A stretch of 50,221 nt of DNA. Origin: Bacteroidia bacterium (GTDB lineage Bacteria; Bacteroidota; Bacteroidia; Bacteroidales; UBA932). The position numbers and the translations under genes are program-made. This document shows positions 1 through 50,221 of the stretch, piece after piece (position 1 is the first letter of the stretch; every line of letters starts with the position of its first letter). Location: assembly GCA_030529945.1 (NCBI GenBank), contig JAUMVX010000015.1:1-50221 (forward strand), in the 5' to 3' direction. The notes under the pieces were generated by a model that made no database searches, was not told where the DNA came from, and saw nothing but the letters and a program-made list of their open reading frames with translations.

Positions 1-119
1 GAAGAAAGCCTCCGAAAGCGAAGAAAGCCGCCGGTCGCGGCTGCAGTCGGAGCCGCCGCCCTGAAGCTGCCACCCTGTCCTGCGCAGCGGGAAAATTACA
101 TTTTCAGAAGGAAAATATG

Positions 120-127
120 TATTTTTG
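120..127 (+). promoter_or_regulatory. TAnnTTTG -7 element upstream of dnaG
   Basis: TATTTTTG fits the Bacteroidota -7 consensus TAnnTTTG. It lies 38 bases before the dnaG ATG, which leaves a leader of roughly 30 bases. No good TTTG -33 box is visible about 20 bases upstream. Confidence 0.65.
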
Positions 128-165
128 CACTCTGACGCGCACGGCTCGCGTCGGAAGGGCTTTTT

Positions 166-2157
166 ATGATTCCTCAGAAGACTGTCGACCTCATTCTGGA
201 CACCGCGAAGATAGAAGAAGTGGTGGGAGACTTCGTGACGCTCAAGCGCCGCGGGGCCGATTTCGTCGCCTGCTGCCCCTTCCATAACGAGAAGACGCCT
301 TCATTCCACGTGAACCCGTCCCGGGGCATATACAAGTGCTTCGGCTGCGGCAAGGGAGGCTCCGCAGTGCGTTTCGTGATGGAGTACGAACACTTCTCCT
401 ACGTCGAGGCTCTCCGCTACCTCGCGGACAAATACCACATCGAAGTCCAGGAAAGGGAGGAAACCCCGGAGGAGATAGCCGCCAAGCACCGCAACGAAAG
501 CCTGATGATAGTCTCCGACTTCGCGTGCAAATTCTTCCGCGAAGCCCTGAAGACCCCCGAAGGCCGCTCGCACGGCTATGCCTACCTGCGTTCCAGAGGG
601 ATAGACGACCAGACCATCGAACGCTTCTCGCTCGGCTGGGCCCCCTCCGGCAAAAGAAGCTTCACCGACGCAGCATTGGCCGCAGGCTACAAGGAAGAGT
701 ATCTGCTCGAAGCGGGTCTGAGCATCCGCTACGACGACGGCTCGCTCGGCGACCGTTTCCGCGAGAGGGCGATGTTCCCGATTCACAGCGTCAGCGGCCG
801 CGTCATCGCATTCAGCGGCAGGACCTTGCGACAGGACGGGGCGATCGCGAAATATGTGAATTCGCCCGAAACTCCCATCTACACGAAAAGCCGCTCGCTC
901 TACGGAATCGCGCTCGCGAAGAGCGAAATCGCCCGCAGGGACCGTTGTCTGCTCGCCGAGGGCAACGTGGACGTAATCTCGATGCACCGGATCGGTCTGG
1001 CGAACACAGTCGCCTCCTGTGGAACCTCGCTGACCCCCGAGCAGATCCGCGGCATACACAAGTTCACCGACAACATCACCGTGATGTACGATGGCGACAA
1101 GGCGGGCATACACGCTGCTCTGCGCGCCATTCCTATGATACTCCAGGAGGGGATGAACGTCAGACTGCTGCTCTTCCCCGAAGGCGACGACCCCGATTCC
1201 TTCGTCCGCAAGCACACGCTCGCCGAAGTGGAGGAATTCATCGGCGGAAACGAGATGGACTTCGTCCAATATATGATCCGCACGGGCGATGAACCCCGCC
1301 GCGACCCTCTCAGACGCGCAGCCCTCATCGCACAGGTCGCGGACTGCATAGCCTGCATCAGCGATGTCGTAAAGCATACCGTCTTCATCCAGGAAGCCGC
1401 GCAGCTGCTCGAAGTGGACGAGCGGACCATCCGTGTGCGCATCAGCGAAACCCTCGCCCGGCGCAGGCAGGAGGAGCTCAAGACCGAGGAGCGCCGGCGC
1501 AGACGCATCGACGCCGGACTTCCTCCCGAGCCGGACGGCGAACCCGTCCAATCCTCCCCCGCCACCACCCCTCAGACCGCCCCTTCAGAGACGGACTCTA
1601 AAGTGGAGAACAGCATCCTGGCTCCGGCGGAAGCCGACCTTCTGACTTTCATCCTCCGGCACGGCTGCGACTTGCTGGAATTCGAGAGCGACTCTGACTT
1701 CTACACCGGCAGCGAATCCGACAAGCCGACCGTCGCCGACTTCATACGCGCCGCTCTGGAAGCGGACGGCTGCAGCTTCGCGAACAGCGCCCTCCGCAAG
1801 ACGTATGACGCCTATATGGAACTCTACGACAAGGGCCTGCTTCAGCAGGACATCATCCGCGCCCTGCTCAACTCCCCTGACGGGGCCGTGGCGGAAGTGA
1901 CCGCGGAATTCTCGATGGAGCGTCACCTTCTCACGATAAAGAACTTCGAAAACTCCCTCACGACCACCTCCTCCTGGCTCGTCACTTATGTCCCGAAGGC
2001 CATTCTTCTCTACGGAGAGAAGCGTCTGGAGAACCGGCTGAAGGAGCTTCGCGCCGCGCTGGCCGCCGCCGGAGGCGAGGACGAAAACATCCTGAGGGAC
2101 ATCCGTAACATCTTCAACGCACAGAAGAAGATCAAATCACGGCTCGGCAGACAATAA
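166..2157 (+). CDS. dnaG: DNA primase DnaG
   Basis: DnaG makes the RNA primers for leading- and lagging-strand replication and is recruited by the DnaB helicase. The 663-residue product has the expected order. A CHC2 zinc-binding domain comes first, with ligands C37, H40, C58 and C61. The catalytic core follows, with a TOPRIM fold: E265-G266 in AEGNVDV and the acidic pair D309/D311 in YDGDKAG. A charged, Pro-rich linker lies near residues 430-480, and the helical C-terminal part would bind DnaB. Length is normal for the family. The ATG at 166 sits behind a TAnnTTTG promoter. metG follows after 18 bases, so co-transcription is likely. The 5-prime neighbour lies outside the window. Confidence 0.97.
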   Translation: MIPQKTVDLILDTAKIEEVVGDFVTLKRRGADFVACCPFHNEKTPSFHVNPSRGIYKCFGCGKGGSAVRFVMEYEHFSYVEALRYLADKYHIEVQEREETPEEIAAKHRNESLMIVSDFACKFFREALKTPEGRSHGYAYLRSRGIDDQTIERFSLGWAPSGKRSFTDAALAAGYKEEYLLEAGLSIRYDDGSLGDRFRERAMFPIHSVSGRVIAFSGRTLRQDGAIAKYVNSPETPIYTKSRSLYGIALAKSEIARRDRCLLAEGNVDVISMHRIGLANTVASCGTSLTPEQIRGIHKFTDNITVMYDGDKAGIHAALRAIPMILQEGMNVRLLLFPEGDDPDSFVRKHTLAEVEEFIGGNEMDFVQYMIRTGDEPRRDPLRRAALIAQVADCIACISDVVKHTVFIQEAAQLLEVDERTIRVRISETLARRRQEELKTEERRRRRIDAGLPPEPDGEPVQSSPATTPQTAPSETDSKVENSILAPAEADLLTFILRHGCDLLEFESDSDFYTGSESDKPTVADFIRAALEADGCSFANSALRKTYDAYMELYDKGLLQQDIIRALLNSPDGAVAEVTAEFSMERHLLTIKNFENSLTTTSSWLVTYVPKAILLYGEKRLENRLKELRAALAAAGGEDENILRDIRNIFNAQKKIKSRLGRQ

Positions 2158-2175
2158 ACGATACGAAAAAGATAT

Positions 2176-4224
2176 ATGGAAACTAAAAGAACACTTGTGA
2201 CCTGCGCGCTTCCGTACGCAAACGGTCCGGTCCACATCGGGCATCTCGCCGGCGTGTACATCCCGGCGGACATCTATGTCAGATACCTGCGCAGCAGAGG
2301 GCGTGAAGTCCTGTACGTCTGCGGCTCCGACGAGCACGGAGTGCCCATCACCATCAAGGCCCGCCAGCTCGGCTGCTCGCCTCAGGACATCGTGGACAAA
2401 TACCACACGATAATCAAGGACTCTTTCGAGGGTCTCGGCATACACTTCGACATCTACGGGCGCACCACCTCCGAAGTGCACGAGAAGAACGCGTCCGAGT
2501 TTTTCCGCAAGCTCTACGACGACGGCAAGTTCATCACCCGCGAGAGCGAGCAGTACTACGACCCGGAGGCCAAAACCTTCCTCGCCGACCGCTACATAGA
2601 GGGCACCTGCCCGAAGTGCGGATTCGAGGGCGCCTACGGCGACCAATGCGAACACTGCGGCAGCACCCTGAGCCCCGAGGAACTGATAAACCCGAGGAGC
2701 AAGCTCTCAGGCGCGGAGCCTGTGAAAAAGAAGACCGTGCACTGGTATCTTCCGCTCCAGGACTACGAGGAGTGGCTCCGCAAATGGATACTCGAGGGAC
2801 ACAAGGAGTGGCGTCCGAACGTTTACGGCCAGGTGAAGAGCTGGCTGGACGGCGGCCTGCAGCCGCGTGCCGTGACCCGCGACCTGGACTGGGGAGTACC
2901 TGTACCTGTGGAGGGAGCCGAAGGCAAGGTCCTCTACGTATGGTTCGACGCCCCTATCGGCTACATATCGAATACCAGAGAACTGCTCCCGGACTCTTGG
3001 GAGAAGTGGTGGAAGTCCCCGGACACCAGGCTGATACACTTCATCGGCAAGGACAATATCGTCTTCCACTGCATAGTGTTCCCCGCTATGCTCAAGGCCT
3101 ACGGCGACGGATACATCCTGCCTGACAATGTGCCTGCAAACGAGTTCCTGAACCTCGAAGGGGACAAGATATCCACCTCCAGAGGCTGGGCCGTATGGGC
3201 GCACGAATACCTCAAGGATTTCCCGGGACAGCAGGACGTGCTCCGTTACGTGCTGACCGCAAACGCTCCCGAGACTAAGGACAACGACTTCAGCTGGAAG
3301 GACTTCCAGCAGCGCAACAACTCCGAGCTCGTGGCGGTCTTCGGCAATTTCGTGAACCGCGCCGTCGTCCTCACCCACAAATATTTCGAGGGCCGCGTTC
3401 CGCAGTGCGGCGAACTTCTGGACATAGACCGCGAGCTGCTCGAACAGATTCCTCAGCTGCGCGCCTCTCTGGAGCGCAACATCGAGGAATTCCATTTCCG
3501 CGAGGCTCTTAAGGACGCGATGTCCATCGCCCGTGCCGGAAACAAATACATCTCCGACACCGAGCCGTGGAAAGTGGCGAAAACGGATATGGAGCGCTGC
3601 GCCACCATCCTGAACATCAGCCTTCAGATCTGCGCCGACCTGGCCATAGCGTTCGCCCCGTTCACTCCTTTCACCTGTGAGAAACTCTGCGATATGCTGC
3701 AGGCCCGTTTCGAATGGGATAAGCTTGGCTGCCCGGTCATCCTCCCGGCAGGCCATCAGCTCGCTCCCGCGCAGCTGCTCTTCTCCAAGATAGAAGATGA
3801 AGCCATAGACGTCCAGACAGCCAGACTTGAAGCCATAAAGAAGTCCCGCGAGCAGGCCGAGAAGGAGGCTGCCGCCCGCAAAGCGGCCCCGCAGAAACCG
3901 TCCTGCACATTCGAGGACTTCGGGAAACTGGACATCCGCACCGCCACCGTACTCGCGGCCGAGAGAGTTCCCAAGACAGACAAGCTGCTGAAGCTCACCA
4001 TAGACACCGGCATCGACAAGCGGACCATCGTCTCCGGCATAGCCGGACAATACAGCCCTGAGGATATGGTAGGCAAGCAGATCTGCGTCCTCGCCAATCT
4101 GGAGCCGCGCACCATACGCGGCATAGAGAGCAAGGGTATGATACTTATGGCCGCCCAGGGTGACGGCAAGATGCGTTTCATCACTCCGCAGGAAGTTCTC
4201 GCCAACGGAGCACAGATAGGATAA
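2176..4224 (+). CDS. metG: Methionyl-tRNA synthetase with C-terminal tRNA-binding domain
   Basis: This class I synthetase charges tRNA-Met, including the initiator tRNA. The signatures are canonical: HIGH at residues 20-23, a zinc knuckle with C145, C148, C158 and C161, and the KMSKS equivalent KISTS at 331-335. An anticodon-binding helical domain follows. From about residue 575 there is an appended EMAP/Trbp111-like OB domain ([11 protein letters not shown]...), as in the E. coli-type dimeric enzyme of about 680 residues; here 682. It lies 18 bases behind dnaG and 5 bases ahead of the esterase gene, in the same orientation, which suggests one operon. The normal HIGH motif here contrasts with the altered one in IleRS later in the window. 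Confidence 0.97.
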
Positions 4225-4229
4225 GTCTT

Positions 4230-5408
4230 ATGAAAAGGATATTCACCACGGCTTTAGCCCTGTTATTCTGCGCGGCCGCTCTGTCCTCCGCCCAGACCAT
4301 CGTCTATTACGACGCCGCCCTCCTTCCCCTTTACGGCAAGGCGCAGGCGGACGAACTGGAGCTCTCCTCCGCCTCGGCCCTCTGCGTTACGCCCGGGACT
4401 CTGAGTCCCCTTCCGGACAGCTGCCGGAGCGGTTCTCAGACCATCCGCTACCATCGGCTTCCATCCTCTCTCAAGGGAGTGTCCCGTGACGCTCTATGGA
4501 ATCTGGGCTGCAACAGCGCGGGTCTTTATCTCCGTTTTCGCACGAATTCCTCGTCCGTATATGCCGCCTGGGAGTCCGAACTCGGCTTCAATATGAACCA
4601 TATGACTCTGACGGGCATCCGCGGACTGGACCTCTATGTTCTGGAGGACGGACGGTGGAACTTCCTCGGCAGCGGCCGGCCGGGCTTCGAGCGTTTTACC
4701 CGCTCCAGGATAATCGGCAATATGGAGCCGCAGATGCGCGAATATATGCTCTACCTGTCTCTCTATGACGGCATAAAGTCCCTCGCCATAGGTATAGACG
4801 ATACCGCGCAGCTGCTTCTGCCCGAAGTACAGTCGCCTTCTGCGGAGTCCCCGTTGGTCTTCTACGGCACAAGCATCCTTCAGGGAGGCTGTGTGACCCG
4901 TCCCGGAATGGCTTTCACAAGCATCATCTCCCGCCGTCTGGACCGCGAGGCGATAAATCTCGGCTTCAGCGGCAACGCTCTTCTGGATATGGAGATAGCC
5001 CGTCTGATGGCCGCAGTGGAGAACCCTGCCGTCTATGTGCTTGACTATGTCCCGAATGCCACAGCCGAGATGATAAAGGCCCACGGGGAGGAGTTCTTCC
5101 GCATCATCAGGGAGGCCCGTCCGGATGTCCCGGTCATTTTCGTGGAAGACCCCATCTTCCCGCACAGCCGTCTGGACTGCAGGATGGCGGATGAAGTCAG
5201 AGAGAAGAATATTCAGCAGAAGGCTCTGTATGAGAGACTTAAAAAGTCAGGAGAGAAAAAGCTCTTTTACCTTTCCGCGGAGGGGATGATCGGAGATGAC
5301 TATGAAGCCACGGTGGACGGCATCCATTTCACGGATCTGGGGATGATGCGCTACGCCGACCACATTATGCCTGTACTCCGCAAAGCTCTCAAGGCTTCCG
5401 GCCGATAG
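4230..5408 (+). CDS. Secreted SGNH/GDSL hydrolase with GxDLY N-terminal domain
   Basis: This is probably a periplasmic or exported esterase acting on acylated carbohydrate; the substrate is unknown. A signal peptide is visible (MKRIF, a hydrophobic core, ALSSAQ, cleavage near residue 21-23). Residues 30-200 are a beta-rich N-terminal domain containing GLDLY (132-136), the signature of the SGNH-associated GxDLY family. The catalytic SGNH domain follows: nucleophile S215 in YGTSILQGG, block-III-like GFSGN (245-249), and the terminal dyad D363 and H366 in VDGIHF. At 392 residues it is complete. It starts 5 bases after metG and converges with the O-methyltransferase gene, with 5 bases between the stop codons. 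The SGNH assignment is firm; the physiological role is inferred. Confidence 0.85.
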   Translation: MKRIFTTALALLFCAAALSSAQTIVYYDAALLPLYGKAQADELELSSASALCVTPGTLSPLPDSCRSGSQTIRYHRLPSSLKGVSRDALWNLGCNSAGLYLRFRTNSSSVYAAWESELGFNMNHMTLTGIRGLDLYVLEDGRWNFLGSGRPGFERFTRSRIIGNMEPQMREYMLYLSLYDGIKSLAIGIDDTAQLLLPEVQSPSAESPLVFYGTSILQGGCVTRPGMAFTSIISRRLDREAINLGFSGNALLDMEIARLMAAVENPAVYVLDYVPNATAEMIKAHGEEFFRIIREARPDVPVIFVEDPIFPHSRLDCRMADEVREKNIQQKALYERLKKSGEKKLFYLSAEGMIGDDYEATVDGIHFTDLGMMRYADHIMPVLRKALKASGR

Positions 5409-5413
5409 CCGCG

Positions 5414-6067
5414 CTACAGTTTCCGGATGATGTTCAGTCCGTCGCGCAGCGGCAGGATGACATTCTCCACCCGAGGATCCGAAGCGACCATATCATTGAA
5501 TGAAGCTATGCCCCGCGTCTGTCTGTCGTGGGGCATAGGTTCCTGATAGACCTTCCCGTCCCAGAGCACATCATCGGCTACGATGACCCCGCCGCTGTCC
5601 ACCATCCCGATGACCGCATCGTAATACTCGCAGTACTCGCGTTTGTCCGCGTCTATGAACACCAGGTCATATCGTCTGTCCCTCAGGGACTTCAGGCTCT
5701 CGCGGGCATCTCCTATATGGAGGCTGATGCAGTCCAGCACCCCGGCCCTTTTCCAGCCTTCCGTCATCAGGGCCTGCAGCTCGTCGTTCAGCTCCAGGGC
5801 ATCTATGTGGCCCTCCCGTTCTCCGTCCTCTTTCTGCGGGAAGCCGTAGGCGAGGCAGGTGGCCGAATAGCCTGTGAACGAGCCGATTTCCAGAACGCTC
5901 CGAGCCCCGGTCATCTTTACGAGCAGGGTGAGGAACTTGCCCTGGACGCTGCCGCTCAGCATCCGGGGATAATTCGTCCTGAGGTGCGTCTGCTTCTCTA
6001 TCCACTCCAGAGCCTCGCTCTGAGGGCTGCTGTGTTCGCGCAGGTATCTGTCCGGGGCGGTCTCCAT
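5414..6067 (-). CDS. SAM-dependent O-methyltransferase (caffeoyl-CoA OMT-like)
   Basis: The 217-residue product is a class I methyltransferase of the Methyltransf_3 (caffeoyl-CoA/catechol OMT-like) family, probably cytosolic, with an unknown acceptor. The SAM motif I is at 58-67 (LEIGSFTGYS). The acidic residue after beta 2 lies in ALELN, the metal-binding acidic motif is D139-A-D141, and AADD-like D165/D166 is in VADDVLW. I chose the ATG at 6065-6067 because the peptidase gene upstream ends at 6073, 5 bases away, and the family's N-terminal helix (DRYLREH) begins there. An open frame extends further upstream but reads as out-of-frame peptidase sequence. It is the last gene of a three-gene minus-strand unit. 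Confidence 0.88.
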   Translation of the reverse strand: METAPDRYLREHSSPQSEALEWIEKQTHLRTNYPRMLSGSVQGKFLTLLVKMTGARSVLEIGSFTGYSATCLAYGFPQKEDGEREGHIDALELNDELQALMTEGWKRAGVLDCISLHIGDARESLKSLRDRRYDLVFIDADKREYCEYYDAVIGMVDSGGVIVADDVLWDGKVYQEPMPHDRQTRGIASFNDMVASDPRVENVILPLRDGLNIIRKL

Positions 6068-6072
6068 ATATA

Positions 6073-7299
6073 TTATAGGTATATGAGTTTCGAGATGTTG
6101 TTTTCGGAGAAGACGCTTTCGGCGATTTCCCGCAGCCCTCCTGCAGTGACCCTTTCTATGGAGCTGCGGTTCTCCTCGTCGCTTGCGATGCGGCCGAAGC
6201 TCAGCAGGCTCTTGCCCATAGACAGGCAGAGGGTCTCTCCGCTGTCCGAACTGATGGCGAGCTGGCCGATGAGCTGCTTTTTCGCGGCGGCAAGCCTTCC
6301 CGCGCTGATCAGCTCCTGCGCAAGCCTCTGCGTCTCGCGCCGTATGGCGGCGAGGCATTTTTCCAGATTGCAGCGGTCGCAGCCCAGAGAGATGGCCATA
6401 ATCCCGCTGTCGGAATACTGGGTATAGGAACATTCCACTCCATAGACCCATCCGTGGCGCTCCCGCAGGACGCGGTTCAGTATGGAATTGGACGCAGGTC
6501 CGCCCAGAAGATTGGAAAGAAGTACGGCGCTTATGCGCTCGCTTTCCCGGTAGAGGGACGGGGCCGTGCCGCCCAGGATGGCGTTCACTTCGTGGTTGCG
6601 CTTGTTTATGGTCTTGTCGAAGCGGTGGGGCTCGGGAGTGCTATGCTCTTCCGCGGGGGCGGTGCCTGCACAAGAGCGGAAATATCTGTCCGCCAGAGCT
6701 TTTATCTCGGCTTCGCAGCGCTCCTCATCCACGTCCGCGACTACCGTGAATGCGATCCGCTCCGGGGTGAAGCGGCTGCGCGTGAAGCTTTGCAGCTCTT
6801 CCGAGCTGATTCTGCGCACCGACGCTGCGGTGCCCAGAATGGAGTTTCCCAGAGGATGTCCCTCGAAGAGCAGTTCTTCGAAACGGTCGTAGATGTCGTC
6901 GGCGGGGGAGTCCTTCGCGGAGATGATTTCGTCTATGACCACGCCCTTTTCGGTCTCGATCTCCTTTTCCGGGAAGACGGGGTCAGTGGCCAGTTCCATC
7001 AGGAGCTTTTCGGCCTTGCGCAGGTCTTCCTTCAGGACTGTGGCGTGCAGCACTATCTCCTCCTTCGTGGTATAGGCGTTCAGCTCTCCGCCCAGACGGT
7101 CCAGATAGGAACTGACCGCAGAGGCGCTTCTGGTGGAAGTCCCCTTGAACAGGGTGTGTTCGGTAAAATGCGCTATGCCGCTGTGATAGCCTTTCTCGTC
7201 GCGGCTTCCGCAATGTATGCTGAGCGCACAGTAGGCTACGGCTTTTCCGCTGCGCAGGACTGCGTACCGCAGCCCGGAATCAGTCTTTCCGCTCCTCAT
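6073..7299 (-). CDS. M16 family zinc metallopeptidase (processing-peptidase-like)
   Basis: This is a single-lobe pitrilysin-family (M16B) protease of 408 residues. The inverted zinc motif HxxEH is present as HFTEH (H44, E47, H48), with the third ligand E124 in VVIDEI, 76 residues downstream as usual. Domain 1 spans about 1-215 and the inactive-type domain 2 the remainder. No signal peptide is evident, so cytosolic action is likely. Its ATG (7297-7299) immediately abuts the stop codon (7300-7302) of the upstream secreted-protein gene, and the O-methyltransferase follows after 5 bases. The tight spacing indicates one mRNA. Peptide turnover is a plausible role; the natural substrate is unknown. 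Confidence 0.9.
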   Translation of the reverse strand: MRSGKTDSGLRYAVLRSGKAVAYCALSIHCGSRDEKGYHSGIAHFTEHTLFKGTSTRSASAVSSYLDRLGGELNAYTTKEEIVLHATVLKEDLRKAEKLLMELATDPVFPEKEIETEKGVVIDEIISAKDSPADDIYDRFEELLFEGHPLGNSILGTAASVRRISSEELQSFTRSRFTPERIAFTVVADVDEERCEAEIKALADRYFRSCAGTAPAEEHSTPEPHRFDKTINKRNHEVNAILGGTAPSLYRESERISAVLLSNLLGGPASNSILNRVLRERHGWVYGVECSYTQYSDSGIMAISLGCDRCNLEKCLAAIRRETQRLAQELISAGRLAAAKKQLIGQLAISSDSGETLCLSMGKSLLSFGRIASDEENRSSIERVTAGGLREIAESVFSENNISKLIYL

Positions 7300-8169
7300 C
7301 TATCTGATTCTGACTCTGAGTTTTTTGATTTCGGAGTTTGTGTAGCTCACAGCTGAGGACTCTCTGACGCGTTCGCGCCTGAAGCGGTACAGCTCGTGTG
7401 TGCCGGCGTCGATGAGCATCTTGTAGCAGAATTGGCCGCCGGCCGGGACGGTCGGGGCCACCGTGAAGCTCACCAGAGTGCCTTCCCCGCCCTGCTCGAA
7501 CAGCTCGTCCGCTTCTTCGCAGACGGAGATTCCGCCGCGGAGCAGCTCGCTCTTCACTCCGCTGACTTCTTCGGGGGCGAAGACTATGCGCTCGACTTTT
7601 CTCTTCGCGTTCCGGGCGGCGTAGGCGGTGAGGTTGCTGTAAGCGTTTTTGTCAGAGAGCATTGCGCGGTAGGTGAAATCCTGTATGATGTCTATGGCGG
7701 CCGGCAGCAGGGTGAGTTCGCGTCCGCTCGGATTTTCAGCGGAGCAGAGCGGGAACCTCACCAGGGTCAGACTTTCCTTCGAGGGGTCGGGGTCCTGCTC
7801 GCTTCCTCCCTTGACCAGCGTCAGAGAGAGGATGCCGCTCTCGCCCTGCCCGCTTCCGCCCGTCAGGAGCAGGAAATAGTAGTCGGAGCTGCTCTTGAGC
7901 TTTCCGTATTCTTCCGTGTCGCAGAACTCGTAGGGAGAAAGCCGCCAGCGGCTCGTCACTTCGCTCACGATGGCGGAGCTCAGCCCATCCTCGCCGCGCA
8001 GCACCACTTTAGTGGTTTTCGTCGTGAAGTCGCTTATCCTGACCTTGCGGGTCTTTATCTGCGCCTGCGCCGCCGCATCAGCCGCTCCGCTCAGGCAGAA
8101 GCCTGTCAGCAGGACCGCGATGAGAGCGGCAAATCTTACGGGATTAATTTTCATATTCGCAATCTCCAT
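7300..8169 (-). CDS. Secreted protein of unknown function
   Basis: I do not recognise the family. The 289-residue product begins with a likely signal peptide. The start may be the ATG at 8167-8169 or the in-frame ATG at 8152-8154 (MKINPVRF), which leaves a better signal sequence: a hydrophobic stretch AALIAVLLTGFCL, then small residues ending AAAQAQ. The mature part is mixed alpha/beta and ends in a strongly basic strand (KKLRVRIR). No enzyme motif stands out. It is the first gene of the unit with the M16 peptidase and the O-methyltransferase. It is driven by a TAACTTTG element at 8183-8190, divergent from dnaX. An envelope role is only inferred from the signal peptide. Confidence 0.7.
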   Translation of the reverse strand: MEIANMKINPVRFAALIAVLLTGFCLSGAADAAAQAQIKTRKVRISDFTTKTTKVVLRGEDGLSSAIVSEVTSRWRLSPYEFCDTEEYGKLKSSSDYYFLLLTGGSGQGESGILSLTLVKGGSEQDPDPSKESLTLVRFPLCSAENPSGRELTLLPAAIDIIQDFTYRAMLSDKNAYSNLTAYAARNAKRKVERIVFAPEEVSGVKSELLRGGISVCEEADELFEQGGEGTLVSFTVAPTVPAGGQFCYKMLIDAGTHELYRFRRERVRESSAVSYTNSEIKKLRVRIR

Positions 8170-8182
8170 ATTCCTGAACTCG

Positions 8183-8190
8183 CAAAGTTA
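8183..8190 (-). promoter_or_regulatory. Minus-strand -7 element (TAACTTTG)
   Basis: The plus-strand CAAAGTTA reads TAACTTTG on the minus strand, a perfect TAnnTTTG. It lies 13 bases before the ATG at 8169 and 28 before the alternative ATG at 8154; the short distance slightly favours the downstream start. It is divergent from the dnaX promoter 11 bases away. Confidence 0.65.
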
Positions 8191-8201
8191 CAAAAAATGC
8201 T

Positions 8202-8209
8202 TACATTTG
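8202..8209 (+). promoter_or_regulatory. -7 element for dnaX (TACATTTG)
   Basis: A perfect TAnnTTTG match 20 bases ahead of the dnaX ATG at 8230. The predicted transcript start, about 7 bases downstream, would give a leader of about 13 bases. It also excludes the in-frame TTG at 8221 as the likely start. Confidence 0.65.
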
Positions 8210-8229
8210 TGGGTTAAGGATTGCTTCTT

Positions 8230-10026
8230 ATGTCAGAATCATACATCGTATCTGCCCGGAAGTACCGTCCCGACTCCTTCGGGACTCTGATCGGACAGGA
8301 TAACATAGCCCGCACCCTGAAGAATTCCATTCTGCGGGGGCAGCTCGCGCACGCGTATCTCTTCTGCGGTCCGCGCGGGGTGGGCAAGACCAGTACCGCG
8401 CGCATCTTCGCGAAGATGATAAACTGCTCGAATCCGGGACCCGATATGGAGCCTTGCGGGCACTGCGAGTCCTGCGAGTCCTTCGCAGAGGGCCGCTCCT
8501 ACTGCATCCACGAGCTGGACGCAGCCTCGAATAACGGCGTGGACGCCATCAAGGCCCTGCTCGAACAGGTGCAGATACCTCCTCAGGTCGGACGATACAG
8601 CGTGTACATCATAGATGAGGTGCATATGCTTTCGCAGGCCGCGTTCAACGCCTTCCTGAAGACTCTCGAAGAGCCGCCCGCCTACGCGATCTTCATTCTG
8701 GCCACTACGGAGAAGCACAAGATTATCCCGACCATCCTCAGCCGCTGCCAGACCTATGACTTTAACCGCATCAGCGTGCCCGACATCGTGAGGAACCTGC
8801 GCGGCATAGCCGCAAAGGAGAACATCACCATCGACGACGAGAGTCTGCACATCATCGCGGCCAAGGCTGACGGAGCGATGCGCGACGCCCTCACCATCTT
8901 CGACCAGAGCGTGGCGTTCTGCGGCAGCGACATCCGCGCCGCCGACGTTATGCGGAACTTGAACGTACTCGACTACGAGTACGACTTCCGCCTCGTGGAC
9001 GCTTTCCTCTCGGGTGATTACGCGTCCGCCCTGCTCGTATTCGACGAAGTGCTTTCCAAGGGCTTCAACGCCCAATATTTCGTCTCCGCGCTGAGTTCGC
9101 ACCTGCGCGACCTCATCGTGAGCCGCACAGCCGGTCTGGAGTCGCTGCTCGACCTTCCCGAGTCCCTTCGCCGGCGTTACGGCGAACAGGCCGCGCGATG
9201 CCCGCTCCAGTTCCTTTACGAGGCCCTGAACCTTACCGCCCAGTGCGAGGCGGCTTACCGCGCGAGCCTGAATCAGCGTCTGCACGTGGAGTTCACGCTG
9301 ATGAAGCTCTGCTTCATAAAGGGCGTGCCGGGGGCACAGACGGCATCCGCTCCGGCGGTTTCTTCCGCCGCACCTGCAGCAGCTCCGTCCGCCGCTCCCG
9401 CCTCAGCTCCGAATCCGGCACCTGCCGCAACTCCTGCCGCAGCACCCGCACCCGCTCAGACATCGGTCGCAGCACCCGCTTCTTCGCAAGCTCCCGCTTC
9501 AGATACCACAGCCGCTTCCGCTCCTCAGCTCTCCGGTACCCCTTCCCCGAGACGGCGTCCCGCCCTTGGAGGGGCCTCCCTGTCGATATCCGCCATACTG
9601 ACGGAAGAGAAGCCCGCGGAAACTGCGCCTCAGGAGCCGGACACGGCCCGGCAATTGCCGACCGACGAGCAGGTCCGCACGCAGTGGGCCGCCCTCGCCG
9701 CAGCATACCGGACATCCTCTCCGCGTCTGGGCAGCGCCCTGGAGAATGCTGAACTGGAACTCTCGGACACCGACGGAGTGAAAGCGGTCTGCTTCACCGT
9801 AGCGAATGACGCCCAGAAGGGCTGGATCGAGCAGAATAAGCTCCGCGACATAGAGAGCCGCTTGCGCAAGGCTCTGTCCTGCAGCTCGGTAAACCTGACG
9901 GTCAAGTCCGTGCAGTATGCGGATAAAAAGATAATATACACTCCCGAGGAAAAAATAGGCGCGATGGCTGAGAATAATCCCGAAGTCAAGGGGCTGATAC
10001 AGGATCTGTCATTGAATACCAAATAG
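8230..10026 (+). CDS. dnaX: DNA polymerase III subunit gamma/tau
   Basis: DnaX is the clamp-loader ATPase subunit that also tethers the polymerase core at the fork. In the 598-residue product the AAA+ domain has Walker A GPRGVGKTS (47-55), a zinc module C66, C76, C79, C82, Walker B DEVH (129-132) and sensor-1/arginine-finger SRC (171-173). After the collar domain (to about 365) comes a long Ala/Pro-rich linker (about 370-435), then a tau-type C-terminal domain. I chose the ATG at 8230 rather than the upstream TTG because of promoter spacing and the conserved start MSESYIV. I saw no convincing slippery site for a gamma-type frameshift. lptB follows after 8 bases. Confidence 0.96.
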   Translation: MSESYIVSARKYRPDSFGTLIGQDNIARTLKNSILRGQLAHAYLFCGPRGVGKTSTARIFAKMINCSNPGPDMEPCGHCESCESFAEGRSYCIHELDAASNNGVDAIKALLEQVQIPPQVGRYSVYIIDEVHMLSQAAFNAFLKTLEEPPAYAIFILATTEKHKIIPTILSRCQTYDFNRISVPDIVRNLRGIAAKENITIDDESLHIIAAKADGAMRDALTIFDQSVAFCGSDIRAADVMRNLNVLDYEYDFRLVDAFLSGDYASALLVFDEVLSKGFNAQYFVSALSSHLRDLIVSRTAGLESLLDLPESLRRRYGEQAARCPLQFLYEALNLTAQCEAAYRASLNQRLHVEFTLMKLCFIKGVPGAQTASAPAVSSAAPAAAPSAAPASAPNPAPAATPAAAPAPAQTSVAAPASSQAPASDTTAASAPQLSGTPSPRRRPALGGASLSISAILTEEKPAETAPQEPDTARQLPTDEQVRTQWAALAAAYRTSSPRLGSALENAELELSDTDGVKAVCFTVANDAQKGWIEQNKLRDIESRLRKALSCSSVNLTVKSVQYADKKIIYTPEEKIGAMAENNPEVKGLIQDLSLNTK

Positions 10027-10034
10027 TTAGAAAA

Positions 10035-10829
10035 ATGATACTTCGCTGCGAAAACATAGTAAAGAAATATGGAGTCCGGACAGTGGTAAAGGGCGTGTCT
10101 ATGCAGGTGGAGCAGGGCGAAATCGTCGGCTTTCTGGGTCCCAACGGAGCCGGAAAGACCACGAGCTTCTATATGATCACGGGCCAGATAGTACCCAACG
10201 GGGGAAAGATATTCCTGGACGACGAGGATATCACAGGCCTTCCTATGTACAGGCGTGCCCAGAAAGGCATCGGCTACCTCCCTCAGGAGGCTTCCGTATT
10301 CAGGAAGATGTCGGTGGAGAACAATATCCTCTCGGTTATGGAGATGTCCGGGATGAAACGTTCCGAAAGGTATGAGCGTCTTGAGAGCCTCATCGACGAG
10401 TTCAATCTCTCCAAGGTCCGCAAGAGCCTCGGCATCCAGCTTTCCGGAGGCGAGCGCCGCCGCTGCGAAATCGCGCGCGCCCTCGCCATAGACCCTAAGT
10501 TCATTCTTCTGGACGAACCCTTCGCGGGAGTCGATCCGATTGCGGTGGAGGACATCCAGTATATCATCGCGAAGCTCAAATACAAGAACATCGGCGTCAT
10601 CATCACCGACCACAATGTGGGCGAGACCCTCGCCATCACCGACCGCGCCTATCTCCTCTACGAAGGCACCATACTGCAGCAGGGTACTCCGCAGGCCCTT
10701 GCCTCGGATGAGGATGTGCGTACCAAATATCTGGGAAGCGGTTTCGTCCTGAAACGCTCCGTATCCGTGGAGCGTGCGCAGCGCGAGCACGAGGAGAAGA
10801 TGAAGGCCTCCGCCGCCGCGCAGTTATAG
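10035..10829 (+). CDS. lptB: LPS export ABC transporter ATP-binding protein LptB
   Basis: LptB powers lipopolysaccharide extraction from the inner membrane by the LptFG permease and transport through the Lpt bridge. The 264-residue ATPase is complete: Walker A GPNGAGKT (35-42), Q-loop Q84, signature LSGGE (136-140), Walker B ILLDEP with D160/E161 and switch H193 (TDHNV). The Q-loop context (YLPQEASVFRKMSVENN) is characteristic of LptB rather than other ABC ATPases. The C-terminal extension of about 25 residues is basic and Ala-rich. It is coupled to dnaX (8 bases). Its stop region overlaps the stop of the convergent regulator gene by 6 bases (10824-10829). Confidence 0.94.
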   Translation: MILRCENIVKKYGVRTVVKGVSMQVEQGEIVGFLGPNGAGKTTSFYMITGQIVPNGGKIFLDDEDITGLPMYRRAQKGIGYLPQEASVFRKMSVENNILSVMEMSGMKRSERYERLESLIDEFNLSKVRKSLGIQLSGGERRRCEIARALAIDPKFILLDEPFAGVDPIAVEDIQYIIAKLKYKNIGVIITDHNVGETLAITDRAYLLYEGTILQQGTPQALASDEDVRTKYLGSGFVLKRSVSVERAQREHEEKMKASAAAQL

Positions 10830-11972
10830 GTTTACATAGTCTTTAACGTCCTCGGCACTGACCGTGTCGCCTCCGAGGATCAGCAGACGGTCCACCACAT
10901 TGTCCAGTTCGCGGACATTGCCCGGCCAGCTTTTCTCCTGGAGCATCTTCACGGCTTCGGGCGATAATGATCTCGGACGCCCGTCCTGCGTGTATTTCTT
11001 CACGAAGAAATCTATCAGCATAGGGATGTCGTCCTTCCTCTCGTCGAGACTCGGGACTTTGATCACGATGACGCTCAGACGGTGATACAGGTCCTCGCGG
11101 AAGTTTCCCTTGCGGATCTCCTCGGGAAGGTTCTTGTTAGTCGCGGCGATCACCCTCACATCCACCTCGATATCCTTGTCGCTGCCGACCCTCGAAAGCT
11201 TGCGCTCCTGCAGCACGCGCAGCACTTTCGCCTGGGCTGCGAGACTCATATCCCCGATCTCGTCGAGGAAGAGCGTGCCGCCGTCCGCCTGCTCGAACTT
11301 GCCCTTATGCTGCTTTATGGCTGAAGTGAACGAGCCTTTCTCGTGCCCGAAGAGTTCGCTTTCGATGAGCTCGGAAGGAATGGCGGCGCAGTTGACCTCC
11401 ACGAACGGCATATCGCAGCGCCGGCTCTGCCGGTAGATCTGACGCGCCACGAGTTCTTTTCCGGAACCGTTCGGTCCGGTGACAAGCACTCTCGCATCGG
11501 TCGGCGCCACTTTGTCTATCATCTCGCGGATATGCATCATCGGCGCGGATTCCCCGATCATCTCGACGCTGCCGTAGATGATTTTCTTCAGGTTTCTGGC
11601 CTCCTTTACGAGCGAGGTCCTCTCGCCCGCGTTCTTCAGAGTGATGAGCAGCCTGTTCAGGTCCAGAGGCTTCTCTATGAAGTCGAAAGCCCCGTCTTTT
11701 ATGCACTCCACGGCGGTGGCTATGTCCCCGTGCCCGGAAATCATCACTATGGCGGCATCGATGCCCATTTCGGTCAGTTTGGAGAGCACCTCGAGTCCGT
11801 CCATACCGGGCATCTTGATGTCGCAGAAGATGACTCCGTATTTTTCATTCCGGACCATAGCCAGGGCGGCCGCTCCGTCTTCGGCCACATCCACCTCATA
11901 TCCCTCGTCTCCCAGAATTTCTTTCAGAGTGTTTCTGATGGCGCGCTCGTCATCTATAACCAGAATTTTCAT
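10824..11972 (-). CDS. NtrX/NtrC-like response regulator (receiver + AAA+) lacking a DNA-binding domain
   Basis: A receiver domain (phospho-acceptor D51, K101) is joined to a sigma-54-activator type AAA+ domain with Walker A GPNGSGKE (166-173), Walker B FLDEIG (D237/E238) and an intact sensor-II region (WPGNVREL). Two features are atypical. The sigma-54-contact loop reads GSFTSA (213-218) instead of GAFTGA. The protein also ends at residue 382, directly after the AAA+ lid, with no Fis-type helix-turn-helix. Typical family members are about 440-480 residues. It is transcribed divergently from the alkaline phosphatase gene. The NtrY-like kinase gene at 16408 is a plausible partner. Direct sigma-54 activation is doubtful; it may act by protein contact. 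Confidence 0.85.
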   Translation of the reverse strand: MKILVIDDERAIRNTLKEILGDEGYEVDVAEDGAAALAMVRNEKYGVIFCDIKMPGMDGLEVLSKLTEMGIDAAIVMISGHGDIATAVECIKDGAFDFIEKPLDLNRLLITLKNAGERTSLVKEARNLKKIIYGSVEMIGESAPMMHIREMIDKVAPTDARVLVTGPNGSGKELVARQIYRQSRRCDMPFVEVNCAAIPSELIESELFGHEKGSFTSAIKQHKGKFEQADGGTLFLDEIGDMSLAAQAKVLRVLQERKLSRVGSDKDIEVDVRVIAATNKNLPEEIRKGNFREDLYHRLSVIVIKVPSLDERKDDIPMLIDFFVKKYTQDGRPRSLSPEAVKMLQEKSWPGNVRELDNVVDRLLILGGDTVSAEDVKDYVNL

Positions 11973-11994
11973 AAAGTCATCTTTTTTGTCGATT

Positions 11995-12048
11995 GAGCAA
12001 AGTTAATCAAATAATATGCAAAATGTGTAAAATTGACTAACTTTGCTC
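11995..12048. promoter_or_regulatory. Symmetric divergent promoter region in an inverted repeat
   Basis: Two -7 elements face away from each other: TAACTTTG on the minus strand (11998-12005, for the NtrX-like gene) and TAACTTTG on the plus strand (12038-12045, for the phosphatase). They lie inside an inverted repeat whose arms, 11995-12010 and 12033-12048, match at 15 of 16 positions; the outer 11 bases (GAGCAAAGTTA) are perfect. The spacer is 22 bases. The leader of the regulator mRNA would be about 20 bases. Confidence 0.7.
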
Positions 12049-12105
12049 GGTTAATACAGAAAGTCCCGCGTACATCCGCGGGATAGTCATACAGATAGAT
12101 CCGAT

Positions 12106-13539
12106 ATGCGAACAGGAAACATTTTTTCTCGCGGAATCATCCGCATTTTTCTGGTCCTGACACTCGCCGCCGCTTTCTCAGCCCCGGCAGAAGCAAGAAA
12201 AAAGTCTGCCAGAGAGCCCGAGAGGGTCAAGTACGTGTTCTTTATGATAAGTGACGGTATGGGTATAAACCAGGCCTACGGCACGAATCTCTTCAACTCC
12301 GTAAACGGCATCACCGACACTCCTCTGAACTTCACCACCTTCCCGGTCAGGACCATAGTCACCACCCACTGCGCAAACACTCTGATAACCGACTCGGCAG
12401 CTGCCGGAACAGCTCTCGCCACCGGCAGCAAGACTAATTCCGGAGCCCTCGGAGTAGGCCCTGACGGACAGCCTCTGACCGACCTTACCGAGCAGGCCGG
12501 AGCGGCCGGCTACGGCACGGGAGTCATCACCAGCGTCGGCGTGAACCACGCCACTCCGGGAGCTTTCTACGCTCACGCGCAGAACAGGAACGAATATGAC
12601 CTCATCGCCCGTCAGCTCATAGAGTCCAAGGTGGATTTCGCGGCGGGCGGCGGATTCAACAAGCAGAAGAAGATGCCTTTCACTGCCGCCGATTATGTAA
12701 AGGCCGCCCGCGAAGCCGGGATGGGCGTTTATGTGGGCAAGGACGAATTCTCGGACATCGACAAGAGCCGCAGAGCCCTGCTTCTCGCAAGTCTGGAGAA
12801 TAACGACCTTCCTCTGGCCATCGACCGCAGGAGCGGGAACGAGGTCTCTTTAGCGGATTTCACCTCCGCGGCGATCGACTATCTCTATTCGAATTATCCC
12901 CAGGGCTTCTTTCTTATGATAGAAGGAGGTCTGGTGGATCAGGCCGCACATAATAACGACGCCGTCTCCGATTTCTATGAGATAAATGATTTCGCCTCAT
13001 CGGTGGATCTGGTTCTGGAATTCTGCAAGGCTCATCCCGAGGAGGCTGTAGTCATCGTCACGGCCGACCACGATACCGGCGGACTGGCCCTCGGTGCCGG
13101 TAAATATGAGATTCATCCCGAGAGACTTGCTTATCAGAAGGAGTCGAAGAACTCCCTCACCGCCAAGTTCGACGCCCTGAAAGATTCGGGCCGCGAAGTG
13201 TCCTGGGAGGAAGTCCGCGAGCTGCTGTCCGAGAGTCTCGGACTCTGGAGCGAAGTCGAGGTGAGCGAAGAGCAGCAGGCGCGCTTCCGTCAGCTCTATG
13301 AGGACATCTTCATAAAGAAAGAAAATTCGCTCGAGAAGAACTGGTACGCCACGAATTCCCGTCTGGTGGCCGAGGCCGTCGATTATCTCGACCGCGCCGG
13401 CTGCTTCAAATACTCCTTCTCCTCCCATTCCGGAGCCCCGGTAGGGCTTTTCGTGAGCGGAGCACGGGCGGAAGAGTTCAGCACCTGCAGCGATAATACC
13501 GACATCCCCGAGGTCATCCGCAAGATAGCGAACTATTGA
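12106..13539 (+). CDS. Alkaline phosphatase, exported
   Basis: This is a periplasmic phosphomonoesterase of the PhoA superfamily, 477 residues. A signal peptide is visible (basic start, IIRIFLVLTLAAAFS, cleavage near APAEA). Metal and catalytic residues can be placed: D50 (ISDGMG), nucleophile S97 in TDSAAAGTA, E273, D278 and H282 in the IEGGLVDQAAHNND block, D321/H322 in TADHDTGG, and a late His in SSHSGAPVG. It therefore looks active. The role would be release of phosphate from organic esters. The divergent NtrX-like regulator could control it, but no Pho-box-like repeats were recognised. cmk begins 4 bases after its stop. Confidence 0.92.
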   Translation: MRTGNIFSRGIIRIFLVLTLAAAFSAPAEARKKSAREPERVKYVFFMISDGMGINQAYGTNLFNSVNGITDTPLNFTTFPVRTIVTTHCANTLITDSAAAGTALATGSKTNSGALGVGPDGQPLTDLTEQAGAAGYGTGVITSVGVNHATPGAFYAHAQNRNEYDLIARQLIESKVDFAAGGGFNKQKKMPFTAADYVKAAREAGMGVYVGKDEFSDIDKSRRALLLASLENNDLPLAIDRRSGNEVSLADFTSAAIDYLYSNYPQGFFLMIEGGLVDQAAHNNDAVSDFYEINDFASSVDLVLEFCKAHPEEAVVIVTADHDTGGLALGAGKYEIHPERLAYQKESKNSLTAKFDALKDSGREVSWEEVRELLSESLGLWSEVEVSEEQQARFRQLYEDIFIKKENSLEKNWYATNSRLVAEAVDYLDRAGCFKYSFSSHSGAPVGLFVSGARAEEFSTCSDNTDIPEVIRKIANY

Positions 13540-13543
13540 TACT

Positions 13544-14248
13544 ATGGGCATCCCTGATATCATCATAGCGGTGGACGGCTATTCTTCGACAGGCAAGAGT
13601 TCCTTTGCGAAGATGGTCGCCGCAGAGTTCTCCTTCCTCTATCTGGATTCGGGAGCGCTGTACCGCTGCGTGACCCTCTTCGCCCTGGAAAACGTCTTCA
13701 TCGACGGCGAAGGCCGCATCGATGAAGAACTCCTGTGCGAGGCGCTCCGCAGTCTGGACTTGAGATTCCGCTGCACGGGAGGCGACTCCCGGGCTTATAT
13801 CGGGGAACGCTGCGTGGAAAGCGAGATACGCTCTATGGCCGTATCTTCTATGGTCAGCCGGATTTCCGCCATACCGACCGTAAGGGAGTTCGTGGACGAA
13901 ATCCTCCACAAGGCCGGCGCTGACGGCCGCGTGATAATGGACGGCAGGGATATCGGCACCACGGTCTTCCCCGATGCCCAGCTGAAAATCTTTATGACGG
14001 CGAGCATTGAGGTGCGTTCCCGGCGCAGATACGCCGAGATGACCTCGAAAGGCGCCGCGACCACGATGGAAGAAGTGGTGAAGAATCTCGCTGAGCGCGA
14101 CTATATGGATGCCCACCGTGAGGTTTCCCCGCTTTCCAGAGCCTCGGACGCATTCGTTCTGGATAATTCGGATATGACTCTCCACGAGGAGCTGGTATGG
14201 CTCAAGGGCTTGATACAAGGTAAATTCGGAATACTGGAGCAGCTATGA
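13544..14248 (+). CDS. cmk: Cytidylate kinase
   Basis: Cmk phosphorylates CMP and dCMP in pyrimidine nucleotide salvage and recycling. The 234-residue protein has the P-loop GYSSTGKSS (12-20), the substrate-binding SGALYR block near 45-50 and the MDGRDIGTTVFP motif near 139-150, all diagnostic for CMP kinase. Length is normal. It starts 4 bases after the phosphatase gene and its end overlaps the ispH start by 4 bases (ATGA), implying translational coupling. The cmk-ispH pairing is common in Bacteroidota. Confidence 0.95.
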   Translation: MGIPDIIIAVDGYSSTGKSSFAKMVAAEFSFLYLDSGALYRCVTLFALENVFIDGEGRIDEELLCEALRSLDLRFRCTGGDSRAYIGERCVESEIRSMAVSSMVSRISAIPTVREFVDEILHKAGADGRVIMDGRDIGTTVFPDAQLKIFMTASIEVRSRRRYAEMTSKGAATTMEEVVKNLAERDYMDAHREVSPLSRASDAFVLDNSDMTLHEELVWLKGLIQGKFGILEQL

Positions 14249-15141
14249 CAGTGGAGATCGACCCGCATTCCGGCTTCTGCGGAGGAGTGATAAGAGCCAT
14301 AGACAGCGCGGAGCATTTCCTTGCGGACCATCCGGGCAGCAGGCTCTATTCTCTGGGGGCCATCGTCCATAACGAGGCCGAACTCGCACGCCTTTCAGAA
14401 AGGGGCCTGATACGGATCGATTCCGAAGATCTCGACGAGATGGTTTCCGCCGAGGGCGAGACCCTCCTCATAAGGGCCCACGGCGAACCCCCTCAGACTT
14501 ACGCCAAGGCTGACAGGCTGCACTTCAGCGTAATAGACTGTACCTGCCCTGTGGTACTGCGTCTCCAGAGGAGCATAAGCGAAGCCTATGAGAGAATCCG
14601 CCGCGAAGACCCTTCGGGGCAGATTCTGCTTTTCGGCAAGGTGGGCCACGCCGAGGTTCTGGGACTGGTCGGTCAGGTGAACGGCGACGTGCTCGTGGTG
14701 GAGAATATGGAGATGCTGGAAAGCGTCATCGCCGACGGCTGGATCTGCCCCGGCTCCCTGCTGGAGGTCTTTTCCCAGACCACGAAGAACCCGGACGAAT
14801 ACGCGGCCATCTGCCGCAGACTCATCGAGTATGCCGGAGATAATGTGACGGTCCACAACACGATATGCGCCCAGGTGGCCGAACGTCACAGGAGGCTTTC
14901 CTCTTTCGCCATCTCCCACGATGTCATACTTTTCGTCGCCGGGAAAGAGAGCTCGAACGGCAATGTCCTCTGCCAGCTCTGCCAGTCCGTGAATATCCGC
15001 ACCTACCACATACAGTCCGCCGCGGACGTGCGTGCAGACTGGTTCTCCGAAGAGGACAAGGTCGGCGTCTGCGGAGCCACCTCCACGCCCAAATGGCTGC
15101 TGGAGCAGGTGGCCTCCCGTGTGCTCGATCTGCACGTCTGA
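14245..15141 (+). CDS. ispH: 4-hydroxy-3-methylbut-2-enyl diphosphate reductase (IspH)
   Basis: IspH is the last enzyme of the MEP isoprenoid pathway and reduces HMBPP to IPP and DMAPP with a [4Fe-4S] cluster. The three cluster cysteines are C12 (GFCGGV), C101 (CTCPVV) and C208 (NTICAQ). Substrate-binding histidines in VHNE (H42), RAHG (H79) and the GHAEV block (H135, E137) are present. At 298 residues it is of ordinary length. The ATG overlaps the cmk stop. The 88-base gap that follows holds the efp promoter, so efp can be transcribed independently. Confidence 0.95.
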   Translation: MTVEIDPHSGFCGGVIRAIDSAEHFLADHPGSRLYSLGAIVHNEAELARLSERGLIRIDSEDLDEMVSAEGETLLIRAHGEPPQTYAKADRLHFSVIDCTCPVVLRLQRSISEAYERIRREDPSGQILLFGKVGHAEVLGLVGQVNGDVLVVENMEMLESVIADGWICPGSLLEVFSQTTKNPDEYAAICRRLIEYAGDNVTVHNTICAQVAERHRRLSSFAISHDVILFVAGKESSNGNVLCQLCQSVNIRTYHIQSAADVRADWFSEEDKVGVCGATSTPKWLLEQVASRVLDLHV

Positions 15142-15161
15142 ACGGCGGTCGATATGTTTTT

Positions 15162-15193
15162 TTTGCATTAGTTGGCGCATTTCAGTAAATTTG
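15162..15193 (+). promoter_or_regulatory. efp promoter (-33 TTTG, -7 TAAATTTG)
   Basis: TTTG at 15162-15165 and TAAATTTG at 15186-15193 are separated by 20 bases, the spacing expected for the Bacteroidota vegetative sigma factor. The predicted transcript start is near 15200, giving a leader of about 30 bases. Confidence 0.75.
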
Positions 15194-15229
15194 CGCGTTC
15201 TACGGTTATTTTTAGTAAAAACTATATTT

Positions 15230-15793
15230 ATGGCAACAACAGCTGATTTTAAAAACGGCCTTTACCTGAAATTCAACGACAAGCCTTGCATGATCGTGTG
15301 GTTCCAGCACGTGAAGCCCGGCAAGGGTCCCGCTTTCGTGAAGACCAAACTCCGCAATCTCGAAAACGGCCGCATCCTCGAAAACACATTCACCGCCGGC
15401 GCCAAGATTGAGACCATCAACGTCGAAAGACGCCCTTACCAGTTCCTCTATGCCGATGAGGACGGATTCAACTTTATGCACGAGGAGACCTACGAGCAGA
15501 TTCACCTCCCTAAGGACGTGGTGGATAACTCCGACCTGATGAAGGAAGGCCAGCACGTGGAGATGATGTTCCACGTCGAGGAGGAAAAATGCCTCACCTG
15601 CGAACTTCCTACATACGTGGAACTCGAAGTGACTTATGCCGAGCCGGCCGTGAAGGGGAACACCGCCTCCACCTCCGCTCTCAAGGAAGTCACCCTGGAG
15701 ACAGGCGCCAAGATTATGGTCCCTCTCTTCATCCAGCAGGGCGAGAAGATTAGCGTGAACACCACCGACCGCAGCTACGGTCAGAGAGTGTAG
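15230..15793 (+). CDS. efp: Elongation factor P
   Basis: EF-P binds between the P and E sites of stalled ribosomes and rescues poly-proline synthesis. The 187-residue product has the three OB-like domains of the family. The tip loop reads KPGKGPAF, with K32 at the position that is beta-lysylated in enterobacteria; no modification gene is seen in this window. The ATG at 15230 (MATTADF) is chosen because it follows the promoter at 15162-15193 and gives standard length; an open frame upstream overlaps ispH and is not real. The Cys-Met pair near residues 20-21 holds one of the only three CATG tetranucleotides I found in the window. Confidence 0.96.
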   Translation: MATTADFKNGLYLKFNDKPCMIVWFQHVKPGKGPAFVKTKLRNLENGRILENTFTAGAKIETINVERRPYQFLYADEDGFNFMHEETYEQIHLPKDVVDNSDLMKEGQHVEMMFHVEEEKCLTCELPTYVELEVTYAEPAVKGNTASTSALKEVTLETGAKIMVPLFIQQGEKISVNTTDRSYGQRV

Positions 15794-15821
15794 TTGCCCC
15801 CTCGCGCAGTGTGAAAAAAGA

Positions 15822-15856
15822 ATTGGACGGCTGAGGTCTTGCCTCAGCCGTCCAAT
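15822..15856. terminator. Hairpin terminator between efp and the DUF4783 gene
   Basis: A perfect 15-bp inverted repeat (15822-15836 and 15842-15856) with a 5-base loop. Read on the minus strand the hairpin is followed closely by a T6 run, so it is a strong terminator for the minus-strand DUF4783 gene. On the plus strand the T-run is poor, so for efp it is only a possible terminator. Confidence 0.8.
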
Positions 15857-15874
15857 CTGCTTCTGCGCCGCGCG

Positions 15875-16279
15875 CTACTGGATTCTCTCGATCTTTATCT
15901 GCTGTATGAGATAATCCTCGCCTTTGCTGCGCACGAAGATGGTGATGTTGAAATTCTCTCCTCCGGCGTTCAGGACCCCCAGCGCATATTTCATATTGGG
16001 TCTGCCGGCCTTGTGGGAAATCTCGAAGGAACGGGGTGTGTAATTCTCGAAGAATGACTTCATTATGAGCCGTGCCTGATTCTTGCTGCAATTGCTCATC
16101 GGGGAGATGACCGAGATCTCCAGATTATCGGCAAACCAGGCCGAGAGGCTCTCCGCATCACCGTGGACGATATATTTCGCGATGGGAACGAACACATCCC
16201 TGTCATCCGTCTGTGCCTGTACACCCGCACAGGAGAATAGACAGAGTGAAGCTAAAGTTATTCTCCAAAAACACCTCAT
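15875..16279 (-). CDS. Exported DUF4783-like protein
   Basis: A 134-residue exported protein resembling the DUF4783 family found in Bacteroidota; function unknown. The start is set at the ATG at 16277-16279 because it yields a good signal peptide (MRCFWRITLASLCLFS, then CAGVQAQ). The longer open frame upstream adds a charged stretch that would bury it. The mature domain has the alternating strand/helix pattern of an NTF2-like fold (WFADNLEIS, SFFENYTPRSFEI, EDYLIQQIKIERIQ). The fold is inferred from pattern. It ends 19 bases before the strong hairpin terminator. A weak GATTTTTG on the minus strand (16297-16304) may be its -7 element. Confidence 0.75.
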   Translation of the reverse strand: MRCFWRITLASLCLFSCAGVQAQTDDRDVFVPIAKYIVHGDAESLSAWFADNLEISVISPMSNCSKNQARLIMKSFFENYTPRSFEISHKAGRPNMKYALGVLNAGGENFNITIFVRSKGEDYLIQQIKIERIQ

Positions 16280-16392
16280 AGCAGGCTCGGAACTTGCAAA
16301 AATCACGCCATCGCTGCACCCGGACTTCGGGCGAATGGGAAAAACCGGCGGCACTTTCAGCGGAGTGCAGACCGGATTTCAGATGAAATCCT

Positions 16393-16400
16393 TATCTTTG
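16393..16400 (+). promoter_or_regulatory. -7 element for the sensor kinase gene (TATCTTTG)
   Basis: A perfect TAnnTTTG only 7 bases before the ATG at 16408. Transcription would begin at or within a base or two of the start codon, so the message is nearly leaderless unless translation starts further in. Confidence 0.6.
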
Positions 16401-16407
16401 TGACCGT

Positions 16408-19400
16408 ATGGCTTCACGCAGGTTCAAATGGAGAGATTATCTGAGCTGGGGACTTCTGGCCCTCAGCGTGCTCTTCCTGCTTTTCGCCGTGCTCGTCTCG
16501 GGGACTCCGGGGGATGCGGAATACGCGGCCGCACGTCTGGAACATAAGCTCCAGAAGCGGATGAAGACTCTGGACTCCTATGCCGCCCGCGCTCTCGAAG
16601 ACGATGCCGACGAGTGGCTCGACCTGGCCGAACTGCCTCCGGATATGGTCGTCTACCGCTATGTGGGCGATACTCTGAAGTCCTGGAATAACAGTTTCAC
16701 CGTATCCAACGATGACATAACCCTCAGGATCGTGTTCCCGAGGCTTACGAATCCTATGGTGAACCTCACCTCCCCGCTTTCTTTTGTGAGCGAAAAGACT
16801 TCGTTCGTCAATCTCGGCCAGAAATGGTATCTGCTTAAGGCCCTGTACGAGGACAATGTCGAAGTAATCGCGGGTCTGGAGGTGATGAATTCGCTGGACC
16901 GCAGGTCCGCGAACAATGTCAACCCCCGTCTGCACCTGAACGGGAAGTTCTCCCTCATAACCCTGGACACCAGCTGCGGCACGCCGGTCTCCGTGGACGG
17001 CATCCCGCAGTTCAAGCTGATGAACTATTCCCTGAAGCGTTCCACTCCGGCCGACTCGATGATGGTCTGGGTTTCGCTTCTGCTCTTCCTGCTCGCCCTG
17101 CTGGTATTCCTCTCTGCCCACAGGACTCTGAAGTGCTTCCGGGCGGTCATACTCGCCCTGGCGGCGGTGCTGCTCTGGATGTACTTCTGGGGCGAGTCTG
17201 TCCGGACCACCGCCGGAATATTCTCGCCCACGCTCTATGCTGACGGTGAGGTCTTCCACTCGCTCGGTGCGATTCTCGTGCTGAATCTGACCATACTCTC
17301 ACTGGTCATCTGCGTCTATATGGTGCGCTGCGAACTGTACCGCAAACTCCTCAGCCACAGAAACCGCCGCAGAAGCTCCATAGCGGCGACCGCCGCCGGG
17401 ATGACCCTTCTCGCGGCGATATTGGCTTACTGCCATCTGAGCTTCAGCAGTCTGGTGAGCAATTCGAACATCACGCTCGAGCTGTATAAGGTAGGCAGCC
17501 TGAGCCTGTTCACGCTTGTGGTTTACCTTTCGTACATCACTCTGCTGGTGAGCGTTATGCTGATTCTGCAGCTGCTGCGTCCCTGCGTCAAGCGCATCTT
17601 CGGCCGGAGCTATAACGCCTTCTCCGTCACCGGCCGCACTCTCATAGCGGTCTGCGCCGGTCTCTATTTCGTGGTCGCCTCCGCCGTCCTGGGCTTCCGC
17701 AAGGAGCAGCAGAGCGCCGAACTCTGGGCCGGAAGGCTCTCCGTGGAGCGGGACATCTCGCTGGAGCTCCGGCTCCGGCAGGTCGAGAACCAGATAGCCG
17801 GCGACGCCATAATCTCAGCCCTCTCGGCTCTTCCGAACGCCGCCTCTGTGGTGTTCAACAGGGTGGTGGACAACTATATGTACGCCATCTCGCAGGACTA
17901 CGACATATCCTTGATGCTTTTCGACAGTGACACGAAAGACCCGTCGGTGCTGAATTTCTTCAACGAACGTATCCGCAAAGGGGCCCCCATTATGGACAGC
18001 TCCCATTTTATGTACACCACGACCGTCTCCGGTCAGGCGAGATACACGGGCCTGTTCACCTACATAACCCGGCAGTACGGAGTGAACTATATGCTGCTGA
18101 GCGTGGAGCCTAAATCGAACAGGGACTATCGCGGCTATTCCACGCTTCTGGGGATGAGCAGTCCGGGCAAAGTGGTGATGCCGGCCGCCTATACCTATGC
18201 CCGCTACAAGGACGGCAAACTCATCAGCTACAAGGGCAGTTTCGCCTACCCGACCCTCGTTTCCTCCTCGCTGCGCAGTCATATCGAACACTCCGCGGGC
18301 TACTTCCTCAGTGACGGTTACACCCATTTCGTGACCGGGATAGACGAAGACGAGTTCGTGCTGGTCTCCCGCCGCCGGACCCCTTTCGTAAACTTCATAG
18401 TGGCTACCGTCGTCCTGTCCCTCGCTTCCTTCGTGACCCTCTCCGCCGCGGCTCTCACCAAACGCCGCCGCCGTGAGTACGAGAACAGCTATTTCCGCTC
18501 CAGAATTTCCACGATGCTGATGCTGTCGCTCGTCCTGACGCTTGTAGTGATGGCTGTCGTGAGCGTGGTCTTCGTCTTCCAGCGCAACGACGCGAACAAG
18601 ACCGAGATGATGTCCGACAAGATCACCTCCATAACGGCCCTGATGGGAGATGTATGCCGCTATGTCTCCGATTACAGGGATCTGGACCCGAAAGAACTCA
18701 CCGCCGTGACGGAGAATGTCGCGCGGACCTCGAAATCCGACATCACCCTCTTTTCTCCGAGCGGCAAGGTCTTCCGCACGACAGCGACCGACATCTACGA
18801 CAGGATGATCCTGAGCGACCGCATAAACCAGAAGGCCTATCACGCCATAGTCTACGACCATATGCGCTACTGCATAGGGCGGGAGAGAATCGGCGGCAAG
18901 GGGTATTACGCCCTTTATGCCCCGCTGATCAACGCGGACGGCAAGATAGTCGCCATCCTGAGCACCCCGTACATCGAGGAGAACTACGACTTCGAGATGG
19001 AGGCCGCGCTGCACTCTGTGACCATACTCTCGGTATTCCTGATTCTGCTCCTTATGACGCGCTTTATGGTGACGGCGATGCTGGACAAGATGTTCCGGCC
19101 GCTCACCGAGCTGGGCCGGAGGATGAATTCGACCGATGTGGACAGCCTCGAGTACATCAAATACGATCGCGAAGACGAGATTTCCACGCTTGTGAAAGCC
19201 TATAATATGATGGTCAGCGACCTCAAGGAGAGTACCCGTCAGCTCGCCCAGGCCGAGCGTGACAAGGCCTGGTCCTCGATGGCCCGTCAGGTGGCGCACG
19301 AGATAAAGAACCCTCTGACCCCTATGAAGTTACAGATACAGAGGATCATACGTATGAAGGACCGTCAGCTTCCGGGCTGGGAGGACAAGTTCGACCAGGC

Positions 19401-19974
19401 GGCCAAGATAGTGCTCGACCACATAGACATACTCACCGACACGGCTAACGAGTTCTCGACCTTCGCCAAGCTCTACAGCGAGGAGCCGTCGGAGATAAAC
19501 CTCGATGCTCTGCTTCAGGAAGAGATAGCTATGTTCGACAACAAGGATAACATCAGTTTCTCGTATATGGGGCTGTCCGGAGTCACCGTCACGGGGCCTA
19601 AACCTCAGCTGACCCGCGTGTTCGTGAATCTGCTCTCGAATTCCATCCAGGCCATCGAACTCAAGCAGCAGGAAGCCGCGGAGGCGGGCCGCGAGCCGCA
19701 GCAGGGGCGCATTCTCGTATCTCTGAGGCACTCCGTGAGCGGCGAAGGCTACTACGACATCGTGTTCGAGGACAACGGCCCCGGCGTGAGCAGCGAGAAC
19801 ACCTCGAAGCTCTTCACTCCGAATTTCACCACCAAGAGCAGCGGTACGGGACTCGGCCTCGCCATCTCGCGCAGCATCATCGAAAAGTGCGAAGGAGAGA
19901 TTTCCTACTCGAAGTCATTCGCTCTCGAAGGAGCCTGTTTCGTAATCAAGTATCCCGCGTCCCGCGTCCAATGA
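16408..19974 (+). CDS. Very large NtrY-like membrane sensor histidine kinase
   Basis: The 1188-residue sensor has about ten membrane segments, near residues 15-32, 216-235, 245-262, 288-305, 324-345, 366-390, 411-430, 661-682, 702-724 and 871-890. Two large presumably periplasmic regions lie at about 33-210 and 431-660. A HAMP linker (about 890-945) leads to a HisKA domain with phospho-acceptor H964 (VAHEIKNPLTP) and a HATPase domain with N-box LLSNSIQAIE, G1 DNGPGV and G2 GTGLGLAIS. The NtrY-type H-box and architecture make the NtrX-like regulator at 10824 a reasonable partner, although the genes are 4.4 kb apart. The signal sensed cannot be read. It converges with xseA. Confidence 0.9.
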   Translation: MASRRFKWRDYLSWGLLALSVLFLLFAVLVSGTPGDAEYAAARLEHKLQKRMKTLDSYAARALEDDADEWLDLAELPPDMVVYRYVGDTLKSWNNSFTVSNDDITLRIVFPRLTNPMVNLTSPLSFVSEKTSFVNLGQKWYLLKALYEDNVEVIAGLEVMNSLDRRSANNVNPRLHLNGKFSLITLDTSCGTPVSVDGIPQFKLMNYSLKRSTPADSMMVWVSLLLFLLALLVFLSAHRTLKCFRAVILALAAVLLWMYFWGESVRTTAGIFSPTLYADGEVFHSLGAILVLNLTILSLVICVYMVRCELYRKLLSHRNRRRSSIAATAAGMTLLAAILAYCHLSFSSLVSNSNITLELYKVGSLSLFTLVVYLSYITLLVSVMLILQLLRPCVKRIFGRSYNAFSVTGRTLIAVCAGLYFVVASAVLGFRKEQQSAELWAGRLSVERDISLELRLRQVENQIAGDAIISALSALPNAASVVFNRVVDNYMYAISQDYDISLMLFDSDTKDPSVLNFFNERIRKGAPIMDSSHFMYTTTVSGQARYTGLFTYITRQYGVNYMLLSVEPKSNRDYRGYSTLLGMSSPGKVVMPAAYTYARYKDGKLISYKGSFAYPTLVSSSLRSHIEHSAGYFLSDGYTHFVTGIDEDEFVLVSRRRTPFVNFIVATVVLSLASFVTLSAAALTKRRRREYENSYFRSRISTMLMLSLVLTLVVMAVVSVVFVFQRNDANKTEMMSDKITSITALMGDVCRYVSDYRDLDPKELTAVTENVARTSKSDITLFSPSGKVFRTTATDIYDRMILSDRINQKAYHAIVYDHMRYCIGRERIGGKGYYALYAPLINADGKIVAILSTPYIEENYDFEMEAALHSVTILSVFLILLLMTRFMVTAMLDKMFRPLTELGRRMNSTDVDSLEYIKYDREDEISTLVKAYNMMVSDLKESTRQLAQAERDKAWSSMARQVAHEIKNPLTPMKLQIQRIIRMKDRQLPGWEDKFDQAAKIVLDHIDILTDTANEFSTFAKLYSEEPSEINLDALLQEEIAMFDNKDNISFSYMGLSGVTVTGPKPQLTRVFVNLLSNSIQAIELKQQEAAEAGREPQQGRILVSLRHSVSGEGYYDIVFEDNGPGVSSENTSKLFTPNFTTKSSGTGLGLAISRSIIEKCEGEISYSKSFALEGACFVIKYPASRVQ

Positions 19975-20002
19975 CGGGCCGCCCGATGAGTCCCTCAGAT
20001 GC

Positions 20003-21115
20003 TCACTTGGGGAGATTCTCGAGGACTTCGCAGTCGAGCCTTCCGTCGCTGAACAGCAGTCGAATGCGGTCTCCCGCCTTTATGCCGCTGACGCTCTTGA
20101 GCACTCTGCCGCCGCTGTCGGCGGGAAGGACATAGCCGCGCGAGAGGATGCTGCGCGGATCCGCAGCCATGATGCGGGTCTGCAGCACGTCCAGTCGGGA
20201 TTCCAGCGCGGCGATCTTGTTCAGGAAAGCCCTGTGCAGACGGCTGCTGAATGAGCTTATGCGCTCGTCCTCGGCCTCATAGATATCCAGAAAATAGTCG
20301 GCGAGAGCGGTCGGAGTCTTCAGGGCTTCGTAGGCCACCATATCGGCTACGTGCCGGTCCCGGTCGTGCCCTATGGCCGTCAGGACCGGAATGCCGCAGC
20401 GGGCCATTCGTGCGCAGAGATCGTAATCATCGAAACAGTCCAGATCCAGAGCTGACCCTCCGCCCCTCAGAACGAGGATGGCGTCGAACCTCTCCCCCGA
20501 ACTCTCGATTCTGTCCAGGGCGGCTATGATGGAGGCCGGGGCTCCCGCCCCCTGCATCACCGCGTCGAACAGGACGGTGCGGAGCGTGAAGCCGTAGGCG
20601 TTCTCGTGGAGATGCCTGCAGAAATCCCCGTAGCCGGCGGCCCCTTCGGCGGACACCACCGCCAGAGAGTATGGAAGGTCCGCCATATCGAGCCTGTGCT
20701 GAGCCTCCGTCAGGCCTTCCTCCTCCAGTTTCGCGATGCAGCGACGTCTGAGCAGTTCCTTCTCGCCCAGAGTGAACTGAGGATCAAGGTCATCCACCAC
20801 AAGGCTGAGCCCGTAAACCTCGCTGTAATTCACCGCCGCGTGAAGCAGCAGCCCGATTCCCGCCTTGAGCGCGGAGCCTGTGGCTTCGCGGAAGAAACTC
20901 TCCAGGACGCAGTACTTCGATCTCCAGATTACGGCTCTGGCCTTGGCCACTATCCCCTTGGGGCCGGTCTGGCAGAGCTCCATATAGCAGTGCCCGCCCT
21001 TCACGGAGAGGGAAACGATCTCGGCGCGCACCCAGACGGCTTCGGTGAAGCAGTCTTCCAGCGTGCGTCGAATGTCGCTCTGCAGGGTCAGAAGGTCGAG
21101 AGGTTCCATTTCCAT
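20003..21115 (-). CDS. xseA: Exodeoxyribonuclease VII large subunit
   Basis: XseA is the catalytic subunit of ExoVII, a single-strand exonuclease in DNA repair. The 370-residue product has an N-terminal OB fold (about 1-105), the Exonuc_VII_L core with LRGGGSALDL, a TAIGHDRDRHVAD block and KTPTALADYF, then a helical region and the C-terminal DPRSILSRGY motif. The start is set at the ATG at 21113-21115. An in-frame TTG at 21148 overlaps the predicted -7 element TAGATTTG (21146-21153) and so would not be in the mRNA. An ATG six bases downstream is also possible. The small-subunit gene xseB is not adjacent; it lies 3.4 kb away, on the other strand, at the head of the glycogen unit. Confidence 0.93.
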   Translation of the reverse strand: MEMEPLDLLTLQSDIRRTLEDCFTEAVWVRAEIVSLSVKGGHCYMELCQTGPKGIVAKARAVIWRSKYCVLESFFREATGSALKAGIGLLLHAAVNYSEVYGLSLVVDDLDPQFTLGEKELLRRRCIAKLEEEGLTEAQHRLDMADLPYSLAVVSAEGAAGYGDFCRHLHENAYGFTLRTVLFDAVMQGAGAPASIIAALDRIESSGERFDAILVLRGGGSALDLDCFDDYDLCARMARCGIPVLTAIGHDRDRHVADMVAYEALKTPTALADYFLDIYEAEDERISSFSSRLHRAFLNKIAALESRLDVLQTRIMAADPRSILSRGYVLPADSGGRVLKSVSGIKAGDRIRLLFSDGRLDCEVLENLPK

Positions 21116-21145
21116 AAGAGGTTTTTTCTTCAGTTTCAAGTTCCG

Positions 21146-21183
21146 CAAATCTACCTAAAATATCGGGAAAAACGCTATCTTTG
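21146..21183. promoter_or_regulatory. Divergent -7 elements for xseA and engB
   Basis: On the minus strand TAGATTTG (21146-21153) lies about 31 bases before the xseA start. On the plus strand TATCTTTG (21176-21183) lies 22 bases before the engB ATG. Both fit TAnnTTTG; no clear -33 boxes are seen. Confidence 0.6.
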
Positions 21184-21205
21184 CACCCGGTTTAGAAACA
21201 CTCCT

Positions 21206-21805
21206 ATGAAGATTAATGACGCCACTTTCGCAGGCAGCAGCACCCGAGTCTCACAGAAACCCGCGCTGAGACTGCCCGAATTCGCATTCATAGGACGCTC
21301 GAACGTCGGCAAGTCCTCGCTCATAAATATGCTGTGCTGCCGCAGGGGTCTGGCGATGACCTCGTCCACCCCCGGGAAGACCAAGCTCGTGAACCATTTC
21401 CTCATCGACGGGAAGTGGTATCTGGTCGACCTCCCCGGCTACGGCTACGCACGTCTCCCGCAGAAGGCCCGCGAAGAGCTCCGCCGTGTGGTGCGGGACT
21501 ACATCTTCAATTCCGAAGAACTCCAGATGCTCTTCGTTCTCGTGGACTCCCGGCACGACATAGGCAAGATAGACCTGGACTTCATCGCCGAGCTCGGCGA
21601 GAACAGGATTCCTTTCGGGATCATCTTCACCAAGTGCGACAAGTCCGGTCCGAACGTTCTGGCCGCACAGATAGAAAGGGACAAGGAGATACTGCTCAGG
21701 GACTGGGAGGAGCTTCCGCCTATGCTGCGCAGCTCGGCGCAGTCCGGAATGGGCAGGGAAGAGATACTGGATTACATAGATACCGTATTATCTAACAGAA
21801 TATGA
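21206..21805 (+). CDS. engB: Ribosome biogenesis GTPase EngB/YsxC
   Basis: EngB is an essential GTPase in late assembly of the 50S subunit. All G motifs are visible in the 199-residue protein: G1 GRSNVGKSS (30-38), G2 in STPGKT, G3 DLPGYG (75-80) and G4 TKCD (142-145). The ATG at 21206 follows the TATCTTTG promoter and gives the usual length; the longer open frame upstream is antisense to xseA. Its last 4 bases overlap the prs start (ATGA), so the two are probably translationally coupled. Confidence 0.95.
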   Translation: MKINDATFAGSSTRVSQKPALRLPEFAFIGRSNVGKSSLINMLCCRRGLAMTSSTPGKTKLVNHFLIDGKWYLVDLPGYGYARLPQKAREELRRVVRDYIFNSEELQMLFVLVDSRHDIGKIDLDFIAELGENRIPFGIIFTKCDKSGPNVLAAQIERDKEILLRDWEELPPMLRSSAQSGMGREEILDYIDTVLSNRI

Positions 21806-22776
21806 ACAAACATAGAATGGAGTTGTTTGCCTGCAGAGCATCTCGCGGCTTCGCAGACAAGGTAGTGGAGGCTTTGAACAAAGTCCGTCCCGAGTGGGAG
21901 CCTGAGATACATCTCGGACTGTCTGATGTATTATCCTTCAGCGATGGCGAATTCCAGCCGGCTTTCATCGAAAGCGTCAGGGGAGCCAACGTGTTCATCC
22001 TTCAGGCCACATTCCCGCCGGCAGAGAATCTGATGGAGCTGCTGCTCACCATCGATGCCGCGAAGAGGGCCTCGGCCGACAAAGTCATAGCCGTCATCCC
22101 TTATTTCGGCTGGGCCAGACAGGACCGCAAGGACAAGCCCCGCGTTTCCATAGGGGCCAAGCTCGTGGCGAATCTGCTCGTGGCCGCCGGAGCCGACAGG
22201 GTTATGACCTGCGACCTCCACGCTGACCAGATCCAGGGCTTCTTCGACGTGCCTGTGGACCATCTGTGCGCGAGCAAAGTGTTCATCCCGTACATAAAGA
22301 GCCTGAATATCGAGAACCTCTCCATCGCCGCCCCTGATATGGGAGGAGCCAAGCGGGCCCAGACTTACGCCAAGCACCTCGCCTGTCCCGTCATCATCTG
22401 CCACAAGTCACGCGAGAAAGCTAACGTAGTGGCCTCCATCACCGCCATCGGCGAGGTGAAGGACCGCAACATCATCATCGTGGACGATATGATCGACACT
22501 GCCGGAACCCTCACCAAGGCGGCCGACGTGCTGATGCAGATGGGAGCCAGAAGCGTGAGCGCCTGCGCCACCCACGGCCTGCTCTCGGGCAAGGCCTATG
22601 ACAACATAAACAACTCCCGGATCAAGTGCGTGATGATAACGGACACCATTCCGCTCACCACCGATCCGAACGTGGACACGAGCAAGATTAAAGTCATCTC
22701 TATGGCCCCGGTCTTCGCGTCCATCATAAACAAGGTGCAGAACTACGAGCCTATCAGCACCGAATTCGTGAATTAG
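21802..22776 (+). CDS. prs: Ribose-phosphate pyrophosphokinase
   Basis: Prs makes PRPP from ribose 5-phosphate and ATP, feeding purine, pyrimidine, His, Trp and NAD synthesis. The 324-residue protein shows the catalytic-loop region with RQDRKDKPR (106-114), the DLHADQIQGFF block with H140 and the PRPP-binding loop VDDMIDTAGT (227-236). Its length is typical. It overlaps engB by 4 bases, and the small membrane-protein gene starts 6 bases after its stop, making an engB-prs-small ORF-der unit. Confidence 0.97.
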   Translation: MNKHRMELFACRASRGFADKVVEALNKVRPEWEPEIHLGLSDVLSFSDGEFQPAFIESVRGANVFILQATFPPAENLMELLLTIDAAKRASADKVIAVIPYFGWARQDRKDKPRVSIGAKLVANLLVAAGADRVMTCDLHADQIQGFFDVPVDHLCASKVFIPYIKSLNIENLSIAAPDMGGAKRAQTYAKHLACPVIICHKSREKANVVASITAIGEVKDRNIIIVDDMIDTAGTLTKAADVLMQMGARSVSACATHGLLSGKAYDNINNSRIKCVMITDTIPLTTDPNVDTSKIKVISMAPVFASIINKVQNYEPISTEFVN

Positions 22777-22782
22777 AGCCTT

Positions 22783-23043
22783 ATGATGCCTGTGTTCCTC
22801 GCCGCGCTGGTCCTTGTGGGCCTGGGAGTCTTCGGGATGTGCTTCAACATCATATTCCGCAAGAACGGAAAGTTCCCCGAGTACGAGGTCGGCTCGAACA
22901 GGGAGATGCGCAAGCGCGGCATCAGGTGTATGAAGGAGGAGGAAATGCAGCTCCGCCGCAGCGGGAACGGGGCTGCCGGAAAGAACAATAAACTGAACTG
23001 CAATGAGTCTTGTAGCGATTGTGGGTCGTCCGAATGTCGGTAA
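22783..23043 (+). CDS. Small single-pass membrane protein with Cys-rich tail
   Basis: An 86-residue protein. Residues 3-25 form one hydrophobic helix, followed by [15 protein letters not shown] and a basic region with MRKRGI. I recall similar short unannotated membrane proteins in Bacteroidales (RKNG-FP and MRKRGI segments), but the function is unknown to me. The last 13 codons ([13 protein letters not shown]) overlap the der start by 41 bases in another frame, so the three tail cysteines are written in the bases that encode the Der P-loop. It starts 6 bases after prs. Position, spacing and the typical membrane segment support a real gene; the tail may be partly incidental. Confidence 0.65.
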
Positions 23044-24310
23044 GTCCACACTTTTCAACCGCCTTGTGGGAATGCGCAAGGCCATCGTGGATGACACCGC
23101 GGGTGTCACCCGCGACAGGCACTACGGAAAGTGCGAATGGTGCGGCCGGGAGTTCTCGGTCGTGGATACTGGAGGTTACACCACGAATTCAGAGGACGTC
23201 TTCGAGTCCGCCATCCGCCGTCAGGTGGAAATCGCCATCGAGGAGTCCGATCTGGTCCTCTTTATGGTGGAGGCCGCGACGGGCATAACCGACTACGATG
23301 CGGAGATTGCCGACGTGCTCCGGCGCAGCCGCAAGCCGGTGGTTCTCTGCGTGAACAAGGTGGACAGCGGAGACAAGATTTTCGACAGCTACCAGTTCTA
23401 TTCTCTCGGCCTCGGCGAGGTCTGGAGCATCTCGGCCGCGAACGGAGGAGGTACCGGAGACCTGCTGGACGAAATAGTCCGCGTCCTTCCCGCCGAAAAC
23501 GAGGCGGAGGACTCCTACCCTGACCTTCCGCGCATCGCCATCGTGGGCAAGCCCAATGTGGGCAAGTCCTCGATGACAAATGCCCTTCTGGGCGAGGAGC
23601 GGAATATAGTCACCCCTGTGGCGGGAACCACACGCGATGCCATCGAGACCCGCTTCAACCGCTTCGGTCACGACTTTATGCTGGTGGACACCGCCGGCAT
23701 CCGCCGCAAGTCGAAAGTTCACGAGGATCTGGAGTTCTACTCGGTGATGCGTTCCATCCGCGCCATAGAGCGTGCGGATGTGTGCATTCTTATGCTGGAC
23801 GCCACTTCCGGTATGGAGACTCAGGATATGAACATATTCAACCTCATCCTGCGTAACCGCAAGGGCTGCGTGGTCGTGGTGAACAAATGGGACCTCTTCA
23901 TCAAGGACAGCAACACGATGAAGCAGTATACCGAGGCTCTGCGGGGCCGTCTGGCCCCGTTCGACGATGTGCCGATCATCTTCACTTCAGTGACGAACAG
24001 GCAGAGGGTGCTCGATGTCCTGAGTGCCGCCTCCAAGGTCTGCGGCTCGCTCCGGCAGAAGATTTCCACTGCCCGTCTGAATGAAGTGATGCTTCCGATA
24101 ATAGAGGAGACCCCTCCTCCGGCGTGGAAGGGCAAGTACGTGAAGGTGAAGTACATCACTCAGCTTCCTACGCGTTTCCCGGCTTTCGCTTTCTTCTGTA
24201 ATCTCCCGCAGTACATCAAGGAACCGTACAAGCGCTTCCTCGAGAACCGCCTGCGTGAGAATTTCGACTTCGAGGGCTGCCCGGTGCAGATATATTGCAG
24301 GCAGAAATAG
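23003..24310 (+). CDS. der: GTPase Der (EngA)
   Basis: Der carries two tandem GTPase domains and a KH-like domain and acts in 50S subunit assembly. P-loops are GRPNVGKST (8-16) and GKPNVGKSS (182-190). G3 motifs DTGG and DTAG and both NKxD motifs (NKVD, NKWD) are intact, and the C-terminal KH-like domain runs from about 355 to 435. Length 435 is normal. The ATG at 23003 lies inside the upstream small ORF (41-base overlap); it is required, because the first P-loop begins at residue 8. A 13-bp hairpin follows the stop. Confidence 0.96.
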
Positions 24311-24321
24311 CATAGTACCCT

Positions 24322-24353
24322 ACGGGCCGGAGAAGCATAATTCTCCGGCCCGT
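24322..24353. terminator. Hairpin terminator after der
   Basis: A perfect 13-bp inverted repeat (24322-24334 with 24341-24353) around the loop GCATAA, 11 bases after the der stop. The T-run behind it is short (TTT), so it is a GC-rich hairpin of moderate quality. Confidence 0.7.
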
Positions 24354-24397
24354 TTCCGACAAGTTTTCCCGCTTGTCCCGCATTCTGTTTTTCTGAA

Positions 24398-24450
24398 GCG
24401 ATGATGAAAAAAGTTGGCAGGTTTTTGTGAAGGATTAATTCAAGAATCAC
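24398..24450. repeat. Short relative of the 156-bp MITE-like element
   Basis: Against the element at 42129-42284, the left part (from 24400, GATGATGAAAAAA) matches 35 of 37 aligned bases with one 3-base gap. The right end (GAATCAC, then TAA) matches exactly. The middle of the long copy is missing. The right-hand TAA forms the first bases of the TAACTTTG -7 element of the xseB-glg unit. No clear TAA copy is seen on the left. Confidence 0.6.
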
Positions 24451-24458
24451 TAACTTTG
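24451..24458 (+). promoter_or_regulatory. -7 element of the xseB-glycogen unit (TAACTTTG)
   Basis: A perfect TAnnTTTG 8 bases before the xseB ATG, so the leader is only a base or two. A TTTG at 24424-24427 is 23 bases upstream, slightly more than the usual 19-21. The upstream bases belong to the repeat at 24398-24450. Confidence 0.65.
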
Positions 24459-24466
24459 AGACGATT

Positions 24467-24649
24467 ATGAAAGATTTTGACTACAAGAAGGCTCTGGAGA
24501 CGCTGGAAGGCATCGCCAAGGCGGTCGAGGACCCCGCAGCGGGTCTGGACGACATAGACAGATATGTCCGGCAGTCTGAAGAACTGATCGAAAAGTGCAG
24601 GGCTTACCTGCGCGGCGTGAGGGAAAAGGCCGAGGAATCATTCGATTGA
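24467..24649 (+). CDS. xseB: Exodeoxyribonuclease VII small subunit
   Basis: A 60-residue helical protein matching XseB: an N-terminal DYKKALETLEGI helix, then the conserved L-D-D-YV-QSEELI-CRAYL pattern. Four or more copies assemble on one XseA. In many bacteria it sits next to xseA, but here it is split off and leads the glycogen-metabolism genes, with glgB starting 2 bases after its stop. Being so short it could be overlooked, but the sequence match and promoter are good. Confidence 0.88.
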   Translation: MKDFDYKKALETLEGIAKAVEDPAAGLDDIDRYVRQSEELIEKCRAYLRGVREKAEESFD

Positions 24650-24651
24650 CT

Positions 24652-26628
24652 ATGGAAAAGAGGAAAATTTATGAAACCGACCCGTATCTGAAGCCGTACG
24701 CCGAGGCCATAGAGGCCCGCCACCTGCGGATTCAGCAGACACGCGACTTCTTCGCGCGGGAAGGGTCGCTCTCGGAGGGCATAAACAATCACCTCTACTA
24801 CGGACTCCACAGGGAGTCCAATGGCGACTGGGTATTCCGCGAGTGGGCTCCGAACGCGGTGAAGATTCATCTGATAGGGGAGTTCAACAACTGGAAGCGC
24901 ACGGAAGCCTACGCCCTGAAGCCTCTGGGCGGGGGGACCTGGGAGATAAGGCTCCCGGCTATGTTCCTGCATCACGGGGAACTGTACAAGCTCTTCATCG
25001 AGTGGCCGGGCTCAGGCGCGGAGAGGCTCCCGTCCTACGCGACGCGCTGCGTGCAGGACAGCGTGACCAAGCTCTTCTGCGCCCAGGTATGGAATCCGGA
25101 CAGCCCCTACGAATGGAAGCACGCGAATCCGGGGCGGCACCTTCAGCCTCTCATCTACGAATGCCACATCGGGATGAGCGGCGAGAGGGAGGGAGTGTCG
25201 AGCTTCGACGACTTCCGCCGCGAGGTTCTGCCGAGAGTGGCGCGTCTGGGCTACAACACCATACAGATAATGGCCCTTCAGGAGCATCCCTACTACGGCT
25301 CTTTCGGTTATCAGGTCTCGAATTTCTTCGCGCTGAGCAGCCGCTTCGGAACTCCGGAGGAGTTCAAGGCGCTCGTGGACGAGGCGCACGCTCACCGCAT
25401 CAGCGTGATTATGGACATAGTCCATTCCCACTCCGTGGACAATGAGGCCGAGGGGCTCAGCCGTTTCGACGGGCGCGACGACCTCTACTTCCATACCGGT
25501 GCTCAGGGCTATCATCCGGCCTGGGGTTCGCGCTGCTTCGACTACGGCAAGAACGAGACCCGCGCTTTCCTGCTTTCGAATCTCAAATTCTGGATGGAGG
25601 AATACCGCCTGGACGGGTTCCGTTTCGACGGAGTGACCAGTATGGTCTATTGGGACCACGGTCTGGGCAAGGACTTCGGGGACTACAGTCTCTATTTCGA
25701 CTCGGGCGTGGACGAAGATGCCCTCATCTATCTCTCTCTGGCGAACCGGCTCGTGCACGAGCTGCGCCCGCAGGCGGTGACCATCGCCGAGGACGTTTCC
25801 GGATTGGCCGGCCTGGCGGCCCCTTACGAGGCGGGCGGCATAGGCTTCGACTACAGGATGGCGATGGGGGTGAGCGACCATTGGATCAAGTGGATCAAGG
25901 AACGCAGGGACGAGGATTGGTCGATGGGTGAGATGTGGTGGGAGCTTACGAACAAGCGCGCGGACGAGAAGACTATCAGCTACGCGGAGTGCCACGACCA
26001 GGCTATGGTGGGCGACAAGACCATCATCTTCCGTCTAATGGACAAGGAGATGTACTTCGGGATGAATATCGGCTCGGAGAATCTTGCCGTGGACCGCGGA
26101 GTCGCTCTCTCGAAGATGATAAAGCTCGTGACGGCCGCCACGGCGGGGAACGGCTATCTGAATTTTATGGGTAACGAGTTCGGCCATCCGGAATGGATAG
26201 ATTTCCCTCGCGAGGGGAACGGCTGGTCCTACAAATACGCGCGCCGGCAGTGGTCGCTCGCGGATTCTCCGTTTCTGCGCTACGGGCGGCTGGAAAAATT
26301 CGACGCCGCGATGATTTCGCTTGTCCGCAAATTCCGGCTGCTCACTTCCCCTGCGGAGCCGCTCATCGCGGATGAGGAGAAAAAAGTATTGATATTCAAG
26401 CGTAAAACTTGTATTTTTGCATTCAATTTCCACCCGTCCGCCTCTTACACCGATTACGGCTTCGAGGCAGGCGGCGGGAAGTATCGTGTGGTGCTCGATA
26501 CGGACGAGCCGGAGTACGACGGTTTCGGAAGACTCCGCACGGGCGAGGAGCACCTCTGCGTGGAAGGCAGGCTGTACCTGTACCTTCCGGCACGTTGTGC
26601 CATAGTGTTGGATTACATAACTGATTGA
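24652..26628 (+). CDS. glgB: 1,4-alpha-glucan branching enzyme, eukaryotic-type (GH13_8)
   Basis: GlgB introduces alpha-1,6 branches into glycogen. The 658-residue protein has a CBM48-like N-terminal domain (about 55-150), a GH13 barrel and a C-terminal beta domain. Catalytic residues: nucleophile D326 (RFDGV), acid/base E380 (IAEDVS) and transition-state D449 (ECHDQ). The overall pattern (RTGEEHLCVEGRLYLYLPARC) resembles eukaryotic and Bacteroidota enzymes more than E. coli GlgB. The ATG at 24652 follows xseB by 2 bases. The debranching enzyme starts 6 bases after its stop. The unit contains matching synthesis and breakdown enzymes. Confidence 0.94.
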   Translation: MEKRKIYETDPYLKPYAEAIEARHLRIQQTRDFFAREGSLSEGINNHLYYGLHRESNGDWVFREWAPNAVKIHLIGEFNNWKRTEAYALKPLGGGTWEIRLPAMFLHHGELYKLFIEWPGSGAERLPSYATRCVQDSVTKLFCAQVWNPDSPYEWKHANPGRHLQPLIYECHIGMSGEREGVSSFDDFRREVLPRVARLGYNTIQIMALQEHPYYGSFGYQVSNFFALSSRFGTPEEFKALVDEAHAHRISVIMDIVHSHSVDNEAEGLSRFDGRDDLYFHTGAQGYHPAWGSRCFDYGKNETRAFLLSNLKFWMEEYRLDGFRFDGVTSMVYWDHGLGKDFGDYSLYFDSGVDEDALIYLSLANRLVHELRPQAVTIAEDVSGLAGLAAPYEAGGIGFDYRMAMGVSDHWIKWIKERRDEDWSMGEMWWELTNKRADEKTISYAECHDQAMVGDKTIIFRLMDKEMYFGMNIGSENLAVDRGVALSKMIKLVTAATAGNGYLNFMGNEFGHPEWIDFPREGNGWSYKYARRQWSLADSPFLRYGRLEKFDAAMISLVRKFRLLTSPAEPLIADEEKKVLIFKRKTCIFAFNFHPSASYTDYGFEAGGGKYRVVLDTDEPEYDGFGRLRTGEEHLCVEGRLYLYLPARCAIVLDYITD

Positions 26629-26634
26629 TTATAT

Positions 26635-28587
26635 ATGGCTTTTTTGAAATTCAACAAGTCCGAGCTGGTGAATCTCTCCTATTCTCTGAAGAGGGAGATA
26701 ATCAGCGCCAACAGGACCGGAGCCTATTGCAACACTTCCATAGTGTTCTGCAACACCAGGCGTTACCACGGTCTTCTGGCAGCTACTCTGGACCGCTTCG
26801 GAGGAGACAAGTTCCTGCTTCTCTCCGCGCTGGACGAGAGCCTGATCGTCGGCGGCAAGCAGTTCAATCTCGGCATTCACTGTTACGGGGATGTCTATGA
26901 GCCCCGCGGACACAAGTATGTGGTGGATTTCCAGGCGGATCCCGTACCGTGCATAACCTACAAGGTCGGAGAGATCGTCTTCCGCAAGAGTGCTCTGCTG
27001 ATGCCCGACGATGTTCAGGTTCTCATCAAATATGAGCTGCTGCACTCACCGGCAAAGGCTACCGTCCAGCTGAAACCTTTCCTGGCATTCAGGAACATCC
27101 ACGCTCTCACGCATCAGAATCAGGAGGCTGACACCTCCTTCTGCGAGATTCCGAACGGAGTTTCGTTCTGTATGTACAGGAACTTTCCGACCCTGAACCT
27201 TCAGCTCAGCACCGGGAAGTCCTCTTTCAGAAGTTTCCCTTACTGGTATAACGGAATCACCTATTCGGACGAGTTCCGTCGCGGTTTCGACTGCCGCGAG
27301 GACCTCTTCGTGCCCGGCATCTTCGAGTTCACGATGAAGGAGGGCGACTCCGTGGTGTTCTCCGCCTCCACCGAGCAAGTCCGTCCTTCCGGCCTTTCGC
27401 GCCGCTTCACGGACACCGTGGCCAGGTGTCCGGAAATCAAGGCCGAGAGAGACCAGCTTCTACGCTGCGCCAAGATTCTCATCTGCAATCACAACGGCCG
27501 CGAGAAGATAACGGCGGGCTTGACCTGGATGTACACCGGACTGCTCCGCGAGACTCTCCAGGCGCTTCCGGGATTGACACTTTATGCGGACGGGAACACC
27601 CGCGAATTCGAGACCATTCTGGACAACCTCATCGAGGACGAGCAGGAGCGCCTCTTCCGGCGGACTACTCAAGTCGAGGCCCCTTTGTATATGCCTATCG
27701 TGCTTCAGGAGTATATCGATGACTTCGGCGCAGACCGCGCCAGAATCTGGAAGAAATACGGGCAGACCATAAAGGGCATCATCGAAAGCTATGCTCCGGG
27801 ACGCAGGAATGAAGTGGCTATGCAGCCGGGCGGCCTTCTCTGGGCCCAGATGGACGGCGTGGCCCTTTCCTGGATGAACGCCTACCTGAACGGCCGTCCG
27901 GTGACGGAGAGGGCCGGATATCAGGTGGAGACTAACGCGTTCTGGTATAACGCCCTCTGCTTCGCCATCGAGATGGAAACCGAATTCGGGCGGGCTGACG
28001 GCGAGTTCATAAGGACTTGGACTCCGGTGCGTGATGCCGTGAAGAAGGGCTTTATGGAAATGTTCTGGAACGCTCGCAACGGCTGCCTGGCCGACTATGT
28101 GGATAACGGCGGACAGAACGAAGACATCCGTCCTAACCAGCTCTATGCCCTGTGGGTGAAGCATTCACCTGTTCCCGAGGAGTATTACAGGAGCATCATC
28201 CGGGTGGTGGACAACGAGCTCGTCACCCGCCGGGGCATAAGGACCCTCTCCCCGAGGGATGTCAAGTACCGGGGAGTTTACGAGGGACCGCAGCCCGAAA
28301 GGGACCTCGCCTATCATCAGGGCTGTACGCGGCCGTTCCTGCTCGAACCTTACGTGGACATCTGCTTCAAGGTGAAGGGCCCGGCTTTCTGGAACAAGGC
28401 ACAGTGGCTGACCGAAGGCTTCTACGAGGACCTCGGCGTTCACGGAGTGGGCGCATTCTCTGAACTCTACGACGGAGACCCGCCTCACGAGCCTCACGGG
28501 GCCATCTCTTCGGCCCTCAGCACGGCGGCCCTTCTGGCGGTGGATTATGCGATGAACAGATTTAAGGAAAAGGAGGAGTCAATATGA
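26635..28587 (+). CDS. Glycogen debranching enzyme (amylo-alpha-1,6-glucosidase type)
   Basis: The 650-residue protein has the two-domain layout of bacterial glycogen debranching enzymes: an N-terminal GDE_N-like beta domain (about 15-260, with NTRRYHGLL near the start) and a C-terminal alpha/alpha-barrel GDE_C domain (about 285-640) containing GLTWMYTG, LYADGNTREFETI and IRPNQLYAL. It would hydrolyse alpha-1,6 branch stubs during glycogen mobilisation, in the cytosol. No signal peptide is present. Its last 4 bases overlap the next start (ATGA). The specific acid/base residues were not assigned by eye. Confidence 0.88.
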   Translation: MAFLKFNKSELVNLSYSLKREIISANRTGAYCNTSIVFCNTRRYHGLLAATLDRFGGDKFLLLSALDESLIVGGKQFNLGIHCYGDVYEPRGHKYVVDFQADPVPCITYKVGEIVFRKSALLMPDDVQVLIKYELLHSPAKATVQLKPFLAFRNIHALTHQNQEADTSFCEIPNGVSFCMYRNFPTLNLQLSTGKSSFRSFPYWYNGITYSDEFRRGFDCREDLFVPGIFEFTMKEGDSVVFSASTEQVRPSGLSRRFTDTVARCPEIKAERDQLLRCAKILICNHNGREKITAGLTWMYTGLLRETLQALPGLTLYADGNTREFETILDNLIEDEQERLFRRTTQVEAPLYMPIVLQEYIDDFGADRARIWKKYGQTIKGIIESYAPGRRNEVAMQPGGLLWAQMDGVALSWMNAYLNGRPVTERAGYQVETNAFWYNALCFAIEMETEFGRADGEFIRTWTPVRDAVKKGFMEMFWNARNGCLADYVDNGGQNEDIRPNQLYALWVKHSPVPEEYYRSIIRVVDNELVTRRGIRTLSPRDVKYRGVYEGPQPERDLAYHQGCTRPFLLEPYVDICFKVKGPAFWNKAQWLTEGFYEDLGVHGVGAFSELYDGDPPHEPHGAISSALSTAALLAVDYAMNRFKEKEESI

Positions 28588-29879
28588 AAGTGCTGATGTT
28601 CGGCTGGGAGTTCCCGCCTCATATTGCCGGCGGACTGGGTACCGCCTGCGAGGGTATCGTGAAAGGACTTGCGTATAACGGCGTGGAGACTTTCTTCGTG
28701 ATGCCGTATGCCTCGGGCGACGAGGACACGGACGCCACCACCATCATAAACGCCAGCGACGTGACTCCGGACGGCACGGCATCGTCTTTCGACGATTATA
28801 TGGACAAAGTCCGATTCTGTCACGTGGACTCGAATCTCGTCCCGTATATGGACCCGGATGAGTACTACTCGGCCATCGAGAAGATGAAGAAAGATGGGAC
28901 GCTTCACACGGCGGTGGGCTTCGGACAGAAATTCCGCTTCTCCGGACGTTACGGGGCGAACCTTATGGAGGAAGTCGCACGCTACGCTTTAGTGGCGGGC
29001 ACCATCGCCAGAGAGCGTCAGGGGCAGTTCGACGTCATACACGCGCACGACTGGCTGACTTACCCGGCCGGCATAGCGGCCAAGGAAGTGAGCGGCAAGC
29101 CCCTTGTGGTCCACGTACACGCCACTTCCTACGACCGTGGGGACGAGCATCATATCGACACCCGGGTGCTTGACATAGAGAAGCGCGGGATGATGGCGGC
29201 GGACCGCGTGGTGACTGTGAGCGACCTTACCAGAAACATAGTCATAAACAAATACGGAATCGACCCCGCCAAGGTCATCACCGTACATAACGCCGTGGAT
29301 TTCAGCGGAAGGGAAGATTTCAAGGCCGAAAGGGGAGTGAAAGACAAGGTGGTGACTTTTCTCGGCCGCATAACTTTCCAGAAAGGCCCCGAATATTTCA
29401 TCGAGGCTGCCGCCAAAGTTCTGAAGCGCACCGACCACGTGCGCTTCGTGATGGCGGGAAGCGGCGATATGATGAACCGCTGTATCCGTCACGTCGCGCG
29501 TCTGGGCATTTCCGACCGCTTCCATTTCACCGGATTCCTCCGGGGCACCGATGTCCAGAAGATGTTCGCCCTGTCCGATGTCTATAGTATGCCGTCAGTA
29601 TCGGAACCTTTCGGCATCTCTCCGCTGGAGGCTATGCGCGCGGGCGTGCCGTCCGTCATTTCCAAGCAGTCCGGTGCCGCGGAAGTGCTGAAATATGCTT
29701 TCAAGGTGGACTTCTGGGATGTGGACGCTCTCGCGGACGACATCTACGCCCTCCTGAATTATCCGGCCCTCTCCGATTTCGCGAACAGAAAAGGCTGCGA
29801 AGAAGTGAACAGGCTGAAATGGAATGTGGCTACGGCCAAGTTGAAGAAAGTTTATGAATCACTAATACCTACGATATGA
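28584..29879 (+). CDS. GT4-type glycosyltransferase, likely glucan-synthase related
   Basis: A 431-residue GT-B glycosyltransferase. The N-terminal domain begins MKVLMFGWEFPP and has the glycine loop AGGLGTAC, as in starch/glycogen synthases and archaeal-type GT4 enzymes. The C-terminal GT1/GT4 domain has the LGRITFQKGPEYFIEAA block and the nucleotide-sugar site SEPFGISPLEAM. Given its position between a debranching enzyme and a GH57 enzyme, elongation or priming of alpha-glucan is likely, but the exact donor (UDP- or ADP-glucose) cannot be read. It overlaps both neighbours by 4 bases, so the three genes are translationally coupled. Confidence 0.82.
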   Translation: MKVLMFGWEFPPHIAGGLGTACEGIVKGLAYNGVETFFVMPYASGDEDTDATTIINASDVTPDGTASSFDDYMDKVRFCHVDSNLVPYMDPDEYYSAIEKMKKDGTLHTAVGFGQKFRFSGRYGANLMEEVARYALVAGTIARERQGQFDVIHAHDWLTYPAGIAAKEVSGKPLVVHVHATSYDRGDEHHIDTRVLDIEKRGMMAADRVVTVSDLTRNIVINKYGIDPAKVITVHNAVDFSGREDFKAERGVKDKVVTFLGRITFQKGPEYFIEAAAKVLKRTDHVRFVMAGSGDMMNRCIRHVARLGISDRFHFTGFLRGTDVQKMFALSDVYSMPSVSEPFGISPLEAMRAGVPSVISKQSGAAEVLKYAFKVDFWDVDALADDIYALLNYPALSDFANRKGCEEVNRLKWNVATAKLKKVYESLIPTI

Positions 29880-31072
29880 AACAGAATATTTGTTTATACT
29901 TCCAGGTACATCAGCCTACAAGACTGAGACAGTACAGATTTTTCGATATAGGCAAGGATTCTCATTATTATGATGACTTCACCGACCGCACCATAATGCG
30001 CCGCGTGGCTCAGAAATGCTACCTGCCTATGAACAGGATTCTTCTCGACGCCATCAAGGCCCACAAGGGAAGTTTCAAGGTGACCTTCTCCATCACGGGC
30101 ACCGCTCTGGACCAGTTCGCCAGATACGCTCCCGAGGTGATAGACAGTTTCAAGGCCCTCGCGGACACGGGCTGCGTGGAGTTCCTCGCCGAGACATACT
30201 ACCACTCGCTCAGTTCGCTCGCTTCCGAGGCCGAGTTCAGACATCAGGTCCTCAAGCACAAGGCGGCCATCGAGGAGTACTTCGGCGTAAGCCCCAAGGC
30301 CTTCCGCAATACCGAGCTCATCTACTCCGACGCCATCGGCTATCAGGTCTATGATATGGGCTTCAAGACTATGCTCACCGAGGGAGCCAGGCACATAATG
30401 GGCTGGAGAAGTCCGGACTTCGTCTACAGCTGCGATGTTCAGCCCCGTCTGAAACTTCTGCTGCGCAACTATTCCCTCAGCGATGACATCGCGTTCCGTT
30501 TTTCGGACAGGAACTGGGGAGAGTGGCCTCTGACCTGCGACAAATTCCTGTCCTGGATGAAGGCTTCCGAGGGTGACATCCTGAATCTCTTTATGGACTA
30601 CGAGACTTTCGGAGAGCACCAGAGTGAGGACAGCGGCATATTCGAGTTTATGAAGCACCTTCCCGAGACCGTCCTCGCCGACGGCGGATTCAGTTTCGTG
30701 ACCCCGTCCGGAGCGGCTGCAAGGCTCCGTGCGGTAGGCCCGCTTTCCGTGCCGGAGGCCATCTCCTGGGCGGATGAGGAGAGGGATGTCTCGGCCTGGC
30801 TCGGAAACGAGCTGCAGCAGGATGCCTTCAATAAGCTCTACGCGCAGACCGAGAAGCTCTCCATCCTGAACGATGCCGCTCTCTGGGAAGAGTTCGGCCG
30901 TCTGCAGGAGAGCGACCATCTTTATTATATGTGTACCAAATTCTTCTCCGACGGAGAAGTCCATCAGCGTTTCAACCCTTACGACACCCCTTATGAGGCT
31001 TTCATAAACTATATGAACGTCCTCAGCGACTTCATCATAAGAGTGGACAACGCCCTCGCCGAGAGAAGATAA
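29876..31072 (+). CDS. GH57 family alpha-glucan hydrolase/transferase
   Basis: A 398-residue cytosolic GH57 enzyme. The N-terminal motif YFQVHQP, catalytic nucleophile E147 (FRNTELIYSD) and acid/base D241 (FMDYETFGEH) are present, so it should be active. GH57 members include alpha-amylases, 4-alpha-glucanotransferases and branching enzymes. The combination with GT4 and phosphorylase genes suggests a role in internal glycogen turnover rather than in digesting outside starch, as there is no signal peptide. It overlaps the GT4 gene by 4 bases and precedes the fused synthase/phosphorylase by 9 bases. Confidence 0.88.
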   Translation: MKQNICLYFQVHQPTRLRQYRFFDIGKDSHYYDDFTDRTIMRRVAQKCYLPMNRILLDAIKAHKGSFKVTFSITGTALDQFARYAPEVIDSFKALADTGCVEFLAETYYHSLSSLASEAEFRHQVLKHKAAIEEYFGVSPKAFRNTELIYSDAIGYQVYDMGFKTMLTEGARHIMGWRSPDFVYSCDVQPRLKLLLRNYSLSDDIAFRFSDRNWGEWPLTCDKFLSWMKASEGDILNLFMDYETFGEHQSEDSGIFEFMKHLPETVLADGGFSFVTPSGAAARLRAVGPLSVPEAISWADEERDVSAWLGNELQQDAFNKLYAQTEKLSILNDAALWEEFGRLQESDHLYYMCTKFFSDGEVHQRFNPYDTPYEAFINYMNVLSDFIIRVDNALAERR

Positions 31073-31081
31073 CAGCCATTT

Positions 31082-34000
31082 ATGTCAGAAACAACCTACA
31101 CCCCAGACTATCTGTTCGAGGTAAGCTGGGAAGTCTGTAACAAGGTCGGCGGCATCTATACGGTGATTTCCACCAAGGCCCTGTACCTGAACTCCATCCT
31201 GGGCAGACATCATATCCTCATCGGCCCGGACGTGTGGATGGAAACCGATAATAATCCCGATTTCGAGGAAGATGCCGCGCTGTACCGGAATTGGAGGCAG
31301 CAGGCTGCCTCCGAGGGTATCCGCGTAAGGGTCGGACGCTGGAACGTGCCCGGCAGGCCGACGGCTATCCTCGTGGACTACAAACAGTTCCTGCCTAAGC
31401 AGAACGAGCTGCTCACCGAATACTGGAAACGCTTCGGCGTGGACTCCCTTACGGGAAACTGGGACTACAAGGAGGCTGCGCTCTTCGGCTATGCTGCCGG
31501 AAAGGTGATAGAGAGCTTCTACCGCACGAATCTCCTCGCCTCCGACAAGGTCGTGGCCCAGTTCCACGAGTGGCAGTCAGGAGCCGGCCTGCTCTATCTG
31601 AAATATAAGGAACTCCCTATCGCGACGGTCTTCACGACTCACGCGACGATGATGGGGCGCTGCATCTGCAGCAATAACCTTCCGCTCTATGGACATCTCA
31701 CCGAGTATAACGGAGATGAGATGGCGGCCCGTTTCGGCGTGGTCGCCCGCCACTCGCTCGAGAAGATATCGGCACAGAACGCCGATGTCCTCACCACCGT
31801 CAGCTCGGTCACTGCACAGGAATGCCATCAGTTCTATGGCCGCTATGTGGACATAGTTACTCCGAACGGCTTCGAAGACAGTTTCACTCCGTCCGGCGAT
31901 GAGGAATATGCCTCGAAGCGCAAGGCTGCGCGCCGCCGCCTGCTGGATGTCGCAACGGCTATGACCGGGACTCCTATGGCCGACGACACCGTAGCTGTGG
32001 GCATCGGCGGCCGCTATGAGTACCATAACAAGGGCATCGACGTTTTCATCGACGCTCTCGCATCCCTGAAGAACAGCGGCTACAGCGGCACTCCTCTGGT
32101 CGCGTTCATAATGATCCCTTCGGGGCACAACGGTCCCGACAAGGATCTGCTCCGTAAGCTTTCCGGCGCAGGTGCCGGGCAGTACACAACCCAGATCTCG
32201 CACGCCCTGATGAATCCCGAGTGGGATACCGTGAGCCGCCGCCTCGCCGAAGTCGGTCTGCGGAATCTTCCGGAAGACAAGGTCAAGGTGCTCTTCATCC
32301 CGTCCTATCTTAACGGCAATGACGGCATCTTCAATATGTCGTACTACGACCTGATGGTGGGACTCGACGCCACGGTGTTCCCTTCCTACTACGAGCCTTG
32401 GGGCTATACTCCGCTCGAGAGTCTCGCGTTCGGCATACCGACTCTCACCACCGGTCTGGCCGGCTTCGGCGTATGGGTGAAGGAAAAATACCCGTCCGCT
32501 CATCCCGGCATCACCATAGTGGAACGTAACGATGATAATTATTCCGAAGTGGTATCGGCCGTCCAGGCGCGTCTTAGCGAGATAGCCTCCCTCGATGGCG
32601 AGGGGCGGGAAGCATATCACAAGTCTGCCCGTGACGTGGCCGACATTGCCCTGTGGGAGAATCAGATAAAGTATTACAATGAGGCTTACAGCCTCGCAAT
32701 CGAGAAAGTACTATCCCATCCGGAACAGTATCCGGTGGATAAAGAAGATATAAAAATGGAATTTAACAAAATGACTATCGACTCTCCGACCTGGAAGAGT
32801 GTAATGGTGACGCGTCACCTCCCCGAAGCTCTTTCCGGACTGGAAACTCTCTGCAAAAATCTCTGGTGGTGCTGGAATGACAGCGCCAAGGCCCTCTTCA
32901 AAAGCATCGATCCTGACCTGTGGAGCGTATCCGGGCACAACCCTATGTACATCCTGGACCAGGTGAGCATAAAGAAGTTCCAGGCCCTGGCCAAGAATCA
33001 GACTTTTCTGGGGAGGCTCAAGTCGGTGATGGACGAGTTCGATGCATATATGGCGGAGAAAAGCAAGCGCACAGACCCTTCCATAGCCTATTTCTGTATG
33101 GAATACGGTCTGGACACCTCGCTGAAAATCTACTCCGGCGGCTTGGGCATCCTTGCGGGCGACTACCTGAAGGAGACGAGCGATATGAATGTGAATCTCA
33201 CGGCTGTGGGCTTCCTGTACAGATACGGCTATTTCACCCAGAAGCTCACCTCTTACGGCGACCAGGTCGCCGAATATGAGCCTCAGGATTTCCTCAAGAT
33301 TCCTGTCCAGCCCGTAAAGGATGCCGAGGGCAACTGGGAGACCGTCGCTGTGGCCTTCCCTGGCCGCACCGTGACAGCGAGAATCTGGAAGGTCGCTGTC
33401 GGCAGGACTGACCTGTATCTGCTCGATACCGACTTCGAGGCAAATCTTCCGGAGGACCGTCAGATCACCCATCAGCTCTACGGCGGAGACTGGGAGAACC
33501 GTCTCAAGCAGGAGATTCTCCTCGGCATCGGCGGCATACGTGCTATCCGCAAGCTGGGAATCAAAGCCGGGATATATCACTGCAACGAAGGCCACGCCGC
33601 ATTCACCGGTCTGGAGAGACTCCGCGAATACGTACAGAACGAGAATCTCGGCTATCTCGAGGCTCTGGAGGTGGTGAGGGCTTCATCCCTTTTCACCACC
33701 CACACTCCTGTACCGGCCGGACACGACGCGTTCGAAGAGGGACTGCTCCGCAAATATCTCGGGCATTTCCCGGACTTGCTGAAAATCGACTGGACCACTA
33801 TGATGGGACTCGGAAAGCTCCACGCGGAAGATTTCAACGAGAAATTCTCGATGAGCATACTCGCGGCGAACGTTTCGCAGAACATAAACGGCGTCTCTAT
33901 GCTTCACGGCAAGGTGAGCCGCGACATCTTCGCGAATATGTATCCTGGCTATCTGCCGGAGGAACTCGGCAACATCACTTACGTCACTAACGGAGTCCAC

Positions 34001-35320
34001 TATCCGACCTGGACGGCGAAAGAGTGGAAGGCCCTGCACGCCACGGTTTTCGGTGACGAGTTCGCCACGCATCATTATGACAGGAAGTGCTTCGAGGGAG
34101 TGTACAAGCTCAGCGACTCCCAGATCTGGGATGTCCGCCGTCTTCTCAAGAAGGACCTCATACAGAACATCCGTCAGCGCATATCCGACCCTCAGAAGAC
34201 GAACCATTATTCTCCTCGCCAGATAGTCACCATCTCCGAGACTCTCCGCGACGACATACTCACCATCGGTTTCGCCCGCCGTTTCGCGACCTATAAGAGA
34301 GCTACTCTTCTCTTCTCCGATCTCGACCGTCTCGACACCATCGTGAACAACCCTAAACGTCCGGTGCAGTTCGTCTTCGCCGGCAAGGCCCACCCTGCCG
34401 ACAAGGCGGGACAGGACCTCATCAAGCAGATCGTGGAGATTTCGAAACAGGACCGCTTCATCGGCAAGATAGTCTTCGTGCCGGGCTACGACATCACCCT
34501 CGCCAAACGTATGGTACAGGGCGTGGACGTGTGGATGAACAACCCTACACGTCCTCAGGAGGCTTCCGGAACCTCGGGAGAGAAGGCTTCGATGAACGGC
34601 GTGATGCATTTCTCCGTACTCGACGGCTGGTGGGTCGAGGGCTATAAGGAGGATGCCGGCTGGGCTCTGCCTCAGGAGAGGACTTATGATGACCAGAATT
34701 ACCAGAACGAGCTGGATTCCGCCACTATCTACAATATCATAGAAAACGAGATAGCTCCGGCATATTATGATACGGATGAGAGCGGACTGTCCTCGCGCTG
34801 GATCAGCTACATTAAGAACACCGTCGCGCAGGTAGCCTGCAACTTCACCACGAACCGTATGCTCACGGACTATCTGAACCAGTATTATCTGCCTCAGAAC
34901 GAGCGCAGCGGCAGGCTCGTGGCGGAAGACTACAAGCTGGCCCGTGAGATTGCCGACTGGAAGAAGCACGTGCGCCGCCAGTGGCAGAATCTTGAGGTGG
35001 TTTCCTACACCAGGCCGGATGCGTCCCTGGAGCTTTCTGAAAAGAACGAGCTCAAGGCCGATCTGGTACTGAATCTCGGCGATATGAAGCCTGAGGAGAT
35101 AGGTGTGGAGATGCTCTTCGTCACCTCCGACGCCAAGGGAAGGCAGCATATCAGTGAGCGCATTGAGCTGGGACTTGTGGAGTCAGGCGAAGGCACAGCG
35201 CATTTCCACGCGTCCATCCTGCCGGAAAGGCCGGGTATGTATCAGGTAGCTACGAGAATATATCCTAAGAACAGCCTTCTTCCGCACCGGCAGGATTTCC
35301 CTCTTGTGAAATGGCTGTAG
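31082..35320 (+). CDS. glgP: Fused glycogen synthase - alpha-glucan phosphorylase
   Basis: One 1412-residue polypeptide carries two opposing activities. Residues 1-555 form a GT-B synthase resembling eukaryotic-type GT3 glycogen synthase (KVGGIYTVIS at 21-30, THATMMGR, YYEPWGYTPLES with E438). From M559 on is a GT35 alpha-glucan phosphorylase of the short bacterial type (ALETL/NLWWCWN start, CMEYGLD, ILAGDYLKE, CNEGHAAF), with the presumed PLP lysine K1168 in GTSGEKAS and a C-terminal beta module. Similar fusions are known in Bacteroidota. No stop or frameshift separates the parts, though the Met at 559 could in principle start the phosphorylase alone. The gene overlaps ribF by 10 bases. Confidence 0.9.
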   Translation: MSETTYTPDYLFEVSWEVCNKVGGIYTVISTKALYLNSILGRHHILIGPDVWMETDNNPDFEEDAALYRNWRQQAASEGIRVRVGRWNVPGRPTAILVDYKQFLPKQNELLTEYWKRFGVDSLTGNWDYKEAALFGYAAGKVIESFYRTNLLASDKVVAQFHEWQSGAGLLYLKYKELPIATVFTTHATMMGRCICSNNLPLYGHLTEYNGDEMAARFGVVARHSLEKISAQNADVLTTVSSVTAQECHQFYGRYVDIVTPNGFEDSFTPSGDEEYASKRKAARRRLLDVATAMTGTPMADDTVAVGIGGRYEYHNKGIDVFIDALASLKNSGYSGTPLVAFIMIPSGHNGPDKDLLRKLSGAGAGQYTTQISHALMNPEWDTVSRRLAEVGLRNLPEDKVKVLFIPSYLNGNDGIFNMSYYDLMVGLDATVFPSYYEPWGYTPLESLAFGIPTLTTGLAGFGVWVKEKYPSAHPGITIVERNDDNYSEVVSAVQARLSEIASLDGEGREAYHKSARDVADIALWENQIKYYNEAYSLAIEKVLSHPEQYPVDKEDIKMEFNKMTIDSPTWKSVMVTRHLPEALSGLETLCKNLWWCWNDSAKALFKSIDPDLWSVSGHNPMYILDQVSIKKFQALAKNQTFLGRLKSVMDEFDAYMAEKSKRTDPSIAYFCMEYGLDTSLKIYSGGLGILAGDYLKETSDMNVNLTAVGFLYRYGYFTQKLTSYGDQVAEYEPQDFLKIPVQPVKDAEGNWETVAVAFPGRTVTARIWKVAVGRTDLYLLDTDFEANLPEDRQITHQLYGGDWENRLKQEILLGIGGIRAIRKLGIKAGIYHCNEGHAAFTGLERLREYVQNENLGYLEALEVVRASSLFTTHTPVPAGHDAFEEGLLRKYLGHFPDLLKIDWTTMMGLGKLHAEDFNEKFSMSILAANVSQNINGVSMLHGKVSRDIFANMYPGYLPEELGNITYVTNGVHYPTWTAKEWKALHATVFGDEFATHHYDRKCFEGVYKLSDSQIWDVRRLLKKDLIQNIRQRISDPQKTNHYSPRQIVTISETLRDDILTIGFARRFATYKRATLLFSDLDRLDTIVNNPKRPVQFVFAGKAHPADKAGQDLIKQIVEISKQDRFIGKIVFVPGYDITLAKRMVQGVDVWMNNPTRPQEASGTSGEKASMNGVMHFSVLDGWWVEGYKEDAGWALPQERTYDDQNYQNELDSATIYNIIENEIAPAYYDTDESGLSSRWISYIKNTVAQVACNFTTNRMLTDYLNQYYLPQNERSGRLVAEDYKLAREIADWKKHVRRQWQNLEVVSYTRPDASLELSEKNELKADLVLNLGDMKPEEIGVEMLFVTSDAKGRQHISERIELGLVESGEGTAHFHASILPERPGMYQVATRIYPKNSLLPHRQDFPLVKWL

Positions 35321-36204
35321 TCGCTACCGGCTTTTTCGACGGGGTCCATCTGGGCCATCGGCGTGTCATCGATACACTCGTCTCTTTTGCCCGCAGCCGG
35401 GGGGAGGCGAGTGTCGTCGTGACATTCTGGCCCCATCCGCGCACGGTCCTTCAGAACGGAGCGCGCGAGCTCAGGCTCCTCACTTCCCTTCAGGAGAAGA
35501 AGGACCTCCTCCTTTCCCTCGGGGTGGACAGGATAGAGGTGCTGGATTTCTCCAGGGAGTTCAGCCGTCTGACCGCTGAAGAGTATCTGAGGAGTGTGGT
35601 GAAGGAAAGGCTCGGCGGCACGGCTGTGGTCGCGGGCTATGATAACCGCCTCGGAGCGGACCAGTGCGGCCCTGACGGCATCGCCTCACTTGCCGCGAGT
35701 CTCGGCCTGGAATGCCTGACAGTGGAACGCTTCGGCGCGGAAGACGCGAAGATATCCTCCACAAGCATCAGGACGGCACTTGCCGAAGGCCGCGTGGATG
35801 ATGCTGCGAGGATGCTGGGACGCCCCTACTCGCTGCACGGAGTGGTCGTGGCGGGCAACCGTCTCGGGCGCACCATAGGATTCCCTACTGCCAATATGCA
35901 GCTCTACGAGCCGCTCAAGCTCCTTCCGGGCAACGGCGTGTACTGCGTCGGAGTCGAGACGCTCGGCGGTCATTTCCGGGGGATGTGCAACATAGGCCTG
36001 CGGCCGACGGTATCTTCCGCCTCGGTCCGCACGATAGAGACCCATATCTTCGATTTCGACGAGCAGATCTACGGTCTGGACATACGCATTTCATTCTTAC
36101 GCAAGATCCGCGACGAGCGCCGCTTCGGCTCTCTGGAAGAACTTAAAGCCCGTCTTGAGAAAGACAGGCTTGATTGTCAGCAGCTGCAGCAGGAGCTGCC
36201 GTAG
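35311..36204 (+). CDS. ribF: Bifunctional riboflavin kinase / FAD synthetase
   Basis: RibF converts riboflavin to FMN and then FAD. The N-terminal FAD-synthetase domain has GFFDGVHLGHRRVI at the very start (7-20) and the later SSTSIR motif (164-169). The C-terminal flavokinase domain has NRLGRTIGFPTAN (about 186-198) and the HIFDFD...YG element. At 297 residues it is slightly short at the N-terminus compared with many RibF proteins, but the catalytic HxGH is kept. Its ATG overlaps the end of the synthase/phosphorylase gene by 10 bases, so it appears to be read on the glycogen mRNA. It converges with the TlpA-like gene. Confidence 0.94.
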   Translation: MAVVATGFFDGVHLGHRRVIDTLVSFARSRGEASVVVTFWPHPRTVLQNGARELRLLTSLQEKKDLLLSLGVDRIEVLDFSREFSRLTAEEYLRSVVKERLGGTAVVAGYDNRLGADQCGPDGIASLAASLGLECLTVERFGAEDAKISSTSIRTALAEGRVDDAARMLGRPYSLHGVVVAGNRLGRTIGFPTANMQLYEPLKLLPGNGVYCVGVETLGGHFRGMCNIGLRPTVSSASVRTIETHIFDFDEQIYGLDIRISFLRKIRDERRFGSLEELKARLEKDRLDCQQLQQELP

Positions 36205-36222
36205 GGGGGGGTAGGCCATCCG

Positions 36223-37317
36223 CTATCGGAGCAGCTTGTCCAGATGCTTTCTCAGGGCTTTCTCGCCGTCGAGCTTTTCTGTCATAATCTCCCCGTCCAC
36301 TATCATATAGCTGGCCGGCAGACGGGTCACATTGTAGAGCGACGTGGCTACGCCGGAGTTGTCGAAGAGGTTCACCCACTCGAGCTTCTGATTCTTCACC
36401 ACGCTGGCCCAGAGCGGCTTGTCCGAGCCGACCGCGACTGCGACCACCTGGAGTCCGCGGGCGCGATAGTCTTCGTAGAGCGGCCGAAGCACGTCAGTGT
36501 TGAAGAGCTTCTGTGAGGCATCCGAAGGATTCCAGAAATACAGGATGATGACCTTCGAGTCCACATCGCTGAGAGTGACCTTCTCTCCCTTCGTGTCCGG
36601 CAGGATGAAATCCGGGAATCCGAGCTCCTTCGCGGTGCTCACGCGCGCATTCAGGCTCAGTATCTCCTCGCGCCTTGCAGTCTCCCGCTCCAGAGCCTTG
36701 ACGTACTTCGAGTCCGGATAGAGCTTCGCAAGTGAATCCGTCACGTTCCTGAAATGCAGCGCGTCCGTAGTCTGGCTGAAGATAGGGAACTCGGAGTTGA
36801 GATTCTGATAGAGAACGGGTATGCAGGTAAGCGACCCCGTATTCTCCATAATGTATTTCACGCATTTGCGGTAATAGGCGACATAGAGCTTCGAGAGTTC
36901 CTCACTCGTGGACGCCGCGGACATCTTCGCGGAGAAATCACGGAAATCATTCTCTATCCCGATCAGCGCGGCGCTCTCCTCGGAGCCTTCCACGCTGCAG
37001 TGCCCGAGAGTGTCGGTGCTGACCCTCACCGCATCGCCGCAGCTCAGAAGGAGCGATGCGATCTTCGTGTCCTTATAGAAAAGATACACGAACTCCGGCT
37101 GCTCCGGCTCGACCTCCACCCTGCCGCTGAAGTGTCCCGAAGGATCGGTGCGCAGAGTGTCAAGAGTCGTGTAAGTGTTCAGATTCAGCAGCTTGACCAC
37201 GACATCCTTGTCGGGAGCTCCGGCAAGCGTACCTTCTATCTTAGCCTCGTTGCGGCCGCAGGAGGCTGCGGCCAATACGGCCAATCCCACCAGGGCCACA
37301 GTTCTAAAGATTCTCAT
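36223..37317 (-). CDS. TlpA/thioredoxin-like lipoprotein lacking the CxxC motif
   Basis: A 364-residue lipoprotein: signal peptide ending AAASC, with C20 as the lipidated cysteine. Residues about 25-115 form a DUF4369-like beta domain, a helical middle follows, and residues about 230-364 are an AhpC/TSA-thioredoxin-like domain (FPDFILPDTKGEKVTLSD, cis-Pro P334 in RLPASYMIV). Where active family members have WCxxC, this protein has FWNPSDASQ (261-269), with no cysteines, so it cannot do classical thiol-disulfide exchange. It may be a binding or scaffolding relative. It overlaps the HIT gene by 14 bases and is the last gene of the greA-HIT unit. Confidence 0.85.
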   Translation of the reverse strand: MRIFRTVALVGLAVLAAASCGRNEAKIEGTLAGAPDKDVVVKLLNLNTYTTLDTLRTDPSGHFSGRVEVEPEQPEFVYLFYKDTKIASLLLSCGDAVRVSTDTLGHCSVEGSEESAALIGIENDFRDFSAKMSAASTSEELSKLYVAYYRKCVKYIMENTGSLTCIPVLYQNLNSEFPIFSQTTDALHFRNVTDSLAKLYPDSKYVKALERETARREEILSLNARVSTAKELGFPDFILPDTKGEKVTLSDVDSKVIILYFWNPSDASQKLFNTDVLRPLYEDYRARGLQVVAVAVGSDKPLWASVVKNQKLEWVNLFDNSGVATSLYNVTRLPASYMIVDGEIMTEKLDGEKALRKHLDKLLR

Positions 37318-37708
37318 ATTCTCTTAAAATGGATTCTGCGATAGTTTTCTTTTCTTCATCCGTGACGACGGGCCTGGTCTTGCGGAAATCCAGATCCCCT
37401 TCACTCTGAAGCGGCACGAGGTGGATATGAGTGTGCGGGACCTCCATCCCGAGCACTGCGACACCGACCCTTTTGCAAGGCACCGCGGCCTTCAGGGCGA
37501 TGGCGACCTTGCGTGCGAACGCCCACAGGCCTTCGTAGGTCTTCTCGTCGAGATGGAAGATGTAGTCGTCCTCCACGTGCTTCGGAATCACGAGAGTGTG
37601 ACCCTTGGCGAGGGGGCTGGCATCCAGGAAAGCATAGTAATGCTCATCCTCCGCAACCTTGTACGAAGGGATTTCGCCGTTGGCGATCCGGGTGAAAATA
37701 GTGGCCAT
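37304..37708 (-). CDS. HIT family nucleotide hydrolase (Hint-like)
   Basis: A 134-residue histidine-triad protein with the triad H92-T-H94-I-H96 in VPHTHIHLVP and the N-terminal IFTRIANGEIPS strand. Such enzymes hydrolyse AMP-lysine or adenosine phosphoramidates. The cellular substrate here is unknown. It lies 9 bases downstream of greA and overlaps the lipoprotein gene, so the three are probably co-transcribed. Confidence 0.92.
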   Translation of the reverse strand: MATIFTRIANGEIPSYKVAEDEHYYAFLDASPLAKGHTLVIPKHVEDDYIFHLDEKTYEGLWAFARKVAIALKAAVPCKRVGVAVLGMEVPHTHIHLVPLQSEGDLDFRKTRPVVTDEEKKTIAESILREYENL

Positions 37709-37717
37709 ATATCTCTT

Positions 37718-38188
37718 CTAAAGGGAAATCTCCAGAATCTTGAACTTCATAATGCCCGAAGGGACCTTCGCTTCCACGGTCTCTCCGGCCTTGTGGCCGA
37801 GGAGAGCCTTTGCGATAGGAGTGGTGGAGGCGAGCTTTCCCTTGCTGAAATCAGCTTCGGTCTCACCCACGATGGTGAACTCCATAACGCGCTTGAGCGA
37901 GAGATTCTCCACCTTTACGCGGTTCATGATCTGGACCTTTTCGGTGCCTATCAGCGACTCGTCGATCACCTTGGCGTTAGCCACGAGATTCTTGAGCTTG
38001 GCGATTCTGACCTCGAGAAGGCCCTGTGCCTCTCTGGCCGCGTCATATTCAGCATTCTCCGAGAGGTCGCCCTTTTCCCGGGCTTCCGCAATCGCCGCCG
38101 AGATGACGGGGCGCTGCGCGAGCGCCTCGGAGAGTTCCTTCTTCAGCTTTTCGAGACCTTCAGCGGTCATATAATGTACTTCTGCCAT
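37718..38188 (-). CDS. greA: Transcription elongation factor GreA
   Basis: GreA stimulates RNA cleavage by backtracked RNA polymerase. The 156-residue product has an N-terminal coiled coil with the acidic tip in GDLSENAEYDAA (about 41-52) and a C-terminal FKBP-like domain with the SPIAKALLGHKAGE-like segment (here STTPIAKALL). I chose the ATG at 38186-38188 (MAEVHYMT), which gives the standard length. The open frame continues upstream to 38242 without a family match. The only good -7 element (38311-38318) implies a leader of about 116 bases with a small hairpin. Confidence 0.94.
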   Translation of the reverse strand: MAEVHYMTAEGLEKLKKELSEALAQRPVISAAIAEAREKGDLSENAEYDAAREAQGLLEVRIAKLKNLVANAKVIDESLIGTEKVQIMNRVKVENLSLKRVMEFTIVGETEADFSKGKLASTTPIAKALLGHKAGETVEAKVPSGIMKFKILEISL

Positions 38189-38310
38189 AACAAGTGCAAT
38201 AAAAATAACTGGCAATCTCCTCTCACGGGGGAGCCTTACCAATTAACCTTTAAACTAATAACTAAAAAAACGTGAGTCCTGTCTGCAAGTGACAGAACCC
38301 TTCGTCACCG

Positions 38311-38380
38311 CAAAGATACGAATATTTTTTCAGAGAGAGAAAATATCCTTCGGGGGGATGATGAAAAATTACTAATTTTG
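38311..38380. promoter_or_regulatory. Divergent -7 elements for greA and lysA
   Basis: On the minus strand TATCTTTG (38311-38318) serves greA, with a leader of roughly 116 bases. On the plus strand TAATTTTG (38373-38380) precedes the lysA ATG at 38405 by 24 bases. The stretch before the lysA element (GATGATGAAAAA, ACTAA) faintly resembles the collapsed repeat at 24398. Confidence 0.6.
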
Positions 38381-38404
38381 CGCTCTGAAAAAAGCAGAGG
38401 CAGG

Positions 38405-39565
38405 ATGGACACACCTACACAGTTCCTCGTCGAGGCGTGGAGCGGGCAGCGCACCCCGTTCTACTGCTATGACGTGGGGCTGCTCCGCAGGACTCTCGCG
38501 CGAGCTCTCCGCTGCGCCTCGGTACGCGACAGGTTCAAGCTCCACTATGCCATAAAGGCAAACTTCAACCCCCGCATACTCAGCATCATAGCCTCCTCCG
38601 GGATGGGCGCGGACTGCGTCAGCGGAGGCGAGATCGCAGCGGCCCTGCGAGCCGGATTCCCCCCGGAGGACATCTTCTTCGCGGGAGTGGGCAAGCGCGA
38701 CGACGAGATAGAATTCGCCCTGCGAAGCGGCATAGGCCGCTTCAATGTCGAATCCTTCGAGGAGCTGGAAGTCATAGAGGAGATAGCGTCCGGGATGGGC
38801 CTCATCGCGCCCGTGAGTTTCCGTGTGAACCCTGACGTGGGAGCACATACCCTCGCCGGAATCACCACCGGACTCGCAGAGAACAAATTCGGCATAGAGT
38901 GGGAGAGGATCCCCGAAGCCATACGGGCGGCCCTGAATCTGGGCCATATACAGTTCCTCGGGCTGCATTTTCACATCGGCTCTCAGATTCTGGATATGAC
39001 CGATTTCGGGACTCTGTGCACTCGCTACGATCAGATAGCCGGGACTCTGGAGAGTGAGGGCCTTCCGCTGGGGGACATAAATGTCGGGGGAGGTCTGGGT
39101 ATAGATTACGCCCACCCCTGCGAGCATCCTATGGCAGATTTCGAAAGCTATTTCGGGACCTACGCCGCATCTCTGCGGTGCCGTCCTGGGCAGATGGTGC
39201 ACTTCGAGCTCGGCCGCAGCATCGTGGGGCCGTGCGGCACTCTCATCTCCCGCGTCCTCTATGTCAAGCGGGGTCACAGCAGGGATTTCGCCATCATCGA
39301 CGGCAGTATGACCGAGCTCATCCGTCCGGCCCTCTATCACGCGAAGCAGCAGATAGAGAACCTCTCCTCGGATGAAGCTCCACTGACCTACGATGTGGTG
39401 GGTCCGGTATGTGAAAGTTCAGACGTGTTCGGCAAGGATGTGCGTCTGCGCCGATGCCACAGAGGGGATTTCATAGCGGTGAGAAGCTCCGGGGCCTATG
39501 GAGAGTCGATGGCTTCCGGCTATAACTGCCACCCTCTTCCGCCTTCGGTATTTATAAATGAATGA
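38405..39565 (+). CDS. lysA: Diaminopimelate decarboxylase
   Basis: LysA is the last step of lysine synthesis, decarboxylating meso-diaminopimelate; it is a PLP enzyme of the alanine-racemase-fold group. The 386-residue protein has the Schiff-base lysine K51 (YAIKAN), HFHIGSQ, the phosphate-binding GGGLG motif (in NVGGGLGIDY), ELGRSIVG and the cross-subunit cysteine C336 in GPVCESSD. I use the ATG at 38405; the in-frame TTG at 38378 lies inside the -7 element and would not be transcribed. asd starts 3 bases after the stop, so the two lysine/diaminopimelate genes form an operon. Confidence 0.93.
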   Translation: MDTPTQFLVEAWSGQRTPFYCYDVGLLRRTLARALRCASVRDRFKLHYAIKANFNPRILSIIASSGMGADCVSGGEIAAALRAGFPPEDIFFAGVGKRDDEIEFALRSGIGRFNVESFEELEVIEEIASGMGLIAPVSFRVNPDVGAHTLAGITTGLAENKFGIEWERIPEAIRAALNLGHIQFLGLHFHIGSQILDMTDFGTLCTRYDQIAGTLESEGLPLGDINVGGGLGIDYAHPCEHPMADFESYFGTYAASLRCRPGQMVHFELGRSIVGPCGTLISRVLYVKRGHSRDFAIIDGSMTELIRPALYHAKQQIENLSSDEAPLTYDVVGPVCESSDVFGKDVRLRRCHRGDFIAVRSSGAYGESMASGYNCHPLPPSVFINE

Positions 39566-39568
39566 ATT

Positions 39569-40567
39569 ATGACAGCAGCTATAGTCGGTGCAAGCGGCGC
39601 AGTCGGACAGGAGTTCCTGCGCGTGCTGGAGGAAAGGGATTTTCCTGCAGATGAAATCAGACTTTTCGGATCCGCACGCAGTGCGGGTCGCTCCTATACG
39701 TTCCGGGGGAAGTCCCTCACGGTAAAGGAACTCCGGCATAACGACGACTTCCGGGGCGTGGACTTCGCATTCACTTCCGCCGGAGCGGGAGTCTCCCGGG
39801 AGTTCGCCGGGACGATAACCCGCTACGGAGCCATAATGATAGACAATTCCAGTGCCTTCCGTATGGACGAGGACGTGCCTCTGGTCGTGCCCGAGGCTAA
39901 TCCCGAGGATGCGCTGAACCGCCCGCGTGGCATCATCGCGAACCCTAACTGCACGACCATACAGATGGTGGTCGCCCTTATGGCGATAGAGAGGCTTTCG
40001 CATATCCGTCGCGTCCGCGTCTCCACCTATCAGGCTGCGAGCGGGGCCGGAGCGCAGGCTATGGCCGAGCTGGAACAGCAGTACCGGCAGCTGCTTGCGG
40101 GCGAAGAGGTGAAGGTGGAGAAATTCCCTTATCAGCTGGCATATAACCTTATCCCCCAGATAGACGTGTTCACCGATAACGGCTACACGAAGGAGGAGAT
40201 GAAGATGTATAACGAGACCCGCAAGATAATGCACAGCGACATCCGCGTCAGCGCCACCTGCGTGAGGGTTCCGGCACTGCGCAGCCATTCGGAGAGCATC
40301 TGGCTGGAGACTGAGCGGCCCGTGAGCGTCGAGCAGGCCCGTGAGGCTTTCGCGGCGGCTCCCGGACTCGTTCTGATGGACGAACCCGCCCTCAAGCAGT
40401 ACCCGATGCCTCTGTATCTTGCCGGCAAGGACCCGGTCTATGTAGGCCGCATCCGCAAGGACCTGACCGACGATTGCGGCCTTGCGTTCTGGATTGTAGG
40501 CGACCAGATCCGCAAGGGCGCCGCCCTCAACGCGGTCCAGATAGCCGAGTATCTAATCTCCCGCTGA
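39569..40567 (+). CDS. asd: Aspartate-semialdehyde dehydrogenase
   Basis: Asd reduces aspartyl phosphate to aspartate semialdehyde for Lys/DAP, Met and Thr synthesis. The 332-residue protein has the NADP-binding GASGAVGQ (7-14), catalytic C128 in NPNCTT and H240 in RSHSES, plus YQAASGAG. Length is standard. It sits 3 bases after lysA. The gap to the methyltransferase gene holds a weak 5-bp GC hairpin (40569-40582) and the promoter of the restriction-modification locus. Confidence 0.95.
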
Positions 40568-40607
40568 GCCCGGGAGTCCGGGAGGCGTATATGAATGACG
40601 TTTGCCG

Positions 40608-40639
40608 TTTGGGAACAATGTGTAAAAACCTTATATTTG
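40608..40639 (+). promoter_or_regulatory. Promoter of the restriction-modification locus
   Basis: -33 TTTG (40608-40611) and -7 TATATTTG (40632-40639) with 20 bases between them. Predicted transcription starts about 20 bases before the methyltransferase ATG. Confidence 0.75.
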
Positions 40640-40665
40640 CATATCCACGATTGAGGTTATAACGG

Positions 40666-41673
40666 ATGAACAATTACTCAAATACCATTTCCGAACTGCT
40701 GAAGCCCGACATAACCGAAAAGGCGGTTGTTCTTGACTTGTTCGCCGGCTGCGGAGGATTGTCGCTGGGCTTTGAGGCGGCAGGATATAAGACATATGGT
40801 TATGAGATGGTGCCTGAAGCCGCAGCTACCTATAACCGGAATATGGAAGGCCACTGTTTTGCTCATAAGCTGACCGTCGGGTTCGATTATTCGGAAATAG
40901 AGAGTCCGGACATCATTATAGGAGGTCCCCCTTGCCAACCGTTCAGCCGCTTCGGCAATCAGGAAGGTTTCAAAGACGCTCGCGACGGCTTCCCGATTTT
41001 CATAGATGCTGTCAAGCGTTTTCATCCCATTATTTTTCTTTTCGAGAATGTGGCCAACATAATCGGGAGGCATAGATGGTACTTTGACCTTATTGTCAAC
41101 GAGCTGAAGAAAGAGAGCTACCACATCAGCTATCGTCTTCTGAATGCTAAGGATTATGGTGTGCCGCAGAACAGGGAAAGACTGGTCTGTGTCGGACATC
41201 GGGGCGGTTTCAGCTTTCCTGAGGCGGAAAAAAAGCAGATAACGGTCGAAGAAGCTATCGGCGACACTATGCTTGATGAAAGGCCGACGGACAAAATCTT
41301 GACACCAAGGATGGATGAGTATATCGCAGCATATGAACAGAAATCCCACTGCATCACACCAAGAGACCTGCATCCCGGCCAGCCGGCGCGCACCATCACT
41401 TGTCGGAATCTTGCGGGTGCCACAAGTGATATGCAGCGAGTGAAACTGCCCGATGGCCGACGGCGGCGCATCACGGTAAGAGAGGCTGCTCGGCTGCAAA
41501 GTTTTCCCGACTGGTTTGAATTTGAGGGGAATGAAACAAGACAGTATTATCAGATCGGGAATGCGGTTCCACCTCTTCTTGCATACAAGTTGGCACTTGC
41601 CGTCAAGGAAGCGTATAAGGCCGCTTGTGAAGGAACGGCCGTATATTACCCGGAGACACTTTTTGATATATAA
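40666..41673 (+). CDS. DNA (cytosine-5-)-methyltransferase
   Basis: A 335-residue C5-cytosine methyltransferase, presumably the protective partner of the adjacent endonuclease. Motif I DLFAGCGGLSLG (24-35), motif IV GGPPCQPFSR with catalytic C90, motif VI FENV (E127), motif VIII QNRERL, motif IX RITVREAARLQSFPD and motif X GNAVPP are all intact, so it should be active. The target-recognition region between VIII and IX is short, and specificity cannot be read from it. Base and codon use are more A/T-ended than in flanking core genes, which suggests horizontal acquisition. The split endonuclease gene begins 9 bases downstream. Confidence 0.93.
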   Translation: MNNYSNTISELLKPDITEKAVVLDLFAGCGGLSLGFEAAGYKTYGYEMVPEAAATYNRNMEGHCFAHKLTVGFDYSEIESPDIIIGGPPCQPFSRFGNQEGFKDARDGFPIFIDAVKRFHPIIFLFENVANIIGRHRWYFDLIVNELKKESYHISYRLLNAKDYGVPQNRERLVCVGHRGGFSFPEAEKKQITVEEAIGDTMLDERPTDKILTPRMDEYIAAYEQKSHCITPRDLHPGQPARTITCRNLAGATSDMQRVKLPDGRRRRITVREAARLQSFPDWFEFEGNETRQYYQIGNAVPPLLAYKLALAVKEAYKAACEGTAVYYPETLFDI

Positions 41674-41682
41674 TCTGAACTT

Positions 41683-42846
41683 ATGGAGATTCATTTGACA
41701 GGAAATAAGAATGACACCGTACAGAGGCTCATTTTCGATATGATAGACGTGCTGGAGGCTGTCGGCATCCCCCTTGAAGGCCTGAAAGCCCCCAAGAAGC
41801 ATCGTTCACTTGAAAAAATGGCTATGGCCTGTCTGGCAGTCGGGCAAATTAAGAATTCGTTTGAAGAAGCTAAATCTTCGGAGGATGGAATCTTTCTCCG
41901 TACACGGGACATCATTGACTTCGAGAACGCCAATTACGGTGAACGCATCTCCTCCGGGTCATATGACGACATCCGCAGGAAAGACCTGCTGATGCCGGTC
42001 GAGCAAATGATAGTTCTCCGCTCCGCTTCCATCGAAAGTCAAGCGACAAACAATCCTTCAAGAGGATACGCACTCAGCCCCTCTTTTGCCGGCCTTTTGA
42101 AGGATTTCGGCTCGAACAGATGGGATAAGTGATGATGAAAAAATAAGTTGGTAAGTTTTTGTGAAGGATTTTTGTGGATAAATTTGTTTGTGAAGAAGGA
42201 GTGTACCGGGGTACACGACTGATGAACAAATGAATTTAGACCAAAAAGACGAGCAAAAGCACCAAGTTATTTTTTAGGAATCACTAAACACCTTGAGACT
42301 TTCAAGAAGGAGACAAAAGCCCTCAAGGAGGAGTTCGCAAGAAAGAGGGAGATAGAGAAGATTCCCGTCACCCTGCCTGACGGCGTAGAGCTTCAACTTT
42401 CGTCCGGGGAACACAATGTTCTACAAAAGGCCATCATTGAGAGTTTCTTGCCCTTATTTGGAATGGGCGCCGAAGTCCTTTACATCGGAGACACCTGCGA
42501 CAAATATCTATTTCTGAAGCAAGACAGACTCTCGGATCTCGGCTGTTTTATGATCGAACACGAGGAACTCCCCGATGTCATCGCCTATAGCCGTGATAAA
42601 AACATACTCTTCCTGATAGAAGCCTATCATTCTACAGGCCAATGGAGCGAGATTCGTGTCAAGAAGATTCGTGAGAAACTTGTCTGTTGTAATGCCATTG
42701 TCGTGTATATCACTGCTTTCGAAACGATGGATTCATTCAGGAAGAAAGCGGCTGAAATTGCTTGGGAGACAGAGGTATGGGTCGCTGACTTCCCGGAGCA
42801 TCTCATCCATTTCAACGGCTATAAATTTCTGGAAATCCACAAGTGA
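41683..42846 (+). pseudogene. BsuBI/PstI-type restriction endonuclease, split by an insertion
   Basis: The N-terminal piece (41683-42132, 149 codons) has the BsuBI/PstI N-domain pattern (RDIIDFENANYGE, SYDDIRR, NNPSRGYALSP). The C-terminal piece (42286-42846) matches the catalytic domain: IPVTLPDG, YIGDTCDK, LPDVIAY, FLIEAYHS, AWETEVWVADFPEHLIHF. The two are separated by an element at 42129-42284; removing it and one TAA joins ...RWDK to HLETF... in frame, giving 333 residues, close to the 316-326 of BsuBI and PstI. As it stands translation stops at 42132, so active enzyme is unlikely. The family is usually paired with N6-adenine, not C5-cytosine, methyltransferases. Catalytic-region changes (AYHSTG where I expect AVTSHG) are also noted. 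Confidence 0.85.
42129..42284. mobile_element. 156-bp MITE-like insertion with terminal inverted repeats
   Basis: The ends, 42129-42151 and 42262-42284, are inverted repeats matching at 18 of 23 positions; the terminal GTGAT/ATCAC and an inner 9-base block (AAAAAATAA) are perfect. TAA flanks it on both sides (42126-42128 and 42285-42287), read as a 3-bp target duplication. It is AT-rich, encodes no transposase, and contains a perfect 7-bp palindrome around GG (42201-42216) and a TAAATTTG -7-like element (42179-42186). A shorter related copy is at 24398-24450. The transposase source is unknown; TNA-type 3-bp duplications are known from some IS5-family subgroups. Confidence 0.75.
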
Positions 42847-42877
42847 CGGTCCCCGCGCGGCCTTGCGGCCAATCTTA

Positions 42878-42910
42878 AAGCGGCTCCGGAAAAGACCGGG
42901 GCCGCTTTTT
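42878..42910 (+). terminator. Intrinsic terminator after the endonuclease remnant
   Basis: A 12-bp stem (42878-42889 with 42896-42907, one G-U pair) ends in a T5 run (42906-42910). It closes the restriction locus on the plus strand. On the minus strand it can also serve tsaB, whose stop is at 42913. Confidence 0.85.
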
Positions 42911-42912
42911 CA

Positions 42913-43611
42913 TTAAAGCATCTTCTTTCCCACCGTGGCGACGAACTGTTTCAGGTAGAAAGGTTCGAAATAGGCCACATCCCTCCAGTTCTTCTTCTCC
43001 CACTCGGCCATCGCCGGGCGGAGCATAGAGGAAGCCTTGGGGCAGCATTGGACGAAGTCCGGACGGGAAGAATGTCCTCCGAGCGTGTCCCTGCACTTCA
43101 GCGCTCCGTCGCCGAGCAGCAGCACGCTGCCGCCGGCATCGAGGTACTCAGCGAAACTGTCGGGCCCTATAACCTGGGGCTGCGTCGGAGTAAGCTGCTC
43201 GCCCTCAGGCGAAAAGACGGCGGTATAGACTTCCATCCGCCTCGCGTCTATCATCGGGATGATGTAGCGGCAGTCCGGCTGCACGAGTCCCTCATCGACC
43301 GCCTGCGCTGCGAGAATGTCGAGCGTTCCCACCGCCAGCAGCGGAATTCCGGCTCCGAAGCACAGGCCTTTCGCGGTGGAGACTCCCACCCGCAGTCCGG
43401 TATAGGACCCCGGACCCATACTGACGCAGACCGCGTCGCAGTCCTTCACGCTCCACCCCTGCGCATCGAGCAGCTCCTTGATGAACGGAGCGGTGAGAGC
43501 GGCCTGGCTGCGCGGCTGCTCGCTCTCGCGGTATGAAACTATGCGCCCGTCTTCCGCAAGTGCGGCAGAGCAGAGGGCGGTGGCTGTCTCTATGAGTATC
43601 AGTCTTGGCAT
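42913..43611 (-). CDS. tsaB: tRNA threonylcarbamoyladenosine biosynthesis protein TsaB
   Basis: TsaB is the non-catalytic partner that binds TsaD in forming t6A37 on ANN-decoding tRNAs. The 232-residue product has the ASKHA-type N-terminus (LILIETATALCSAAL), GPGSYTGLRVGVSTAKGLC (the diagnostic TsaB stretch, about 71-89) and a degenerate C-terminal lobe. Its length is normal. It is downstream of cvpA by 36 bases on the same strand and shares a bidirectional hairpin with the restriction locus. Confidence 0.93.
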   Translation of the reverse strand: MPRLILIETATALCSAALAEDGRIVSYRESEQPRSQAALTAPFIKELLDAQGWSVKDCDAVCVSMGPGSYTGLRVGVSTAKGLCFGAGIPLLAVGTLDILAAQAVDEGLVQPDCRYIIPMIDARRMEVYTAVFSPEGEQLTPTQPQVIGPDSFAEYLDAGGSVLLLGDGALKCRDTLGGHSSRPDFVQCCPKASSMLRPAMAEWEKKNWRDVAYFEPFYLKQFVATVGKKML

Positions 43612-43647
43612 AACTTGTTGAATTCTTTTCTGAACCCCGGCATCATC

Positions 43648-44154
43648 CTACACTGCCGCCGCCCCGTCCGCGAAGAGCTTCTTCAGATACGGGAACACGG
43701 CATCGGCGAAATCCTTAAGCCCCGAATACATAAAGGACGAGTCCAGAGTCTGCTCATCGACCAGCCCGAGGGAGCCGTTCAGCGTGTCGAACAGCATAAG
43801 AGCGAGTCCCAGCAGGAGGGCGGTCTTCAGCAGGGCGAACACCAGGCCCAGCAGGCGGTTCAGCCAGCCCAGCATCACGATTTTGATGACTCCTGTCAGC
43901 ATCTTGCCCACCAGGAAGAGCAGCACGGCCGCGATGATGATTATAAGGGTGAAGCAGATGATTTTCAGTATTCTCCCGTCCACGTGCAGATAGGGAGCCG
44001 CCCACTCGCCCAGAGTCCCGCCGAAACGGTAGGCCAGCCAGGCCCCGATGATGATGGAGAGCAGGGCTGTCAGCTGCTCGACAAATCCCTTGCTGAGGCC
44101 CCTGAAGACCGCCGGGATGAAGCAGATGAGAAGAATGATGTCCGGGATGCTCAT
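43648..44154 (-). CDS. cvpA: CvpA family membrane protein
   Basis: A 168-residue inner-membrane protein of the CvpA family (in E. coli linked to colicin V production and envelope stress; molecular role unsettled). Four hydrophobic segments are visible near residues 3-20, 27-45, 62-85 and 100-120, with the family motif RGLSKGFVEQL between the first two. I set the start at the ATG at 44152-44154; the TTG at 44166 is the only longer option. It is divergent from ileS across a short region and upstream of tsaB. Its own promoter is not clear. Confidence 0.88.
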   Translation of the reverse strand: MSIPDIILLICFIPAVFRGLSKGFVEQLTALLSIIIGAWLAYRFGGTLGEWAAPYLHVDGRILKIICFTLIIIIAAVLLFLVGKMLTGVIKIVMLGWLNRLLGLVFALLKTALLLGLALMLFDTLNGSLGLVDEQTLDSSFMYSGLKDFADAVFPYLKKLFADGAAAV

Positions 44155-44159
44155 AATCG

Positions 44160-44190
44160 TTGACAAAAAGGTGAATAATCGCTATCTTTG
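44160..44190 (+). promoter_or_regulatory. ileS promoter
   Basis: TTG (44160-44162, in TTGACA) and TATCTTTG (44183-44190) are 20 bases apart, fitting the Bacteroidota -33/-7 layout. The leader would be about 29 bases, AT-rich. No T-box-like structure is visible in that short space. Confidence 0.7.
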
Positions 44191-44225
44191 CGGCTTAAAT
44201 ATAGTGCAAAAGTATTAAAAATAAT

Positions 44226-47200
44226 ATGAGTTTCAAAGAGTACAAGGGACTGGATCTGGTCGCGACGGGCACACAGATGCTCTCCGAGTGGAAAAAGCAG
44301 CACGCGTTCGAGAAATCGCTGGAGTTGAGGGAAGGCGCACCGGAATTCATCTTCTTCGAGGGACCTCCTTCCGCGAACGGTATGCCGGGCATCCATCACG
44401 TTATGGCCCGTTCCATAAAGGACTCCATCTGCCGCTACAAGACGCAGACCGGCTACAAGGTAAGCCGCCGCGCCGGCTGGGACACCCACGGCCTGCCTGT
44501 GGAGATCGGCGTGGAGAAGAAACTCGGAATCCATAAGGAAGACATCGGCAGCAGGATAAGCGTGGAGGAGTATAACCGCACCTGCCGCACCGAAGTTATG
44601 AAATATACCCGCGAGTGGGAGAATATGACGGACAGGATAGGCTACTGGGTGGATATGAAAGACCCTTACATCACCTATGACAACCGCTACATCGAGACCC
44701 TCTGGTACCTGCTTCGCAAGATATACGACAAGGGACTGCTCTACAAGGGCTATTCCATCCAGCCGTATTCCCCTTCCGACGGCACGGGCCTGAGCTCCCA
44801 CGAGCTGAACCAGCCGGGCTGCTACAAGGACGTGACCGACACTACGGCTACCTGCCAGTTCGAGGTGGAAGGCGAGCGGGACCTCTACTTCCTCGCCTGG
44901 ACGACCACCCCCTGGACTCTCCCGTCGAACACCGCGCTCTGCGTTGGCCCGGACATCGACTACGTGAAAGTCCGCGCGGCTAACCCTTACTCCGGACAGC
45001 AGGCGACATACATCGTGGCCAAAGACCTGGTGGAGAGCGTCTTCGGAACCAAGATCCCTTACGAAATCCTGCCCGGCACGATGAAGGGCGCGCAGCTCGC
45101 GGGGATGCGTTACCGCCAGCTCATCCCTTGGTTCAAACCGCTCGAAGGCGACGCGTTCAGAGTGATCCTCGGCGACTACGTCTCCACGGAGGAAGGCACC
45201 GGCATCGTGCACATCGCTCCGACCTTCGGCGCGGACGACAAGAGAGTGGCGGAAGCCGCCGGCATTCCGCCAATGATGGTCCTCGACCGTGACCTCAAGC
45301 GTCAGGCCCAGGTGGACCGCGAGGGGCGTTTCTTCCGTCTGGAAGACCTCGACCCCGATTATGTCAGCACGCACGTCGCTCCGAGTTACAGCGAGTTCGC
45401 CGGCCGCTACGTGAAGAACGCTTTCGACGACACTCTTCCCAAGGACGCTCCGACCCTCGACATCGACCTCTGCGTGATGCTCAAGTCCGAGGGCAAGGCG
45501 TTCCGGATCCAGAAACACGTGCACAGCTACCCTCACTCTTGGCGCACCGACAAGCCGGTACTCTACTTCCCGCTCGACGCCTGGTTCATAAGGACCGCTG
45601 CCGTAAAAGACGAGATGGTCGCTCTGAATCGGCAGATCACCTGGAAGCCGGCCTCAACGGGCACCGGCCGTTTCGGCCAATGGCTGGAGAACATCCAGGA
45701 CTGGAACCTGTCCCGCAGCCGCTTCTGGGGCACCCCGCTCCCGATCTGGCGCACGGAGGACGGCAAGGAGCAGATATGCATAGGCTCCGTCAGAGAGCTT
45801 TACGATGAGATGGACAAGGCTGTAGCCGCCGGCCTTATGGCGAGCAACAGCTTCCGCGACGCCGGTTTCGACCCGGCTGATATGTCGAAGGAGAATTACG
45901 ACAGGATAGACCTCCACCGTCCATATGTGGACAACATCGTCCTGGTTTCCGGGACCGGCAGGCCGATGCACAGGGAGGCCGACCTCATCGACGTGTGGTT
46001 TGACTCCGGGTCTATGCCTTACGCCCAGGAGGGCCTCAGAGGCAAGGACAGTGACAAGTTCGGCTGCACCGCCGACTTCATCGCCGAGGGTGTGGACCAG
46101 ACACGCGGCTGGTTCTATACGCTCCACGCCATACATACTATGGTAAGCGGCACTCCGGCCTTCAGGACGGTGATTTCGAACGGCCTGGTCCTCGACAAGA
46201 ACGGGGACAAGATGAGCAAGCGTCTGGGCAACGCCGTGGACCCTTTCCTGGAACTCGACAAGTTCGGTCCAGATGCCCTGCGCTGGTATATGCTGACGAA
46301 CGCCCAGCCTTGGGACAATCTGCGTTTCGACGAGGCAGGCGTGGACGAGGTGCGCCGCAAATTCTTCGGAACTCTCTATAACACATACTCCTTCTTCGCG
46401 CTCTATGCGAATGTGGACGGTTTCGACCTTTCGTCTGCCTCTGTCCCGTATTCCGAGCGTCCTGAGATCGACCGCTGGATTATCTCCAGGCTGAATTCTC
46501 TCGTGCGTGACGTGACGGCGGCCTATGAGGACTACGATATCACCACAGCCGGCCGTCTGATTCAGGACTTCATCTGCGACCACGTCTCGAACTGGTATGT
46601 GCGCCTGAACCGCAAACGCTTCTGGGGAGGAACATTGGACGCGGGCAAGCTCGCGGCCTATCAGACTCTGCACGAGGTGCTTGTGAAGACCGCCGTGCTC
46701 GCTGCCCCGATCGCGCCTTTCTATATGGACAGGCTCTGGAGGGACTTGACCGGCGGCGAGTCCGTGCATTTCACGCTGATGCCGGAATCCGACGCCAAGC
46801 TTATTGACTCCGACCTCGAAGAGAGGATGGAACTTGCGCAGAAGGCTACTTCGATGGTGCTCGCGCTGCGCCGCAAGGTGAACATCAAGGTGCGTCAGCC
46901 GCTCTCGAAACTTGTCATTCCGGTGCTTTCGGACAAGCTGCGCATTCAGCTCGAAGCGGTCAAGTCCATCATACTGAATGAAGTGAACGTGAAGGAAGCG
47001 GAGTTCATCTCCGACACCGCCGGCATCATCACGAAGAAGATAAAACCGAACTTCAAGACTCTCGGCAAGGTTTACGGCAAGCGGATGAAGGAGATCGCCG
47101 GCGCTTTCGCGCAGCTCGACCAGCAGACCATCGGCGCCATCCAGCTGGCGGAGTCGCAGTCCCGCGACTATGTGCTTCAGCTCTCCGGAGGTGACGTTCA

Positions 47201-47585
47201 GCTGCGTCCGGGCGACTATGAGATTTCCTCCGAGGATATGCCGGGATGGCTCGTGACTTCCGAGGGGGCGCTCACCATAGCGCTCGACATCGAAGTCAGC
47301 GACTCTCTGCGCAGCGAGGGCATAGCGCGCGAGCTGGTGAACCGCATACAGAACATCCGCAAGGACAGCGGATTCGATGTCACGGACAAAGTTTCCGTGG
47401 AGATTTACGCCGGCGGCGAAGACAGTGCCCTGATAGGTTCGGCCCTCCGGGATTTCGGAGAGTATCTCGCTTCCCAGACACTCGCGCGCGGCATAAATCT
47501 GAAGGCTCTCTCCGAGGTGGGAGAAGATGCGGCGGAGGTGGAATGGGACAGCCCTCTGAAGATAAAAGTGACAAGGATTTACTAA
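44226..47585 (+). CDS. ileS: Isoleucyl-tRNA synthetase, second type (IleRS2), with GIHH signature
   Basis: IleS charges tRNA-Ile and edits valine. The 1119-residue enzyme is of the eukaryote-like type (PPSANGMPGIHH, GWDTHGLPVE, long C-terminal region with no zinc knuckle seen). The KMSKS loop is normal (KMSKR, 662-666). The CP1 editing domain is present (TTTPWTLPSNTAL; DYVSTEEGTGIVHIAP). The class I HIGH motif is altered: at the aligned position it reads G55-I56-H57-H58, so positions one and three are swapped to GxHH. Such enzymes are reported to be extremely resistant to mupirocin. No second ileS is seen in the window. The TraR-like gene follows after 12 bases. Confidence 0.95.
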   Translation: MSFKEYKGLDLVATGTQMLSEWKKQHAFEKSLELREGAPEFIFFEGPPSANGMPGIHHVMARSIKDSICRYKTQTGYKVSRRAGWDTHGLPVEIGVEKKLGIHKEDIGSRISVEEYNRTCRTEVMKYTREWENMTDRIGYWVDMKDPYITYDNRYIETLWYLLRKIYDKGLLYKGYSIQPYSPSDGTGLSSHELNQPGCYKDVTDTTATCQFEVEGERDLYFLAWTTTPWTLPSNTALCVGPDIDYVKVRAANPYSGQQATYIVAKDLVESVFGTKIPYEILPGTMKGAQLAGMRYRQLIPWFKPLEGDAFRVILGDYVSTEEGTGIVHIAPTFGADDKRVAEAAGIPPMMVLDRDLKRQAQVDREGRFFRLEDLDPDYVSTHVAPSYSEFAGRYVKNAFDDTLPKDAPTLDIDLCVMLKSEGKAFRIQKHVHSYPHSWRTDKPVLYFPLDAWFIRTAAVKDEMVALNRQITWKPASTGTGRFGQWLENIQDWNLSRSRFWGTPLPIWRTEDGKEQICIGSVRELYDEMDKAVAAGLMASNSFRDAGFDPADMSKENYDRIDLHRPYVDNIVLVSGTGRPMHREADLIDVWFDSGSMPYAQEGLRGKDSDKFGCTADFIAEGVDQTRGWFYTLHAIHTMVSGTPAFRTVISNGLVLDKNGDKMSKRLGNAVDPFLELDKFGPDALRWYMLTNAQPWDNLRFDEAGVDEVRRKFFGTLYNTYSFFALYANVDGFDLSSASVPYSERPEIDRWIISRLNSLVRDVTAAYEDYDITTAGRLIQDFICDHVSNWYVRLNRKRFWGGTLDAGKLAAYQTLHEVLVKTAVLAAPIAPFYMDRLWRDLTGGESVHFTLMPESDAKLIDSDLEERMELAQKATSMVLALRRKVNIKVRQPLSKLVIPVLSDKLRIQLEAVKSIILNEVNVKEAEFISDTAGIITKKIKPNFKTLGKVYGKRMKEIAGAFAQLDQQTIGAIQLAESQSRDYVLQLSGGDVQLRPGDYEISSEDMPGWLVTSEGALTIALDIEVSDSLRSEGIARELVNRIQNIRKDSGFDVTDKVSVEIYAGGEDSALIGSALRDFGEYLASQTLARGINLKALSEVGEDAAEVEWDSPLKIKVTRIY

Positions 47586-47597
47586 AACTTACATACT

Positions 47598-47990
47598 ATG
47601 GCAGAAGATAACAGAACACGTTACAGCGATGAGGAACTGGCCGAATTCAAGGTCATCATCATCGATATGCTGGAGAAGGCGAAGGCGGAGTACAATACTC
47701 TGCGCGGTGCGGTTATGCGCACTTCAAGCAATGACACCGAGGACACCTCCCCTTCTTTCAAGACTGTGGAGGACGACGGAGCTAATCAGCTTTCCAAGGA
47801 AGAGTCCAGCCAGCTGGCCCAGAGGCAGTACAAGTTCATCCAGAATCTGGAGGCTGCGCTTGCCCGCATAGAGAACAAGACCTACGGAATCTGCCGCGTC
47901 ACGGGCAAGCTCATCCCTAAGGAGAGACTTCGTCTGGTGCCTCACGCCACTCTGACCGTCGAGGCTAAGGAGAAGCTTTCGAAGAAATAG
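47598..47990 (+). CDS. TraR/DksA-like protein with degenerate zinc finger
   Basis: A 130-residue protein with the DksA/TraR C-terminal pattern (TYGICRVTGKLIPKERL...VPHATLTVEAK) behind a coiled-coil N-terminal half. Of the four cysteines normally binding zinc, only C99 remains; the others align to T102, T120 and A123, so metal binding is unlikely. Coiled-coil acidic residues (TVEDDGANQLSKEE) are at the position of the DksA tip region. It may still bind the secondary channel of RNA polymerase, but this is inference. It sits between ileS and lspA with very short gaps. Confidence 0.85.
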   Translation: MAEDNRTRYSDEELAEFKVIIIDMLEKAKAEYNTLRGAVMRTSSNDTEDTSPSFKTVEDDGANQLSKEESSQLAQRQYKFIQNLEAALARIENKTYGICRVTGKLIPKERLRLVPHATLTVEAKEKLSKK

Positions 47991-47993
47991 TCT

Positions 47994-48620
47994 ATGAAGC
48001 TTTCGACGAGGAAGAGGCTTGTGCTACTGGCGGTGATTCTGGTAGTCATCGACCAGGCCATAAAGCTTGCCGTGAAAACGAATATGTCTCTGTATGACCA
48101 TTTTTCAGTCTTCGGCAACTGGTTTCAGATATTCTTCATCGAAAACGAGGGGATGGCCTTCGGGATGAAGTTCGGGGGTGCGGTGGGCAAATTCCTGCTC
48201 TCCGCATTCCGGATTGTCCTCTGCGGGGCGCTGGTGTGGTGGATTTCCTCGCTGTGCAGACGCAAAGCCTCAGCCGATGCCGGGGCTTCGGGGGAGTCCC
48301 GCGTCCCTGTCGGAGTCCTTGTGGGGCTGACCCTCATCACCGCGGGAGCCTTCGGAAACATCATCGACTGTCTCTTCTACGGAATCATCTGGGACTACGC
48401 CCCGTTTATGTTCGGCAAGGTCGTGGATATGTTCTATTTCCCGATCATAAATACCGTATGGCCCTCCTGGATTCCTTTCATAGGAGGCACTCCTTTCACT
48501 TTTTTCGACCCGGTGTTCAATTTCGCGGACAGCTGCGTGACCGTGGGAGCCATCTATCTGCTCCTCTTCCAGTGGCGTTTCTTCTCGTCTTCTGACACTG
48601 AGGCGAAAAAGTCGAAGTAG
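47994..48620 (+). CDS. lspA: Lipoprotein signal peptidase (LspA)
   Basis: LspA removes signal peptides from diacylglyceryl-modified prolipoproteins in the inner membrane. The 208-residue protein has four membrane helices. The catalytic aspartates are D125 ([10 protein letters not shown]) and D179 ([11 protein letters not shown]), and the N-terminal DQAIK and ENEGMAFG motifs are present. It is longer than E. coli LspA (164) through a loop around residues 88-105 and an insertion between the two aspartates, as in other Bacteroidota. It follows the TraR-like gene by 3 bases. The TlpA-like lipoprotein in this window would be one of its substrates. Confidence 0.94.
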
Positions 48621-48646
48621 CTTCTTGCGGAATCGGGAAATATTCA

Positions 48647-48654
48647 TAACTTTG
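48647..48654 (+). promoter_or_regulatory. -7 element for tRNA-Ser (TAACTTTG)
   Basis: A perfect TAnnTTTG 69 bases before the tRNA, with TTG at 48625-48627 19 bases upstream. The 5-prime leader of about 60 bases would be removed by RNase P. Confidence 0.7.
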
Positions 48655-48723
48655 CACTCCCTTTTCCGGCGGGTTCCGAAAGGGCTTAGTCCCCGTCTCC
48701 CTGTAGGGAACGGATGACATACT

Positions 48724-48808
48724 GGAGAGTTGGCCGAGTGGTTGATGGCGGCAGTCTTGAAAACTGTTGACCCTAACGGGTTCGGGGGTTCGAATCCCTC
48801 ACTCTCCG
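48724..48808 (+). tRNA. tRNA-Ser (anticodon UGA)
   Basis: The 7-bp acceptor stem (GGAGAGT 48724-48730 with ACTCTCC 48801-48807) and discriminator G48808 are clear. The anticodon stem is GCAGT/ACTGT with loop CTTGAAA, so the anticodon is TGA, reading UCA and related Ser codons. The long variable arm (TTGACCCTAACGGGTTCG region) marks a class II tRNA, and the T arm has GGTTCGAAT. CCA is not encoded (GCAATA follows). Confidence 0.95.
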
Positions 48809-48841
48809 CAATAACGATTGAAAATCAATCAATTCAGCGAT

Positions 48842-48884
48842 TTACGCCCAATTTTACGTCCACAAAAGCGAAAGTTGGGCGTAA
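48842..48884. terminator. 10-bp inverted repeat downstream of tRNA-Ser
   Basis: TTACGCCCAA (48842-48851) and TTGGGCGTAA (48875-48884) are perfect inverted repeats around a 23-base loop, followed by AT-rich TTTTATT. It may be the tRNA terminator, or recombinase arm sites, since tRNA 3-prime ends are common integration sites. Confidence 0.45.
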
Positions 48885-49052
48885 TTTTATTCTATAAAAT
48901 CGTCCGAAATCCAACTATACTATAAACCAACGCCCCGCCACCGGAGACCGCCGTTTCTGACGATGGTTCCAATGACGGGGCGAAGAAATGATGACCGCTA
49001 CAGCGAAATCTCCCCGAGCACCTCGCCGGACTTCTCGCCTATTCACTTTCCG
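48885..49052. other. Non-coding stretch between tRNA-Ser and the RecG-like gene
   Basis: No convincing gene was found. It holds a 7-bp GC inverted repeat (CGCCCCG 48931-48937 and CGGGGCG 48976-48982) that could end the minus-strand gene on the right. No direct repeat of the tRNA 3-prime end is visible. Confidence 0.4.
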
Positions 49053-50221
49053 TTACCGCTTCGCCCGATATTTCTGCTTCGGGTGATTAGGCGTGTCGGG
49101 ATAGAGCCGTTCAAGAAGTCCGGACTTGACCAATGAGGAAAGGACTTTTTCTTTAATGTAGCGCAAATCTTTTCCTGTATATACGGAAATATCATCCGGT
49201 GTCCGCCATTCAGAACAGAACTGCATTATGTTCTCGGATAGAACTTTTCTGGATAATCTTTTAGATGTTCCATAAATATCTACAGGATGATGATTCTCTG
49301 GGAATGAACTGTCCACTTTGTCGGCGGAACTACCCACCTTAGCATCAGAGCTACCCACCTTAACTACCCACTTTCCGTCCTTAGGTGGGTAGTTCACGTT
49401 CTTGATGGTGGTGTAGAAGACATTGGCTTCCGATGTGAATTCTGGATGCAGTTCTTCCTTGTAGCCGTCAAGACGCGCTGACAGGTCACAGATCTTCCTC
49501 AGACCGGAGCCTCGCTTCTCCATATATTCAAGATGGGTGAACACATCAGCGAGTATCGGATTCCTTCTGACTGACGGGACTTTGGAGATGTCCCTGTTTT
49601 GGATCAATGTGCCGTCGAACATTCCTCCGGGGCTGTTGAATTCGATGCGGTCATCGAAGATGTCGATGTGGACTTCGCCTCCGATGACGGTGTAGTCACG
49701 ATGGATGAGATGATTTACAATGGCTTCCAATACGGCCCTTTCCGCATAATCGGGAAGATTCTTGCGCCCGTTGGGGAGCTTTATCCAGCCGCTGTTCGTG
49801 TTCGAATTCACGAAATCCACACCTGCGCGGAGCAGAAGAAGCAGATTGCCCTGATATTCGTGGTCGTTGATGGCGTCTGTCTTGGTGAGACCGGCCCAGC
49901 GTGTGCCGACAAGCTTGGAGTTGTAGGCGCTGCAATTGTCGGAGAACAGGACTCCGGCCTGTGTGAGAAATCCGTCTGATGTGACAAGTCCCATAGACTC
50001 AAGCATCTTCTCGTCAAAAGGCTGGCCGACCCGGTTGGCGAATGTGTTCGCCAGAATCGCGAAGGAATTGTCTTCTCTCCGTAACGTGGTCTTCTGCGCG
50101 TCAAAAGTCGAATTGCTGCCTTTCAACACCAGGGAAAGCAACTGATGTTGTGCAGCCTGAACGCTCTCATTGCCGATTCTGACAAAGGCAGACCGGCTTC
50201 CGTCCAAAACATAGTAGTATG
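49053..50221 (-). CDS. RecG-like/AlbA_2-type ATP-binding transcriptional regulator, partial
   Basis: The reading frame is open to the right edge of the window, so the N-terminus is missing; about 388 codons are present and a TTG at 50207 is not a likely start. What remains is the HATPase-like RecG-type C-terminal domain (LPDYAERAVLEAIVNHLIHRDY, DDRIEFNSPGG, RNPILADVFTHLEYMEKRGSGLRKI), which in this family follows an AlbA_2/Schlafen-type domain. A linker with repeated KVGSS units (about 49320-49395) and a C-terminal winged-helix-like segment follow. These proteins are accessory genes in Bacteroidota, with no fixed role. The position next to a tRNA gene and lower GC fit an acquired region. Confidence 0.8.
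   Translation of the reverse strand, partial: YYYVLDGSRSAFVRIGNESVQAAQHQLLSLVLKGSNSTFDAQKTTLRREDNSFAILANTFANRVGQPFDEKMLESMGLVTSDGFLTQAGVLFSDNCSAYNSKLVGTRWAGLTKTDAINDHEYQGNLLLLLRAGVDFVNSNTNSGWIKLPNGRKNLPDYAERAVLEAIVNHLIHRDYTVIGGEVHIDIFDDRIEFNSPGGMFDGTLIQNRDISKVPSVRRNPILADVFTHLEYMEKRGSGLRKICDLSARLDGYKEELHPEFTSEANVFYTTIKNVNYPPKDGKWVVKVGSSDAKVGSSADKVDSSFPENHHPVDIYGTSKRLSRKVLSENIMQFCSEWRTPDDISVYTGKDLRYIKEKVLSSLVKSGLLERLYPDTPNHPKQKYRAKR

Follow-up and report, generated by a model that had tools for sequence, protein, structure and literature searches.

A hairpin MITE, probably with ISAzo13-family ends, interrupts a BsuBI/PstI-type restriction endonuclease gene in a Bacteroidia bacterium

Analysis of a 50,221-nucleotide stretch of a Bacteroidia bacterium genome (contig JAUMVX010000015.1, referred to here as the window) revealed a 156-bp MITE inside a restriction endonuclease gene (Table 1). 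The explanation that we hold to be highly probable is that a hairpin MITE with ends of the ISAzo13 family broke the endonuclease, decays by nearly precise loss and carries a conserved folded core. Such a non-autonomous transposon would be moved by an ISAzo13 transposase, and its insertion at a TAA would have duplicated these three bases and ended the reading frame of the gene. The family appears to have burst within one species, presumably recently. Helped by the hairpin, replication would then slip from one short direct repeat to another within the ends and the duplication, and relics of 41-46 bp or 19 bp would remain. The folded central module, which seems to ride on elements with other ends as well, would be maintained by selection for a presumed function.

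Table 1. Positions of the MITE, its parts and the neighbouring genes in the window
Feature	Position	Strand	Remarks
Cytosine-C5 methyltransferase (PF00145), upstream neighbour	40666..41673	+	open frame
Endonuclease N-terminal part (PF17728), BsuBI/PstI-type	41683..42132	+	TGA stop 42130-42132
TAA target-site duplication, left copy	42126..42128	+	
MITE, 156 bp	42129..42284	+	equals one other genome copy
Left terminal inverted repeat, 23 bp	42129..42151	+	
Structured core, 75 nt	42173..42247	+	scores 83.2 bits with model R1, whose 25 rows include this sequence
Core centre, 34 nt	42192..42225	+	tandem G.A motifs enclosing a stem of 5 bp with a CGGG loop
Right terminal inverted repeat, 23 bp	42262..42284	-	
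TAA target-site duplication, right copy	42285..42287	+	
Endonuclease C-terminal part (PF06616)	42285..42846	+	severed from its start

The earlier note had described an AT-rich element without a transposase, with 23-bp ends matching inversely at 18 of 23 positions and TAA on both sides, and each of these properties was seen in the sequence. The GC content was 34.6% in the element versus 56.8% in the window, and the element contained no frame of even 60 codons, as is expected of a non-coding MITE. A scan of the window for stretches of 100-400 bp that have a direct repeat of 3 bp and at least 18 of 23 inverted end positions, with the five tip bases matching, returned this arrangement alone. The proposed inner 16-base palindrome was located as two 7-bp arms around GG, but it was not a perfect palindrome. 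When folded end to end as a single strand, the element reached z scores of -7.15 as DNA and -9.92 as RNA, and none of 200 shuffles matched this fold. The -7-like element, TAAATTTG, was present at 42179-42186; the suggestion that the MITE may carry a promoter was not supported, because TAnnTTTG occurred in one of the 25 aligned cores described below.

The insertion into a restriction endonuclease gene was confirmed by the protein domains, with the PF17728 part and the PF06616 part lying on opposite sides of the element. The stop codon of the first part begins one base into the element, and no frame at the locus contained both Pfam domains of an intact BsuBI/PstI endonuclease. Excision of the element with one TAA had been predicted to restore a protein of 333 residues; counted by coordinates, a frame running from 41683 without the interruption would be 334 residues long. 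Homologous genes were examined for empty sites with the second endonuclease half as the query, which gave seven matches in 6 of the 60 other genomes. Five of the seven proteins compared were matched by both halves, and the other two (L235 and L238) by the second half alone. In all five homologues, the junction lysine common to both halves fell on one position, namely 119 in L233 (G410, 56% identity), 127 in L234, L236 and L239, and 129 in L237. Nothing is therefore inserted in these five proteins, which run through the site uninterrupted, and no intact homologue holding the 156 bases was found among those compared. The endonuclease gene (41683-42846) adjoins the cytosine-C5 methyltransferase gene, whereas the usual partners of PstI-type endonucleases are adenine methyltransferases. 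Judged from the sequence, the disrupted endonuclease and the open frame of the adjacent methyltransferase make up a restriction-modification pair without its cutter.

The element was found repeatedly in its own genome (G000; 2.28 Mb, 93 contigs, 95.73% complete), contrary to the possibility raised beforehand that no further copies exist. A BLASTN search gave 46 matching places at E up to 10, including the copy in the window, the weakest at E 2.09, and one other place was identical over the 162 queried bases. When three mismatches were allowed, the 23-bp end pattern was present at 84 places versus none for the reversed control, and the 19-mer end with up to one mismatch occurred at 40 places versus none in 399 congeners. 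Among the 17 full-length copies read, 14 were flanked by an exact 3-bp duplication (TAA, TTA, TAT or ATA), one (C4) by the 4-bp duplication TTAT, and two (C65 and C86) by unequal triplets. Eleven of them differed from the consensus at 0-1 positions and 14 at 0-2. A full-length copy with TTA on both sides (L017, G000:C71:1977-2132) was 56 columns off the consensus; its interior was apparently inverted relative to its ends, which looks like an inversion within the hairpin. Some contigs start or stop within a copy. The copies on C87, C86 and C71 were considered as further gene interruptions on account of apparent long open frames, but Pfam genes flanked them on one side only; the endonuclease is thus the only gene shown to be interrupted, the remaining copies having been judged by open frames alone. 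The repeated copies, the duplications and the split endonuclease bear out the proposal of a MITE, a target duplication and an insertion, and 42129-42284, a short non-coding stretch with inverted ends, a duplication and many near-identical copies, is a MITE. Short palindromes in many copies would also be seen if the repeat were of REP/REPIN type and mobilised as a hairpin by a RAYT, a Y1 transposase, but Y1 movement is not expected to give direct flanking duplications; their presence at 14 of the 17 copies disfavours such an origin, which is very improbable.

An ISAzo13-family IS with matching ends was present in Prevotella sp. P3-122. This autonomous IS (L181:5360-6520, 1161 bp, with TAA on both sides) was reached by following a lone end in that genome; the pairing of ends had not brought up this IS, whose right end has one extra A. 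Its 351-aa protein matched DDE_Tnp_ISAZ013 (PF07592) at E 6.5e-65 and the NCBIfam ISAzo13 equivalog NF033519 with 304.6 bits (cut-off 200). The right end of the MITE had 24 of 30 bases in common with the left end of this IS, and the left end of the MITE 23 of 30. Prevotella sp. P3-122 also contained another ISAzo13 copy (L263, G428:C18), with GTAAT tips, ends of the GTAATGTGTAAAAAATAAGTTGC kind and unequal flanks (TAA/TTA), and a copy in Bacteroides sp. UBA1773 had one end GTGATGATTAAAAAATAA. The MITE and the ISAzo13 elements resemble each other in their terminal bases and, for one IS copy, in the TAA at either side; they differ in that the MITE has no gene and the IS loci (L181, L262-L267) have no match to the core model R1. 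From these comparisons, ISAzo13 is the likely parent family of the MITE, and the transposase of this family would have mobilised it.

PF07592 matched in three of 16 genomes searched, twice above the cut-off, and it had no match in the 95.73% complete own genome, where the driver may have been lost, may be unassembled or may be of another kind. The missing ISAzo13 gene, together with five DDE_Tnp_1 genes in the own genome, would fit a different history, in which another transposase family with similar short duplications (e.g. IS5/IS1031-like) moves the element and the likeness of the ends to ISAzo13 is convergence. However, in 22 DDE_Tnp_1 loci, including these five, the end pattern was matched only here and there and with many mismatches, PF13359 had no match in 8 genomes, and the 24 of 30 terminal bases shared with the ISAzo13 copy also count against convergence, so that this history appears quite unlikely. 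IS5-type drivers sought via PF13359 and PF01609 gave nothing convincing. The end pair at G000:C48:6556-8002 (L050) was tried as an IS and rejected, the ends being two mini elements that bracket a 438-aa frame, which by eye we take to be trigger factor.

Relatives of the MITE were present in other genomes. A scan of a species-genome collection with GTGATNNNNAAAAAATAANTTGG gave at least 96 stretches. Of the 80 matches listed, 70 came, judged by their titles, from Bacteroidales, among which we presume Ca. Colivivens to belong; many came from a few MAGs, and the rest were partly chance. Among the matches listed, 27 paired elements of 72-304 bp were found in other public genomes, 21 of them between equal flanking triplets and the longest frame within them being 98 codons. 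Similar elements thus occur in gut Bacteroidales MAGs. Four longer relatives from Prevotella sp. Red_deer_2_mag_11 (L159, L161, L191 and L211) could be aligned with one another for some 300 bp, starting at the same end, and had no match to model R1, which indicates another interior on the same ends. A 36-base end query returned 22 records each from the plasmid and phage collections, with best E values of 4 and 1 that were taken as chance, and the exact 19-mer was not found in viral contigs.

Besides full-length copies, the genome contained much shorter forms. Elements of 41-46 bp consisted of hardly more than both ends; equal flanks were seen at C50, C42:28003 and C59 (TTA), C64 (TAT), C25 (TTG) and, with variant tips, C42:2220 (TAA), and unequal flanks at both C48 sites and C72. 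The 19-mer pattern occurred at 99 places, 98 of which were read, and 29 were classed as 19-mers without a longer continuation. Equal triplets flanked 15 of these 29, a number that averaged 6.5 and never exceeded 14 in 200,000 shuffles; the unequal triplets at the other 14 count against reading them as relics. Where the flanks were TTA or TAA, 11 were TTA/TTA, four TAA/TAA and none mixed (Fisher p 0.0007). With a strict 19-mer pattern, 12 places were found in the own genome; the triplets were equal at 11 of them and mixed at the one within the C50 mini element. Deletion between direct repeats of the consensus and the duplication predicts products of 19 bp (ACTT), 45 bp (AAGTT) and 42-43 bp (T runs), and these are the sizes observed; a 37-bp product, predicted equally because its repeat has the same length as the one behind the 45-bp product, was not seen among the short forms. 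The pattern of a predicted 8-bp relic matched 36 places, but it also matches ordinary right ends, so these places are no test, and one candidate (L329) remained. Nucleotide empty sites of the 19-bp relics were not found: a radA-galE stretch was matched at E 1e-20 in 240 of 250 genomes drawn (the own genome included), and the matches, at best about 74%, broke off between the genes. Taken on these sizes and repeats, the short forms would fit a hairpin that was lost nearly precisely, through slippage at microhomologies. In the nearly precise excision of Tn10, deletion between short direct repeats within the inverted ends leaves a relic. The likeness lies in this relic of a direct-repeat deletion; here the relics are of 19 or 41-46 bp and there are many per genome.

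The 19-bp and 41-46-bp copies could instead be the smallest mobile units, if a transposase used, besides the tip GTGAT, a cryptic tip in inverted orientation (ATAAC, bases 15-19 of that end) and so moved 19 bp. The existence of 19-mers between equal triplets speaks for this, as do the TTA-flanked 19-mers in other genomes (two in G424, one in G426 and none in the other 13 of the 16 genomes searched with the strict pattern), and Elhai reportedly claimed very small mobile repeats in cyanobacteria in 2008. The 19-mer of G426 differs from the ends known from that genome. However, those of G424 are the ends of its own elements (L148 and L206), some 19-mer variants in the own genome mirror variants of longer elements, the break points fall on direct repeats, and two ends bound by transposase would hardly fit on 19 bp. 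Small mobile units are therefore considered unlikely.

The folds of several relatives had a common centre, and a structured core of 75 nt could be aligned. A loose scan gave 422 places, mostly chance, and a stricter one gave 51; a filter kept 26. A chance row and an L069 copy were then omitted and the L087 copy among the 51 was added, so that 25 mutually related rows were aligned. The core is laid out as GAAGGAG, a five-bp stem, CGGG, the returning stem and YGACTGA, followed by an outer helix. With the structure set by hand, 89.4% of the cells in the 25 rows were paired versus 64.0% in shuffled alignments, two-sided changes were found in 20 of the 23 pairs (shuffled 15.7) and 130 cells (shuffled 43.1), and the covariation score was 0.651 (shuffled 0.210, slid at most 0.184); none of these measures was reached by 500 shuffles. 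The pattern used to choose the rows specified GAAGGAG and GACTGATGA, tolerating mismatches, and required the 5-bp inner stem, so the conservation of the G.A bases and the inner stem is partly by construction. The outer helix, which was not favoured by the choice of rows, was 84.0% paired (shuffled 57.4), with two-sided changes in 82 cells (shuffled 29.5) and a score of 0.645 (shuffled 0.204, slid at most 0.293), all three unreached in 500 shuffles; its 13 pairs with two-sided changes were reached by 37 of the 500. The CGGG loop was present in 20 of the 25 rows.

Model R1, built from these 25 rows, matched within 21 of the 27 elements found by ends alone among the matches listed, nine of which were not among its rows, and no match was found in six end-defined elements (L137, L163, L203, L207, L211 and L224). 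Over 100 sources, R1 gave 37 places at E 0.1. In 68 other loci, it gave one clear place (E 3.9e-7), in a locus of the congener G078 that had been chosen for another purpose, and one at E 0.5. No Rfam family reached the gathering score over window positions 42050-42400 or the 8 loci with relatives. Ten core places were examined for ends, taking the best of several placements each; four had inverted ends with a duplication and six had none. In these best placements, the G078 element had GAAGCTGTTT ends and a TGA duplication, two G055 elements had GAATCTGTTTTGATTC ends with TAA and AGAAGCTATTTTGATTC ends with AATG, and a Muribaculaceae element had AAGTGTCAGCTC ends with ATCAT. A comparison with 60 congeners at E 1e-5 gave matches to the element in G055 alone; there were three of them, all to the core centre. 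In the own genome, one of the listed placements on C71 gave a 158-bp element with GAAAC ends and TCA on both sides, whose 34-nt centre equals that of the element in the window, with 52 of 76 arm bases matching. Another locus (L069, G000:C90:9585-9756) contained two core-bearing fragments in tandem, and no inverted ends were found there.

The covariation suggests that the core is a conserved folded module, as RNA or as a folded single DNA strand, selected in MITEs or exchanged between them. As a tentative extension, the 75-nt core could be a transferable module that several end types of gut Bacteroidales MITEs gained because it is beneficial; it may bind a host protein or tame transcripts at the insertion site, as selected cargo of transposons without genes. 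It is somewhat more doubtful that the central structure is a functionless by-product of palindrome maintenance through hairpin-templated correction between the arms. The elements are palindromes, arm-to-arm correction yields two-sided changes, and the outer tandem G.A was replaced in four of the 25 rows, three times by A-T, all of which suit such a by-product. However, correction would erase mismatches, yet the inner tandem G.A was complete in 24 and the outer in 21 of the 25 pattern-chosen rows. Eight diverged own-genome copies also kept 256 of 272 core bases versus 497 of 608 arm bases, although in two of them (L087 and L018) the centre was no better kept than the arms, and the other-ended C71 element kept 34 of 34 versus 52 of 76.

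Many-copy MITEs of Bacteroidales include MITE239, MITE464/PgRS, MITE700 and BrickBuilt of Porphyromonas gingivalis, which resemble the present element in their short inverted ends, Bacteroidales host and high copy number (PMC4596501). In the parts of that paper available, their ends (GAGACC.., ACGTSA..) were compared with those of IS5-family ISPg elements, whereas the present ends resemble the ISAzo13 family (PMC4596501). In the Bacillus cereus group, the accessible text calls bcr1-3 MITE-like and describes bcr10 and bcr18 as conserved predicted RNA elements, so that among bcr1-bcr18 the families described as mobile are not those with a conserved structure (PMC3446304); in the present MITEs, one covarying core occurs across several end types. 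A paper that contains both ISAzo13 and MITE terms does not mention MITEs in its passages on ISAzo13, and a term search of the main text of a 2024 review of prokaryotic MITEs did not find ISAzo13, Bacteroid or Prevotella. A search for papers that combine MITEs with covariation and structured RNA in Bacteroid mobile elements brought up one on plant retrozymes.

The analysis describes a MITE family, probably of ISAzo13 type, in gut Bacteroidales, together with a candidate donor of its transposase, and a restriction system that appears to have been disarmed by a MITE insertion. The putative relics are material from which the loss of bacterial MITEs could be measured, and the covarying structure within these MITEs lends itself to testing, whether as RNA or as folded DNA.
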